In this document: positions 1 through 64,000 of the stretch, piece after piece
How positions within the stretch are numbered: position 1 is the stretch's first letter
Layout of the letters: every line of letters begins with the position of its first letter
Assembly: GCA_025266875.1 (NCBI GenBank)
Contig: JALLLT010000030.1
Coordinates: 124,001 to 188,000 of the forward strand
Direction: 5' to 3'
Length of the DNA: 64,000 bases
From: Fennellomyces sp. T-0311
Lineage: Eukaryota; Mucoromycota; Mucoromycetes; Mucorales; Lichtheimiaceae
Made by a program: the position numbers and the translations under genes
The notes under the pieces: generated by a model
The model's input: the letters and a program-made list of their open reading frames with translations, nothing else
Database searches by the model: none
Told to the model about the DNA's origin: nothing

Positions 1-2
1 AG

Positions 3-275
3 CATATCTATTACCAGGCAAAGCTCGGAAGACTGGTCGTCCTGGAATTGCAAAGTGTCCTCAAGTACCACCAAGGCCAAACAAAGCGAACTACCCGTCA
101 CCGTGTGGATTACTATGCATTATGTGTCCAGACAATGCCTGGAGATGAGGAGCAGGATGGTTGGTTGGAGGACCTGGCCCAATTGTGCGCCAAACTGGCA
201 CGGTACGACACTACATGGGAATTTCGGCAAGAGTATCAGAACGTGGTGCGATTGGCGGAGCAGTTTTATGTTTGA
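3..275 (+). CDS. C-terminal fragment of an unidentified protein (5' end outside window)
   Basis: An open frame enters from the left edge and ends at the TGA at 273-275, giving about 90 residues. The peptide is mostly helical-looking and polar, with segments such as GWLEDLAQLCAKLARYD and EYQNVVRLAEQFYV at the very end. I do not recognise the family. There is no membrane segment or metal-binding motif. The frame could be the last exon of a large helical-repeat protein, but that is only an impression. Confidence 0.45.
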   Translation, partial: HIYYQAKLGRLVVLELQSVLKYHQGQTKRTTRHRVDYYALCVQTMPGDEEQDGWLEDLAQLCAKLARYDTTWEFRQEYQNVVRLAEQFYV

Positions 276-459
276 ATACATACTTTATGTACATGCATTG
301 TAGCCAACAACAACAACAGTTTATATTTTGCACTCTCATTGATTTGCCTGCAAAATGTTCGTGAGAGTACTTAGGCAGTGTGCCGAAAAGGTAAGTATGG
401 CACTGTCTACATTCCAATGGCGGTGGAAATATGACATGTTGCTTTTGCGCAAATTACTG

Positions 460-1705
460 TTACTTTATTCGACTGCTGTAGACAGTTTGATCCTTATTGG
501 TCTGTCTGCGAGTGTATTTTAGTAACAATTTATCTCGCGCCTTGGAGTCAGGTGCGATGTCTTCGATGTATGGCGTGATTTCTTCCAGCGTCCATAGTGG
601 CTTCTTTGAAAATAAACTGGCGAAACGGTGCACTGGGTTGTCGGGAAGTTCGGCTAGTGGGAAATAGGAAATGTAATTTTGCATGCGATGGATGGTCTTT
701 CGCTCAGTCATCACATAGAGACCCTTGAGCATATCCATATCCGGAGAAAAGGTACCCCGGGTTACCTTTCGCCAAATGTCCATGAAATCCTCCTCTGTCC
801 ACTCCTTTCCAGGTTCGCTGGTTAAGATCCATTCGCCAATGAATCGACACACTCTCTCTTGACTCAATCTCAGCGTCATGCCATCCACTTCGTCACCGAA
901 TGCATTCAGGCACACCTCCACTACCTCCTCTGGAATATCTTGTCCGTCCAGTTGGTTCTGCCGAATACAGTCCTTTGCGGCTTCAATCGGCAATGCGTGC
1001 AGATCGAGGCCAGCAATATCCACGTTCGTTAAAAGTGCATCCAGCAGTCCGTTCATGTAGTTTCGTTCAAGCATTCGATATTTGCCTAGTAATTCCCATT
1101 GAATAAGAGAACCAGCCGCTATATAAAGCCCATGTTACCGTTGAGTATGAATGTATTGCGTTCGGCTAATCCTCGCTGCAGCTCGACTTCGCTTGCCTGG
1201 ACAATGGATAACAGGTCCTCGTACGTGTATTGTACCTAAGTTCCAAAATTAGATAGCCATACATATTACTTATCTACTGCAACCGTACCTTGTTTTCAAG
1301 GTTTGCTTCGGCCGCGCGTCCTGCGTATTGGGTAGGTTGCAGCAATTCATTGATTCGTCCCAATCGTGCTAGGCAAGGAATCGCTTCAATGGTGTACGAC
1401 AAATCGTCAAGGACATGGAGATTTTGGTCATTCGGTGATTCCGTTCGTGCTAACAGCAAAGAGTTCGATGTGTCTACTTCTCGTAGGCTGAAAGTTTGAT
1501 CCTCTGTGCATAAAACAGCCTCGTCTTCAGGCAATCCTTTGATAACCAGTCTTTTCAACGCTTTAGAGACATATCACGAAGAATGTACCTATTCTGTTAC
1601 TTACTCACCGCTTGATTCAATTGCCTTGGCAATTTTCTCATCGCTTAACTCAATCAATCTGTAGGTGCCTTTGTGAAATGCGTTTGAGTAATAAAGTTCG
1701 GGCAT
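460..1705 (-). CDS. DCC1: Sister chromatid cohesion protein Dcc1 (alternative RFC subunit)
   Basis: Dcc1 joins Ctf8 and Ctf18 in the alternative clamp loader that acts on PCNA at replication forks and supports sister chromatid cohesion. Four exons fit: 1705-1609, 1560-1289, 1235-1139 and 1085-460, summing to 1092 nt (363 residues, normal for the family). Family-like stretches are GTYRLIELSDE near the N terminus, LVIKGLPEDEAVLCTED with SNSLLLAR after the first intron, and the C-terminal winged-helix segment with LLKYTRR. The start at 1705 (MPELYYSN) is chosen because the Dcc1 similarity begins there. The frame stays open to 2029 but that extension is unlike the family. Donors are GTGAGT, GTACGG and GTAACA. 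Confidence 0.88.
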
Positions 1706-4700
1706 GGCGAAACGTCGTCGCGGGACCGAAAAACGCGTTCCAAAAGAAAACGCGACCTTTTCAGACTGGCATTTTGGCTGCCCGCTAGGCATTGCTATGA
1801 CAACATTTTGGGATCGCGTAGTCTGTGGAGCATGAAGTAAGCTACTATTCAATATGCTCATTATGCATCGACACACATCGAAGTTTGAAATATGCACCGG
1901 AAAGTTAAGGAAGTGCCTCAAAAAGTTTGGTATACTATCCCGCTCAAACCTCTGACCCTTACTCCCAAAACGTGGCAGCGATAGATAGCCATAATAAAAA
2001 ATCAAGCAAAGGCCTCCAACAAATGACATGGTCTCGAAAAGTTTCGAGTGCTCACTTACAGAAAAATCTTAGACTGCGTCCACAGCGTACTGTCCCACTT
2101 TAGCTGTAACTTGGTCCCAAAGAATGCTAACGCTAAAAAATTAACGGTTTCGTAACATTCATCGTTTGGAATACAATATGTTACATTGGTATAAGTAACT
2201 CTTACTTGGTAGTTTAAATCATTTAAGTGCAAAAATGCATAATACAACATTTTCCGAGCAAGCTTTTTCCGGTGCCGTTGGTTCTACATATTTTCTTGAA
2301 ATTCTCTATAAGACATACAAACACAACAGGAAAATCCAATCGTTCATCAAGTCAGTACACATGCTTAAAGATACCTAACAGATTCCGCTAGCAACTCAAA
2401 CGAGGAACGCAAAAAGGTCAATACCTTTGCTCGAAATTAGATCGACAGGATTCTTTGGAGGCCAATTTACTTACAAAATGCGTTTATTGGTTTGGATATA
2501 GCTCTGTATCGATAAATCGGCTTCGTTAAAACCATCAATTTTCACTTTTCGCCCTTAATCTCGTCGGCTATATCCGGATGGTCATCGATTTGATTTTCGA
2601 CGTATTTTATACCCTCGCTTCTACCACTTTTTATAATATTCCAAGTCGTTTTAGGCATGGAATGATCTAGAAAACGAGGTCAGAGATTTTAACTTAATTT
2701 TTAGGATAGCGCTTTATCTGCTCACTGGCTTGACTAGCTATAGAAGCCATTGGATACATCTTTGCTTTCTCCACAAGATATACAATGACCTGAAGCAGAT
2801 TGAGCATTGCCTAGAAAGACTTTTACCCACTCAACCAGTGATTAGATTTTCTAGGAGTGTTGGTACTTTTGTAGAGAATCAAAGCACGCATCTAGCGGTG
2901 CTATCCGCTAGTCAAATAAATGATACAGAAAGAGATTATTTGAAGAAACTTGATTTTTGCCTTTTACCGAGGTACAGAAAGTTCGAACTAAAGGAAGGCA
3001 TGCTTTGCTTCTTTCTACAGACAGTCCAGCTGGAGCAACACCAGACAGTTTAGTTTGTATTGCTAGCTTAATTTAGGACCGAGAAATGGTTAACAATATG
3101 CCAGCTTTTGAAAAATTGGCCAAAAAGGACGTGAAAACGGTAAATTTGAAAAATATAGGGAATGGAAAGCACTGTATGAAAAAGCCATACGAAACTATCT
3201 TTACAATGTACATGTTCCAACATAAAATCTCCATGATCCATTGTCATTACCTTGTAATCATGGCAACAAACATATTTATTGTAGTAACACGCAGCTATAC
3301 ATATAATCGGGTATACATATAATCAGGTAGTTCAATGAATGTCTATAGCACCATAAGCATAAACAAAATTTTATTCTATATGAGCATAATTGCATTCTTT
3401 TTGTGATTTCGTTTCAACTGTTAGGTACCTTTAGGAAGGTATAAAAGTCTTTCGAAGAAAAAATAGATGAATATCCAACTCAACTTTTTTATGCTTATAA
3501 TCTTAGATACTTGCTTCAGAATGCCTGTTCTCCCAGGGTTACACTAACTTCTACAATATTGTTCTGCGGAACCAAAAATAAAGAATTCGGTTCTCTTTCT
3601 AAACGTGCTTTTATATGTAAATAAACTCTTCTTTGATCCCTTTCCACATGTATGCTGCTAATATTAGAACACTTTTCTCTCGCCATGAGAAGATCAGAGT
3701 AGATGACATGCTCATTAAGGTAATCAATAGGATATTTGTGGTACAAATAAATCGGTTGCTACGATCTGTTTACGTCCAGGGGCTGCTTTATAATTCACAC
3801 GCTTAGATATACAGTTGAGTGGATATTGAATACCTCACTTGATTACAAATCCACGACCAATCGGGGCGTACTTGCTTTCTGTATTAACCTGGCCCTTGGA
3901 TGCCTTAGTTTAATCTGTCCGGAATAGATACTCGTTCACTTCAGAATACTCTAACTATATCTTGAAAATTAGCCGAGTATACACCATCGAGCATTTGCAA
4001 CCAATGTACGCAAAGGTTGACCGAACGAGGATGTGTTTATACCTCCCCGTTTAGTACTTCGGGTTTATTTATACTATACACAGAGAAAGTTGTACTCAAC
4101 CGAGAACAAAACAATGCGAGGAAGGTGACCAGAATGTTATTCAAACTATGATGTTCGGTCATTTTAGGTAAAAAAGATGAGTTACGTATTTACGCGTTGA
4201 CCCATGCGCTAAAACATTCTATCCGCGGACGACCCCACAATCGCTGAGGAGGAGATTACAGGCCTCACGCTCCGATCTCTGCCTTACCGTTGGGGCGCAA
4301 TTTCCTTTCCTGATAGCCGCCGTATCAACACACAATAGATAAAGGAAACCGTGGTGTAGCGTCTCCAATATATACGAGCCAGTACGCAAAATGACGCGAT
4401 TACATAGAATCGTATCGTGATTGTCGTTTTCCAAAAGCAGCGGTCGATGACTGGTTCCGCTTGACGACCCGAAGTTCTTTTTTTTTAAACTGAGATGTCA
4501 AAAAATTGCTGTTGATCAGAAACAAGGTTCATGCAAAAAGAAAAAAGATATCGATCCAATAATCGTGTATCACACGCATACATGGCCAAACGAAACTTTA
4601 ACACGGGCAAAGTTTTCTCAGCAAACAATGCGATCATGTTGCTTTCGCTTTAAATCCTTAAAGCCGCTTGAACCGGATGAAATTTCTGTTTATGGAAAAC

Positions 4701-4830
4701 TGTATAACGAGTTACGACATGCGATTGGCCGAAAAAAACTGGGCAGAGTGAAAACGCGGCAAAAGAATGCACCATTGGCATGTGAGCGTGTCATGGCAAC
4801 AGGGTGGCTTGAACTCAATCTCTCTCACGG
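1706..4830. other. Gene-poor region with scattered short ORFs, no gene assigned
   Basis: About 3.1 kb of AT-rich DNA between DCC1 and the PDX1 promoter. It has several 60-110 codon open frames on both strands (2056-2250 minus, 2730-3053 plus, 3516-3746 minus). The plus frame at 2730-3053 and the minus frame at 3516-3746 have plausible protein composition, but I recognise neither and see no splice chain joining them. It may hold a decayed gene or mobile element, or a poorly conserved gene. I saw no long terminal repeats. Confidence 0.4.
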
Positions 4831-4857
4831 TGAGTCAAAACCCCGCCATATATAAAA
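4831..4857 (+). promoter_or_regulatory. Gcn4/AP-1 type site plus TATA box upstream of PDX1
   Basis: TGAGTCA lies at 4831-4837 and a TATATAAAA box at 4849-4857, about 54 bp before the PDX1 start codon. TGAGTCA is the classical bZIP (Gcn4/AP-1) binding sequence. Budding-yeast SNZ1 is a known target of Gcn4. That the site works here is inference from sequence and position. Confidence 0.6.
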
Positions 4858-4910
4858 CCTGCCACTTTTTCGCTTTTCAGCTTGTTCACTCTACACTTTC
4901 TACACATACA

Positions 4911-6108
4911 ATGAGCTCCTACACCGCCCCAGTTAACCTTCACACCAAGACGGCCGAGAACGGTGATGCCGAAACCAAGTACAGCCTCAAGTCTGGCTTG
5001 GCACAAATGTTCAAGGTAACCAGTGAAAAAAAAAAGTTCGCGATCTTGCACGAGTTGGTCTTAACAACGGCTGGTGCTTGTAGGGTGGTGTTATTATGGA
5101 TGTCGTGAACGCCGAACAGGCCAGAATCGCCGAAGAAGCTGGTGCCTGTGCCGTCATGGCCCTGGAGCGTGTCCCCGCTGATATCCGCAAGGATGGTACG
5201 AGAAAAAATACAGATCCGGGTTTGGTTGTCAATTATAGCTGACGTGTGTGTGTGTGCGTGTGCGTACTTTAGGCGGTGTTGCCCGTATGTCCGATCCTTT
5301 GATGATCAAGGGTATCCAAGAGGCTGTGACCATCCCCGTCATGGCCAAGGTCCGTATCGGCCACTTTGTCGAAGCCCAGATCATCGAGTCCATTGGTGTC
5401 GACTACATCGACGAGTCTGAGGTCTTGACCCCTGCTGATGAGGACAACCACATCGACAAGAAGAAGTTCAAGGTGCCCTTCGTCTGTGGTGCCAAGAACT
5501 TGGGTGAAGCTCTCCGTCGTATCAACGAGGGTGCTGGTATGATCCGCACCAAGGGTGAGGCCGGTACCGGTAACGTTGTTGAGGCTGTCCGCCACATGCG
5601 CACTGTCAGCTCGCAGATCCGTCGTGCTGCTTCCATGACCGACGAGGAGCTCTACGCCTATGCTAAGGATCTCCAGGCTCCCTATGACTTGCTCAAGGAA
5701 ACTGCTCGCTTGGGCCGTCTCCCCGTTGTTAACTTTGCTGCCGGTGGTGTTGCCACTCCCGCCGATGCTGCTCTTATGATGGTATGTATTTTTCGCGAAT
5801 CACCATGGTGATGATCTGGGCCTTGTGACTCATCCATCGGTATAGCAATTGGGATGCGATGGTGTCTTTGTTGGTTCGGGTATTTTCAAGTCCGGCGATC
5901 CTGCCAAGCGTGCCCGCGCCATCGGTAAGTTTAATCTCCTGCCCACCGAACCACCTTAGCTTACATCTCGTCTACAGTCCAAGCCGTCACCCACTTCAAC
6001 GACCCCAAGGTCCTTGCCACCGTCTCCGAAGACCTTGGCGAGGCTATGGTCGGCATCAACTTGGACGAGCTTTCCGAGGACCAGAAGATGGCCAAGCGTG
6101 GCTGGTAA
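4911..6108 (+). CDS. PDX1: Pyridoxal 5'-phosphate synthase, PdxS/SNZ subunit
   Basis: This synthase subunit builds pyridoxal 5'-phosphate from ribose 5-phosphate, glyceraldehyde 3-phosphate and ammonia supplied by the PDX2/SNO glutaminase. Five exons (4911-5015, 5084-5195, 5273-5781, 5846-5924, 5978-6108) give 311 residues, the usual size. The TIM-barrel signature is complete: [29 protein letters not shown] with the sugar-binding lysine, [33 protein letters not shown] with the second key lysine, and the typical ending MAKRGW. The usual GEPGTG appears as GEAGTG, a mild substitution. The internal exons have strongly biased, C-ending codons, suggesting high expression. Introns are 50-78 nt. The glutaminase partner is not in the window. 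Confidence 0.96.
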
Positions 6109-6290
6109 ACACGCAGAAGCGTGCTGCTTAACTAGGAGAGACAGGGGCGAGAGTTTGCATGTAGAAAGAAAAACCGCTGGCATTTGTAATTACTTTATAA
6201 TTCCCTTATCATGAATACATTTCATAACATTTTTAACGCCAAATTTTGCTGTGTCTCTTTCTCTTCCTCTCGTATTTGTGTTTTGTGACC

Positions 6291-7956
6291 ATGGCCCGTC
6301 GTGTCGTGGTAACAGGTCTAGGTTTAGTGTCACCAGTGGGTGTAGGTGTCCAACACGCGTGGTCCAACTTGTTGAAAGGTCACTGCGGTATCACTTCTCT
6401 CGCAGACAAGCCTGGTTTCGAGCAGTTGCCCGTCCGGATCGCAGCATTGGTGCCGGAAGGTCCAAAGGAAAAGGGCGAATTCACTTCAAAGGAATGGCTC
6501 GATCGTGGTGTACGTTGAAATCAACCAAAAAATTCTCGCAAGAAATCAACAATTTCTATTTCGTTGTGTAGGACGAGCGCGTCATGGCGCCTTTTACACA
6601 GTATGCCATTGCGGCGGCTCGACAGGCTTTGACTGATGCAGAATGGATCCCGGAAAAGGATGCTGACAAAGAACGAACGGTATTATTATATTGGCTGCCA
6701 AAGAGGGGAATTTGGAACACTGACGGACAGTAGGGCGTCTGCATTGGATCGGGTATGGGCAGCTTTGATGATATCGTCTCGACAGCCGTTTCCTACTCAA
6801 CCGCGGTAACAAGATAACCTTTGTCCTGCTTTATAACGTGCTTCTCATCTATTGCATACTAGGGATATCGCAAAGTGTCGCCCATGTTTGTTCCCCGCAT
6901 CTTAATCAATATGGCAGCTGGACATCTCACCATGAAATATGGGTTCATGGTAACAAACTCTGTAGCCTCGAAGCTTAATCCATGCGTAATTGATTGCCTG
7001 TTGCTATAGGGACCAAACCATGCTGCGTCAACAGCGTGTACCACTGGTGCCCACTCTATCGGAGACGCAATGCGCTTTATCCAATATGGTGACGCCGACG
7101 TGATGGTTGCTGGAGGCACCGAAGCATGCGTTCATCCACTTGCCATTGCAGGTTTCGCAAAGTAAGTTTTCAGGCTTTTCCGAAAGGTTTGTTATGCCAA
7201 CGCCCAACGTAGAGCCAAATCACTTGCTGCACAGTACAATGATAATCCTACCGAGGCATCACGACCATTCGATGGTGACCGTAGCGGATTTGTCATGGGA
7301 GAAGGCGCGGGAATTGTTGTTTTGGAGGAACTGGAGCACGCCAAGCAGCGGGGTGCACGGATTTACGCTGAAATTACCGGGTACGGATTGTCGGGAGACG
7401 CGAATCATATGACTGCCCCACCTGCTGATGGTGCTGGTGCTGTCAAATCGATGCGACGCGCTCTGGCGGTTGCTAAGCTCTCCCCTGCAGATGTGGGCTA
7501 TGTCAATGCGCATGCAACGAGTACCCCCGTTGGTAATACCTTTCTGCGGTTGCCATAGCGATTATACTTACATTGGATTTATAGGCGATGCTGCTGAAAA
7601 CAGAGCCATTAAAACTGTCTTTGATGGCCATTGGGATAAAGTAAACGTGTCATCCACCAAAGGTGCCACTGGGCATCTGTTAGGAGCAGCTGGTTCTGTT
7701 GAAGCAATTTTCACGATCCTATCGTTGCATAATGTGAGTCTATTTAAAGGTTACTGCTGTATGGACCAAAAGCTGACTATTTGAGAAACAGGGCGTCCTC
7801 CCACCAACGTTGAACTTGCACAAGCCCGATGAAGAGTTCAACCTCAATTATGTTCCCCTTGTTCCGCAAGAACACAAAGAGATCCGGGCAGCTTTGACCA
7901 ACAGCTTTGGTTTCGGCGGCACGAATGCCTCTCTGTGCTTTACCAAATTTTCATAA
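6291..7956 (+). CDS. CEM1: Mitochondrial 3-oxoacyl-ACP synthase (KAS II type)
   Basis: This enzyme condenses acyl-ACP with malonyl-ACP in type II (mitochondrial) fatty acid synthesis, the source of octanoate for lipoate. Eight exons (6291-6509, 6572-6679, 6734-6805, 6863-6949, 7010-7161, 7213-7532, 7585-7733, 7792-7956) give 423 residues. The catalytic triad is visible: Cys in [10 protein letters not shown], His in [11 protein letters not shown] and His in [12 protein letters not shown]. The glycine-rich end [10 protein letters not shown] is present. The start in CCATGG at 6291 opens directly on RRVVVTGLG, so any targeting peptide must be very short. An in-frame upstream ATG at 6246 adds 15 hydrophobic residues and could supply one. 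The gene starts 182 bp after the PDX1 stop. Confidence 0.94.
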
Positions 7957-8425
7957 CTTTTGTTGTTGCTGTTACGGTTTCTTATTTGCTTTTCTAATAT
8001 ACTGCATGACTGCAAGATGCAGTACCGTTAATCGGTACGAGTACTGGGACGACGACCCAGGTCATTGTCAAGTTGAGCAAAAAGGCCCGGTCATCCAAAT
8101 GTCGTGAGTATCATCGGTGCTCACATAACATTGAGAGGTCCATTGTCAAACTGGAAGTACGTAATGAAAGACGAAATATAAATTTTGATCTTGAGCATGG
8201 ATAATAAGTAAAGGGAGGCTCGCTAGTACGATATTATAATCCCGGCACTCCATACTACATTTTCCAACCACGCAGTACGGACTTCTTGTAACAGGACAGA
8301 CACTTTAAAAGTAGTAATCTTCATTTTCATTGGATATGTAACGATATTACTTTTTTGCAACAATATATCTATTGTTTTATCGCAGAGGACTGTAGGACAA
8401 AGGCTTTAAGATATAGGATGACATA
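7957..8425. other. Convergent intergenic region
   Basis: The 469 bp between the 3' ends of the KAS gene and the NIPSNAP-like gene are AT-rich. I see no coding signal beyond short shadow frames. It should carry the two 3' UTRs and poly(A) sites. Confidence 0.5.
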
Positions 8426-9783
8426 TTATCGACCAATCGCACTATTACATACATAATCAGCAACACAACCAGTTACCCTTACAACGCAACCCATACCTGT
8501 TTTGTACACAGTTTCTGCCCATCCATCCACGTTCCAAGCATCTTCGCGCGTAATCTTACGTGTTTGCAAATCACTAAACGACGCAGCAGTAAGTACAGAC
8601 CCTGCATAACACGCGCATCAACTTACGGGTAAGTCCACATGTGATGAACACTGTGAAGCTCGCCAAGTTGGCTAAACCATGCACCGACTGGCTCGCAGTA
8701 TTGACGTCGGCATTCGAGACCTTTTCGCCTAATGATGGGTTTTCGTTTAAGATATTTTCGGGTTGGGTCGGGTTCGCGTTGAACTTTAATTAGCCTTACC
8801 ATTCTGTTTCCCATTCGAGCAAACGACCAGGCTAAAATAAAAAATAATTGAGTTGTTGGCTTGCAAGTTTAAAGTTGTAGACCTGATGTACCTTCAACTG
8901 GTAATGACGCAGCTCATAAATACCATCGGTTTCCATCGGAGGAGATGTCTTCCAAAAGGAAAACTCGAGCATCATATTGTTCTCACGGGAAATGAGCAGT
9001 GGTCGGAGTTGCTTCAAGAAGGCGTTGTACTCCTTTTTTTTGGGCAATGACGTTGTGGGGTGAGTTGCCAGCACTAAAATAGATAAAGATGCGATCTTAC
9101 CGGATCTTGAGCTAAACGGTTCATAGTGTCGTGGTGACCTGGATATCCTTTGTATTCCCAAATGTGTACTGCTCGACTGGTCAATAAAAAAAACCACAGT
9201 CGTGGTGACGTTATACACTCACCAAATGTATCCAGTTCACCAATCACAACCTCCCAGCTACCACAAAGATGAAGTTCGTTACGCGGGTCATTGGCAATTT
9301 TGGGTAAATACGATGTACTACGAGTAAAAAAATAAAACCTTAGGACTTGAATTGTTTGGAAAAAAAAAGTGACGCGTAATACTTACACAAGGTTGATGTA
9401 CTCCTCCACCTTGTCAGGCTTGACCTTGTGCTCTATTCAAATAAGTTCCGGGCACTTTCAAAAGCGTATCGAACTTTATGCTTACTCTGGAGCTCATGAA
9501 CGTATTTACCGCGGGCCAACATCTTTGAGTGGGTTTGATTATCCTCTTCCTTGACCTTCTTTGAGCCATAGAGCACAGCTTCAATGAACTCATTGGCAAC
9601 ATTCTGTTGTCGTTTCTTCTCCTCCACGTCGTTATCTTGAACTTTTTCCGGGAGCAGAACACGACCGGACTGTTGCAGACAAGCAGCCGGCGTCGTACCG
9701 AAACTTCGCTGACTGTTGATCAGGGAACGGGCTCTTGGAAGAGCACCGGCAGTAATACCACGAGAGCGTAATAACCAAGACAT
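8426..9783 (-). CDS. NIPSNAP family mitochondrial protein
   Basis: NIPSNAP proteins are mitochondrial dimeric alpha/beta-barrel-like proteins linked to mitophagy signalling and membrane association in animals; the fungal role is poorly defined. The N terminus MSWLLRSRG with many Arg and Ser residues looks like a matrix-targeting sequence. Family motifs follow in order: SKMLARGKYVHELQ, HKVKPDKVEEYIN, GSWEVVIGELDTF, VHIWEYKGYPGHHDTMNRLAQDP, LRPLLISRENNMMLEFSFW, IYELRHYQLKPGRLLEWE, GAWFSQLGELHSVHHMWTYPDLQTR and EDAWNVDGWAETVYKT. Eight exons are needed. The extreme C terminus is uncertain: the usual ending (around FSPL) was not found, and I read into the last intron-like stretch to the stop at 8426. 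One junction (near 9033) uses an acceptor after an A-tract. Confidence 0.82.
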
Positions 9784-11426
9784 GACCTTTGTTGTGTGTG
9801 AGAGTGTGTGTGAGAAAAAAAAAGAAGAAAAGGCGTTGCGACCAAGTGGTCCCAATTTTATAATCCCTGATGTGTACTCTGTCACACAACGGTTGCTGCA
9901 TGAAGCATAACTCATATGCCGGTTGCTACGTCATTGCTTAGACTTTAAAGCTCAACAAGCTGCCATCACTTCGCAAAAAAATGATTAGCCGGCGCAGCTA
10001 CTTTGCAACTCTAGCAAGTCATTACTAACGTAATGTCGGGCGACGTAACATTACGTTGCCATGACAGCCAATAATTCAGCCATTTTTGCCCGCTCCTTTA
10101 CTAGGCGTCAATCAAATGGATAAGTTTTCCAGTTTGTCAAAAGCACCCAACGCGTTCTGCACGAGCTTATGCTTTATGGTGCGCTATTTCCAAAATTTAA
10201 GGTCGCGTCGCGCTAAATCTAAGGTTATATATATTACTACAGAGCCTATTTTTTGCCACTGATGAGATTCGAATACTCCCACAACAAGTGCGCTGGTCGG
10301 TTATCTCACGCCGACAAACATGAAGGGTGCTATAAAGCTATATCATTTGCTGGATAGGAGTGCTGTCTTTTGGGTAGCTGTACGCTTATAATACTTAGCA
10401 GCAACGGTGCATGAAGCCAGATACCACAAAGTTACGCACCTTGCAGGTTCGATGAGCTGCGCTTCGAGGGGATGTTTCGTATACAGTGTCTGGGTTTCAG
10501 CGTCTCGGGCATACGGATTTGTTCTCAATATACCCCTTTGTATATACCGCCGCCCTCTTATTATTCTCCCACAGATTACCCATGCGTATCGGACCGCTTA
10601 AAGGGTTGTCTTCAGATTATGACTTTTGTTCTAGACTAAAATCGGCGTTTTTCGTACGTATCCGAAGAAACAACGCCCGCGTTTTATCCACCACGTAGCA
10701 TTCCGTGTCTGAAATTAAACCGCTGAAAATTGAGCATACGTAGTTATGTACGTATGTGAAAAGGAGATAACGATAGTAAGTCTTTGTGTGCTCTGTAAGC
10801 TTTGTCGAATCACCTGACTACGTATACATCATCCACGTATGCGGTGAAGCAAATACACTCCGCCGCGACCATTGACCGGCAAGTACTTGTCGAAGGAAAA
10901 GGTTTAGTGTATGCAGAAATATATGGTGCACCAATAACACGTAGCTCAGGCTGCTCTGAAATATTTCACCGGCATATACTACCAGCTAATAAATGGTTTC
11001 GTGGTTTCTTCCTTTCTGAGATATAATCGAACATCGAATACACGTTCAACTCTTCCAAGATATTACGTATGGTACGAGTTCATGGTAATAGATCTTGTAG
11101 TTGATATAATATCTACGCTCAGAAACCAGTAACACTTCAGTGTCGTGAGTGAGGGAATGAATTAGTCTCGAGGAACGTTAAAGAGCTGCAGGCATACACG
11201 TTTATTCGTCTAAGCGCAATATCATACGTAGTTGAAGTCCACAAGTCACTTTGGTATACTAAGCTAGTGAGGGTTTGAGCATGGCTTCATCAGCGTTGGC
11301 ACACAAAAGCAAAACTCGACAGAAAGGACATACGTAATTGCATAGATGCAACAAATCAAAGCAAACGCTCACAGTAATGATTTTCAAAATGTGTTTACAA
11401 TAGTACGACTACAAGATGTAAAGAAA
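9784..11426. other. Gene-free intergenic stretch with many TACGTA-type palindromes
   Basis: About 1.6 kb with no convincing coding frame. Palindromic TACGTA, GTACGTA and CGTATAC words recur around 10650, 10735-10760, 10820-10840, 11065, 11228 and 11331. The first part is the upstream region of the NIPSNAP-like gene. The right part is downstream of the queuosine salvage gene. Confidence 0.45.
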
Positions 11427-12610
11427 CTAAAACATGACGGTATCGCGCAAGGCGAATCTAGGTATCTTTCGGTAGTCGCCTTCCTTGCCCAATCGCCACA
11501 GATAGACATCAAGATCACCTTCGTTCATGCGAGTGACCGATGTTGCGGATGGATCTTGCTTTGTACGACGCACGATTTCCTCACAAGCAACGATGGATGC
11601 TGCTCGAAGCGTTGTTGCTCGAACTTCGCCGAGATCCTTGCCACTTTCGATATCCGTCTTCCAGTCATCGGGTATCTCCAAAATGCCCAAATGCACCAAC
11701 AATGTGGGAACAACATTATCAGCAAACACCGTAAGGTTGTCGATATCCGCAAAATCGAAACGATCAGGCTCTTGATCGTGGAAGAACATCCACAAGTGGT
11801 AGACGAGGATCTGCGCTTTCTTCAGAATATATACATGCTGTCCGTTGATGGTGTACACATCACGCAGACCAGGAAGCGCCTTGACCAGATTTTCGACGAG
11901 TTTGGATGCAGATGGCTTTTGGCCTGCGACTGGCTTTGTTACGTCGAGAATGAAGGCAGCCAAGTCTTTGTACTTGTGTGCTTCAAGAAACTCGCCCGTG
12001 GAGTTAAGTACTGACTTGATTCCCTCTGCCAACTGCTTTAACTCGGTTGGTTCGGTCATTGTGATGAATGGCATATCAGGTGGTTTGACCTCGCGGTCAA
12101 TAGGAAACTGGAAGACTTCGGATACTTTGAAGGTGGTTATTTCCTTGAATGTCTTTGCATCCATGGCATCTCCGCCAATATGGAACGACATGGCACCAAA
12201 CCGGATCGTGTCAAACGCACTATAGTTAATGATTGATGAGATTTCGTACTTTATGTGCATGAAAAAGGCCTTTTTTTACCCTCGTCCTGCAAGGTCGTGC
12301 AAAGGAACACGATAGCCGCTGCCAAAGTTGAGCAGGTCGATCAGAGCAACAAAGTTTAGCTCCTCGGCAACCGTTGAGAACTTTAATGGCATACGCATGG
12401 GTGTGTCGATCGACAATTCCTCGAAACGATGCTTGTCGAGATCTTTGAGAAAAGCCGTTATGCCATCTTGCGAGATCTGGATCGGGATCAGTATGGATAA
12501 AACGTTTCCAATACGCGTATAAACTTGCTTACATTGACTGGACCCTTCTCAGTAAGTGCTCGACACGAAGATCGTACTGCTTCGAGATACTCGCCTTGAG
12601 GGAGTGACAT
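11427..12610 (-). CDS. QNG1: Queuosine 5'-phosphate N-glycosylase / queuosine salvage protein (DUF2419)
   Basis: This family releases queuine base from queuosine 5'-monophosphate so that it can be reused for tRNA wobble modification. Three exons (12610-12533, 12476-12280, 12219-11427) give 355 residues. Recognisable blocks are MPLKFSTVAEELNFVALID, LLNFGSGYRVPLHDLAGRG, AFDTIRFGAMSFHIGG, the cluster PTELKQLAEGIKSVL, HLWMFFHDQEPDRFDFADI, FADNVVPTLLVHLGILEIP and the Arg-rich end RFALRDTVMF. The second intron is placed so that GRG joins AFDTIRFG, as in homologues. A longer frame running through 12260 reads intron sequence. Baker's yeast lacks this pathway, so its presence says the fungus probably salvages queuine. 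Confidence 0.9.
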
Positions 12611-13293
12611 GGCTTGTGGAAAACTGACTATGAACACGCGTCAAATCCGGCAAAACCCCCGCCCTTTATAGACAGAAATATTATGCTGCGGTTCATGTCA
12701 AAAGTCTGTGGCGTAGTCTTGTTGTCCCTATTTATCCATACTTGCCATTCATAATCTGGTGTCACTGCTCTCAAGGCTTCCCGAGCTTCTTTGACATCAA
12801 CGCGACGATGCTGTTAACAGCGCTGGAAGCAGGCACTATTACAGGAAGTTGAGTGTGGTGGCATATCTGGTAGTCTTTGATGGGTTCTCCGGTCGTCATG
12901 AAGCGAACTCTGTGACTATACCATCCGTAATGGCGGCCTGGACAGCCATAGATGCCATGTTCCAGAGCTTCGGAGGAAGGTGACTTGCTTACAGCGTCAT
13001 GAATGACTCACATACTGTCTAGCCCCTTTGCGACGTTGGATTCTGATAGAGCAGAGGCATATGGTAGGTCGCAAAGCTTGAGAACAGATGTGCTGCTATA
13101 TGTGCTGCACGTATTCTTGGAGCAGTTATCAGTAAGCCGCCAATGGAGATCTGAGCCTTGTTATATAGTGATAAAAAGGCTGATCCATCAGGATACACGT
13201 AACAGCGGCGATGGTTTCATTATCCATTTGCCGCCACGACGCGCTAAATGAAGGAAAATAATTTTTGTGCGGGTTTCAACCCTTTGAACGAAC
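12611..13293. other. Intergenic region with possible unassigned coding pieces on the minus strand
   Basis: On the minus strand, roughly 12640-12815 stays open and encodes a polar peptide containing TPDYEWQVWINRDNKTT. Another piece near 13020-13120 reads SVLKLCDLPYASALSESN. Both look like protein rather than random translation, but I could not chain them with in-phase introns or name a family. The start of the plus-strand histone-fold gene lies at the right edge. It could be a small unrecognised gene or a decayed one. Confidence 0.3.
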
Positions 13294-13945
13294 ATGGCGT
13301 CTGAAGAATCGACACAGCAAACACAACAATCACAGCAAAAACAAGAACGAGTCTTGGGCACAACCACGCTTCCGCTAGCACGAGTTAAGCGCGTCATTAA
13401 AGAAGATAAAGATGTGTCCCTGATCAATGCGGAAGCCACATTTTGTGTCGCTTATGCAACCGTAAGCACCATTGGATCGCATGTCAGGATTGTTTTATCT
13501 GATGTAGGCAGTAGGAGCTGTTCATGGAGTACCTTGTGAAAGAAGGATTCACGCGGGCACGAAAAGAGAAGCGGAAAACAATCTATTACAAAGACCTCGG
13601 TATGTGTTGACACAGACAGATCTATGAGTCCACTCATTTTTTTTATGGGTAGCATCGGCTGTTAGCGAGGTGGAGCAGTTTGAGTTTTTAGAAGATGTCA
13701 TCCCACACACAATGACGTTGAAAGCAGCTTTGGAACGACGAAAAGATACGTTGGATGAAGGTGGATCACTTGAATCTTCGCGAAAGAAGGCCAAGGTAGA
13801 CCATGCGGAATCGAGTGAGTCCCAGCAACATCAGGAAGACACCATGGTGGTGGATAGCAATGGTGTACGGCAAGAGGAACAACCAGAGCAAGAGGCATCA
13901 GAGCAGCCAGCAGAGCAAGAGGACCAGCAAACCTCTTCCGCATAG
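13294..13945 (+). CDS. Histone-fold protein, DNA polymerase epsilon/CHRAC subunit (Dpb3-like)
   Basis: The protein has one NF-YC/H2A-type histone fold, starting at LPLARVKRVIKEDKDVSLINAEATFCVAYATELFMEYLVKEG, then a basic stretch RARKEKRKTIYYKDLASAV and FLEDVIPHTMTLKAALERR. Proteins of this type pair with a second histone-fold partner in DNA polymerase epsilon (Dpb3/Dpb4) or in ISWI chromatin remodelling complexes (CHRAC). Three exons (13294-13461, 13515-13599, 13653-13945) give 181 residues. The first 20 residues are Gln-rich and the last 45 are very acidic and Gln/Glu-rich, as in Dpb3-like tails. The stop is 24 bp from the stop of the convergent UTP6 gene. Whether it serves the polymerase, a remodeller or both cannot be told here. 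Confidence 0.82.
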
Positions 13946-13969
13946 TGAATTATACAACAATGACTTTTT

Positions 13970-16569
13970 TTATTTGCTTGCCAGCTCAAAACCCGGCACT
14001 TCTTTGGATGCCTTCCACAATACATGATCAGCCTTTTTAAACTTCTTTTGCTCGCGAAGATAACCGATATATGTTTGGTACATTTCTATCAATTGCATCA
14101 GTTTCGTACTTCAACGTTTTGTCTCTATTTTACCTTGTTTGTGTTCATTCAACCGAGTCGCCATTTCGTACAGGTGTTCCAGAGCTTCACTGCCTTGCTC
14201 GCCCTTCTCAATGTCAATGCATGTCTGGTAAAATCCGTAAGTCGGGTACAAGTTTTGAATGATCTTTTTGTAAACTGTCCGGGCAGCAGAGATCCCGCCT
14301 GCTTCTTTTGCCCAGCGTACATAGCTACACAAGACCATGTCCTTGACATTGTTTCGTTCATCGGTGGCTACCGAGACCGAAGGAAGCAACATCGTTACTT
14401 GTTCGCATGCACGCTGTGTCATTATGGTATTAATGTCTGTCATCTATCCACTGTCACTATCTCTTACCATGTATGTTTTATCCAAATTTTGTGTTTTTGC
14501 ATCCATGTCTTGTTGCGCAGCAACGATTGCATTCCATCGGTTGCCAAGACAATCCACATAAAACTGCCACAAATCGAACGATTCCGGGCAGTTCTTGAAT
14601 GCCTGCTGGAACAGCTCTTCTTCCGAATCTATCATTGCTTGTTTTAATAACTTCAGTTGCTTGGCCTTTTTTCCAGAACATACCATCATCTTCACTACAG
14701 AAGGTTATCTTCATTCTCCAGAGATCTGGAGATTTGGGATACTGCTCGACGGCTTTTGCTGCAACCGATTTTGCTGAAGAAAAAAATGGAGGGCATGTTA
14801 ATAAAAGAAGCCGTTGAAAACCTCTGGATGTATCGCACCTGTTACACTCTTGTCAAGTTCATATTCTAATAAATAGTCAATTTGATTTTTATATAATCTT
14901 GCGGACGAAACATCTGCCTTTCGAGCCAACTTGAAAGCACGCTGCAGTACTTTTGCGAAGTACAATTGCTATAAAAAAATTCAGAATCGCTATGCCAGTA
15001 ACTCACTTCTATGTACGTACAAGATTCTCTTCAAAAGTAAACCCGAGTTGGTCGATCAAAAAGCGTGTATAACGTTCGAACATCTCGGCAGTTGGAACAT
15101 CCTGTTCAATCATTAGACACATCCATTCCATGTACAATAGCTATATGGACAGTACCTTAACCGCTACATTGTAATCTTCTACAATAGCTTTGATAGCGGG
15201 AATGTACGCCGGATCCGATCCTGTGATGAACTTTGAGGTATCATTCTCGGTCGTCTGCTTGACTTTGGAGAATAAATGTCTTTCTGCAAGATATGATCGA
15301 GCGGCCGGATTGTTTGGCATATCACGAAGGATGGTTTCATACACATGGCTGATACCTTCCTCTGGATCAGAGAACATGCGATAAATGTCAACAAACGCGG
15401 TGCGGAAATCGAGGTCGCTAGGTATAGCTATTTCCTGGTCTTTAGTTCCCTGCTAACCTATCAAAAACACCATTTTCTTTTTACCTTCAATGGCATTGTC
15501 ATAGACAATTTTCGCAAGTAATCCGGTTAAAATAGGGTTAACCCCCTCTTTAAGTGCCTCTGCTGTTGATGCTTCCATTTTTTTGACAGTTTTGCGTTCA
15601 TCGCTTTCATTGTTCCAATTTTCTACATCTTCGCCGGTAATAGTGGGAAGTTGGATTGTGTTTTCATCGGCGTCATCTAAATCCATTGCGCGTTTTTCCT
15701 CTTCTTGCCGTTGTTGCTCAAGTGACTTTTCATCCACACCAAGAATCCGTCGTCGCATTTTGATTTTTTCGACGTATAATAGTTCTAGGCGGAAATACTC
15801 ATGCCATAAAGATTGGTTATCCGGGTTTAATCGAAGCGCACGTTGCATCAACACTATTTCCCATATTCAGTGTTGAACCTTAACAGCCCTTCAAATGCTT
15901 ACCTCTCGCAGCTTGCGGATTCGCATTATCTTCAAATTCCCAAGATGCAGCCAAGATCCAAAGAGTTGCCTTTCTGGGATGATACTGTAACGCGCTAGAA
16001 AAAAAAGAATGTCAATTCTACTCCTTTAGATAGAAAAACAGGTTTCTTTACCTTACGAAAATGCCACTCAGAATATTGGTTGCTTTGCTGCGCTTTGCGT
16101 GCTCGATATATTGCAACCACAGCGAGACATCGCCATTAAACTTGACAAGGGCACGCTTGAATAGACCGTTGATACGTCTTTTGATGGCGTATTCTGATAA
16201 GCGTTCTGATTCGTCTTGATCCGGTAACTCTATACATTCCTGTTAAGTAAATAGCCCTCTTTCAATCATGACAGCCATACCAGGCAGACGTGCTTTCCGC
16301 TTCTTCCGTAATGAGTCGAGATTCATTTCATATTCAATGTAGCGAAGGAAATCGATCTTCTTAACGATTCGGCGAGCAATGGCGTATTCAAAATTCGTGC
16401 GTTTTTTAATGATCGATTTGATCTCGACCTTTGTAATATTTGTTAGTTTTGACAAGTTGCAATGGTTTCGATCGTTCCATTCTTGTACCTTACTGAACAG
16501 TCCCTTGCGCTCGAACTCCTCGAGCTCGGGAACCATACGTTCCAATCGGTACTGTACTGTTTCCGCCAT
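13970..16569 (-). CDS. UTP6: U3 small nucleolar RNA-associated protein 6 (SSU processome)
   Basis: Utp6 is a HAT-repeat component of the UTP-B module of the small-subunit processome, needed for early 18S rRNA processing in the nucleolus. The N terminus is diagnostic: MAETVQYRLERMVPELEEFE, then RNHCNLSKLTNITKVEIKSI and FEYAIARRIVKKIDFLRYIEYE. HAT motifs follow, for example DVSLWLQYIEHAKR, TLWILAASWEFE, DNQSLWHEYFRLELLY and SFDLWQFYVDCLGNRW. The protein ends VLWKASKEVPGFELASK. About ten exons are needed. The first intron is only 51 nt (16280-16230) with a TTACTTAAC branch-like site. A 46-nt intron near 14665 is required to keep frame. Expected first exon 16569-16281, second 16229-16052, third 15994-15903, fourth 15853-15458. 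Confidence 0.9.
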
Positions 16570-17379
16570 GGTATACAGAGAGGTCGGATCGTGTTAACAG
16601 GTATGAAAAATTGAAAAAAGTTGTCAGAATAAAAAAAAATTCGGAGCGGGAGAAAGTGATTGGTATAAATGTGAGCGAATGAACGAAATGTACGACAGTA
16701 TCTTCGAATACCGCTGCTGAAAGCACCGTTATCATGCTTTGATGCGTGTAATCAGTCCAGAAGCATATTAACTTCATCGCTTTACGGTGGCAAAGGATAG
16801 GTATTTATTTGAGTACTCTATAAGGGCAAGGGATATAGCAACAGCGATAATAATAGTATATATATTATATTGAATGATCTAGCCTTTTTTACCACCTATT
16901 TGCCGTTATTGCTTTCCTTACTATGTTATTCGACATGATTTATTGCATATGTCCAGTAGTACCACCACCGGGATTGATGTACACGATTCGCCTGTAAAAT
17001 TGAACGCGTAAAGTTAGAACAGCGAATATGGATGCTGTCCAAACTCCACTAGCCAAAACCTGATTGATCGTTCTTCAAATCATGAAGATGGCAAGTAGCT
17101 ACCGTACTGGTGCTTCTTACCATTATTCGGATATTGAGAGTCCTTATTTCTGCCAGCAAAAATGGCTTCTGTTTCGCTAATACCACATTTATTTATTGCT
17201 TGTGTATGTAAAAGTCATAGTTCTTCTTCCCATGTACGGATACAGATACTACCTCATACAAGTCCCGTATGACCTTTCAGAATCAACTGGTAGCGCGCCC
17301 TGGCAAGACTGTTGCCGTCTTCGGAAAAATAAAGGACAGCTATATCCCAATCAAGTCTGCGTACGTATGAATAAAGGGA
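16570..17379. other. UTP6 upstream region, no gene seen
   Basis: The left 200 bp should hold the UTP6 promoter. The rest is AT-rich with frames too short and too biased by composition to support a gene. Confidence 0.45.
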
Positions 17380-19270
17380 AAAGAGGGGTCCAAAAGCAAA
17401 GAAGAGCCCCCAGTTGCCGGATGTGATCGCTAAGCTGTCAAACGGGAGGCGGAACGAAAACTGGAAGCAGTGGGTCACGAGATTACCAACAGGAAAGTGC
17501 GCATCACAGAGGTGAAAAAGGAAGAGAGGGTGACTAACCGCCAGTGCCTTACAGCCAGAAAACTGTTTGCTGACAGTCAAGAAACACAAACGCGAAGCTA
17601 TACAGCAATATATGGAAGACTCATGTACAGCAGCATCACTTGGCAGAGGATACCCTGGGAGTTGCCCTACAAAGCCTGAAAGTCAAACGATCTTTCAAAC
17701 GTCATCTACACAACTTGTGTATGTTATAAACGGCTTTCCAAACTGCGTCTAACCACTCTAATCTTATCATACTGAGAGGCTTGCCTCGGAAGCGAAGTCC
17801 AAGTCCAAATCCAAGAAGCCAATGACCGATCCGCCTCTCCCAGAAATCACTACCGCTACCGACGGAAAGCCTCAATGCATAAACGCAACGACACGGATGA
17901 ATCTGTAGAAACTCGGTTCAAAAAAAAATAAGTATTTGGAGCCACGGATTACGGCCATTGTGGTGTTGAGTCAATTCACAACCATCACCAAGGTCGACGC
18001 GTAGCTCCACACCCAGCTTTACAATCGCCAAAAGCCAGTGGAGTCGAGCATCGTGGATGATTATGGGAGACAGCGCAATTTATCTCCGGATAAGTTCGAG
18101 CAAAGCAAGCGCCAACGTGTCATGGGTGAAGTTCAAGGAGAACACCCGATGCGCTGGGATGCAACGATACCAGGGCCCGTCTGAACTCATGCAACACCAT
18201 TGCAGCTATGTTGTCAGCAACTTGGGAGACATACTGTCTCCAGCTCCGTTACAGCAGAGCAGAATGGAGATCTTACGGGCAAGGTTAGACTGGTAGATTC
18301 AAATAGGCAAGACAAAATACACCATCGCTGACTTGAAGCTACCCACACCTTTCTCGATAACCCACAAGCGCAGCGGACAAGAGTCAAGCAGTGTACATCG
18401 CCAAAGCAAGCGAGAAAAAAATAGGATATACAACTATTTCCATATGGCCTACAGCTAAACATACGAACATACCATCAGAAAATACCCTATTTATTGGTCT
18501 CAACCGAAGAATTCTTTCCATCAAGTTACAAATCCAATGGAGATATTAAAGCGACAAAAACCAAGTTATTGTATAGCTTTTGCTGCCAAGCAGCGACTGA
18601 TCTGTGGCGTGAAGGTCAAGCTTAAGCACACGAACACGTTGAAAGCGTTCTACTACAGCTGTGCCCACATGAATGGGAGCCGTCATCAAAGAAAGTAAAG
18701 CCTCGCGTCCTATGTACGACTGGCAAATATCGAAAGGCAGTACGTGAAGAAGCTCGGGATCGCAAAGTGTAGTATTCTGGGGCGCAAATTACACCCAATC
18801 ATGTGGTATGAGTTTTTTTTTTACTAGCTAAACTTGAAGCAATGCTATACATAACGTACAGCATTGATCTGGCGGGTATGAGCTTTAATACTTGCCTGAA
18901 AGGATGCCCACATCATCGCCGAAAGACGTTTAGGAAATTGCACATGGAATCCACCACAGCGGCTCTGTGGGATAAATATCATTTTTCCAGAACATGCTTC
19001 GGATCATTGACAGTGATGCCACCCTCCAAAGCCATCAGAGGCAAGAAAAAGCGCGCTCGGACCCACGGCGCACTTGTATGCAGTAGCCCCCTTTGTTCTG
19101 CTGTTTACTGTAGCTGTACGACTTTTAATCTTGATGCAAGCATCGCAACTGCAATTGGACTTGATGCCACTACCACCATATTTTCTCCCAAACACACACC
19201 CTTATCACCATTGTTCCCAATCTCAATCCCCCAGTTTACTCCACTCGCCGTAAGTAAATATTCTCAGTGA
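17380..19270 (+). pseudogene. Decayed Fanzor/TnpB-like (OrfB zinc-ribbon) ORF
   Basis: No intact gene spans this stretch, yet protein-like fragments run in the same direction with stops and frame changes. The best piece is 18980-19160: KYHFSRTC, then CSSPLC about 34 residues later, then FNLDASIATAI. This order matches the end of the RuvC-like domain of TnpB/Fanzor proteins: a short zinc ribbon with CxxC-like pairs followed by a final Asp in an N-x-D-x-A-S motif. Only one Cys of the first pair remains, consistent with decay. The upstream fragments (for example VIAKLSNGRRNENWKQWV near 17430) could be the N-terminal part, but I cannot align them. The identification rests on motif memory and needs a profile search. 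Confidence 0.42.
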
Positions 19271-20405
19271 AAGCCACCGTCATTGAATGGTGTGTCTTTG
19301 GCGCCCATGACTATTCCTGTTCTACTTGTGGAAGCAAGTGATGTGTCACCCCATCTCCCAAATATATCATGAGCACTAAAGTTCGGAGCTTTAGACCTTT
19401 GTGATGGCGTAGAAAAAATTCGTTGCTAGGTTACATACATCTTTGTAAACTTTTTCATAGTTACTACTACTGCGTGATGAGATTCAGATAAGATAATTTG
19501 GTGCTACTGTAGCACCAAGTGATTATCAGCAACTATTTATGCCGAGAGCTTGTTCGTTGTGCTTGTGATAGGCATAAGACACGATGAAGTATCTAATCGA
19601 ACAATCAAAGATCAAATCAATACTGTAATCACGTCATTGCTCGGTAACGTGATATAGTGATAATATGCTTTCATACATCAACCACGGATATATACATTTT
19701 TCGTATGCTTTCATGTTTCCGGCTGGACGTAAACTTACTCGTGAAAGTATTCATGTGAAAACTACTGCAAGCATGAGGTATCACACGGTGTTTCAGCGTG
19801 AAAGTTGTCAAGGAAAATTTCATGATACGTTCGACATATACATATGATCAGTCGTTTCAAGGAGCGCTTGCAAACAATGATATCATCGGTCCGGAAGGAT
19901 GGCCATGGATGCCATGTGCTAATCATCAGTAGAACTGATAATAGCAATGAAGGGTACATGTTGCTTTGTGCCTGCTTAGGTTGGGGTAATAATGTAGCCA
20001 GCAATACATTCTGTATTTCAAGGAAGCGCCATTTTTCGTATGTTTATGTAGCAGAGATGGAAAGCTAGATACAATGACATTGTACTGAATCATATAGTAT
20101 CGTTTTATTCGCGTTTCTTACCAGCATTTGCCTATAACTAGCGGTATCCAGTTAAAGTACAGTACAATTCCTGTTTAGGAGTACAGCTTCAAGCATGTGC
20201 GCGGGTAGCCCTAAGTTTTAGCGGTAAGTGGCAGAAGCAGGGCACTCCGAATGCACACTTCTGGTAAAACATGATTGCATAGCAGCAATAATATGAACAA
20301 ACACAGTGGAGCCAAGAACTGGAAATTCGGCACTGAACCCAATAGGGCCACCGACTCACTCTCTCCGCCAAGTTGCATGTTGATAACCTTTTCTTTTCCT
20401 ACAGC
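19271..20405. other. Intergenic region upstream of the FG-GAP gene
   Basis: AT-rich, with no convincing coding frame. It contains a perfect short inverted repeat (listed separately) and, near 20380-20400, a pyrimidine-rich stretch just before the next start codon. Confidence 0.45.
19498..19518. repeat. Perfect 10-bp stem inverted repeat
   Basis: TTGGTGCTAC, one T, then GTAGCACCAA: a hairpin with a 10-bp stem and 1-nt centre. It lies about 230 bp downstream of the Fanzor-like relic. It could be a terminator-like hairpin, a protein-binding palindrome or a leftover of a mobile element end. Function unknown. Confidence 0.6.
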
Positions 20406-23199
20406 ATGCTAAAAGTTGCAGTGCTGATTTTATGCATCGCAACGCTGGGTCTTGGACAAAACAGCAATTTTCAATATGCCACACGATTTCCGCAAAACAA
20501 ATTATACAACTTATCGCCGAGTTCCACCGGTCTTGATGCAATCGATGGCACGGTAGCAGCATTTGGCGATTTCAATAACGACAAGTTGTGAGTTTTTTTT
20601 TTTTTAACCCGAACCCTTTCTTGCATCGTACTAATTGCAGTGGGGGTGGGGACAGCACTGACTTGTTCATTCTTGGCGCCGATCAACATTCTTTATCTGT
20701 ATATACTTGGCATCACCGTAACATCTTTATTACCTTTTAAAAAAGGGCTGTTGCTAATGCAGCAAGGTAGAAAACTTTACGTTTATTCCACCAACGACAA
20801 CACCTCAAATTAAAGTAGACGACTTTGTGATTACTGGTATCGTACCGGGCGATTACAATTTCGACGGCAAACTCGATGTACTCCTCATGGGTCAAAAGAA
20901 TCCCGGCAGTAGCTCGGATACCGAAATATTACTGCGAATATATCGCGGAAACGGAAACGATACCTTTGGTAGACGACGGTTACCAGGAGAGTATCCCTTT
21001 TACTAATAAACTGGTTAGAGGCTGAATATGTCAACGTGCCATCCGCAAAAGGAAGTCATCCGATGGTTTTGGATCTTACGGGTGACATGAAGCTCGATTT
21101 GCTCGGTTATCCATACGAAGGCGACACCGGACTAAGTATGTGGATCAATACTGTTGACGATGCACACCTGAATGCCTCCTCAATTTACAATGTGTAAGGG
21201 TATTTCATGTTCATGCGGGAGAGTGGAGAGACTTATTGTTTTATGCAGAACGTCGGCTTCAACGATATTGAACGAAAGCGAAACAAACAAGTGCGTGTGG
21301 TCAAATCCGCATTCGAACGCTGTAGTGGACTTGAACGGCGATTGCTTGGCTGGTAATTGATCTAGTTATTTTCCTTTTTTAGCACATATACTAACTGTGA
21401 TTGTAGATCTTGTTTTTGTATGCCAGCACTCCGGACACCAAAGCTTGCAAATATGGACAAATCAACGGGACGAAGGTTTTGAAATGGCCCGCGAATTGAC
21501 CTTGCCTAATGGGGCTGGTCCTGTCAGTTTCGCGGACATTGGTATGCCAATTTATCAAGCATCTTTCCTGATTTTAATCTGAGATCATCCCTTTTGCATA
21601 GATGGTGATGGCTCCGTTGACATTGTGTTCCCTGTCACTTACGGTGCCAAGCAACAGATCCATGTCGTTTACAACCAGCAGATGGATCTCTGTTCGAAGA
21701 GCGGTGACAACGACAATCCAGACTGCCGCAAGCCCCAAGAATTGTGTCGGGCAGACCCCAATTTCCAGTTCGATATGGCTACTCCCGATAGCAAAGTAAC
21801 GAATGCATTATCGTTTAATATGAGAGATCCAATTTCTTATCGCCACCATATTAGGGATACGTGATCTTTGATCTTGATGGTCACCTTGACCCTGATGAAT
21901 ACATTAGGACGCAAGATGAAGATTTCAGAGGAAAGTGGCCCACGGCGGTTCATCCTGGTAGGTGGGGCAAACGAAAAAAAAATTGGTTCTTACGTGTATT
22001 TATTGCTAGGTGATTTCAACTTGGATGGATATCCAGATCTTTTGGTGACGACGACCAAAAAGGTGCTACTTCTGGACTCCACGTTGTGCACAAACCAGCT
22101 CTGTTCCTCTGGTGCAACCACGTCGTCTAGACGAACATTCTCGGTTGTCCGACAAGGCGCCGAAGCACTGACAAAGATCTCCGATCCACGACAAGCTGTC
22201 TTTTTCGACATTGATGAAGATGTATGGGGGGTATACAAGGCGGGAATTAGCGGTTGCTGATTAGTGTTTGCAGGGCTCACTTGATATGCTAGTGCTTCAA
22301 AAGAGTGATCGTTCCGCAGTCAAGCGCACGCCCAACTTTATCATCAACAATTTCTTCAACGATGCATTTTTCCTGAAGGGTCTAGGTAAAGGTGTAATTC
22401 TGCAACGTTGTACGGAACATCTGATAATCGGTGATCTCAGTTTCAAATGGCGTATGTGGAAGTAACTGTCCGGCTGAAAGTGGATACGCAAAGGTAACAA
22501 AGGAAAAATAAGCTTATATATATCCGCGACAAAACCTTAAACTGGAGATGATATGGTAGCCGTATGGCGTCAATTATCCTGGTGCTACCTTCAAGTTCAC
22601 GGTGCTGGATACGTCGGGTACCAAGCGAGCCCATCAAGGTAGGGAATTTACTAAAGACAACCCCCATCAAGGAAACAGCTGACCTTTCTTTTTTAATTTA
22701 GTATCTCAACTTCCGCAGACGTCATATCTCCCACTGCAAACGCCATACTGTCTGATAGGCTTAGGTCGAACAAACAACTATGTAGAAGAGATGTTTGCGG
22801 GTGTCTCTCGCCATCAGGTAAATGGGAAGAGGAACGGCCAGGGCCCGCTCATTTTTTCTTTTTTAACCTTGAGTTACAGGAGCACAACTATCTTTTCTAT
22901 GAAGGAGTGATACCCAACTCGCAATTGATCTTTATCCCATACCAACCGTCTGATGTGCACGACAGCTCAACGTAAGAATGAGGTGATAGAGTGAAACATG
23001 GAGAAACTAAAAGATCTATAGATGGAAGGTTGAGCTATACATCCAGCCGGGTGATTATGTTCCGTGGGTCTTAGTTGTGCTGATCGTCGCTGCGATTATT
23101 CTGGGGATCGTCGTCGGTGTGCTATACTGGATGGAGAAGCGAGAGGACGAGATGGAGCGACGGAAGGCATTGCATATCATCAACTTTGATGCCCTGTAA
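20406..23199 (+). CDS. FG-GAP repeat type I membrane protein (ITFG1/TIP, LINKIN homologue)
   Basis: The protein starts with a signal peptide (MLKVAVLILCIATLGLG) and has integrin-like FG-GAP beta-propeller repeats with Ca-binding-like loops: AAFGDFNNDK, TDLFILGAD, VPGDYNFDGKLDVLLMG, and GDFNLDGYPDLLVT. A single membrane helix near the C terminus (WVLVVLIVAAIILGIVVGVLYW) is followed by a short charged tail ending INFDAL. This layout is that of the T-cell immunomodulatory protein/LINKIN family, a secretory-pathway membrane protein of unclear fungal role. More than ten exons are needed. The first are 20406-20587, 20641-20698 and 20767 onward; the second intron starts at a GTATAT donor, which keeps the frame. 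The start at 20406 is chosen for the signal peptide; an in-frame ATG 33 bp upstream is possible. Confidence 0.85.
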
Positions 23200-23491
23200 A
23201 AAAAACAAATGTATAAAATACCACCTGCGAACCGTTTACAAATCTTAATGACGGCTAATATTATAGCCAATTCTGTGATTGCCATTTTTTCAAATTTGTC
23301 ATCAGCTGTTCGGGACTACCGTCGAATGCGGGGTCTGTTTGAGAAAGGCTACGGAAAATTAGTTTGAACTCAGGGCACGGGACGGATCGAATTCCGTCAT
23401 TAGATTTGTCCGCTCAATAGGCCTATTTAAGATTCTCAGTAGAGTTTACCTTCCTTTCTTCTTTCTTTCTTTTAATCCACATCGTATTACA

Positions 23492-25252
23492 ATGGCTGCT
23501 GGCAAGATCCACGTTAAGAACCCCGTCGTCGACCTTGATGGTGATGAGATGACCAGAATTATCTGGCAGTTCATCAAGGAGAAGCTTATTCTCCCCTATC
23601 TTGACCTTGATATCAAGTACTACGATCTGAGCGTCGAATACCGTGATCAGGTATGCTACCGGCCAGCATCTCTTGGAAATTGCTTTTAACACGCTACATA
23701 TTCCAATTAGACCAACGATCAGGTCACCATTGATGCTGCTGAGGCCATCAAGAAGTACAACGTTGGTATCAAGTGCGCTACCATCACCCCTGATGAAGCT
23801 CGTGTCGAAGGTATGTGTATTATTGGTGGTGTATGACAATACCCTTAACCTATGCGGCATATAGAATTCAAGCTCAAGAAGATGTGGAAGTCGCCCAATG
23901 GTACGCTCCGTAACATTTTGAACGGAACTGTTTTCCGTGAGCCAATCGTTCTCCCCAGCTTGCCTCGTCTTGTTCCCGGCTGGACTGAGCCCGTGATCAT
24001 TGGCAGACACGCTTTCGGCGATCAGGTAAAATGGGGTGGAAAAAAAAAAGAGTTGATTAAAAGGAGTTTTTATGCTGATAAAAAACATGGGTATTTTAAT
24101 CAGTACCGTGCCACCGACTTTGTCACTGGCGGTCCCGGTAAGCTCGAGATGACCTTCACTCCTACTGATGGTTCCGAGCCCAAGAAGTTCCAAGTCTACG
24201 ATTTCGAAGGCTCCGGCGGTGTTGCCATGGCCATGTACAACACTGACGAGTCCATCGAAGGTTTCGCTCATGCCTGTTTCCGTATTGCCATTGAGCGCAA
24301 GATGCCTTTGTACTTGAGCACCAAGAACACTATCCTCAAGGCCTACGATGGTCGCTTCAAGGATATCTTCCAGGATATCTTTGAAAAGGAATACAAGTCT
24401 CAGTTCGATGCTCTTGGCATCTGGTACGAGCACAGACTCATTGATGATATGGTCGCTCAGATGCTCAAGTCCAAGGGTGGTTTCGTCTGGGCCTGCAAGA
24501 ACTACGATGGTGACGTGCAGTCCGATATCCTTGCCCAGGGTTACGGTTCCCTTGGTCTCATGACCTCTGTCCTTTACACTCCCGATGGCAAGACCGTTGA
24601 GGCTGAAGCTGCTCACGGCACTGTCACCAGACATTACAGAGAGCACCAGAAGGTAAATCGGATTGATATAAGAGGGTTTTTTGAACGGAGTTTAATGGTT
24701 TATATCATCTCTAGGGCAATGCCACCTCCACCAACCCCATTGCTTCCATCTTCGCATGGACCCGTGGTTTGGCTCACCGTGCCAAGCTTGATGACAACGC
24801 TGAGCTGGCTCAGTTCACCAAGGACCTTGAACAGGCCTGTATTGATGTCATTGAGGTTGACAAGAAGATGACCAAGGATTTGGCCTTGACCATCTATGGC
24901 AAGGAGTAAGTTATCCCGGCATAATAATTAGTGATACTTTCTTACTAACCGGGAATCTACAGTATGAAGCGCGAGCACTACTCCACCACCGAAGAATTCT
25001 TGCAGCAGATCTCTGACAAGTTGGCGTTCATCCGCAACAGCTCTGCGTGAGTACATATCTCGCTCTCATAAAAGGGTTGTTCGATCAATATCCACAAAGT
25101 CTTAACTTCCTCTTTTTTTTTACAATTCTTTCCGCAAAACTCTCCATCGTATTTATTTTACTTTGAAAAATTTATATACTCTCTCTCCACACAAATCCTC
25201 ATTTTTTTACACTATTACAAACAGCCTCGCCCAGCAGCGACAAAAGCTTTAA
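23492..25252 (+). CDS. IDP: NADP-dependent isocitrate dehydrogenase
   Basis: It oxidises isocitrate to 2-oxoglutarate and makes NADPH. Seven exons (23492-23650, 23711-23810, 23865-24025, 24104-24652, 24715-24905, 24963-25046, 25225-25252) give 423 residues. Signatures include [79 protein letters not shown] and [16 protein letters not shown]. There is no mitochondrial presequence, so a cytosolic enzyme is the simplest reading. The last exon is only 28 nt and ends AQQRQKL; the terminal QKL is close to, but not, a canonical peroxisomal SKL signal. Codon use is strongly biased to C-ending codons, as in highly expressed genes. The antisense strand of exon 4 has a long spurious ORF. Confidence 0.96.
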
Positions 25253-26762
25253 AAAATAAAGCCCAAAATCGGTTTTTCTTTTCGCACGGTCACCAGTATA
25301 CGAATGTTCCCCACGCTGCACGAATTTTGGTTCCTTGATTTCTAAACGCCGAACCGTCTTCTCCCGCCGTTTTCACATGTTGTGCCGGATAGATCTGCTC
25401 TTGTCCCCAGATATAATCAATATCTTTAACTGATAACCCTTTTGAGTAAAGGGTATCTTGTCTGGGACTCATTATCCGGAAATATATACATATCTGTTGG
25501 CTACCTAGTTTCTGCCGATCAAATCGTTTGGTTCCTCGGCCCGATTACTTTTCCTTTGCGCCCCAATGTCTGGTGCTTCACTAAGCGAAACCCTTCCCCG
25601 GCTCTCTTGTCAACCTCGTGTGTGTTACATCACAAGCTTTGAAATTTCATGCCAATAAATGTTCTATCGTGAGTTCTGTATCCAATACAAATCTGTCGAT
25701 CATTGAAACGCATAATATTTAAGCCATGTTGTTTCACCAAGCCTTGTTTTACTTTTTTTTTGGGCGCTGAAACACTGTTGTTGCGCGATAAAAAAAACAG
25801 CCCCAAATGCTCTTGCTTATTCGTCCCGCTCCGCTTTTGACAGCTTGTTTGCTTCTTTGACAGGAGTTTATTTTCTTTTTACAGCATCTATTCACACTTC
25901 GTATCACATAGACGGCATTGGTTAGATAACATTCGGCAAGGTTACTACAGACAACATTTTGCTATTGCCACAGATAACTTTTATATCTTGACAGCAAAAT
26001 CATGGCAGATGTCAGGTTTTGGTGTTCCCATAGCAATTAATATTATAGCCAAGAATAGATTCTCCCCAACGTTAACACATGTATTGATTTCATTGGGCAG
26101 TTTGCGATCTGATGTATTACTTTCAAGTATATGCTAAGGCTGCACATATTAACGCTTCTGGTTAGGCAAGCAATGAAGGAGCGACTGCTGAACTGCAAAC
26201 CTTAAATTAATACCGTGCATGTGGTGCCTTTTCCCTAAATCATGTTCACACATATATTGTGCCAATAGCAATCATTGATTGTCATGGCGTCTTTTATCAG
26301 GAAACATCGTCACCTGATGACGCGCACCGACCAGATATATATATCTATTTACTGAAGCATTTGTAATGCTTTGATCTGGACCATAAAGTTTTTATGACAC
26401 GCCATGTTCCCTTGCATCTTTTTTTAGTAACAGCGCAAATTCATCTCTTGGGTTCTTTTTCACGCAATGATCTACTTTCATCTCGGTTCAATAAAGTAAG
26501 AAAAAAAAGAGGTCCGTGCTTAAACGACCAAGGTACAACATGTCCACCTGATACGCGAACTTCTCTTTACTACTTGTCTACCTGTGAGAAAAAAAAAGAG
26601 AGGCACGTAAGTGACAGGAACATGCCTATGGACAGTTCATGTCGAACTCCGAAAACTCAGCCGAGCAAACCCTCTTCGCTTCCGCTGGCTTCGCTTCTGT
26701 TCTTCTCATCATCTCCTGTTAATTCGTCCATCTCCACAACTCGTTTTTTTTTATTCCACGAA
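25253..26762. other. Intergenic region between IDP and the RhoGDI gene
   Basis: About 1.5 kb without a convincing coding frame. T- and A-rich stretches are frequent. The right 300 bp, pyrimidine-rich in places, should hold the promoter and 5' UTR of the RhoGDI gene. Confidence 0.5.
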
Positions 26763-27766
26763 ATGGCTGACCATCACGAAGAAGACGACTTTGCTCCCAC
26801 CCAAACTGCCGGTTACAAGGTCGGTGAGAAGAAGACCTTGGATGAATATAAGAATCTGGACGCGCAGGACGAGTCCTTGAACAAGTGGAAGGAGTCTCTG
26901 GGTTTGAAGACTGGTGGTAAGCGTTTGTTCGTTCTTATTTTCGACGTATTTAATTGATCAAATGGTCCTCTCTAGGTTCTGGTCCTGCTGACGATGATCG
27001 CCGGGTAAAGTTTCCTTTTCGAAAAAGAAGCCCACTTAATGCGTGTTTTCTCTTTGCTCATTCGAGAAAATAGGTCGTTGTCGAATACATTGCTCTCGAG
27101 GTTGAAGGTCGTCCAGATGTCAAAATCGATTTGTCCACACCTGGTAAGTGGATCGCGCTTTTTTGATTTAGTTACTGCGAATATTTCTTAATCGGAAAAA
27201 CACTGTTTGTAGATGCTATCGACAAGGCTAGATCCTCGCCTTTCATCATCAAGGAAGGTGTTGAGTACCGCATGAAGGTCAAGTTCCGGTAAGTTCTTTT
27301 TTTTCTTTTTCTTTGGTCCCTTATTGCCCCATACTCCCTGATCGCTCTCCTTTATTCGTGTGTGTGTGTGTATGTGTACTTATTACTCCGGTTAGTGTCC
27401 AACATGACGTTGTCTCGGGTCTCAAGTATTTGCAAGTTGTCAAGCGTAAGGGCGTCCGAGGTAAGGCTCGAACACATAACATAAGGAGCTTGGCTAATCA
27501 TGATTGCGATGTAGTTGACAAGACCGAGGAAATGATCGGTAGTTACGGTCCCGCACCCGAGCCCTATGAGAAGAAGTTCCAGCTGGAAGAGGCTCCCTCC
27601 GGTCTTCTTGCTCGTGGCCACTACGAGGCCAAGGTAAATTACATGGAGATATAACGTTTGGAAACTTGGTGATCTCACCTCTTTCATACAGAGCAAGTTC
27701 GTTGATGACGACAACGTCACCCATATCGAGTGGGCTTGGTCCTTCGATATCAAGAAGGATTGGTAA
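26763..27766 (+). CDS. RDI1: Rho GDP-dissociation inhibitor
   Basis: RhoGDI extracts prenylated Rho/Cdc42 GTPases from membranes and keeps them in the GDP state in the cytosol. Seven exons (26763-26916, 26976-27004, 27074-27143, 27213-27288, 27396-27460, 27515-27633, 27692-27766) give 195 residues. The acidic N-terminal regulatory arm (HHEEDDFAPTQTAGYKVGEKKTLDEY and so on to LNKWKESLGL) is followed by the immunoglobulin-like prenyl-binding domain: [27 protein letters not shown], the conserved VDKTEEMIGSYGP, and the end THIEWAWSFDIKKDW. The fifth intron begins at a GTAAGT donor and contains a GT-rich microsatellite near 27360. Bem1, its pathway neighbour, is encoded 9 kb away. Confidence 0.96.
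27355..27378. repeat. Short GT microsatellite in a RhoGDI intron
   Basis: A run of TGTGTG near the middle of the intron before 27396. No function assigned. Confidence 0.6.
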
Positions 27767-27997
27767 AGCAAGCATGATCCACATGCTAACAATACCAAAG
27801 CCGTTCACATTCCTGTTTTCTCTTTTCCCCTCTTGTTTGTACAAGTTAAACCCAATAAAAATGATATCCGAACAACCGCTCTCCTTTTGGTGAACCATAT
27901 TCTTCTTTTTTTTTCTAGAAACTAGGTGGAATGTACATGTTTTTTGATGGCTGCGATCTATGTAACTGGGATAGATAAAGAAAAAATGAACTACTGT

Positions 27998-28730
27998 TTA
28001 CTCCAACTGGACAGTGGCACCGAGCGCCTCAAGCGCCTTCTTCAACTTTTCGGCTTCTTCCTTGGGTACGGTTTCCTTCAAAACCTTTGGCACGCTCTCA
28101 ACGAACTTCTTGGCATCAACCAAGCTTAATCCTGCCAAATTCTTGACCTCCCGGATCACCTTAGCCTTTGCACTTGCATCAACCTTCTCAATCTTGACGT
28201 TGAATTCGGTCTTTTCAGCAGGCTTCTCCTCCTCAGCTGGTGCAGCGGCAGCAGCACCACCAGCAGGCATACCCATGGGCATACCAACGGGCATAGCAAT
28301 ATCCTGAATGTTTAAGCGCGTCTACATATAAACGTTTAGTAAAAACCACACAATAGCTTAACATTTTTGTTTTTACCTTGAGTTGGGAAACAAGTTCGGA
28401 GGTCTGCAACAATGTCAGGGACTCGATTTGATCAACAATGTTTGCAATTTTGGGGTCGACGGTGGCATTGCCAGGAGTAGGAAGAGGCTGTTCACCTTCA
28501 GTAGCATAGCAGCGTCGTGCAAACGCAGTGGCAGAAACACTAGTACTTTGCCGTAAGTTTTTTTTTGGATAACTTTTTTTTTCACGAGTTCGTCATACCG
28601 TGCAGTTTGGCGAGTGGAAATGGCGGTGGTGCGCGTCAACAAGGAGGAGGAAAACCGAAGCTGCAAAAAAATAAAAGAGAGAATGGCGTCAATTTCATTC
28701 AGTGAACTGTTATTGACTTGCTCATACCAT
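27998..28730 (-). CDS. MRPL12: Mitochondrial ribosomal protein L7/L12 (bL12m)
   Basis: This is the stalk protein of the mitochondrial large ribosomal subunit, which recruits translation factors. Exons are 28730-28728, 28660-28599, 28539-28377 and 28321-27998, giving 183 residues. After the lone ATG comes an Arg/Ser/Thr-rich targeting peptide ([21 protein letters not shown]), the N-terminal dimerisation domain ([27 protein letters not shown]), an Ala/Gly/Pro/Met hinge, and the C-terminal domain with [25 protein letters not shown] and ALGATVQLE. The first coding exon is just the start codon: ATG is followed directly by a GTATGA donor, and the next exon opens with CTTCGG. No other in-frame ATG precedes the targeting peptide. 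Confidence 0.92.
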
Positions 28731-29297
28731 CGTTGATAGTTGAGTAAGAGAAGGCGGAAACAGAAACGAATATTTTGGTGATGTTTACGGGGACCATTTG
28801 ACAGGGCGCCGTCACACTGACAACAGCCACCATGGCAACGCAACTCCAGCTCGCACATAATGTTGCCAGGTTTTACCAAAGCAACCTCTTCTGTCGAGTA
28901 AATTCGCTTTTTTGCAATTGCACAAGGTTCTTCATTTAGATGTGATCGATTTTCCTTTCGTTATATTCAGTACACGCGAGATTATGGTTGCTGCTTGTAC
29001 GGAGTGCAATACCCAGTATATGTCGTTCTATGGCCGCAGCCATCATTCAACGAAACGTACAGTATTCCAAACGCGCATCACGTCATACGACAAATAGTCA
29101 TTCGATATATCAAGGAAAACGCGAAAAGACGTGGAGAATTTGAAATGATAAGCTTTTCCGGGTGTTAAAAATCAATATTATTACTATTTGATATGTAGCA
29201 GTGCAATAACAGCATTTATGCCTCCTCAAGATAGCGATACTCAAATCTGCCCATAGTATTTAGTACGTGATATACAAGCAGCTCGCTGATTTCAACG
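28731..29297. other. Intergenic region: MRPL12 upstream and NOT3 downstream flanks
   Basis: The left part should contain the MRPL12 promoter and 5' UTR. I see no supported coding frame; an open frame through 28879 is just the extension of MRPL12 reading into untranslated sequence. Confidence 0.45.
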
Positions 29298-31759
29298 TTA
29301 CCTAAACTCAGTCTTCTTGCGCTGGCACCATGCGCCCTCGTAATCAAAGTAGATATAAGTTCCTTGCTCATAATCATCCGTGATTACTTTTGGCTCCTCA
29401 TGCCGCTGGAACCAAGTAAGATACTTTTTATGGAATCGCCATGATTGCTTTTTCAATTCCTTTGCAGCAAGATACCTGGAAAGAGAAAAAAAAAAGAATT
29501 TGCTACCAGCAGTAAAAAACTGAAAATATTTACTTACTGTTGATAAGTGCCTTGCTGATAATAGAAAATGAAAAACAACGCGTCCATGTCGAACTTCTCG
29601 AATAATGCTGGGTTGTCAAACATGGGTAATGGCTGTTGAGGGTAGTAGCTTGGGGTAGGGTAGGGTGTTCTTGGTTGATATATCTTTGGTCTACACAAAT
29701 ATATGTGTATCAATATGAAGAAACAAAAACACTTTAAAAAACTTACCGCTCAGAATCAATCAGATCAGGAACATGCTGAAGACTGGCATCCAGCATTTGG
29801 TGTGTATACAGCATATCGCTTTTGTCAGCCCCTTTCGCCTTGACTGCTTCGAATGCTGGTGCCAAGTCAGCAAGTGATGCTGGTAACCGAGAGTCGTTGA
29901 TATCGGCGGACAACTGCTGCTGAGTACCCCCAACACCAGGTGGAGACTAATAATCAAATGTATAAACAATGGGTACGATTGCAAAGCAAACGACTTACAG
30001 TTTTCCCAGGATACTGGGAAGCCAACAGTGATTGTGCACCTGGCACAGCCTGAGGTTGAACGGGAGATTGAAGCCGAGATTGTAACCTGGGTACGTCAGA
30101 AGATGAACCGCTATGTTTGGCCTGATCAATGATCTTTGGTGGTTCAGCCCAGGCGTTCTCCACTGGCTTTTCATGTGCTGTAGAAAAAAAAGGTAAGTGA
30201 TGCTTACTATGATAACAGGTTGTTGCTGTTTTTTTACCTTTCTCATCGCTCTTTTGTGCCGAAGAGGCTGCATGTGCGGCGGCTTGTGCATATTTTAGTC
30301 CTGACGATACAGGTGGAATGGGCTCTATCGTCGTTTTGCTTGCTGTACTTGATGGTGTCTTTAATGGACTGTTGTTGGCAGTTTTTACTACAACCATATT
30401 AGCCTCTCTGTGTTCATGTTCTTCTGTAATATATCATACCTTCATCAACCAGCGACGAATGAGAATCTTCTGTTCCTTGATCTCGTTAGCAATCATGTGT
30501 GCATGTGTGCACTTTTTTTCTTCTCAAACTTACTTGTTGCTTTTGGACTTTGCACTCTGTGCGCACGCGATGAACTCGGTGGCTGGATTTCGGATAAGTT
30601 GTACTGTTGAAGTACTTCACTAGCCGCGGGGCGTACCTCATCCTCTTTATCCTTCTCCTTTTCTTTGTTTGCCCGTTTAGATACGGGCTTTTCAAGTACA
30701 CCTGCCTCTTCGGGTTTATCTAAAGAAACAATCAATGGACATCCAAACATTGATTACTGCAACTTACTCTCGTGCTGTGCAAAGTAATCGTCTGTTCCGA
30801 TTGCATACAGCTCCTCCTCCTCCTCCAGATTCAGATCATCGTACAGGAATTCGTCTTCTTCGAAATCAGGTTCCTGAAGTAAAACAAAGGGTAAGGACCT
30901 GAGTTTACAGCGGCAATAAATCACGCGTACCTGATTGCACTCAACATAGTACTGCACGTCGTCTTTGATGGCCAGAACCTTTCAAGAAAGGTGTTAAGAA
31001 GCGCAAGTGATTGAGTGGACCATTAAATCCTACCTTGTCGGCTGGAAGATGATCGTTTTCTAACAGCCGGAGTACAAGCTCTAATCGATTGATGTGCCAT
31101 TTGTTTCGTTCAAAGAGATGCTCCAGCTCAGCGACGCGTTCAGCCTTGGCGTGATCCTTTTTCCCGCGTTTCGTAGTGCCCTGCAAAGTCTCTAGCTCTG
31201 CCTCTGACATTTCAATCTGCCTTGAAAGCTCGTCTACTGTGGAAGTGATCCAATCACAAGTGTCCAATTTCTCTTTCTCTTTTGGATCCATCTTTTCTTT
31301 CTGCAGAAGACCCTCTTTGGAATAGGCTTTGGTTTTCATTTCTTTCTCAATAGCCTTGAATCGCTCCATTTGAGATTCTATCAGCTTCCTGTTGTCGAGC
31401 AATGACCGCTTGTCTTTGATTTCGTTTGAGGACAGCCATGTCTTGATTTGATCTCGTAGTCGTTGCAGCTTTTTAATCTCCTTTTTCAGGTCTTGCTCAT
31501 ATTTCTCTTTTTGATTCGTATTACTCGTCGATTGGATTTTGTCGAATATCGTCTCAAATGTCTCCACGCCTTCGCTCACTTTCTTCAACACCCGGTCAAT
31601 CTCGGCTATAAAAAAAGGCGTAGCTTAGCATCAGTTGCAAAGCGTTCGCATGGGTAGACGTGAAAGGATGTATTTTCTGCGTGTGCAGGGACTACGCGGC
31701 AATCAATCGTCTCAAAAGTGAAATTAGGTCAACTCACTCTGCAACTTTTTCATGGACAT
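29298..31759 (-). CDS. NOT3: CCR4-NOT complex subunit NOT3/NOT5
   Basis: NOT3/5 is a core subunit of the CCR4-NOT complex, which controls mRNA deadenylation and codon-dependent decay. The N-terminal Not3 domain is long and coiled-coil rich: [49 protein letters not shown], then [32 protein letters not shown] low-complexity linker with Pro/Ser/Gln follows. The C-terminal NOT box (29298-29475 and the preceding exon) carries [47 protein letters not shown] and the ending [18 protein letters not shown]. Several introns of 50-70 nt interrupt the gene. The first exon encodes only MSMKKLQ plus one base. Confidence 0.93.
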
Positions 31760-32636
31760 GGTCAATGGCTTCAAAGGTAGAAGAGCCCACCGAATAGGTG
31801 AAAAACTCCACTTATTGATTGATGTCACGTGACCATGACGTCGCACTGTTAATATAAAGTTTAGCTATTTGATCGATGATGTTCTTTTTCTGCTTAGTCC
31901 TTACCTGACCCGCGCCATCGCAATGATGAAAAACTAGAGCGGTTGGTCTTCTTCTGAAAGATCTGTCGATAGGAATTGAGCCTTCTGGAGCCAGAGAAGT
32001 AGCCTTAGTTTTCGACGATTTTTTAATGAAAACGGATTACAAAGTCCACTGCTACACTGACAGTTCCACAGTTGCAAGGACAACGCCCGTAAAAGCTAAT
32101 GCTATGAGTAATACGCAAACTGGACTCATCTATCGATGCAGTGTATGCTCATGGGGGCTTCTAATACTCATAGCTTACGAATTGCCTAATTAATCAGGAG
32201 AGGGGGACAGCCAGCTGTATACAAATTATTATACCCTATTCAGTGCTCTCGGTACAGATGGCGATTTACAGATGGATGGTTCCCATAAGAACAGCCAATC
32301 GGTTTCCGCAGCAACAGTCGATGGGTTTCCGCAGCAACGGCCAAAATGACAGGGTGCAACAGATCCGCTGTATTTGTAAGACTTGCGAAAAAAAAAGCAA
32401 CCGGGCAGGTTTTAGCGAATAGACTATTCTCGAAGAATTCTACTGAAAATATAAATACCACACAATCCATTCCATCTGGTACGCGGAAACAAGCAAGTTC
32501 CCGTGAGCTAGTACCTAACGGTCGGACTGTGCTAGGGACGAATTTTGAATTCTGATTGGCTATATAAACACAAGTCTTGTTTTTTCTTTGATTCGTTTTT
32601 CGACGGAAGTTGATTTCAGCGTGTTTTTGGAACGAC
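31760..32636. promoter_or_regulatory. Divergent promoter region NOT3 / eRF3
   Basis: The two start codons are 877 bp apart and point away from each other. Just before eRF3 a reverse CCAAT motif (ATTGG, 32555-32559) abuts a TATATAAA box at 32561-32568, about 70 bp before the ATG. A short direct repeat (GTTTCCGCAGCAAC, twice) lies near 32306-32337. An open minus-strand frame at 32240-32749 overlaps this control region and the eRF3 start and is not supported. Confidence 0.55.
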
Positions 32637-34778
32637 ATGAGCAACAACGACAATCTTTCGAAAGCAACCTCGAAGTTGTCTCTCAACCCGACAGCTACTG
32701 AATGGAAGCCCAACTTTGGAGCAAAGGAATTTGTTCCTGGGGGCTTCACAGCACCCGCTCCCGCTGCTGCTCCCGCACCTGCACCAGGTAAATGCTAGAT
32801 TGGACACTCCATTAGGGAAAAGATTGTTCTAGCGATGGCTCATACAAACTACGGATACGCTCGCGTTATGTAGCCGCGCCACGCGTGATGAAACTTTCCA
32901 CTAACACTGGAGCCACTCCTGGTAGAGTGTCCATCATGCTTCTTTTATAGATCGATCTTTGAAGTGTCTTTTTTATACATACTAATTCTCATCCTTTTGC
33001 AATAGCTCCCGTTAAGAAGGAGGAACCCAAGCCTGCCGAGCCTGTCAAGAAGGAAGAACCCAAGCCAGCCAAGGCCAAGGCTCCTTCCGCAAAGGCCAAG
33101 AAGGAAGCCGCCGCTGCTACGGAGAAGGCTGCCGAAAAGGTCGAAGCTGTCAACAACGATATTGAAGCCGTCGACGATGATATTGTCCAGGATTTGTACG
33201 GCAAGGAGCACTTGAACATTGTGTTCATGGGTCACGTCGGTATGTCCTCGCTTGTCAGAAGTGACGCTCAGTAATAACGACTCATTAGATGCCGGCAAGT
33301 CTACCATGGGTGGCAACATCTTGTTCTTGACTGGCATGGTGGATAAGCGTACCATGGAAAAGTACGAGAGAGAGGCAAAGGAGGCTGGTCGTGAATCATG
33401 GTACCTGTCGTGGGCTCTCGATACCGGCAATGAAGAAAGAGCCAAGGTACGTGGCCTTCATATGCAATGCCAACAACGCATCCATGCTAAACTCGATTCA
33501 GGGTAAAACCGTCGAATGCGGTCGCGCCTACTTTGAGACCGACAAGCGTCGCTACACCATCCTGGATGCTCCCGGCCACAAGAACTACGTCCCCAGCATG
33601 ATCACTGGTGCCTCGCAGGCTGACGTGGGTGTCATGGTTATTTCGGCTCGTAAGGGTGAATTCGAGACAGGTTTCGAACGTGGTGGTCAGACCCGCGAAC
33701 ACACCATGTTGGCTAAGACCTCGGGTATCAACAAGATGATCATTGCTATCAACAAGATGGATGATCCTACCGTTGAGTGGGACAAGGCTCGGTAAGATCT
33801 CCAACCGAATGCTGGGATCAGGCTTGATATTCAACTTCTTTAACAGTTACGATGAGATCTTGAACAAGCTTACGCCGTTCTTGAAGCAGACCGGTTTCAA
33901 TCCCAAGACTGACATCTACTTTATGCCCGTCAGCGGTTATACGGGTGCCAACATCAAGGACCGCTCCAACAAGTGCACTTGGTACAACGGCCCATCGCTG
34001 CTCGAGTACCTCGACGACATGAAGACCTTGGAGAGAAAGCTCAACGCGCCGCTCATGTTGCCTGTCGCTGAAAAGTACAAGGATATGGGTACCATCATTG
34101 TCGGCAAGATCGAATCCGGCCACATCAGAAAGGGCCAGTCTATCTTGGTCATGCCCAACAAGGTATTGATTGCACTGCGCAACTCTGCCGTGGTTCATGG
34201 GGACACTCATCATGTAACATAATAGCATGTGTGCGAAATCACTGCCATCTACAACGAGACCGAAGACGAGGTTGACCATGCCATCTGCGGTGACAACGTT
34301 CGCGTCCGTTTGAAGGGCGTTGAAGAAGAAGTAAGTTGCAAGATTGAGAGAGAAAGAGAGAGAAGAGCAGGCGGTTGACCAGGGAAAAATGCAGGATGTG
34401 ATGCCAGGTTTCTTGCTTTGCGACAAGAAGAAGCCCGTCAAGACATCCAAGACGTACGAGGCTCAACTGGCGATTCTGGACCACAAGAACATTATTTGCG
34501 CCGGCTACACCGCGGTCATGCACGTCCACTCTGCTGTCGAGGAGATCACGATCAGTGCGCTGTTGCATTTGATCGACAAGAAGTCGGGCAGAAAGTCCAA
34601 GCGCCCTCCGCAGTTTGTGAAGCAGGGCCAGAAGGTGATTGCGCGCATCGAGACGGCGGGACCCATCTGTATCGAGACATTCGAGGAGTATCCTCAGCTG
34701 GGCCGCTTCACGCTGCGTGACGAAGGCAAGACGATTGCGATCGGTAGAATTACCAAGGTCCTCGAATCATCGGACTGA
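32637..34778 (+). CDS. SUP35: Eukaryotic peptide chain release factor GTPase eRF3
   Basis: eRF3 is the GTPase partner of eRF1 in translation termination. Eight exons (32637-32787, 32874-32921, 33006-33239, 33289-33446, 33502-33791, 33847-34162, 34226-34330, 34395-34778) give 561 residues. The N domain is short (about 120 residues) with no Gln/Asn-rich prion-like stretch. Instead it has two overlapping PAM2-like motifs (LNPTATEWKP and NFGAKEFVP), an Ala/Pro run, then a Lys/Glu/Ala-rich middle region. The EF1A-like body has G1 GHVDAGKS, G3 DAPGHKNYVPSM, G4 NKMDD, and the typical GGQTREHTMLAKT and VMPGFLLC segments. It ends RITKVLESSD. Codon use suggests strong expression. Confidence 0.96.
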
Positions 34779-35053
34779 CGGGCCGCGAACTCTGGAGAGG
34801 GGAAGGTCGGCAGGAAGGACGTAGGTCCAGGTGGACTATAAGCACTTTTTTCTCTGGGGACCTTCCTCGCATATGTTTTTACTTTTGATAGCTGCTGAAC
34901 AACACTGTACTTTGTTGGTGCCAAAGTTTGAAATCAAAATTGATAAAGTATATAGCTCTTTTTTTCACTTGCAACCTCACGAGATCGCCCTCTCACTCCG
35001 CCAGAACCCTTTTCTGTTGTATTACCCGGTGCGAGAGTGAGAGAGCTTTCCCA

Positions 35054-36140
<1,087 letters not shown>

Positions 36141-36251
36141 ACATTTATATATATTAACAATAATAAGATCTTACGTATACAAATTTGTAATATCTCATCC
36201 AGGACGAGACGCGGAAAGTGTGGGTGGGTGTGCGGGTGTGTGTTGTGTGTG

Positions 36252-38170
36252 CTATATCCGTTGAGCATAAACGGTCAGTTTGCCCAGTTTTATGGCGGAC
36301 GCAAACGCTTCCTCCATGTCCATCTCGTCGTCTAACGGAAGACTGTCTCCCGTCGCCTCGTCCTTGTATCTTAGCGACACATCAAAGCCGAGACGATCGT
36401 GCACTTTTACGCGTAGCTGATCGAGCGTGCTGTCGGCCGGTACCTTGATGGCAAATATATCGTCTTTGTGGACAATCTTGAGCTTGACAGTGCTCTTCGT
36501 GGCGCTGGTAGCAGCCATGCCGCTGTGTGTTGTTGTGGGAGTCACTGCAGGTGGAGTGGCCACGGGAGCTTCGTCGAGTGGCGGTGGTGCGTGCACGGCT
36601 CCGGTCCGCGGATCATAGTCTGTTTCAATATCGCCTTCATGTATACCAAAGAGCTGGCTCTGCACCAATGGGCACTCGGCCAGATACCGCGGTAAGGTCA
36701 GCAGCTCCCGACAGTACTTATCCAGATCTCGTTGTCGTTCAGCTGAAACAAAACGGGTTAGTCCGCTGAGCATGAATTACAACGTTTTCATTTTAAAATA
36801 CCTGTGATGTCTTCATCCACGTCTGTCAGCGGTCCAGGCATGTACGGCAGTATCCGCTCTCGATCCGCCTTGCCTGCCTCCAGAGGATAGTCGTCGAGCA
36901 AGCTGATCTGGAAATCGTAAAAATCTAGCACACAATTGCGTTTTAGCGTCCCAGTTTCTCGGAGTTGCCCTGTGTACCTTCATATAAGCGGTATAGCACA
37001 CGGTGTCGCCCATTGCTTAGCCGCGCGTACACAATAAACCAGTATTGGTCGCCCTCCAGAATATACGAATCAATCGTCGCCGCCTCCACCATGGGTCGGT
37101 CGGTGCGTGCGCTGCGACTTTCGCGGGGTGACGGCGTGGTTCCTTGGGCCAGCTTGTCGGATGATTCCAGCGCCAGATGCTGCATGCCGTAGCTATCGAG
37201 AATTGCGTCCGGGGTTTGTTCTGTTTGACCGTGATATTCGTAGGCATCCTCAGCGTGCTGTCGTGCTTTGATGATTCGATCGGATGTGGCAGACGAGATA
37301 GATGACGAGGGAGATTCGCTAAAGCCGGATCGTAATAGATGCTGTTGATACTGCTGCTTTTCGATTGATCCCAGCGAGATGCTGGAGGCCTCGTAGCCCT
37401 GTGTCATCTTTTTCCACTCTTCTACGCGCGGTATGATGGGTGCTGCGGATGTATGCATCAGGTCACCGGCGTTGGTGATGGGTTTCCCGGTAACGGCGTC
37501 TCGCACTTCGACAAACGATACAGGGATCAAGCCGGGGCCACCGAGACGACCGATGGGTTTGGCGACGAACCATTCTTCATTTGATTGTGCAATGACGATG
37601 ATGGGTTCGCCTGCCTTTGCATCCAGTTCGTCTGATCTTTCCGCCTGAAAGTCGTACAGAACGACGCCGTATAGTGGTTGCATCTTCTTCGCACCTGCTG
37701 TTAATAATAAAGAATGAGCACGTTACACATGGCTTGTGTACTCGTATTTTTTTTTCTTTTTTACTTTGGGTATGCATGGCTTCGGGTTCATGGTCAATGA
37801 AGCCAGAATCGGCCTTCTGAGGCGGCGGTTGGGCGACTGTCAAGTTGCGTTCGGATTTGTCAAGCACTTGGAAATAGCTGACAGGCACAATGCCTTTGGA
37901 ACTCGTGGCTGGATTGCAAGCTTCGAACCAGTGGTCGTCGTTTTCTCGGCCAGTAACGTGGAAAAAGTCGCCCTGTTTGAATGAAAGTTCGTGAGGGCCC
38001 TGCGCCTGATAATCGTACAGCGCCTTGATGATCTTTTTGGGTGCGGATATCGACGAATGGAAAGTTGTGGGGAAACTCAAGGGCGTTGATATCTTGTTTT
38101 TGACGAGCGAGCGACGGGCGGACCGTAGGCTTCGTGGAGGCTTGACTTTTTCTTTTGAATGATGCATCAT
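36252..38170 (-). CDS. BEM1: Cell polarity scaffold Bem1/Scd2 (SH3-SH3-PX-PB1)
   Basis: Bem1 links Cdc42, its exchange factor and PAK kinases at growth sites. The domain order is the family's: basic N terminus (SLRSARRSLVKNK), first SH3 (KIIKALYDYQAQGPHELSF, ending GIVPVSYFQVL), second SH3 (YGVVLYDFQAERSDELD, ending GLIPVSFVEV), PX domain (from IDSYILEGDQYWFIVYARLS through LYEDFYDFQISLLDDYP and RERILPYMPGPL), a Pro/Thr linker, and a C-terminal PB1 domain (KLKIVHKDDIFAIKVPADST, with the acidic OPCA-type DDEMDMEEAF). The PB1 domain runs to the stop. Four or so introns interrupt it. Two ATGs in a row mark the start (38170, 38167). It is convergent with the Rab4 gene, 111 bp away. Confidence 0.95.
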
Positions 38171-39113
38171 TGGGAGAGCCGAAAGATCTGCTGAGAATGA
38201 AGGAGGAGGGAAGGGAGCACCACAGGGTTGACCGATTTTTTTTTGCACTTTTTTTTTGTTACGCAGAAGTGGGTCAAAGCTTGCCAAGGAAACAATCACG
38301 CTTTCTTGTTTGCCTTGCTTTCCGTTTCGCAATGCTTGCTACAGGCCTTGACTCCCTATTTACCGGATCAGCTAATGAATTCTGCAGCACTGCCCCTAGC
38401 ATCCAAAAGCTGCTGTGGCAAAGTGAGCTTGCCCGCACTGGCTATACCTTGGGTAGCAGCGTTACACAAGAATTTGTTTCAGCGAATCATAGCGTCACTC
38501 AAGCTTTCTTGAGGACAAATCTTGTGCCTCGTTTGCGTGCACCCGCCATCCCAATCCCTGCAGCCAATGGCGCGGAAAGGCCTACGTGTTCCCTGCACAA
38601 ACCTCGGTGCAGAGTTTGGCCTTATATAAAATAAAAAACGGGGTGTCGCGCTGCGCAACCCGTTCAGGAACAAACACGATGGCGCACGTTTGGTTGCCTG
38701 GGTTTTAATATCGATTTTGGACCGCAGCTCTGCTGTATAAAAAGCGCCCTCTCTCTCTTTCGTTTTTCTCTCCAAAATCCGCCTCGCTTATCGTTTCTCA
38801 CAAGGTAAAGCATAACCAAAAAGTATTGACCACGATACCTACTGTCTGGAACCGTTCACTTTGATCAAATCCTCTCTCGTCTATCTCTCCCCTGCTGCTG
38901 CCTGTCTGCGTCGCTTCGTATCGCCTATACGACGGAATTCTTGTGAACATTGCAATTGGCGCCACGCAAACGCTTCACTTTGTCTTCTTCGCCTAACATT
39001 CTGTGGTATAAAAAGACCAAACTACGTGCGCTAAAATAGTCGACGTTTTCTTTTCCACACACACTCTCTCTCTTTATCTTCCCCACCTTTTCTTTTTTTT
39101 TTTTAAAAAAAAA
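38171..39113. promoter_or_regulatory. Divergent promoter region, BEM1 / septin-like gene
   Basis: The 943 bp hold several TATA-like words on the plus strand: TATATAAAATA near 38621, TATAAAAAG near 38738 and TATAAAAAG at 39007. A long CT-rich tract at about 39050-39100 leads into the plus-strand ATG and is probably 5' UTR. An open frame at 38155-38634 is not supported by composition or similarity. Confidence 0.5.
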
Positions 39114-41183
39114 ATGCTGCGGTTACCAACTGTCCCTGACAACGAAAGGGACCTTAACAACCCTAGTGACCCAGCGCAATCGCATTCACCATTGTTCGCA
39201 AGCAGCTCTGAATCAACATCCTCTCGTCGCAAATGGCGACGCGGAAGCACGCAAAGCAGTGGTCATTTCGCTGACTTGGCCAGATCATACACTGAAACAG
39301 GCGAAATGCATAAACTGGCTTACTCCCATGATTCGCAAATCCTGAACAGCCGCATTGACCATCAATCGCTCATGGATGCCTTGCACTCAGACTCTGACGA
39401 AAAAGCCGGTTCACAAGAGTCGACGGATTCCTTTGATAGGGAATCTATTGAGCTGGCCGTGAGCGACAACGACGACAGCGACAACGACGATGACGACGAC
39501 GACGACGTTGTCGGAAATGCTGGTTCAGAAACACTAATGGAAATCCTTAGCGCCCAAAAGGATCTGGAGCAGCAAATGAAGGCTATTGAACAGGAGGAGA
39601 AAGACGAATGTGCCACGGAAGAGTTCGAAGTACCAAGTTTTCTTCGAGTACTCTATATGGGTGCCGCATCAGAAAAGGACAAGCGTGTGTTGCTAAAAAA
39701 GATATCGCAAGCGTTTGCTACTTTGTTTTACTATGATTCCCCCTCCTACCTACGCAACCCCAAGATGTTCAAGGAGAGGAAGCATCATTTGCTACTCATG
39801 ACTCTCGTTCCAGACGAACATGACGATGATCTGATTGAGACCTGTGAAGACAACGGGCTGTCTATAATCGAGGCAGATTTCACCTGGTCCACTGTTTCTA
39901 TGGAGACAAATAACCTTACTTCAATGATCGAGCAGTATGTGTGGATGCAGTGTGAAGCTGCGAGGCAAGATCCCACCGTCTGGAAAGCTCCTGACGCCTT
40001 TCGCAACAACTTTGATGGCTTTGTGTATCCAGACAGAGCCCCCAACGGAATCGATCTGTGTGTCTACTTTTACGACACAAACGAAAAACCCAAGGACCGT
40101 TTAAGAGCTGAGGAAGACTTGGAAATCCTGTGGCGTCTCAAACGATTGGGCATCCCCATCATGCCCATCTTATCAGGAGGACGGAATACTCCAATCTCGC
40201 CAACGCGATCCAGATCCCAACATCTTCCAAGACCTGCCCCGACAATCGACGAACGCCGCGCTCAATTCGCTGATATGCTTGCCCAGTACAAGATCAGGTG
40301 CGTCGATATCTCGCTATCCAAATTGGACGTGGGTCGGCCGCCTTCCTTTCAAAAGAAAAAAGCATATCCCCCCAGTAGTAGCACCGTACCTGGCCTCGAG
40401 AAACGGCTGGGAAAAGACTGGGCTGCATCAAGTATGACGACGCCTGCACCTTATCAAATCCTCACCATTGACCAATTCGCTGCACTGGATCGTCAAACGG
40501 TGTTCAGCATATTAAAACAATCTCGACAAAAGGCTATCAAGAGAGAAAAAATGCTCAACATGATACGTACACGAGAATGCATCGACCCTTCGTCTGAATA
40601 TGACGCCGTTACCTCGATCACCACCATGGGTGTCATCCGAAACAAAGCACGTCTGCTTGTCAGCCTGCTAGCACTTTTGCTCATGTTCATCATTGCTGTT
40701 GTCTACCTCGTCACTTCTCAACCTACACACAAGTCTTGGACATTAACAGCGGTCGTTGGCATGTCTGACGAAGCTGATGGGTCTAAACAGTCCCTGTCTT
40801 TTGCTGTCGAGCTTGGCGATGAAAAGGAGAGCGTGCGACGGGCTAGCAATAGTCGATATGAATGTGTTGTTGCCTTACCTTCCTGTATATCCGAACCACC
40901 TCAGAAACCACTCGCAAAACTGAATGTTCAATTCCCATACCCTATCAATTTCACCCAAATCGATTTCCAGTGCCCGTTGTTAAACCTCTCTGAATGGCAG
41001 GGGTCTTCAGAGAAGCACAAACCTACACCAGACGTAACTACCGATACAAAATCTATCACGAATGATGACCAAGACAGATCACGGCCTCGGATCTGGGGAT
41101 ATTGGAAGCATCTATACCATACTACTAACTATTTATTTGATCACCAGTCAAAAATACTGAATCTGGTATTCAATAGTAAATAA
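39114..41183 (+). CDS. Membrane-anchored septin-like protein lacking GTP-binding motifs (hypothetical)
   Basis: A single-exon gene of 689 codons. Residues 1-150 are polar, with a run of Asp (SDNDDSDNDDDDDDDVV). Residues about 170-345 resemble a septin/P-loop GTPase fold: FLRVLYMGAASEKDKRVLLKKI sits where the P loop should be, EADFTWS where DTPG should be, then GIDLCVYFYD and LEILWRLKRLGIPIMPILS at the place of septin LKRL...NIIPLIAKAD. None of the G1, G3 or G4 residues needed for nucleotide binding survive. A single membrane helix (about 518-540, ARLLVSLLALLLMFIIAVVYLV) is followed by about 150 residues with NFT and NLS glycosylation-like sites. I infer a tail-side-lumen membrane protein with a pseudoGTPase head; the septin link is by eye. 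The lack of introns is unusual here. Confidence 0.75.
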   Translation: MLRLPTVPDNERDLNNPSDPAQSHSPLFASSSESTSSRRKWRRGSTQSSGHFADLARSYTETGEMHKLAYSHDSQILNSRIDHQSLMDALHSDSDEKAGSQESTDSFDRESIELAVSDNDDSDNDDDDDDDVVGNAGSETLMEILSAQKDLEQQMKAIEQEEKDECATEEFEVPSFLRVLYMGAASEKDKRVLLKKISQAFATLFYYDSPSYLRNPKMFKERKHHLLLMTLVPDEHDDDLIETCEDNGLSIIEADFTWSTVSMETNNLTSMIEQYVWMQCEAARQDPTVWKAPDAFRNNFDGFVYPDRAPNGIDLCVYFYDTNEKPKDRLRAEEDLEILWRLKRLGIPIMPILSGGRNTPISPTRSRSQHLPRPAPTIDERRAQFADMLAQYKIRCVDISLSKLDVGRPPSFQKKKAYPPSSSTVPGLEKRLGKDWAASSMTTPAPYQILTIDQFAALDRQTVFSILKQSRQKAIKREKMLNMIRTRECIDPSSEYDAVTSITTMGVIRNKARLLVSLLALLLMFIIAVVYLVTSQPTHKSWTLTAVVGMSDEADGSKQSLSFAVELGDEKESVRRASNSRYECVVALPSCISEPPQKPLAKLNVQFPYPINFTQIDFQCPLLNLSEWQGSSEKHKPTPDVTTDTKSITNDDQDRSRPRIWGYWKHLYHTTNYLFDHQSKILNLVFNSK

Positions 41184-42765
41184 ACTGCTTCATATCCAGT
41201 TATTAGATGCTTTTTAATTCTGCTATCTTAGTCATACTCCCCTCTCTTTGCATCACTATCAATAAAAAGGAAGTTCTAACTGTTGTATAAAACCATAACT
41301 GTTGCCCCGGCGATAAAGAGATGACTGTTTTACTGTAGATGTATGATCGTATGTAGTTTTTGTTGATATTGACAAAACAAGAGTTATACATATCCGGCAA
41401 TGGAAAATTCCATGCTGGTACTACTAGAGGATCAGCTTGGCCGATCGTCCTTACTAGTATATCGCTCCCCGCCATTTTTCAACTTAATGTTTCATACTTT
41501 TCACTGCTTACTATAATAGCACTATCACTATGTTGCATCAAGAATGTATTCGGATAGTGTAACCAGAAATCTCCTTTGATATAGTTACATGTGAAGGAAC
41601 TACATGATAAAGACACCGTGTATCAGGATCCTTTCAATAATTATCTTATCATATGACAGCGAGACGTGATGCCAAATGACACGCAATAAAGTGACCCGTC
41701 GCTGACAGTGTACCTGATGAGTATACCCCTATATCAAATGGTTGGCACATGAGCTGTCAAATCCACGGATTATTATCGAGTACAAGGACAAAAGTAGAAC
41801 CTATTTAGGATGCTTACCGCCAAGAAAAATCATCAGTTAATTTGTATAAAGGCGGTCGCATTTTGTACGTTCCTGATATCTCGTGTTTATGCGCCGGATT
41901 AATACGTGCTTGTGTTAGCATGTCCATCGGCAACGGGACCGTATAGGTGTACAAGCAACAGATCTAAAAATCACATGAAAATGAACAAGAGCAATTAGGT
42001 TACCTTTTGGAGATTAAGCTTCATTGGTATCCCATATTCTTATGTAATAAATACTCAATGAAATTTACTTTTGATTGGATGCAAAATACATTCATGATAC
42101 TTAAAGCCTCTATAAACACATACAGACGCTCAATTCAATATTTAATTGCGAATCTATTGAAGATCAACTAGCAGAATATAGAGAATCAGCGCTTGCTGTA
42201 AAATCCGATCTGTATAACATTGCGCCCGAGCCATCTTGGAATGTGCAACCGTTAAATTGCCACAGGCACATTTGAACAACGTCTTTAATACATGTGATTT
42301 TAAATATCCCAGGGTTAATTAATGCTACGCCTATTCTGTCTTGCCACTGTGCAACTTGCTTCAGTACACTATCCATACTTAGCATACATATGGCATTCAG
42401 ATTTTTACCATTGGTGCCAAATATATGGATAATGTCTCTAACCGCCCAATTCCGTCGTTGTATCACTCGTCAGCTTCGTAAAACATTATTCCGATGTTTG
42501 CCACATGTACGTACGAATGAATGAACAGGTGATGACAGCTGGTATAATGTTCGATCTGTAATCATTATTCTGTCAACTACTCATCAAGGCATGGTCCGTA
42601 ACCAAAGTGCCCAATGGCTTCAATGCATAGACGATTACGTAGATATGATGCAATTTTATAAAAACAACATATTTTTAAACTAATTGCTGGCTAAAATACG
42701 CCAGAACCCCCAAAAATAAAATGGATCCGTCGTTGATAAGTTTGAAATGAGGATCAGCTGATTGT
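41184..42765. other. Gene-poor intergenic region between two 3' ends
   Basis: About 1.6 kb of AT-rich DNA between the septin-like gene and GPD, which converge here. Some 60-100 codon frames occur (for example 42164-42466 minus, with GTNGKNLNAICMLSMDS), but none has a recognisable motif or splice context. Confidence 0.45.
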
Positions 42766-44070
42766 TTAGATATCGCGAACAATGGCGGTGGCATCCAGGC
42801 CTTCATAGATGATACGGTACACCGTGGTAAAAAGCGGGAATTCGTTTACCATGTTACGAGCTGCAAGAAACTCGTGAACTTCTTTGCCAGTGAGAGTACC
42901 CTGCAATTTTTGGCCGTTCAACAATTCGTTCTCGAGAACATCAATGGGTTTTCCGGTCTTGACGAAAGCTTCAGCGACTCTGCGATTGCGTCCACCAGCA
43001 CAGGTAGTGATGAGATCGGCGACGCCGCATGATTCTTGGATGCATTGCTATTTAGACGTTTGCAACTCAATTCACTTACACCACTTACCAAAGAATGTCT
43101 CGGACTGCACGACATCACCAAAGAAAGTCTGTCCAAACTTACGCATCTCCAATAAACCTCGTCGAACAATCGCTGCTTTGGTGTTGCTGCCATAGCTAGT
43201 AATAACTAGATGCATCAGTATATGCTTTCGTGTGGTTCCGTCCCCCAACAGGGTGCAGGCCCCCAACAAAAAAAAACTTACCCTAGACCATCCGATAAAC
43301 CTGTACCAACTGCGACTACATTTTTCAAAGCACCACATAACTCAACACCAGCAGTATCACGTATGACATTTACTCGGAAATACGGTGTGTCAAATAAGTT
43401 GAAGAACAGCTCGCCATCCTGACTGGACCGGCTCCCGATCGTGGTTTCGCAAAACTTCTCCTCTGCGACCTCGTTTGCGATATTTGCACCGGATAGAGTA
43501 GACGTGTTTATTCCTAATCTTCGAGAGATCTCCTCGGAGAATAGCGTGACGCCATCAGGTTTAATGTCGAGACCCTTGATGAGTGAGATTGCTTTTGCGT
43601 TGGGTGAAATGTGGCCGACCATCTTGTCACAAACACCTTTCACGAACTGATGAGGCAGGCAAAACACGAGTACGGTCGCGCCTTCACATGCTTCCAAGAG
43701 GTCAGGGATGGCTCTGATATTGTTGCTAAGCTTTATGCCCGGCAAATACCTGTTGGCGAAACGTGGGTGAGTTACTTTTCTTTTTCTGCTACGACCTGTC
43801 ACTGTACATACTTTGGGTTTTCATGCTCCCGGTTGATAAGTGTAGTGAGCTTTTCACCCTTGAACATTTCTTCAAAGACCCATATTCTCACTTCCGGTTC
43901 GAACTGGTTGGAGTGTTTCAGGACGTTCTGGCCGATAATCTTGCTTACAACCGAGCCCCTGAGAAGCGGCATAAGCATATACACGTAGGGCGCATAAGAA
44001 AGGGACATCCTAGTTACCAGTTACCAGAGCCGATCAGGCATACGCGTTCCTTAGCAATAGTAGACAACAT
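42766..44070 (-). CDS. GPD1: Glycerol-3-phosphate dehydrogenase (NAD+)
   Basis: It reduces dihydroxyacetone phosphate to glycerol 3-phosphate, feeding glycerol and glycerolipid synthesis. The N-terminal dinucleotide-binding motif is split by the first intron: [11 protein letters not shown] joins [12 protein letters not shown]. Then come [49 protein letters not shown], the substrate site with [21 protein letters not shown], and [24 protein letters not shown] with the catalytic Lys. The C terminus ends [25 protein letters not shown]. First exons are 44070-44018 and 43958-43812. A second small TATA-like box (TATAAATA on the minus strand, 44133-44126) lies 56 bp before the start. No targeting signal is evident, so it is likely cytosolic. 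Confidence 0.94.
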
Positions 44071-44251
44071 CCGTGTCTGGTGTACAGAGATGAAAGAGCG
44101 TCGCAAAAACGCACTGACGATTGGATATTTATAGACCATTTTTTGAGTAGGATCTGTTCAAAGAAGGAAGCGATCCAACTCAGACTTGTGGCAGGAAAAA
44201 ATTCATTTTTTTTTTTTGCAACTCTCTCTTTCGCAACCCCTTTCCTTCCCA
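44071..44251. promoter_or_regulatory. Shared bidirectional promoter, GPD1 / phosphotransferase
   Basis: Only 181 bp separate the two divergent start codons. The minus-strand side carries TATAAATA (44133-44126) and CCAAT (44124-44120). A T-tract near 44210 lies before the plus-strand ATG. Both genes act in glycerolipid metabolism, so co-regulation is plausible. Confidence 0.55.
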
Positions 44252-45790
44252 ATGACCTATATCCCGGAAGAAGCGCTCCCCAATTTACATTTATACAAAT
44301 ACGGAGGAATAGACAAATCGTTGGTCTCTCGCTACATTCTCTCGGTATACTGGAATAATCTCGTCAAAATATTCCCATTATGGGTGGCGTATGTAGTAAT
44401 CTCTGGATCTACCGGTGTTACTGATGAACTTAATCTATGGGCTTCCATGCAGACCTAACCTTATAACGCTTCTTGGGTTGTTGTGCATTATTGTCAACGT
44501 AGCGACGCTATTCTACTATGCCCCAGACTTGGGTCCTTGTCCTGACTGGGTTTATTACACGTAGGTTCTATTTTTTTGTGTGGGGTAAGATTGGGGCTGA
44601 CACGCGTTTACCAGCTTCGGCATTGGCCTTTTTATTTATCAGTCTCTTGACGCAATCGACGGCAAGCAAGCGCGACGCACGGGGATGTCTGGACCTTTGG
44701 GTGAACTTTTCGATCATGGTTCGATTGTTTATCAGTGGTTCATTGTTTGCACTCAATTCGCTTACTTGCATGCATATCATAGGCTGTGATGCTTTAAACA
44801 CGACGCTCGGCGTCCTTACATGGGCTTCAGCTACATCGCTCGGTCAGAGTTGGTGGACGGTTGTTTCGCTCATGGCAAGTCTTGGAAACTTTTACTTGTC
44901 AACTTGGGAGGAATATCACACCGGCATCCTCTATCTCGGTTACTTCAGCGGACCCGTTGAGGGGGTTCTTATGCTGGTTGGCGTTCATATGATTTCCGGC
45001 TATTTTGGTACGGCCACTGAGAGAGGAAGTTCTTTGCTTGTGACGTTATACTCATCAATCATCAGGTCCGGCATTTTGGACACTGCGCGTGAGTGAATTG
45101 CTGGGTCCTGTGTTGAACTGGGCGGATCATCCGTTAACACGGATCGTCGGCGGACTCCAACTGAATCACGTGCTTATCGTCATTGGGGCACTAGTTCTGC
45201 TGCTTAACATCATCACAGGGTAATATTGTTTCGATGGTGATCGATCCAGGCTTTGCTAAAATCATGCGTATAGCCTCGTCAATGTTATTGCTGTCAAGTC
45301 AAACCCAACTGACTTTTCACATAAGGATCGATCGGTCCGAAAGGCACTTTTGGGCCTTTTCCCATTCATCTACATGGTCGCAAGTGGCTATACCTGGTTG
45401 CGTCTGTGGCCTTCTATCGTTAGCGAACATCTTTATCTTTTCATTCCTCTTGTCGGTCTCTTGTTCGGCCATCAAGTCGGCCTTATGATTTTGTCCCATG
45501 TTGCCAAGCTTGATTTCCCATATTGGAATTCGACAGCCAACGTGTTGTTGACAGCTGGTTGTGTTTTGGCATACTTGGACACAAAGAGGTAAGAGTGAAG
45601 GAAAAAGTTCCTAGGCTCTGAGATTAACTTGCTCAATAGTCCTTTTGAGATCAATCAAAAAGCAGCATTGCATGCATTCATTGTAGCTGCTGCTATTCAA
45701 TACGCCGGTTTAGTTCACGGCGTTATCGGCGAAATCTGTACATATCTTAACATTAACTGCTTGACCATTAAGAAGAAATCCGTGGAGTAG
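44252..45790 (+). CDS. EPT1: Choline/ethanolamine phosphotransferase (CDP-alcohol phosphatidyltransferase)
   Basis: These enzymes make phosphatidylcholine or phosphatidylethanolamine from CDP-alcohols and diacylglycerol in the ER. The start [30 protein letters not shown] is family-like. The CDP-alcohol signature is complete across two exons: [27 protein letters not shown], matching DG-x2-AR-x8-G-x3-D-x3-D. Multiple hydrophobic helices follow (for example [21 protein letters not shown] and the segments near 44700-45060 and 45340-45580). The end is [17 protein letters not shown], with a di-lysine-like basic tail. About seven introns are needed. Substrate preference (choline versus ethanolamine) cannot be read by eye. 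It converges on RPN3 with 102 bp between stops. Confidence 0.92.
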
Positions 45791-45892
45791 TGTATATAAC
45801 CCATATTTTTTTTTTACTAAGAATAAAAACAAACCTTTAGACAAAGCATTTTTTGTCTTTTACTCGTTTATTTTGATAGTTTGATTGTGTAT

Positions 45893-47940
45893 TTAATAGT
45901 CGCCTCCAAGATCGCCCTCATCATCCAAATCGCCTTCAGCGATTTCCTGTGCCAATTCTCGTTCTCTCTCGCGGGCAGCCTCTGCGTTCGCCAGCTCCTT
46001 TCTATGGGCATCCAAGGGGAAACGCATCGCCTTGACAGCGTCGTTATGAAGGTTCATGCAGAACGTAATACGTTGGTTGAATGCATGCTGAGGCTCATTT
46101 GTAGAATAAATGTCAACGATTTCCTATGAAGCAGACTCTTTTAAGTACCTAACATGATACAAAAAGCAGCCATCACTTCTTACCTTGCTCTTCATGAATC
46201 CTCCATTGTGATCCAACGTGGCATCGATAACACCGTCTCTGATGGCCTTGGACACAATGAACTCGGCATCCTCTTCGCTGTCCAAGTGAAGCTTGATGCA
46301 TATATCTCTCAAAGAAATCTTGGAATAAGAAAGACTGATCATTCGGATACCGGTCTTGATAACGTTGTGGCGAAGACGCAAAATGAGGGTATACGTTTTG
46401 TCTTTCTTGAACACTGCATCGAACTTTGCCAAACCCTCTTGGAATTTGTTCAAATCACCGATACGTACAGCTACACCACAATTATAAGCAACCTGATCAT
46501 TGATAACCCCCTCCCCACCCCCAAAAAAAGTGATGATAGATACCTTGGGTGATATGGAGATAGGGCACAAGTGCCTTTTTCAGCATTGGCTGACGGAACA
46601 GCGATCGTTCGGGAATTTCTCCAAGCAAAAGCTGGACGACAATGAAGAATTTGTAAACCTGTATGGCAGACCTTCATTAAAAACTTTTGGTTTTTGCAAG
46701 TTATTTCTGAAGCTTACTGTCTGTTGGAAACCAGCAGTAACATTGTTTTGGGGAGCTTTTCGGATTGCCTGCGTCAAATACGTGTGTGCTGAAGTGTAAG
46801 CAAGCTGAAGAGCCTTGATACGGCCGAGGTAATAGGCATAACGTGCAGCTTGGTTGTTGCCGGCGTTCTCGGGGAAAGCACTCTTGGAAACCAATTTGTC
46901 CGCTTGATCGTACAAGTTGTGCACAAAATAGTTTCGTAGCAACAGGTTCAAAATTGTTGCCTAGCAATATAAGGTAACTTAGTGGTGGTCTCTTATGCTA
47001 ACTTGCTGGTAACAAGTGCCTGTACCTGTGTTTCGTCATCACGTCGTAAAGTGGCTGTTCGCAACGAGCTCAGCTGCATTCTATTTCATGATTGTTCGTA
47101 AGAAATCCGCTCCTTTTCGGAAATCCTCATGCACTTACGGTCGAATTTCGGCAAGACGACCGGACAATTCATAGAAACGAGCGTGGTAAAAGTATACGCG
47201 AGCAGCAATTTGGTCAAGTGTTCGTCGGTTGAGCTGTGACAGTATCTCGATGGATCTATCAGCAAAGGCAAGACCCTGTGGTTGACAATTAGTGATTCTG
47301 TTCCTGAATAACCTAAAAAAAAATAGGTACCTTCTCCAACTGGTTCTGGTCCAACAAGTAGATCAAGGTCAACAGACGAAGATACACGTCAACCTCAGGA
47401 AGATCTCCACTTTTCTCCTTTGTGCTGTCCACATCCATCGCTTGGTTATCCTTCAAACAATTAGGTTTAGCAAAACGCGTACACCTGCTTTAAAATTAAA
47501 AGGAAATTACCTCGCCAAGAGTCCGTAACAGTTCAGTGCGTTGATTGGCATCTATACAATAGACATTAGTGATTCGTCTTGTTGATGGATTTCAAAGGTG
47601 CACCTGAACTGTAGTACTCCGAGATCACTTGGGCAAGAATGGATGAGGTGAGTCGTCGTCTTATAGAAGGCAGAGTTCGCAGAACACGAGTAGTGAAACG
47701 AGATTCAATCGTGTTGACAGCACGCTCCAACAGCGAAAAATTGCGCTTCAGCTCTGTAGGTGTTTTAGTAAGAATTAGATTATGCGTACACCAAAGGAAA
47801 AGGCTGTAGAAGCATGGCAACGTACCTGTAATAACAGACTGTGTTGTCTCTTTCTCTAACCGAAGCTGCTTGGCTTCTTCATCCTCTTCGATTTCCATTG
47901 CCTCAGGCTGGTTTTCTGGTTTCGCTTCGGTTGATGCCAT
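45893..47940 (-). CDS. RPN3: 26S proteasome regulatory subunit Rpn3 (PSMD3)
   Basis: Rpn3 is a lid subunit of the 19S regulatory particle. The N terminus is acidic ([22 protein letters not shown]), followed by helical-repeat segments: [109 protein letters not shown]. The PCI domain follows, with YYALTQAV-like winged-helix sequence ([46 protein letters not shown]). The tail is [26 protein letters not shown]. Ten or so small exons are separated by introns of about 50-90 nt. The start at 47940 lies just after a T-rich stretch. Confidence 0.94.
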
Positions 47941-48783
47941 AGTTGGGGATATAAGTCTTTTTTTTTGGTGCTGTGAAAAGGGACGCGTCAAGGTCGGAGA
48001 GCACTCAAACTGCACACGCAAGCTTTCACTCAGAGTCTAGGTGTGATGTCATTGGCTGGCGGACTGACGATGATGTTGCTATCCCAAAACAGTTCATTGC
48101 TTGCTCTGTTCATTCGGAAACATTCTGTTCTACCGCACATCAACAGCTTCATTGATAATCGGCCCATGCTCTCATGCGAACTCTTGTAACTGCTGCTCCG
48201 TTTAAAGAGGTTGCTACCTTAGTGAGCTGCGTCGAACGCTAAATGCAACACCGAACCAACCTCAACCGCGTACCATGCTAATGTTTCGTGGCACTATCGT
48301 TTACTTCCTTTGATATCTCAGTCACACATATCTCAAAATGAAACTACGTACCTTTATGAAGAAGAAGATATGGACTGACGTCCATCTCCCCCATGTATTT
48401 GTATGCTCTGCAATGATAGATACCCTGTATCTTGCTATACAAATGGATTGTGTAGCGACATAAACATTCATAGACTCATATCGCGTCTTTACTGACGAGG
48501 CGTGCATTGTTAACAGCAAGAATACACAGACAGAAATTATGAATTATGCAGTTTACATTTCTGGGCTTAGCCAGATAGCTATCAGAACGTCCGTTACGCG
48601 TTAAAGTAAGAGAATGCGCCACCTTTTCTTTTTGAGAAATACTTCCCTTTTTCGGAATATTGGGCCACCATTACCATATTGATCCTTCAAAAACTAAAGC
48701 AGTTTAGTCTGTCCAAAGCTGTATATATAAGAGCTGCATCCAGATAGGCAGTGCTCAGAAAAAATTAGATTGTCATAAAAAAA
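47941..48783. other. Intergenic region between RPN3 and the zinc-finger gene
   Basis: The left part is the RPN3 upstream region. No coding frame is supported. The last 60 bp contain a TATATATAA word (48720s) and an A-run (48776-48784) just before the zinc-finger gene start, which may be its core promoter. Confidence 0.45.
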
Positions 48784-51700
48784 ATGGATCTTTCCATTCC
48801 AGTACTTGAAAGCGATGAGGTTGATCAGACTATGCAGCACTTTAACCTCGCGGCTTTGTTTCCTCGAACACAAGCAACGATACCATCATTGTCTTTGGGA
48901 GACTTAAATACCAATGATATACGGTAAGAACACTGCATTTTGACACTTTGCTATTACGATGGGCTCACCATTATACTAAATGAACAGAACAAACCGGCGT
49001 GTATCATCAAAGGAGATATCACTTGGGAGTTCAATGCAAGGTAATGAACCTGATATGTTTACTGTCATTGTACTTACACTTAAGGTTCGTCAATATGCTA
49101 TATGTAGTCCCAGAATTTATTGCGCTACCTAGCAACAATGAACATCCATCGAGCGATGCAGAAAACCAATTGCCCCCGGAGTTTTTGGTGTCACATGAGC
49201 CTTTTAGCAGTACAACGTGATGCAGTCAGGATCACAAATGGATATGCAAAGTATATTTGATGAGCAGTCAGGGACAGCTTGGAATGGTAAGGTATACAGT
49301 TTTTCTTTGGGTGTAATCTCACAGTGAGCAGAATACCCAGCTTTGGGGCAGCAATATGGGCTCTTATTGAATTATCCTCACGTTTTTCACCACCCCCAGC
49401 TTGATAATTTGTTGAGTCTACCCGTCAGTCAGCACGGGCATCTAAAGAAGCAAGGTATCGAAACCGACTTGCCAGTATCATTACAAGCTCCAGCTAAACG
49501 ACAACATCTAGTGAAAGACTCTGATGACTTGCAGTATGTGTCCGACCAAACGAGGCATCGGCCATACTGGGATTTCCAGGGTTACAACTCTTCTTCATCT
49601 CAGAATATATGGGGAACCAACATTGTAGTGAATGATGATTATCACCAACTGATGTCTGAAGAGCAGTACTTCTCGCCAAAAGAGCAAATATATGCTGGGA
49701 ACGTTAGTATATCAATAAAATACGGTATATCGTCGTATATTTACTAATAGTGCGTGTATTTACTATTAGTCACAACGGGAACAAAGCATTTCGCCGTCAG
49801 AGGATATCCTACATAAAGATACGCCAGGTACTAGAAGATGGGATTCTTCAATAAATGGTTAGTCGTCATTCACCACGGGAAAGCCAGCCTCTAATAACAC
49901 GTAACCAAAGAATTTCCAAATGGCAGTTTCCTGAGAACCATCACCAACGATTATAGCAACATTGGTGATGAAGCCTATAGGATCCTAAGCCTCAAGCGTA
50001 AACGCGACTATTACGAAAGAACAAGCAGATCTACGCTTTACAAAGGCTATCCGTGCCGCGTTGAAAAATGTCTCGCCACGTTTTCTCGTTCTAGGGACGA
50101 GAAACGCCATTTTATATTAGCGCACAGTGATTTTATCGCTAAGCAATGTGAATCCTGCGGCACTTTGTTTACAAGGAGGGACAACTTTAACAGGCATATT
50201 GGAGGTAAAAGCCGGTGTGGTGACTGGTACAAGAAGGCGAGATTCAACCACAAGTTCCCAAAAAACATCTCGGAAATCGAGGTAACATCGAACAGCGATA
50301 CAAAAACAAGCTTGACCAAAGCCAGCGATGGTAAGGTGTTGAGTAATATTATATGTGGTTAACAAGAAAGTTCACATATTTCAATGATAGTACCCCAAGA
50401 AAAAATCGATCACCTAAATGTAAGTAATTGCAATTTTTACTGTCGTGAATACTAAATAACTGCAAACTTCCGATATAGTCGGCTGACTTCCTACTTTATA
50501 AGCGGCTAAAGGAATCTCAACATTCTTATTTACAAAATACTACGCTCAAAGATATATTACCGCAACTACTAGTTGAGCCCAATAATCTGCCATTTGCATT
50601 CCATGGAGAAAATGTGCCAGGTAAGTACTTCTTAGTATGATATACAAATTGCTGAAGGATTGTGCATTAAAGACTAAAATAATTTCGTTTACGTACTATT
50701 AAATATGGTGCATACCCTCTTAAATAGACATTTTTGAGAAGTGGTGCATCGTAAACATTTTAAATCCCGTTTCTAAAAATGGTAAGGTGAAACCAGATGG
50801 TCATATAAGATCGAACGTTGTGCTAGAGCCTCCTTTTTCAAACACTAAACAATTGCCGCAGCATGCGATGTACAATGTACAGAGACAAAAGTTAATTACA
50901 AATAAAAATGAAGCATATATTGAATATATATATATATATAAGCGAGTTATTTTATACCTTTATGTTTGAAAAGATAAACGACAACATGGTTGAATATGTA
51001 ATCTATGAAGGTGTATACAACTAAGAGGTGTTGAAACAAGAAAAAGAAATGAATAGATTAGATATGGTAATATGAGAAGTATGGGTAAGAAAACAAGTGA
51101 AAAAAGTGGTAATCAGATTTGACTTATTGGTTATGCCCTATGCGACGATGAGACTTGTAGAGTTTTTCAGCTTCGTAGCCATCTTTACCGTTGGCATACA
51201 GCTCAATGAATCCCCATGCTTTTCCAGAAAACCTACGTATCTGGTCCAGACCAACGGAATCCAAGAAGTTAGGCAAGTTTTGTTCCAGTGATCGGTACGA
51301 ATAGTCGCAGTTCAACCGAGCTTCGCGCTTCACCTTTCCCCAATAGCGCTCGATAAAGTTTGTTTCACAGTGGAACTTCGGATACAGTTCAAAAATATGG
51401 CCGGCCTTGCGTACTGCTTCATTTAGTGCAGATTTTTGTGCTTTAAAGTCGGGTTCCTTCTCTAAGATGTGTCGGGCACAGCAGTTACCCTCGGTTGAGG
51501 TTGGGATGCCACAAAATAGGTTCACCCGCCGATCCTCTGGCCATTTTCCACGTTCGTGGAGTATCTACGTGTGTATTTATATTTTTACAGCATTAATAAT
51601 GAGAGAATAGAGTATCAAAACAACATACCTTCTTGATACCTTTCATGTAAGTAACTTCATACCTTTTTCCTGCCTTGGAACGGACGTTTTCAGTATAGTA

Positions 51701-54700
51701 GAAATTGTATCGGATTGGGATGCCTTCTTGATCGTATGTATAACCCCACTTCTTGAATGGAAATGCCAAGTCTTCTTTTTTCTTGTCACCTAGAGTCATT
51801 CTGTTTGCCAACAGCGCATCCTTTGGGTAAGCGGCGTGATTGCTTGATTGGTCAAATGCAAAAACACCTTATCGATTTTGAAAAATGGAGTAAGTGAATT
51901 GTATTGTGCAAATTCAAATGCTTTTTCTTACCGACACAATCAGGATGCAAAATGTCAAAAATACGGATGGCTATGTCAAGCTGCGCTATCATGTGGTCGC
52001 TGGTCCACCAGCCTTCATTGTTTTTTCCCGCTTTGAAATAGACACGTGCCTCGAGCGGGTGCTCTTCTGGTAGGTGATTTTGGTTGCTTTGCTCTTGTGT
52101 AATTTTGAGTGGACCATGGCAAGCACATAAAAAATCTGATACCATTATCGAACCCCCAGGTCCTTTTTTTCTTAGAACAGATTCACCATAAGTAATCCAC
52201 ATGTCGTCCTTGGCGTCGTTGCTATAAAATGTCGATTCGTCGTGGGTTACCAGGACGTGTTCTTTCGTATATTCATTCAACAGTGGTCTCGTCACAATAT
52301 CCATATTCTCGCCAGAGAACTGACACATGAACTGCCGGAAGTGCATCATTCGTGTTGCCCATTCGAGCCTGTACGATTTGACGTCGGGACGCTCATGCCC
52401 ATCATAGTAAATCTAAAGTATCTTCATTTAACAATTACGAAAATAAAGTAGTTTAAAATATATTCTTACATTTTTACTATAGCGTTTATATCGATATCCC
52501 CATACATGTAGATAGCGGGAGATGGTGGTTTCTGCTACAGTACCTGGGACACCAAGTACTTCCGGAATGATTTTGTCTGTAAGTTCATTCTTGAGCATTA
52601 TAAGAGACCTTCTTTCTGGGTTGACGCTTTTTATAAACGATATACATCGCCTCTTGATATCTTCATCATTTAAAAGAGATTCCCTTTTTGTATGACGACC
52701 TTGTTGATGCTGCGGTAAGGCTCCAAGAAGTAAATAAGTTTTAGCCCAGCTGATAATAGACCTTCTGCGATATTCATATGATTTGATCCAGAAAGATGTT
52801 GCAGCCTTCATACTTGCTTGCTCTTTTGTACACCCAAGTACACGGTTCTTGAAATAGCAATGTACGCTCAAAAGTCGTAGTGCCTCGTACGCATTCAATG
52901 AGCCAACTTCAGACTCTGAGTTCCGTAATTGACAGACTTTGTCATGTAGCTGGGGGTATATCTCTTGAATCCTCTCGATCTCGATCAATGATTTTTTTCT
53001 CTTGACAGGCTTTGGTTTTTCAACTTGCTGCAGTACTGGTGCGGTCAGCGGCATGACTTGTCTGCCTGCTGCGGCGAAGAAACTTGTCAATGGTCTACAA
53101 CCCAGTACGCTTTGGCGCTTCATGATCTCCTTTTTTTTATCGCGCCATCGTTTCCAGCGAGATTGGCCTTCGCATATATTAACCTATTTCAGTACAAATC
53201 CTAACCACTGTACAATTTATCTATTTTCCTCACATACCAACGCGTGCTTTTTTTAAATAACTCCCTGCTCCCGGTCGCCACTCTAGCAGGCTATCCCAAG
53301 TAGTAAGTTGTAATTGGCTCTCTTCGACTGAATCCATGGCCTCTGGTATAGGAACACTTTCAATAAGATGTTGCTGCTGTGCAATAAAAATATTACTATT
53401 TTTTGCAAAACTATGACATATAAAACTTTCGCAGAACGTACTTGCGCAACTGGCACAATAAAGCGTGCTGTGGTCGAGCTCCGTACTCGTTTAGATGCAG
53501 TAGCAGCATTCCCTCTACGCTTGGGCATCTTGAATATGCATTATTGGTCAAAAGAACTGATTGTGTATGCTACATATATATATAGCATTTACGCCGCTGC
53601 AGTTCATCAGTAAAGCGGCACTGCACATATTTACAAACAGAGAAGGCGGTGTTTATAGAACGCATCCCATACAATGCACTGTATAAACATCAAATACCTA
53701 GATGAGTCACATCTTTGTTGCATAGCACATTAACAGCTACCAGCCATTCAATAAGCAATAGTCTACTACGGGGGCCTTTAACCAGCATTCATCGAATTTA
53801 ATTTTCAACCACAAATAGCCTTTCCAAACTTTACAAAATGTGAGCTAAAGTATAATTTAGGAAGTAGTCTTTTGCGTGAGATGCAAATACCATGCAGTTG
53901 AATAAATAAGTATGCATATGTATGCCTTCTTTAACAAATTTCTTTACCTATACCATCTTTTCATTTATATATATAGCAAGCCTGTAGAATGAAAGAAAGT
54001 TTCCAATAGCCTCATGGAGGTAAGAAGTGGTGATTTTTTGAAAGCACTTAGTGGTAGCAAAGAATTTTGTCTGCAAGGAATGCATGTGCGTACATTTACC
54101 TTATATAGAAATTAACTAGCTAAATCTAGGAGTACACGCTTAGAAAACGGTTGCAATTTTGGGCCTGCACTGCTTGAACTCATTCATTTCAAATCCTTTC
54201 TGTCCCTTTACTAAGTAAGATAAAAAATATTTCGTTCCAGGATTCGTATTCTAAAAGAGCCAATGCATAATAACCGTGGAAGCGTTTTACAAAATAGTGC
54301 TATCTCATAGAGTAGATAGCTTTTGAAAAAAGCAAAAATTTCTGTCTATTTAAGAAGGTATGCACCATAGAAAGCTTGTTACTTGATATATCTTCCAGTT
54401 CACGAAACAATAATGACATATGTTTACCAACAACAACAGTATTCAACGGTACCAACCTACCCGCACAATTAGGCTCGTCACAAGTTTCAACGATATTACG
54501 GCAACAGTCAGGCGTCGAAGGTTCCGAAGAACCATTCCAAAACTTACTCCAGAACGACGCAGCTGCGCAGCTAGGATTGGACAAAGTATTTACTAAACCA
54601 GCTACTGGATTTCATACAGACGATACTATTGTTGGGCATATAACACCCAACCACATAAGCTTTGATACAGCGGTACAACAGCCATCATTTCAAAAGGAAC

Positions 54701-56794
54701 AGTTACCATCCACAAAAATACAACCCAATGCAGTCCAGAGTCAGAAATCGTATAAATGGATACCATGGAAGCACCAAGAAGATACTGAATCCTACAGGAT
54801 CATACCATGGAAACATAATATTCATAATAGAGTAAGTGTATATTGCGGTATAGTCATTGTATCATTGTTTACAAGTAAGCATCACTACGGGTTATTTTGC
54901 TACGTTACATCTACGGCAAATCTCTACAAATCTACAACTCGGCAAATCTCCGAATTTCGACCATTTCGTAGATTTTATCTCCAGAGATTTGCAGTGTTTT
55001 TTCGTAGATTCGCCGTAGATCCTCCATAATATGAATACGCTTAAACCATAGCTTTTGGATGATAGAGGAACAAAAATACAACGAAAATGATGATATAAAC
55101 AATCGTTTTATTTAAGAGTTACGAGATGCTTCGTTTTCGCGCTCTCGTCTAGGTACTAAGCAGTCGCAGTCTACACTATTTGTTCTGTCGTTTTTTCGTA
55201 TTTGCTATCTTTTTCACTAGAGTTGCTACCTTTTTTCCTGAGCTTCCAATATCACTGTTGGTGACGGATGATCGCTTACGTTTGCCTATGTCCACTTTCT
55301 TTAATGTACTTTTACCTGGCTTGGTTTGCTCCTGCTTTTTCTGTGTAAATATGCCTTTTTCAGAGAAGGCTCATCGAGCTCGCTAGGATCTTCTTTGTCA
55401 CTAACAACTAAATCACTGTCATTTTCATCATTTCTACTCTTTTCACTGACACCTTTACCACTTGTATCCCCAAATCCTTCTCTCGAAAAGCCATGCTTAA
55501 CCACCGATTCAATAAATAGTGTCTTACTTGTCTGTTCGGGTCTGTCGTCTGCTGCTGCGTCAAAATCGCCCATCGGCGCGTCCAGGTCCACCGTCACGCT
55601 GGGGGCGTATGTGGTACTTGGTTACCCATCGCTTTTACCATAACTGTCATTAATCTCACAGTTGTACTGGTGGTCACTTTGGTTAAAATGAAAAGCTAGT
55701 AAACAGCTCGATATCCAATATGAAAATCTTACACTTCCTTGAATTGGACTTTCATTACCTTCATATTCATTACAAGATTAGCCATCGCGACTGGATTTGT
55801 CATTTTCAGCACTGCAAGTAATCAATATAAAGTTGTAGAAACACATCTAGTATACCTTGTATTCGTCGCATAGCTATAAGCCTCTTCAAGTTTCCTTCGC
55901 TTCTTTTGCTGTCTATTTTTCACAGTTTTTGCTTTCTTGACAAGCCCTGATTTGGCGATACGATCTCCAATATGCTGATGCTCTGTTATAAGTTTTCTGA
56001 AGAAAAGGCCATCACAGCGATGGCATTGGAATTTTCTCCGGAAAACGCTTTTTAATATTGTGATGTTTGTCATTTCATGGATGGGTGTGAAGAGTAAAGG
56101 AAAACGCGTCCAATTTTTCACGTTAAGTCCTCCGACCAAAGTAGATATGCCGCAGGTTTCTGAAGATTTCCCGTAGTGACCATATATAGCTTTATTAGCA
56201 CGCAGTAAGATTCGGATGGACATATATATATATGTTCAATCGATGTAAAACTCTCCTGGTGAAGAAACAACAAGTTTACCGCTAAAATACTAGAGAAGAT
56301 TTGCCGTAGTATTGTGGAGCTTTGCCGCACTTGAAGATAATTTTAAGATATCCCGTTGATTTGCCGTCATTTAAAACCCGTAGTGCATTATGTATTATTA
56401 GGATCAAGTGGAACAACCGGAGCCACAGACATCCCAGCTGTGCACAGAAAACAATCTCTCCTACCTACAGCCGTTCTCGAATACGTTTAAGCTCATCACT
56501 ACAGCTGTGAATAACGAACCAGAGGGTACCGCTCAAAGCAGTCAGCAAGACGAAGAAGTGAAAGAAGACGACAGAAGCTATTTCAAATGCTACGTTGAAG
56601 GATGTACAAAGCGTTTCGGGCGGCGAGGGGACATGCACCGTCACGCTTGTACACATGACAATAAGAGTAGTCGATATATCTTTTTCCATTGCTTTAAATG
56701 CGGCAAGAAGAAGAGGTATACACGCCGAGATAAATTCAAAAACCATGAGAGGAAGTGTAAAGGAATTCCACCGGGAAAATCGAGTGCTAAATAG
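48784..56794 (+). CDS. Zinc-finger protein with two C2H2/C2HC finger pairs; two transposons in its introns
   Basis: A likely DNA-binding regulator of unknown target. Coding blocks: 48784-48923, 48987-49040, about 49111-49290 (with a very short intron), 49325-49706, then an exon with YPCRVEKC...H...H and QCESCGTLFTRRDNFNRH...C (about 49920-50335), 50391-50430, 50480-50620, about 54440-54831, and 56402-56794. The last exon has a second pair: FKCYVEGC...H...H and FHCFKCGKKKRYTRRDKFKNH...C. Each pair is C2H2 followed by C2HC. The exon ending at 50620 (phase 1) fits an acceptor at 54439. The exon ending at 54831 (phase 0) fits the acceptor at 56401, so one frame can run through. The two introns hold the elements at 50706-54367 and 54883-56385. 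Alternatively these are two genes. The start of any separate second gene was not found. Confidence 0.6.
50706..50730 (+). repeat. Left terminal inverted repeat of the Tc1/mariner-like element
   Basis: Reads TGGTGCATACCCTCTTAAAT then AGACA. It pairs with the right repeat with one mismatch and is preceded by TA. Confidence 0.88.
51124..53528 (-). CDS. DDE transposase (Tc1/mariner superfamily, multi-exon)
   Basis: The start MPKRRGNAATASKRVRSSTT (53528) is basic. Downstream exons carry SLLEWRPGAGSYLKKARV and MKRQSVLGCRPLTSFF, a helix-turn-helix-rich N-terminal half (EALRLLSVHCYFKNRVLGCTKEQ, TISRYLHVWGYRYKRYSK), then the DDE catalytic core: first Asp in LVTHDESTFYSNDAKDDMW, second in FAFDQSSNHAAYPKDAL, Glu in PKFHCETNFIERYWGKVKR. 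The protein ends HRRIGHNQ. At least five short introns are needed, for example GTAAGA to AAG near 51930-51865. No stops break the exons, so it may still be active. Subfamily assignment beyond Tc1/mariner-like is not attempted. Confidence 0.83.
54343..54367 (-). repeat. Right terminal inverted repeat of the Tc1/mariner-like element
   Basis: On the minus strand it reads TGGTGCATACCTTCTTAAAT then AGACA, the mirror of the left repeat with one change, and is followed by TA. Confidence 0.88.
54880..56388. mobile_element. CACTA-type DNA transposon (54883-56385) with 3-bp target duplication
   Basis: The element starts CACTACGGGTT (54883-54893) and ends with its exact complement AACCCGTAGTG (56375-56385), an 11-bp perfect inverted repeat beginning with the CACTA hallmark. 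A CAT trinucleotide flanks both sides (54880-54882, 56386-56388), the 3-bp duplication typical of CACTA/EnSpm elements. Subterminal copies of CTACGGCAAATCT lie at 54911-54923 and, reversed, at 56297-56309. Related CGGCAAATC and GCCGTAGAT words crowd both ends, as in CACTA subterminal repeats. At 1503 bp with no recognisable transposase it is non-autonomous or carries only an accessory gene. Removing it would leave a 64-nt host intron. Confidence 0.88.
55176..56223 (-). CDS. Cargo ORF of the CACTA element, function unknown
   Basis: Open frames on the minus strand look protein-coding but need at least one intron. One contains QCHRCDGLFFRKLITEHQH, a possible C-x2-C...H-x-H metal site, followed by a basic run KNRQQKKRRKLEEAYSYATN. 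A later one is acidic and Ser/Asp-rich (SRNDENDSDLVVSDKEDPSE) and appears to continue to a lysine-rich C terminus (VDIGKRKRSSVTNSD to KKRQNK). I do not recognise it as a transposase. It could be a CACTA accessory (TnpA-like DNA-binding) protein or a captured gene. The start is uncertain. Confidence 0.4.
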
Positions 56795-56797
56795 CAA

Positions 56798-58096
56798 CGA
56801 ATAAATGTTTAAGCACAAAGCAATTAAAGCAATCATATCATATATATTCAGTTCGTGACTAAAGCTCTTCTTGTTACATCAATATATATATACAGCGTGC
56901 ATTATTTTGATGCGGATTATATATTGTAGTTAGCTACAATAATGGACATTATAGAGCGATAAGTGCTATATGTTTTCGTTTCCGATAGATAAAGTCAATG
57001 GGTCTCCAAGCGCTTTTTATTATTATTGAGCTCGCTCTATAAATAATGGTGCATATCGGAGATGTGTCTCCCTTATTCCGTAACGTTTATGTTAATGACA
57101 TGTGTGCTTGATAAGGATGAGTGAGAATATCTCTGACAAAGATGATATTCTACGATAGATGCGAGTAGTCAAGGCATCAGCCGCTGTCCGAGATTTTGGA
57201 TGACGGAGCATTTAGAGTACAGAATGCAGGTTGGCTTAAGTCATAAGACGTTATTAATCGTGATCGCCTATTTGGTTCCAGAAAGAAATGACAAACTGTT
57301 TCTTGCTTTCTTCTGCTTTCAAAGATGAGCTGTAATATGTTGCATAAAGAAAAAGAGCGAGCAACGAACCAACTGTTTCTACACTTCCATTTTTCATATT
57401 CTCCCAGTAAGTACATGGTAAAGAACGAAAACACAATTTATCACAGATAAGCTGTTAGACCTCTTTGAAGACGTTTTCAGATCATCAATATGAAGGTATA
57501 ACATGGTTTCTTCCAGAGAACCTTAAAAGGGTCATCAGTGAAGCCTCTGAAAGAAGTGATCTTAGGGTTATTGGACATCAACAATAAGTGTCTACCTACC
57601 GAACTGAGCATCATTAATGTTGTAACAGCATCGGATGGGTGTATAGGGACTTGGGATATCTCATTATTGATCACCTAGGCATATATATCTGTTTGATTTT
57701 CGTGTGAACTACTATTATATTTCGAATAGGCGCACAATGAAGGTCATCCAAAACCGGACGACAAATCATCTGTTGCGGCATTACATCACGGCGACTGGTC
57801 TCATTGTCCTATGTCGAACTCCTGACATATCTTCCATCAATTGGATCAGCTCCTTTTCTTCTACTGAGTAGTTGAAGGTAGTTATTAGGTTGCTTATAGT
57901 TTCTGCTTAAACTATGTAGCGTATGTACAATGTCGTATATATGTATTTCCCCGGCATTTTACGATCACGCTTCTTATCTGAACCGAGAGAATATACTCTC
58001 CCGGAGTGCAATCGTCAACCCTTTCAAGCCGAATCTGGTACAAAAATTGCCATAGCCGGCAAACGGGGCTTTTGACGCCCTTTTCTGACTGTCGCG
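56798..58096. other. Intergenic region with no supported gene
   Basis: About 1.3 kb, AT-rich. Minus-strand frames at 57177-57434 and 57477-57674 are short, and the second (IHPSDAVTTLMMLSSVGRHLL) has protein-like composition but no recognisable family. It may be a relic. Confidence 0.4.
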
Positions 58097-60051
58097 ATGC
58101 TTGATGATTTTTCAAACATTCCAGAATATGATCAACGAATAGATCCCAATACCCTCGACAGTAAGCAGTTACATTGCTGCTACAAAATTAGACTCCAATA
58201 ACAAATTCAACAGTTTTTAGCCCGTCGGATCACTGGCGATCGTTTGACGGTATATCACGATCAAAGCAGCCCGCGGCAGATCCAAAGCCAGCTGTGGCAG
58301 CGACACAACCGTCGTCCAATCTGTACTGTGTTGCGTGCAAAAAAAAATTCAGCAATGAAGCAACTTGGCAAGGGCATCTGAAGAGTGCAAAGCACATTGC
58401 AAACGAAAAGAAAGGCACGCCGAAAACGGCCGGTAAGCAATAAAGAAATTAAATCGCCCAAAAAAACCCTAAACGCACAACGCTTCTAGGAAACATGTCT
58501 GTATCCAAACAACCTCAGGATTCCGCGGCAAAAGGTTAAATAAGACATTAGCGTGCATTGGAAAAGTATTAAGATGCAGAAAACAGATTGCCTGAACAAG
58601 CTGAAGCAGGCATCCACGGTAGCACAATCATCAAATCCAGCACCAGCTGTTGGTACGCTTTGGAGTCTGAGCAAAAGTAAGCGGTTTCTTCTCACTGTTC
58701 TACCAAACGCGTGTATAATCTAATGCTGTTTCCAAGATTTCTACACGTCGAAACGGCCGCAATATACCTGCCAATCATTGCAGCAACTTGTGTCGATTCT
58801 TGAAAAATTGCAGTCATCAGATAAGCCTTGCGGATTGACGCCCTCGCAGATCACGTCCACTTTGTACGCTTCACGCCTAGCGCTAGCACGACTTTTATGC
58901 CTTTATAAGACTAGCACAACCTCAAGTCTGGCACAGATTTTATCACTTGATGCTCTGCACGGGAAATGGAAAATCGATCGAGAGCAGCTATTGGATTTGT
59001 CACAGGTACGCATCGCTAACTCGACGAAATGTTTATTTTGAGACTGATTGGGGGCTATCATGCAAGCAATGTGAAAAAATGCAGGTGGATAGCCTGTTAT
59101 GTGGATGCAAAAAACTAGCGGCTCGGTACATCGAGCGGGAAGAAAAGCGGGGTGCACCATTAGAGCCAAAATCGGACAAGAATCAGTCGTTCGTTACTGT
59201 GCTAACTGAAGTTGCTGGCATGTTTCAGTCTGCAACGGATGATAAAATTACTGTTGCTGACCAATATTACACGGTAACTCGGATATCGACTGTTTTGCTA
59301 TGCCTAGCAGCGGTGCTATGCAAATATGAAACTGGGTAATGCAGCATCTGTGATGCCTCTACATGTGCTGCATACTAAACTACCGTAACGCTACGAAAAA
59401 TAGCTTCCAACCACACGTGTATATGGACACAATTGCCGAGGTAAGACAGCGTGGGGAACGATCGATCTCTGCAAAAAAGATGACCAATAGCTTCTTTTTG
59501 GACTGCAAGATCTATGAAAAGAGTGGCGAGCTACATCGTGCAGCACAAGCACGAGTCATCTCGCATGGCATGTCAGCTGATAAAAAGGTGGCCTCATGGA
59601 GTTTGTTTATGGCATTACTACTTGCCCTGGAAAGTGGTAAGAACATCTATTGGAACCAGAGAAAAAAAACCTCGTGGCCATTCCCAGCCAGCAACCTAAA
59701 ACAAAATGATCATACGTTTAGATGACTATGTTCGTGCCGACAGTATCACCAAAGTGATCGAGGACCAGGACTTGCATACACCATATTTAGACATGCAGGT
59801 AACACTTATCTGATGGGAATAGCAAGAAAAACTTTATTAAATGTGGATTAATGCAGGTGTTGTTGAACCTATCGGCCGCTTGCAAATCCTGCGACCATGT
59901 AACTCTGAAACGCAAAATAGCGCATGAGCTAGAACATTTGGAGCTGCTCCTAGAGGAAACTGATACAGACCTGCTACTGCGGCGAATCACGGATCCAATG
60001 AAACGTGGCCATGTTTTTGTCCGCCTGCAGGTTCTGGCGGCAAAAGCTTAG
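58097..60051 (+). CDS. C2H2 (U1/matrin-type) zinc-finger protein of unknown function
   Basis: The first exon encodes MLDDFSNIPEYDQRIDPNTLD and joins FSPSDHWRSFDG in phase. A single zinc finger follows: YCVACKKKFSNEATWQGHLKSAKHIANEKK, C-x2-C-x12-H-x5-H, the spacing of U1/matrin-type fingers. The rest is helical and may form tetratricopeptide-like repeats: QSLQQLVSILEKLQSSD, CGCKKLAARYIEREEKRGAPLE, IYEKSGELHRAAQARVISHGMS, HTPYLDMQVLLNLSAACKSCDHV, HELEHLELLLEETDTDLLLRRI. It ends VRLQVLAAKA. About eight exons are needed. Orthologues of this domain pair exist in fungi and animals as far as I recall, but I cannot name the family with confidence; a role in RNA or chromatin biology is only suggested by the finger type. 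Confidence 0.7.
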
Positions 60052-60123
60052 GATTTGAATATAATTATATTTCGGAGATAGTTTGGTCTGTCAGTCAGGT
60101 TATCTCGCATCTTTTCCTTTTAC

Positions 60124-61210
60124 ATGTCAACGAATACATTCAACGACCTACAATCCGGTTGGCTGCACAAATTAAGCTGGGTGAACATTCATCGCTCATG
60201 GCGAAAGCGATTCTTCGTGTTGAGCGAGAAAGAATTGCGTTACTATAAGAATCAAGTAATTAGTTACCAGGTTACAAGCCTCCATGGTGCTAACGTCATT
60301 CCTCCAGGGTGATGCCCGATTGGCCGGAACAATCGATCTGAAGCACTACCGAGGCGTCTCTCCCTGCGCAACAAAACTGTCGCCGTGGAGCTTTCGGATA
60401 GAGTCAGGGTGTCGCCACCACTTTAGTCATATTCTGTATGCCGACACCGAAGCTGATAGAGATGTATGGATGCGCAAAATCCGAGCACACATTTTGAAGC
60501 AGTCCGGCGAACACGATTGTCACTTCAGCCCTAGCAACAACAGCAGCAGTAGCGACTTGCGGCAATCGATAGCAACCAACGACAGTGTACTAGACAAGTG
60601 GCTCGAGCGACTGGATTTGCAAGAGTCAAGCAAAGAGAAGAAGCAGGCTTCTTCGCCCACGTGGCAGCCACGCTCGATTTCGACGTCGTTACCACACCAC
60701 ATACCTCACAACAACTCAACCATCAGTTGCTATGATTTCCCGGACAACTCGTCTTCCTCAGGATCCTCGGTGACAGTGTCGCCGTCGTCGTACGAGAACA
60801 ATCAGCGAACATCCATGCTCGCCAACGCCTTTGCTCTTAATGCACAGACTCGATTAAGGAGGTGGGGGACCACCACATCAGTTGCATCTGAGCGCTATCC
60901 ATTATCGCCTACGCCTACGCCTACGCCATCTTCGCCACAATCGACTTTTGAAACCAGTATACACCGCGATAGCGAGTGGTCTGCATTGGATCTTTTCCAT
61001 TTTGAGGAAGATACTGCATGCAGACCGACAACTCACACGGACACTCGTCATGCAGTTTACGTCGCTGCAAATAATAATAGACGTAGTTCGATGGAACTTT
61101 CTTCTTTGCCACCCTCTTTACCACCGCCCACATCGCCCCTTCCCCCACCGCCAAGAGCAACCGTGCATCGTCGGCTATCTGAGCACACTCATCATTATAC
61201 ATCATTATAA
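60124..61210 (+). CDS. PH-domain protein with low-complexity C terminus
   Basis: Two exons (60124-60255, 60308-61210) give 344 residues. Residues 8-125 form a pleckstrin homology domain: SGWLHKLSWVNIHRSWRKRFFVLSEKELRYYKNQ, then AGTIDLKHYRGVSPC, FRIESGCRHHFSHILYADTEADRDVWMRKIRAHI, with the invariant Trp near the end (VWM). Its N-terminal basic strand (RSWRKRFF) is where phosphoinositides usually bind. The rest is Ser/Pro/Thr-rich, with a TPTPTPTPSSP run and PPSLPPPTSPLPPPPR near the end, possible SH3 ligands. A cortical adaptor role is inferred. It starts only 73 bp after the previous stop on the same strand. Confidence 0.85.
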
Positions 61211-61673
61211 TTAAATCTATTTTTTTTGTCCGCGGCACTGGTTGCCTTCCCCGAAAAACACATCATGTTCATTTGGATAATAAACAAATAATAAAGGCTA
61301 CGTGAACGAAAGTAACCTTTTTTCTGCTGATGGCAGCAGGAAATGTCACATGATATGATTTGGCTGGAGATGATGCCTTTTTTTCCCTCGTCGGTCCGAG
61401 GATTGTGCCGCTTAATTTTACTATGCGCGCTTGACAGACATAGATATTGTACCATCTAAGTGCTTTTGAACTTCCCATGAATGTATACACAATTTCCTTT
61501 CGTGTACAATGAGCGTACTGCAATTAGACAAACATTATAAACATGGCACAGCTCGTTTCCTAGGTAATCATCATATCGCCCCAGCAACATCGTGTGTGCA
61601 ACTACTATTGTGCATATAAGGCAAAAAAAGCTGACAGATGGCACCATAATCTGAAGTGCTTCAGATTCATGTC
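61211..61673. other. Intergenic region, no gene seen
   Basis: AT-rich sequence of about 460 bp between two plus-strand genes. Short frames on the minus strand are not supported. Confidence 0.5.
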
Positions 61674-63531
61674 ATGGAACCAGTGTCTCCTTCTCCACAT
61701 CAAAGCAAAGGAAATCATGGTATCGAAAAGTACGGCAATTCATTTTCAGCGAAGTCTTTTGATTGGCTAGATGCATTATGCATTGGGTTAACAATTGAAT
61801 GCGGGGTCCACCGAATCGCTTTTGCTCTTTACCCAAATGAAAAGCATCTTTTCCAAGAAAATCACTCCAACAACAATCACGACCAATGTGGGCAAGTTGC
61901 AGTCATGACATTTGGCCGAGAAATGGACATTGACGTATTAGGAATGGAAACAGAGAAGGCGACTGATCCTGCATTGCAAGAGGTTGATTGGTCTTTGATT
62001 TTCCAAATTTGCGATGTGGTAAACAACACGGAGCTAGGCGCCAAAGAGGCTCGGAAGTTGCTGCAAAAGAAGATGCTTTCAAGCGAGCCGCAGACACAAG
62101 TGCTTGCGTTGGAGGTAGATATCAAATTATAAATCTTATTATCGTGAGAGCCTAAACTAAAATATGCACACACTAAAGATACTGGATGCCTTATCTGAGA
62201 ACTGCCGCTCCAAGTTCCAAGGTATGATAAGCGTGCTTCCCCCAAAAATTAGAATTAACAAGAAGAGAGCGGAAAAGGCTAACACATGATGGTAGCTCAA
62301 CTGGGTGCAAAGTCTTTCGCTGAGGATTTGGACACTTTAGTAGTCTCGAAGGTATGTAACATCAAATAACACGGACGCTGGAAGGATAGGGGTTCGAAAT
62401 AAGGGGATTTCTTTGGTTAACGTGCTAAAAAATAACGATAGTCGTCGGATGATCGGGTTCATAGCGTGCTTGTCCGTTGCTTGCAGAACTGGATAAGTCG
62501 CGGCGGTGCAGACGGCTCATTAGTAGGCGTACAGCGGGTGTACGATAAGTTGATGATGGGTCAGCCTGGTACAAGAGGACGTGGCACAGGATCTCGGTTC
62601 AGAGCCGCGGGGAATGCCCAGCCGCCGGTAAGTAACTATTGCCAAGCAACCGCAAGACGGAATAATAATCCCGGACACGATTTCGACTCCTTAGCAACCC
62701 GCGTTACATCAGCCGGTGGACGCGATGAACGATGTGCTACTGGCCAAGAATAATGCGCAATTGTTTTCACAAACACTGTCGTTCACGGACCCGACTCAAG
62801 AGGACATCACGAAACATGAGCTTATACAGGTAGACAAGGCGAGGGGTATTATTGACAATCCTAAAAAGACTAATGTTGGGGTGTTTCAAGGAATTTTACG
62901 GCAAATGCAAAATGTTCCAGAGAATCATATCAGGCCATCTCGAAACGTGCAGTGACTCGGACGTCATATGTGAGTAACGGTCGGGGTGCCGCAAATAATA
63001 ATCACAATGTGTAACACTAAACTTTACGCAAGCCTCGCTATTGGAGGCGAATAGTGAGCTTGTTACCAGCTTCAAAGCTTACGATGATATGCTGGAGCGG
63101 CGTGCCCTGAGCGAGGCAACCACCAATTCCGAGACACTGCACAATCGTAGCACTCGGCAGGTTCGGAAGAAGTGAAGCATTGAGGCGGAGAAACCACTCA
63201 CTTTTTTATTTCATTAGGAGGACGGGGAACAGGCAGGAGCACCATCAGGCGCAGGTGGAAGCGGTAGTGGCACGGGCTACAGCAACAACAACATCAGCAG
63301 TAGCAACCACGAGCAGCCCGCAGCCCGAGCGCCTGTCATTGCAGAGGACCCGTTCGATCCATTTTCTGACACGAATCAAGTGCCTGAAGGACACTCATCG
63401 TCGGATGCAGGGTAAGAAAGTTGCCTAAAAAGACAAGAGTTGTTTATTTTATATACTAACCGAGGGCATTTGCAGCAGCCACAGCGTTAACCTGCCCCCG
63501 CCGCTGACCCCTCAGAGACTACATCAGTAGT
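61674..63531 (+). CDS. VHS/GAT-domain sorting adaptor (TOM1/Lsb5-like)
   Basis: The VHS domain is clear: TEKATDPALQEVDWSLIFQICDVVNNTELGAKEARKLLQKKM, then SEPQTQVLALE joined to ILDALSENCRSKFQ, AQLGAKSFAEDLDTLVVSK, and LVGVQRVYDKLMMG. A helical GAT-like part follows (AMNDVLLAKNNAQLFSQTLS, ASLLEANSELVTSFKAYDDMLERRALSEATTN), then a Gly/Ser/Asn-rich linker and PVIAEDPFDPFSD, an acidic DPF-type motif that could bind clathrin adaptors. It ends PPPLTPQRLHQ. The stop is at 63529-63531. The N terminus is uncertain: the frame is open from 61674, adding about 90 residues before the VHS domain, while an internal Met (about 61925-61945) would give a usual start. Several introns of 55-80 nt are needed. Ubiquitin/actin-linked endosomal sorting is the family role. 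Confidence 0.8.
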
Positions 63532-64000
63532 TTATAAAAAAGAGGGTTGTTGTTGTGTGTGAGAGATATACAAGGGTGAGAGAGTAGATCCCCACCCGAG
63601 TGTAACCTGGTGCGCGCGCATATGTATATTGTCAACAGCAAATAGTTCACCGAACTGCTACGCTGCCCTAAACCTTCTTTTTTTAAAATCTTTTTTTGAA
63701 CGACTGTTTCGTCCTCTTTTCTTCTTTCCTTTCGCCCCTTCTCTTCCGCTCCCCTTTTTTTTATCGCTTCCTCTCCTCCTCCCCCTCGCCGCCGCCCCCT
63801 TACTACTTGAGCCCTCGCTCGTTTCCTATCTTATTATAATATTACTTCCTGTCCGCTCCGTCGGATCAAAGCCCTTGGCTGCGTGTTGTGTGTGTGTGTG
63901 TGTGTGCGTGCGTGCGTCGTGTGTAGCGTCTGTGTGCAAGTGCGTGTCGGGGTTCTTACTGTGCTTTGCTGGCCCTGAGACAACAACCCGCTGGCCAAGT
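63532..64000. other. Pyrimidine-rich tract and GT microsatellite, right edge
   Basis: 63680-63830 is dominated by C and T, and 63889-63930 by GT/GC repeats. No coding frame is seen. It could be 3' UTR of the VHS gene plus the promoter/5' UTR of a gene beyond the edge. Confidence 0.5.

Follow-up and report, generated by a model that had tools for sequence, protein, structure and literature searches.

The window, a stretch of 64,000 nucleotides, corresponds to G000:C107:124001-188000 of a 45.6-Mb assembly in 182 contigs. On its forward strand it carries a C2H2 zinc-finger gene that can be modelled with ten exons, and two DNA elements, A and B, lie in the last two introns of this model (Table 1). 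Upstream of the zinc-finger gene, minus-strand frames at 46124-48036 resemble a proteasome regulatory subunit (Rpn3-like).

Table 1. Features of the zinc-finger locus and of the two elements within it (positions in the window).
Feature	Position	Strand	Remarks
C2H2 zinc-finger gene, ten-exon model	48784-56794	+	open frame, 694 aa, two zinc-finger pairs
Exon 1	48784-48923	+	start codon; phase 2 at end
Exon 2, 53 nt	48988-49040	+	phase 1 at end
Exon 3, paralogue-based extent	49114-49286	+	694-aa model takes 49230-49286 only, after a 189-nt intron 2
Exon 4	49332-49702	+	phase 0 at end, same in the C46 paralogue
Exon 5	49770-49857	+	ten-exon model
Exon 6, first zinc-finger pair	49911-50330	+	phase 1 at end
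Exon 7	50391-50419	+	ten-exon model
Exon 8	50479-50620	+	phase 1 at end; donor GTAAGT
Intron 8, 3819 nt	50621-54439	+	hosts element A; 155 nt minus element A
TA target duplication	50704-50705 (left); 54368-54369 (right)		at the borders of element A
Element A, 3662 nt	50706-54367		Tc1/mariner-like, in intron 8
Transposase gene of element A, predicted, six exons, 694 aa	51124-53528	-	gene prediction
Exon 9	54440-54831	+	phase 0 at end; without in-frame ATG
Intron 9, 1570 nt	54832-56401	+	hosts element B; 64 nt minus element B
CAT target duplication	54880-54882 (left); 56386-56388 (right)		at the borders of element B
Element B, 1503 nt, CACTACGGG...CCCGTAGTG	54883-56385		CACTA-type, non-autonomous, in intron 9
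Open frame in element B, 137 aa	55822-56235	-	no significant Pfam match
Exon 10, second zinc-finger pair and stop codon	56402-56794	+	ten-exon model

The exons on either side of each element can be joined in frame, at phase 1 for the junction 50620/54440 and at phase 0 for the junction 54831/56402, exactly as had been proposed in a sequence-only reading of this DNA. The residual introns given there were also recovered: 155 nt for intron 8 and, for intron 9, 67 nt if both CAT copies are kept and therefore 64 nt with one. The same reading placed two unrelated DNA transposons at intron positions, and this agrees with the ends that we located, those of A being flanked by TA and those of B by CAT. 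The acceptor at 54439 is not the sole in-frame choice: a scan to position 54600 found eight further AGs between 54472 and 54600. In both finger pairs the zinc ligands are kept (spacing judged by eye), and the protein matches PF00096 with E-values of 3.9e-4 and 0.074, each under the Pfam cut-off. In the protein collection the predicted zinc-finger protein had no homologues at E 0.001 or better, and an alignment of two paralogues used as query likewise gave no match at E ≤ 0.001. With no orthologue at this threshold, an orthologous empty site is therefore not demonstrable. In a check for a second allele, the stretches 48784-50703 and 54370-54882 were each found once in the assembly.

Element A is bounded by inverted ends (50704-50730 and 54343-54369) of 27 nt counting the TA, which are 96% complementary. 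We found 17 matches to it in the genome, two of them of full length, namely the window copy and G000:C108:146133-149794. Separately, pieces of element A are strewn over about 18 kb at G000:C154:56058-74603; perhaps they stem from one copy that was split by later insertions. The C108 copy is equal in length to the window copy, also lies between TAs and differs from it at 3 of the 3662 bases, all of them transitions. Given these few differences from the sole other full copy, the insertion of element A looks recent.

The predicted transposase of element A has 67 protein relatives at E ≤ 0.001; identity to the best three is 40-46% across 78-96% of the protein. Those with a named source belong to Phycomyces, Mucor, Circinella and Rhizophagus and, among weaker relatives, to Basidiomycota and Ascobolus, which hints at an early-diverging fungus as host, though weakly, because transposons can pass from one species to another. 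For two of the relatives (P0013 and P0053) the source name starts with “Tc1-like transposase”. When the query was aligned with eight of the 67 relatives, D366, D474 and E620 were invariant across all nine sequences; judging from their motif settings these residues would form the catalytic triad. The Pfam domain DDE_3 stayed below its cut-off in the query (14.0 bits, E 0.048, cut-off 28.6), and a precomputed DDE_3 match is present in two of the eight aligned relatives (P0014, P0022) and in none of the other six. A search against solved structures returned one chance match (E 0.56). By its TA duplication, its inverted ends and its putative DDE/D transposase, and with DDE_3 under the cut-off, we assign element A to the Tc1/mariner superfamily.

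The ends of element B start with CACTA. It has 36 matches in the genome, 17 of which, including the window copy, extend over 1308 or more of the 1500 query bases. A copy on contig C135 equals element B over all 1503 bases, and three further copies are more than 99.8% identical; given the identity to the C135 copy, the insertion of element B also looks recent. An exact 3-bp duplication was present in 4 of the 15 copies examined, the window copy included, where chance would predict about 0.2 assuming even base use. The remaining 11 showed no exact 3-bp duplication, two of them (L051, L052) having one end poorly placed; the count excludes copies whose match is truncated (L047, L054-L057). Some of the flanks of the 15 copies adjoin frames that by eye resemble other transposons. 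Scanning the frames of element B for a transposase yielded none.

Longer relatives of element B do carry a transposase domain. One of these on contig C139 (G000:C139:1352527-1357356; L057, L059, L061) is 4.8 kb long, matches B at both ends, holds about 3.4 kb between these ends that B lacks and contains a Transposase_21 (PF02992) domain (E 7e-12). By eye it has CAA on either side, and its left end reads CACCA. The second longer relative (G000:C123:327275-332047; L056, L062) also matches Transposase_21; its left end was not found within the 221 bases examined. Element B would thus most simply be an internal-deletion derivative of a C139-like element, and its CACTA ends, its 3-bp duplication and the tnp2-type transposase predicted in its relative place it in the CACTA/EnSpm group. 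Across the genome the Transposase_21 family reaches 150 scored matches (of 240 candidates), and the genome is therefore not poor in such elements. Given these matches and the 17 near-full copies of B (window copy included), the initial view that the arrangement is unusual for a compact fungal genome is not supported.

In the genome search, the best paralogue of the last zinc-finger exon was found at C46:678307 (52% identity); three diverged matches to this exon are also clustered at G000:C46:283559-290012 (L004, L005, L007). Modelled together with its upstream piece (L002 with L058), the paralogue forms one gene of about 2.3 kb with seven exons and 625 aa, running from start to stop without element A or B. 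Its last intron has 67 nt and phase 0 and is located at the same position as intron 9, the host of element B. In both genes the last intron ends in TATTAG, followed by GATCAAGT. In a collinear alignment of the two genes no shuffle out of 500 was as good for exon 10 (z 28), exon 9 (z 6.0) or the N-terminus (z 4.9), and one out of 500 was as good for exon 4 (z 4.4). Exons 5-6, comprising the first-finger stretch, and exon 8 did not align above chance (102/500 and 119/500 shuffles as good, respectively). At the first zinc-finger pair itself the similarity is weak (42/1000 shuffles as good), the second pair being well kept. The phases, taken from exon lengths, match at the ends of exons 1-4 and of the first-finger exon and at the start of the last exon; the borders of exons 1-2 of the paralogue were set with the window gene in view, and the phase agreement there is therefore not independent.

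The paralogue lacks a counterpart of intron 8, the corresponding stretch there being a single exon, and in the window this intron is predicted solely from its splice sites and its in-frame stops. Reading through exon 8 leads to a stop codon at 50638-50640, six codons on. This stop, the missing intron 8 and the failure of exon 8 to align can also be read as two adjacent genes: a first gene with one finger pair that ends at the read-through stop, and a second gene or gene fragment at 54440-56794, with element A between them. The genomic matches of the two finger-bearing parts point in the same direction, the first-finger exon finding eight other places and the last exon seven others, with zero overlap. 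Two genes are nevertheless improbable in our view: within about 2.3 kb the paralogue unites an N-terminus-like stretch, exon 4 and the second zinc-finger exon, and exon 9 of the window gene has no in-frame ATG, those just upstream (54413, 54420) lying in other frames. On balance, element B would occupy an old intron of one gene. The sequence-only reading had also assumed a single gene, and it is supported in this by a paralogue that joins the N-terminal part to the second zinc-finger exon, shares the last intron and is free of both elements.

The comparison with the paralogue reveals a conflict in exon 3. The 694-aa frame depends on the 189-nt intron 2, whereas exon 3 of the paralogue follows a 59-nt intron. 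After a 73-nt intron 2 the window reads PEFLVSHEPFS where the paralogue reads PSSLVIHLPFS (1/1000 shuffles as good). Frame 0 of this longer exon 3 then hits a TGA at 49218-49220, and over the remainder of the exon a different frame is open, which places the frame break near 49205-49220. The next stretch of the paralogue matches the window weakly in that other frame (128/1000 shuffles as good; not significant). This leaves three explanations: a frame-broken exon 3, true use of the longer intron 2, or an error in the assembly.

Were exon 3 broken, the gene would already be inactive and the elements would have landed in a decaying duplicate, persisting there because their host is one. The fit of frame 0 to the paralogue, with a stop soon after and a weak continuation in another frame, is consistent with such decay. 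Among the eight last-exon matches listed, window included, two contain a stop: at C107:350360 it lies inside the finger, which also speaks for decay, and at C107:376570 just before the finger and possibly outside the exon. However, exons 4-10 of the window gene are open, the zinc ligands of both pairs are kept by eye, and the 189-nt intron 2 would bypass the conflict; the match in the other frame is by itself not significant, and an assembly error could also account for the break. We put the chance that the gene is already inactive somewhat short of even. Such inactivity would be compatible with two transposon insertions into one gene, the interpretation that we prefer.

Both lengthened introns retain GTAAGT donors. 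Between element B and the 3’ end of intron 9 lie 13 nt (duplication excluded), and TTTAC, which scored best as a branch-like site in the short intron, is located upstream of B. Since B lies between TTTAC and the acceptor, the candidate branch point is now about 1.5 kb away from the acceptor. A branch-like TTGAT is present in the right end of B, at a distance of 42 nt from the acceptor. The branch-point scores, obtained with weights that we set from a fungal consensus and compared with those of 13 other introns, are a hint only. Intronic transposons in antisense orientation may be better tolerated, and elements A and B are both antisense.

A fully functional gene that splices its 3.8-kb and 1.57-kb introns efficiently would be compatible with the structural part of our interpretation. 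The conserved donors, the fingers, intact by eye, and the TTGAT in the right end of B argue for it. We consider it rather unlikely in view of the exon 3 conflict and of the way B separates TTTAC, the best branch candidate of the intron itself, from the acceptor; in addition, the Cryptococcus FRR1 insertions of a CACTA element, introns included, came from a screen for phenotype changes, according to the available passages of that report (PMC12810828). The sequence-only reading had suggested that the gene tolerates both transposons without losing frame. The frame is indeed kept at both junctions; the conflict in exon 3 and the location of B beyond the branch-point candidate stand against the remainder of this statement, and toleration of both elements by the gene is unproven. 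We give very little credence to a splicing switch, in which retention of intron 8 would yield a one-pair protein ending at 50640 and full splicing via the branch point in the end of B a two-pair protein. If it were true, the ratio between the two forms of the transcription factor would be set by the state of the transposons.

Overall, we are fairly confident that one multi-exon C2H2 zinc-finger gene was hit by two recent DNA-transposon insertions, A in intron 8 and B in intron 9. The anatomy of the locus, the target duplications, the identity of the copies and the element-free paralogue with the same last intron are direct observations. The host gene would belong to a family that is small and diverged in this genome. 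A complete Tc1/mariner-like element A would have entered a TA of intron 8, and the transposase-less 1.5-kb CACTA derivative B would have entered intron 9, where a 3-bp duplication was made; the two insertions were presumably independent events. Relatives of the tnp2 type, for example the C139 element of 4.8 kb, probably mobilised element B in trans. Given working splicing, both elements would be removed with their introns and the protein frame at both junctions would remain unchanged. The gene itself may be under weakened constraint or already impaired.

We regard the double intronic insertion as a real but ordinary event of a kind already known, and the locus leaves existing knowledge of transposons or splicing unchanged. 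It does offer a clean example, in which two unrelated DNA transposons of recent arrival occupy adjacent introns of a single fungal gene and a paralogue has the second of these introns free of the element. With it one could measure how a short fungal intron is affected when an element is inserted between its branch point and its 3’ splice site. Among the listings of a literature search, none was recognisable as a fungal gene with unrelated elements in two of its introns.

Element A resembles the fungal Tc1/mariner branch in its TA duplication, inverted ends and acidic triad, and differs from it in its predicted 694-aa six-exon transposase and in a DDE_3 match under the cut-off. As a Tc1/mariner-superfamily element within a short fungal intron it is similar to Fot1 in an intron of niaD of Fusarium, reportedly a single element with a mutant phenotype. 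A Fot1-like insertion has also been described in Aspergillus pacX, the available passages not stating whether its position is intronic (PMC4832277), and a phrase search of PMC4188875 found no phrases on intron insertion there. SmTRC1 and its animal and fungal relatives are CACTA elements with Transposase_21, and the available passages give a 2-bp duplication for SmTRC1, in 7 of 14 copies (PMC1636069). The 4.8-kb C139 relative likewise combines Transposase_21 with a CACTA-type element; unlike SmTRC1 as described in these passages, element B itself is without a transposase, and the duplications here are of 3 bp. In Cryptococcus neoformans the CACTA element CNIRT6 inserted into introns and exons of FRR1 with 3-bp duplications, as far as the available part of the report goes (PMC12810828). 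Like CNIRT6 in that account, element B is a member of the CACTA superfamily with a 3-bp target duplication in an intron of a fungal gene; the CNIRT6 insertions were recovered by a phenotype screen, whereas the window gene adds an unrelated element in another intron.
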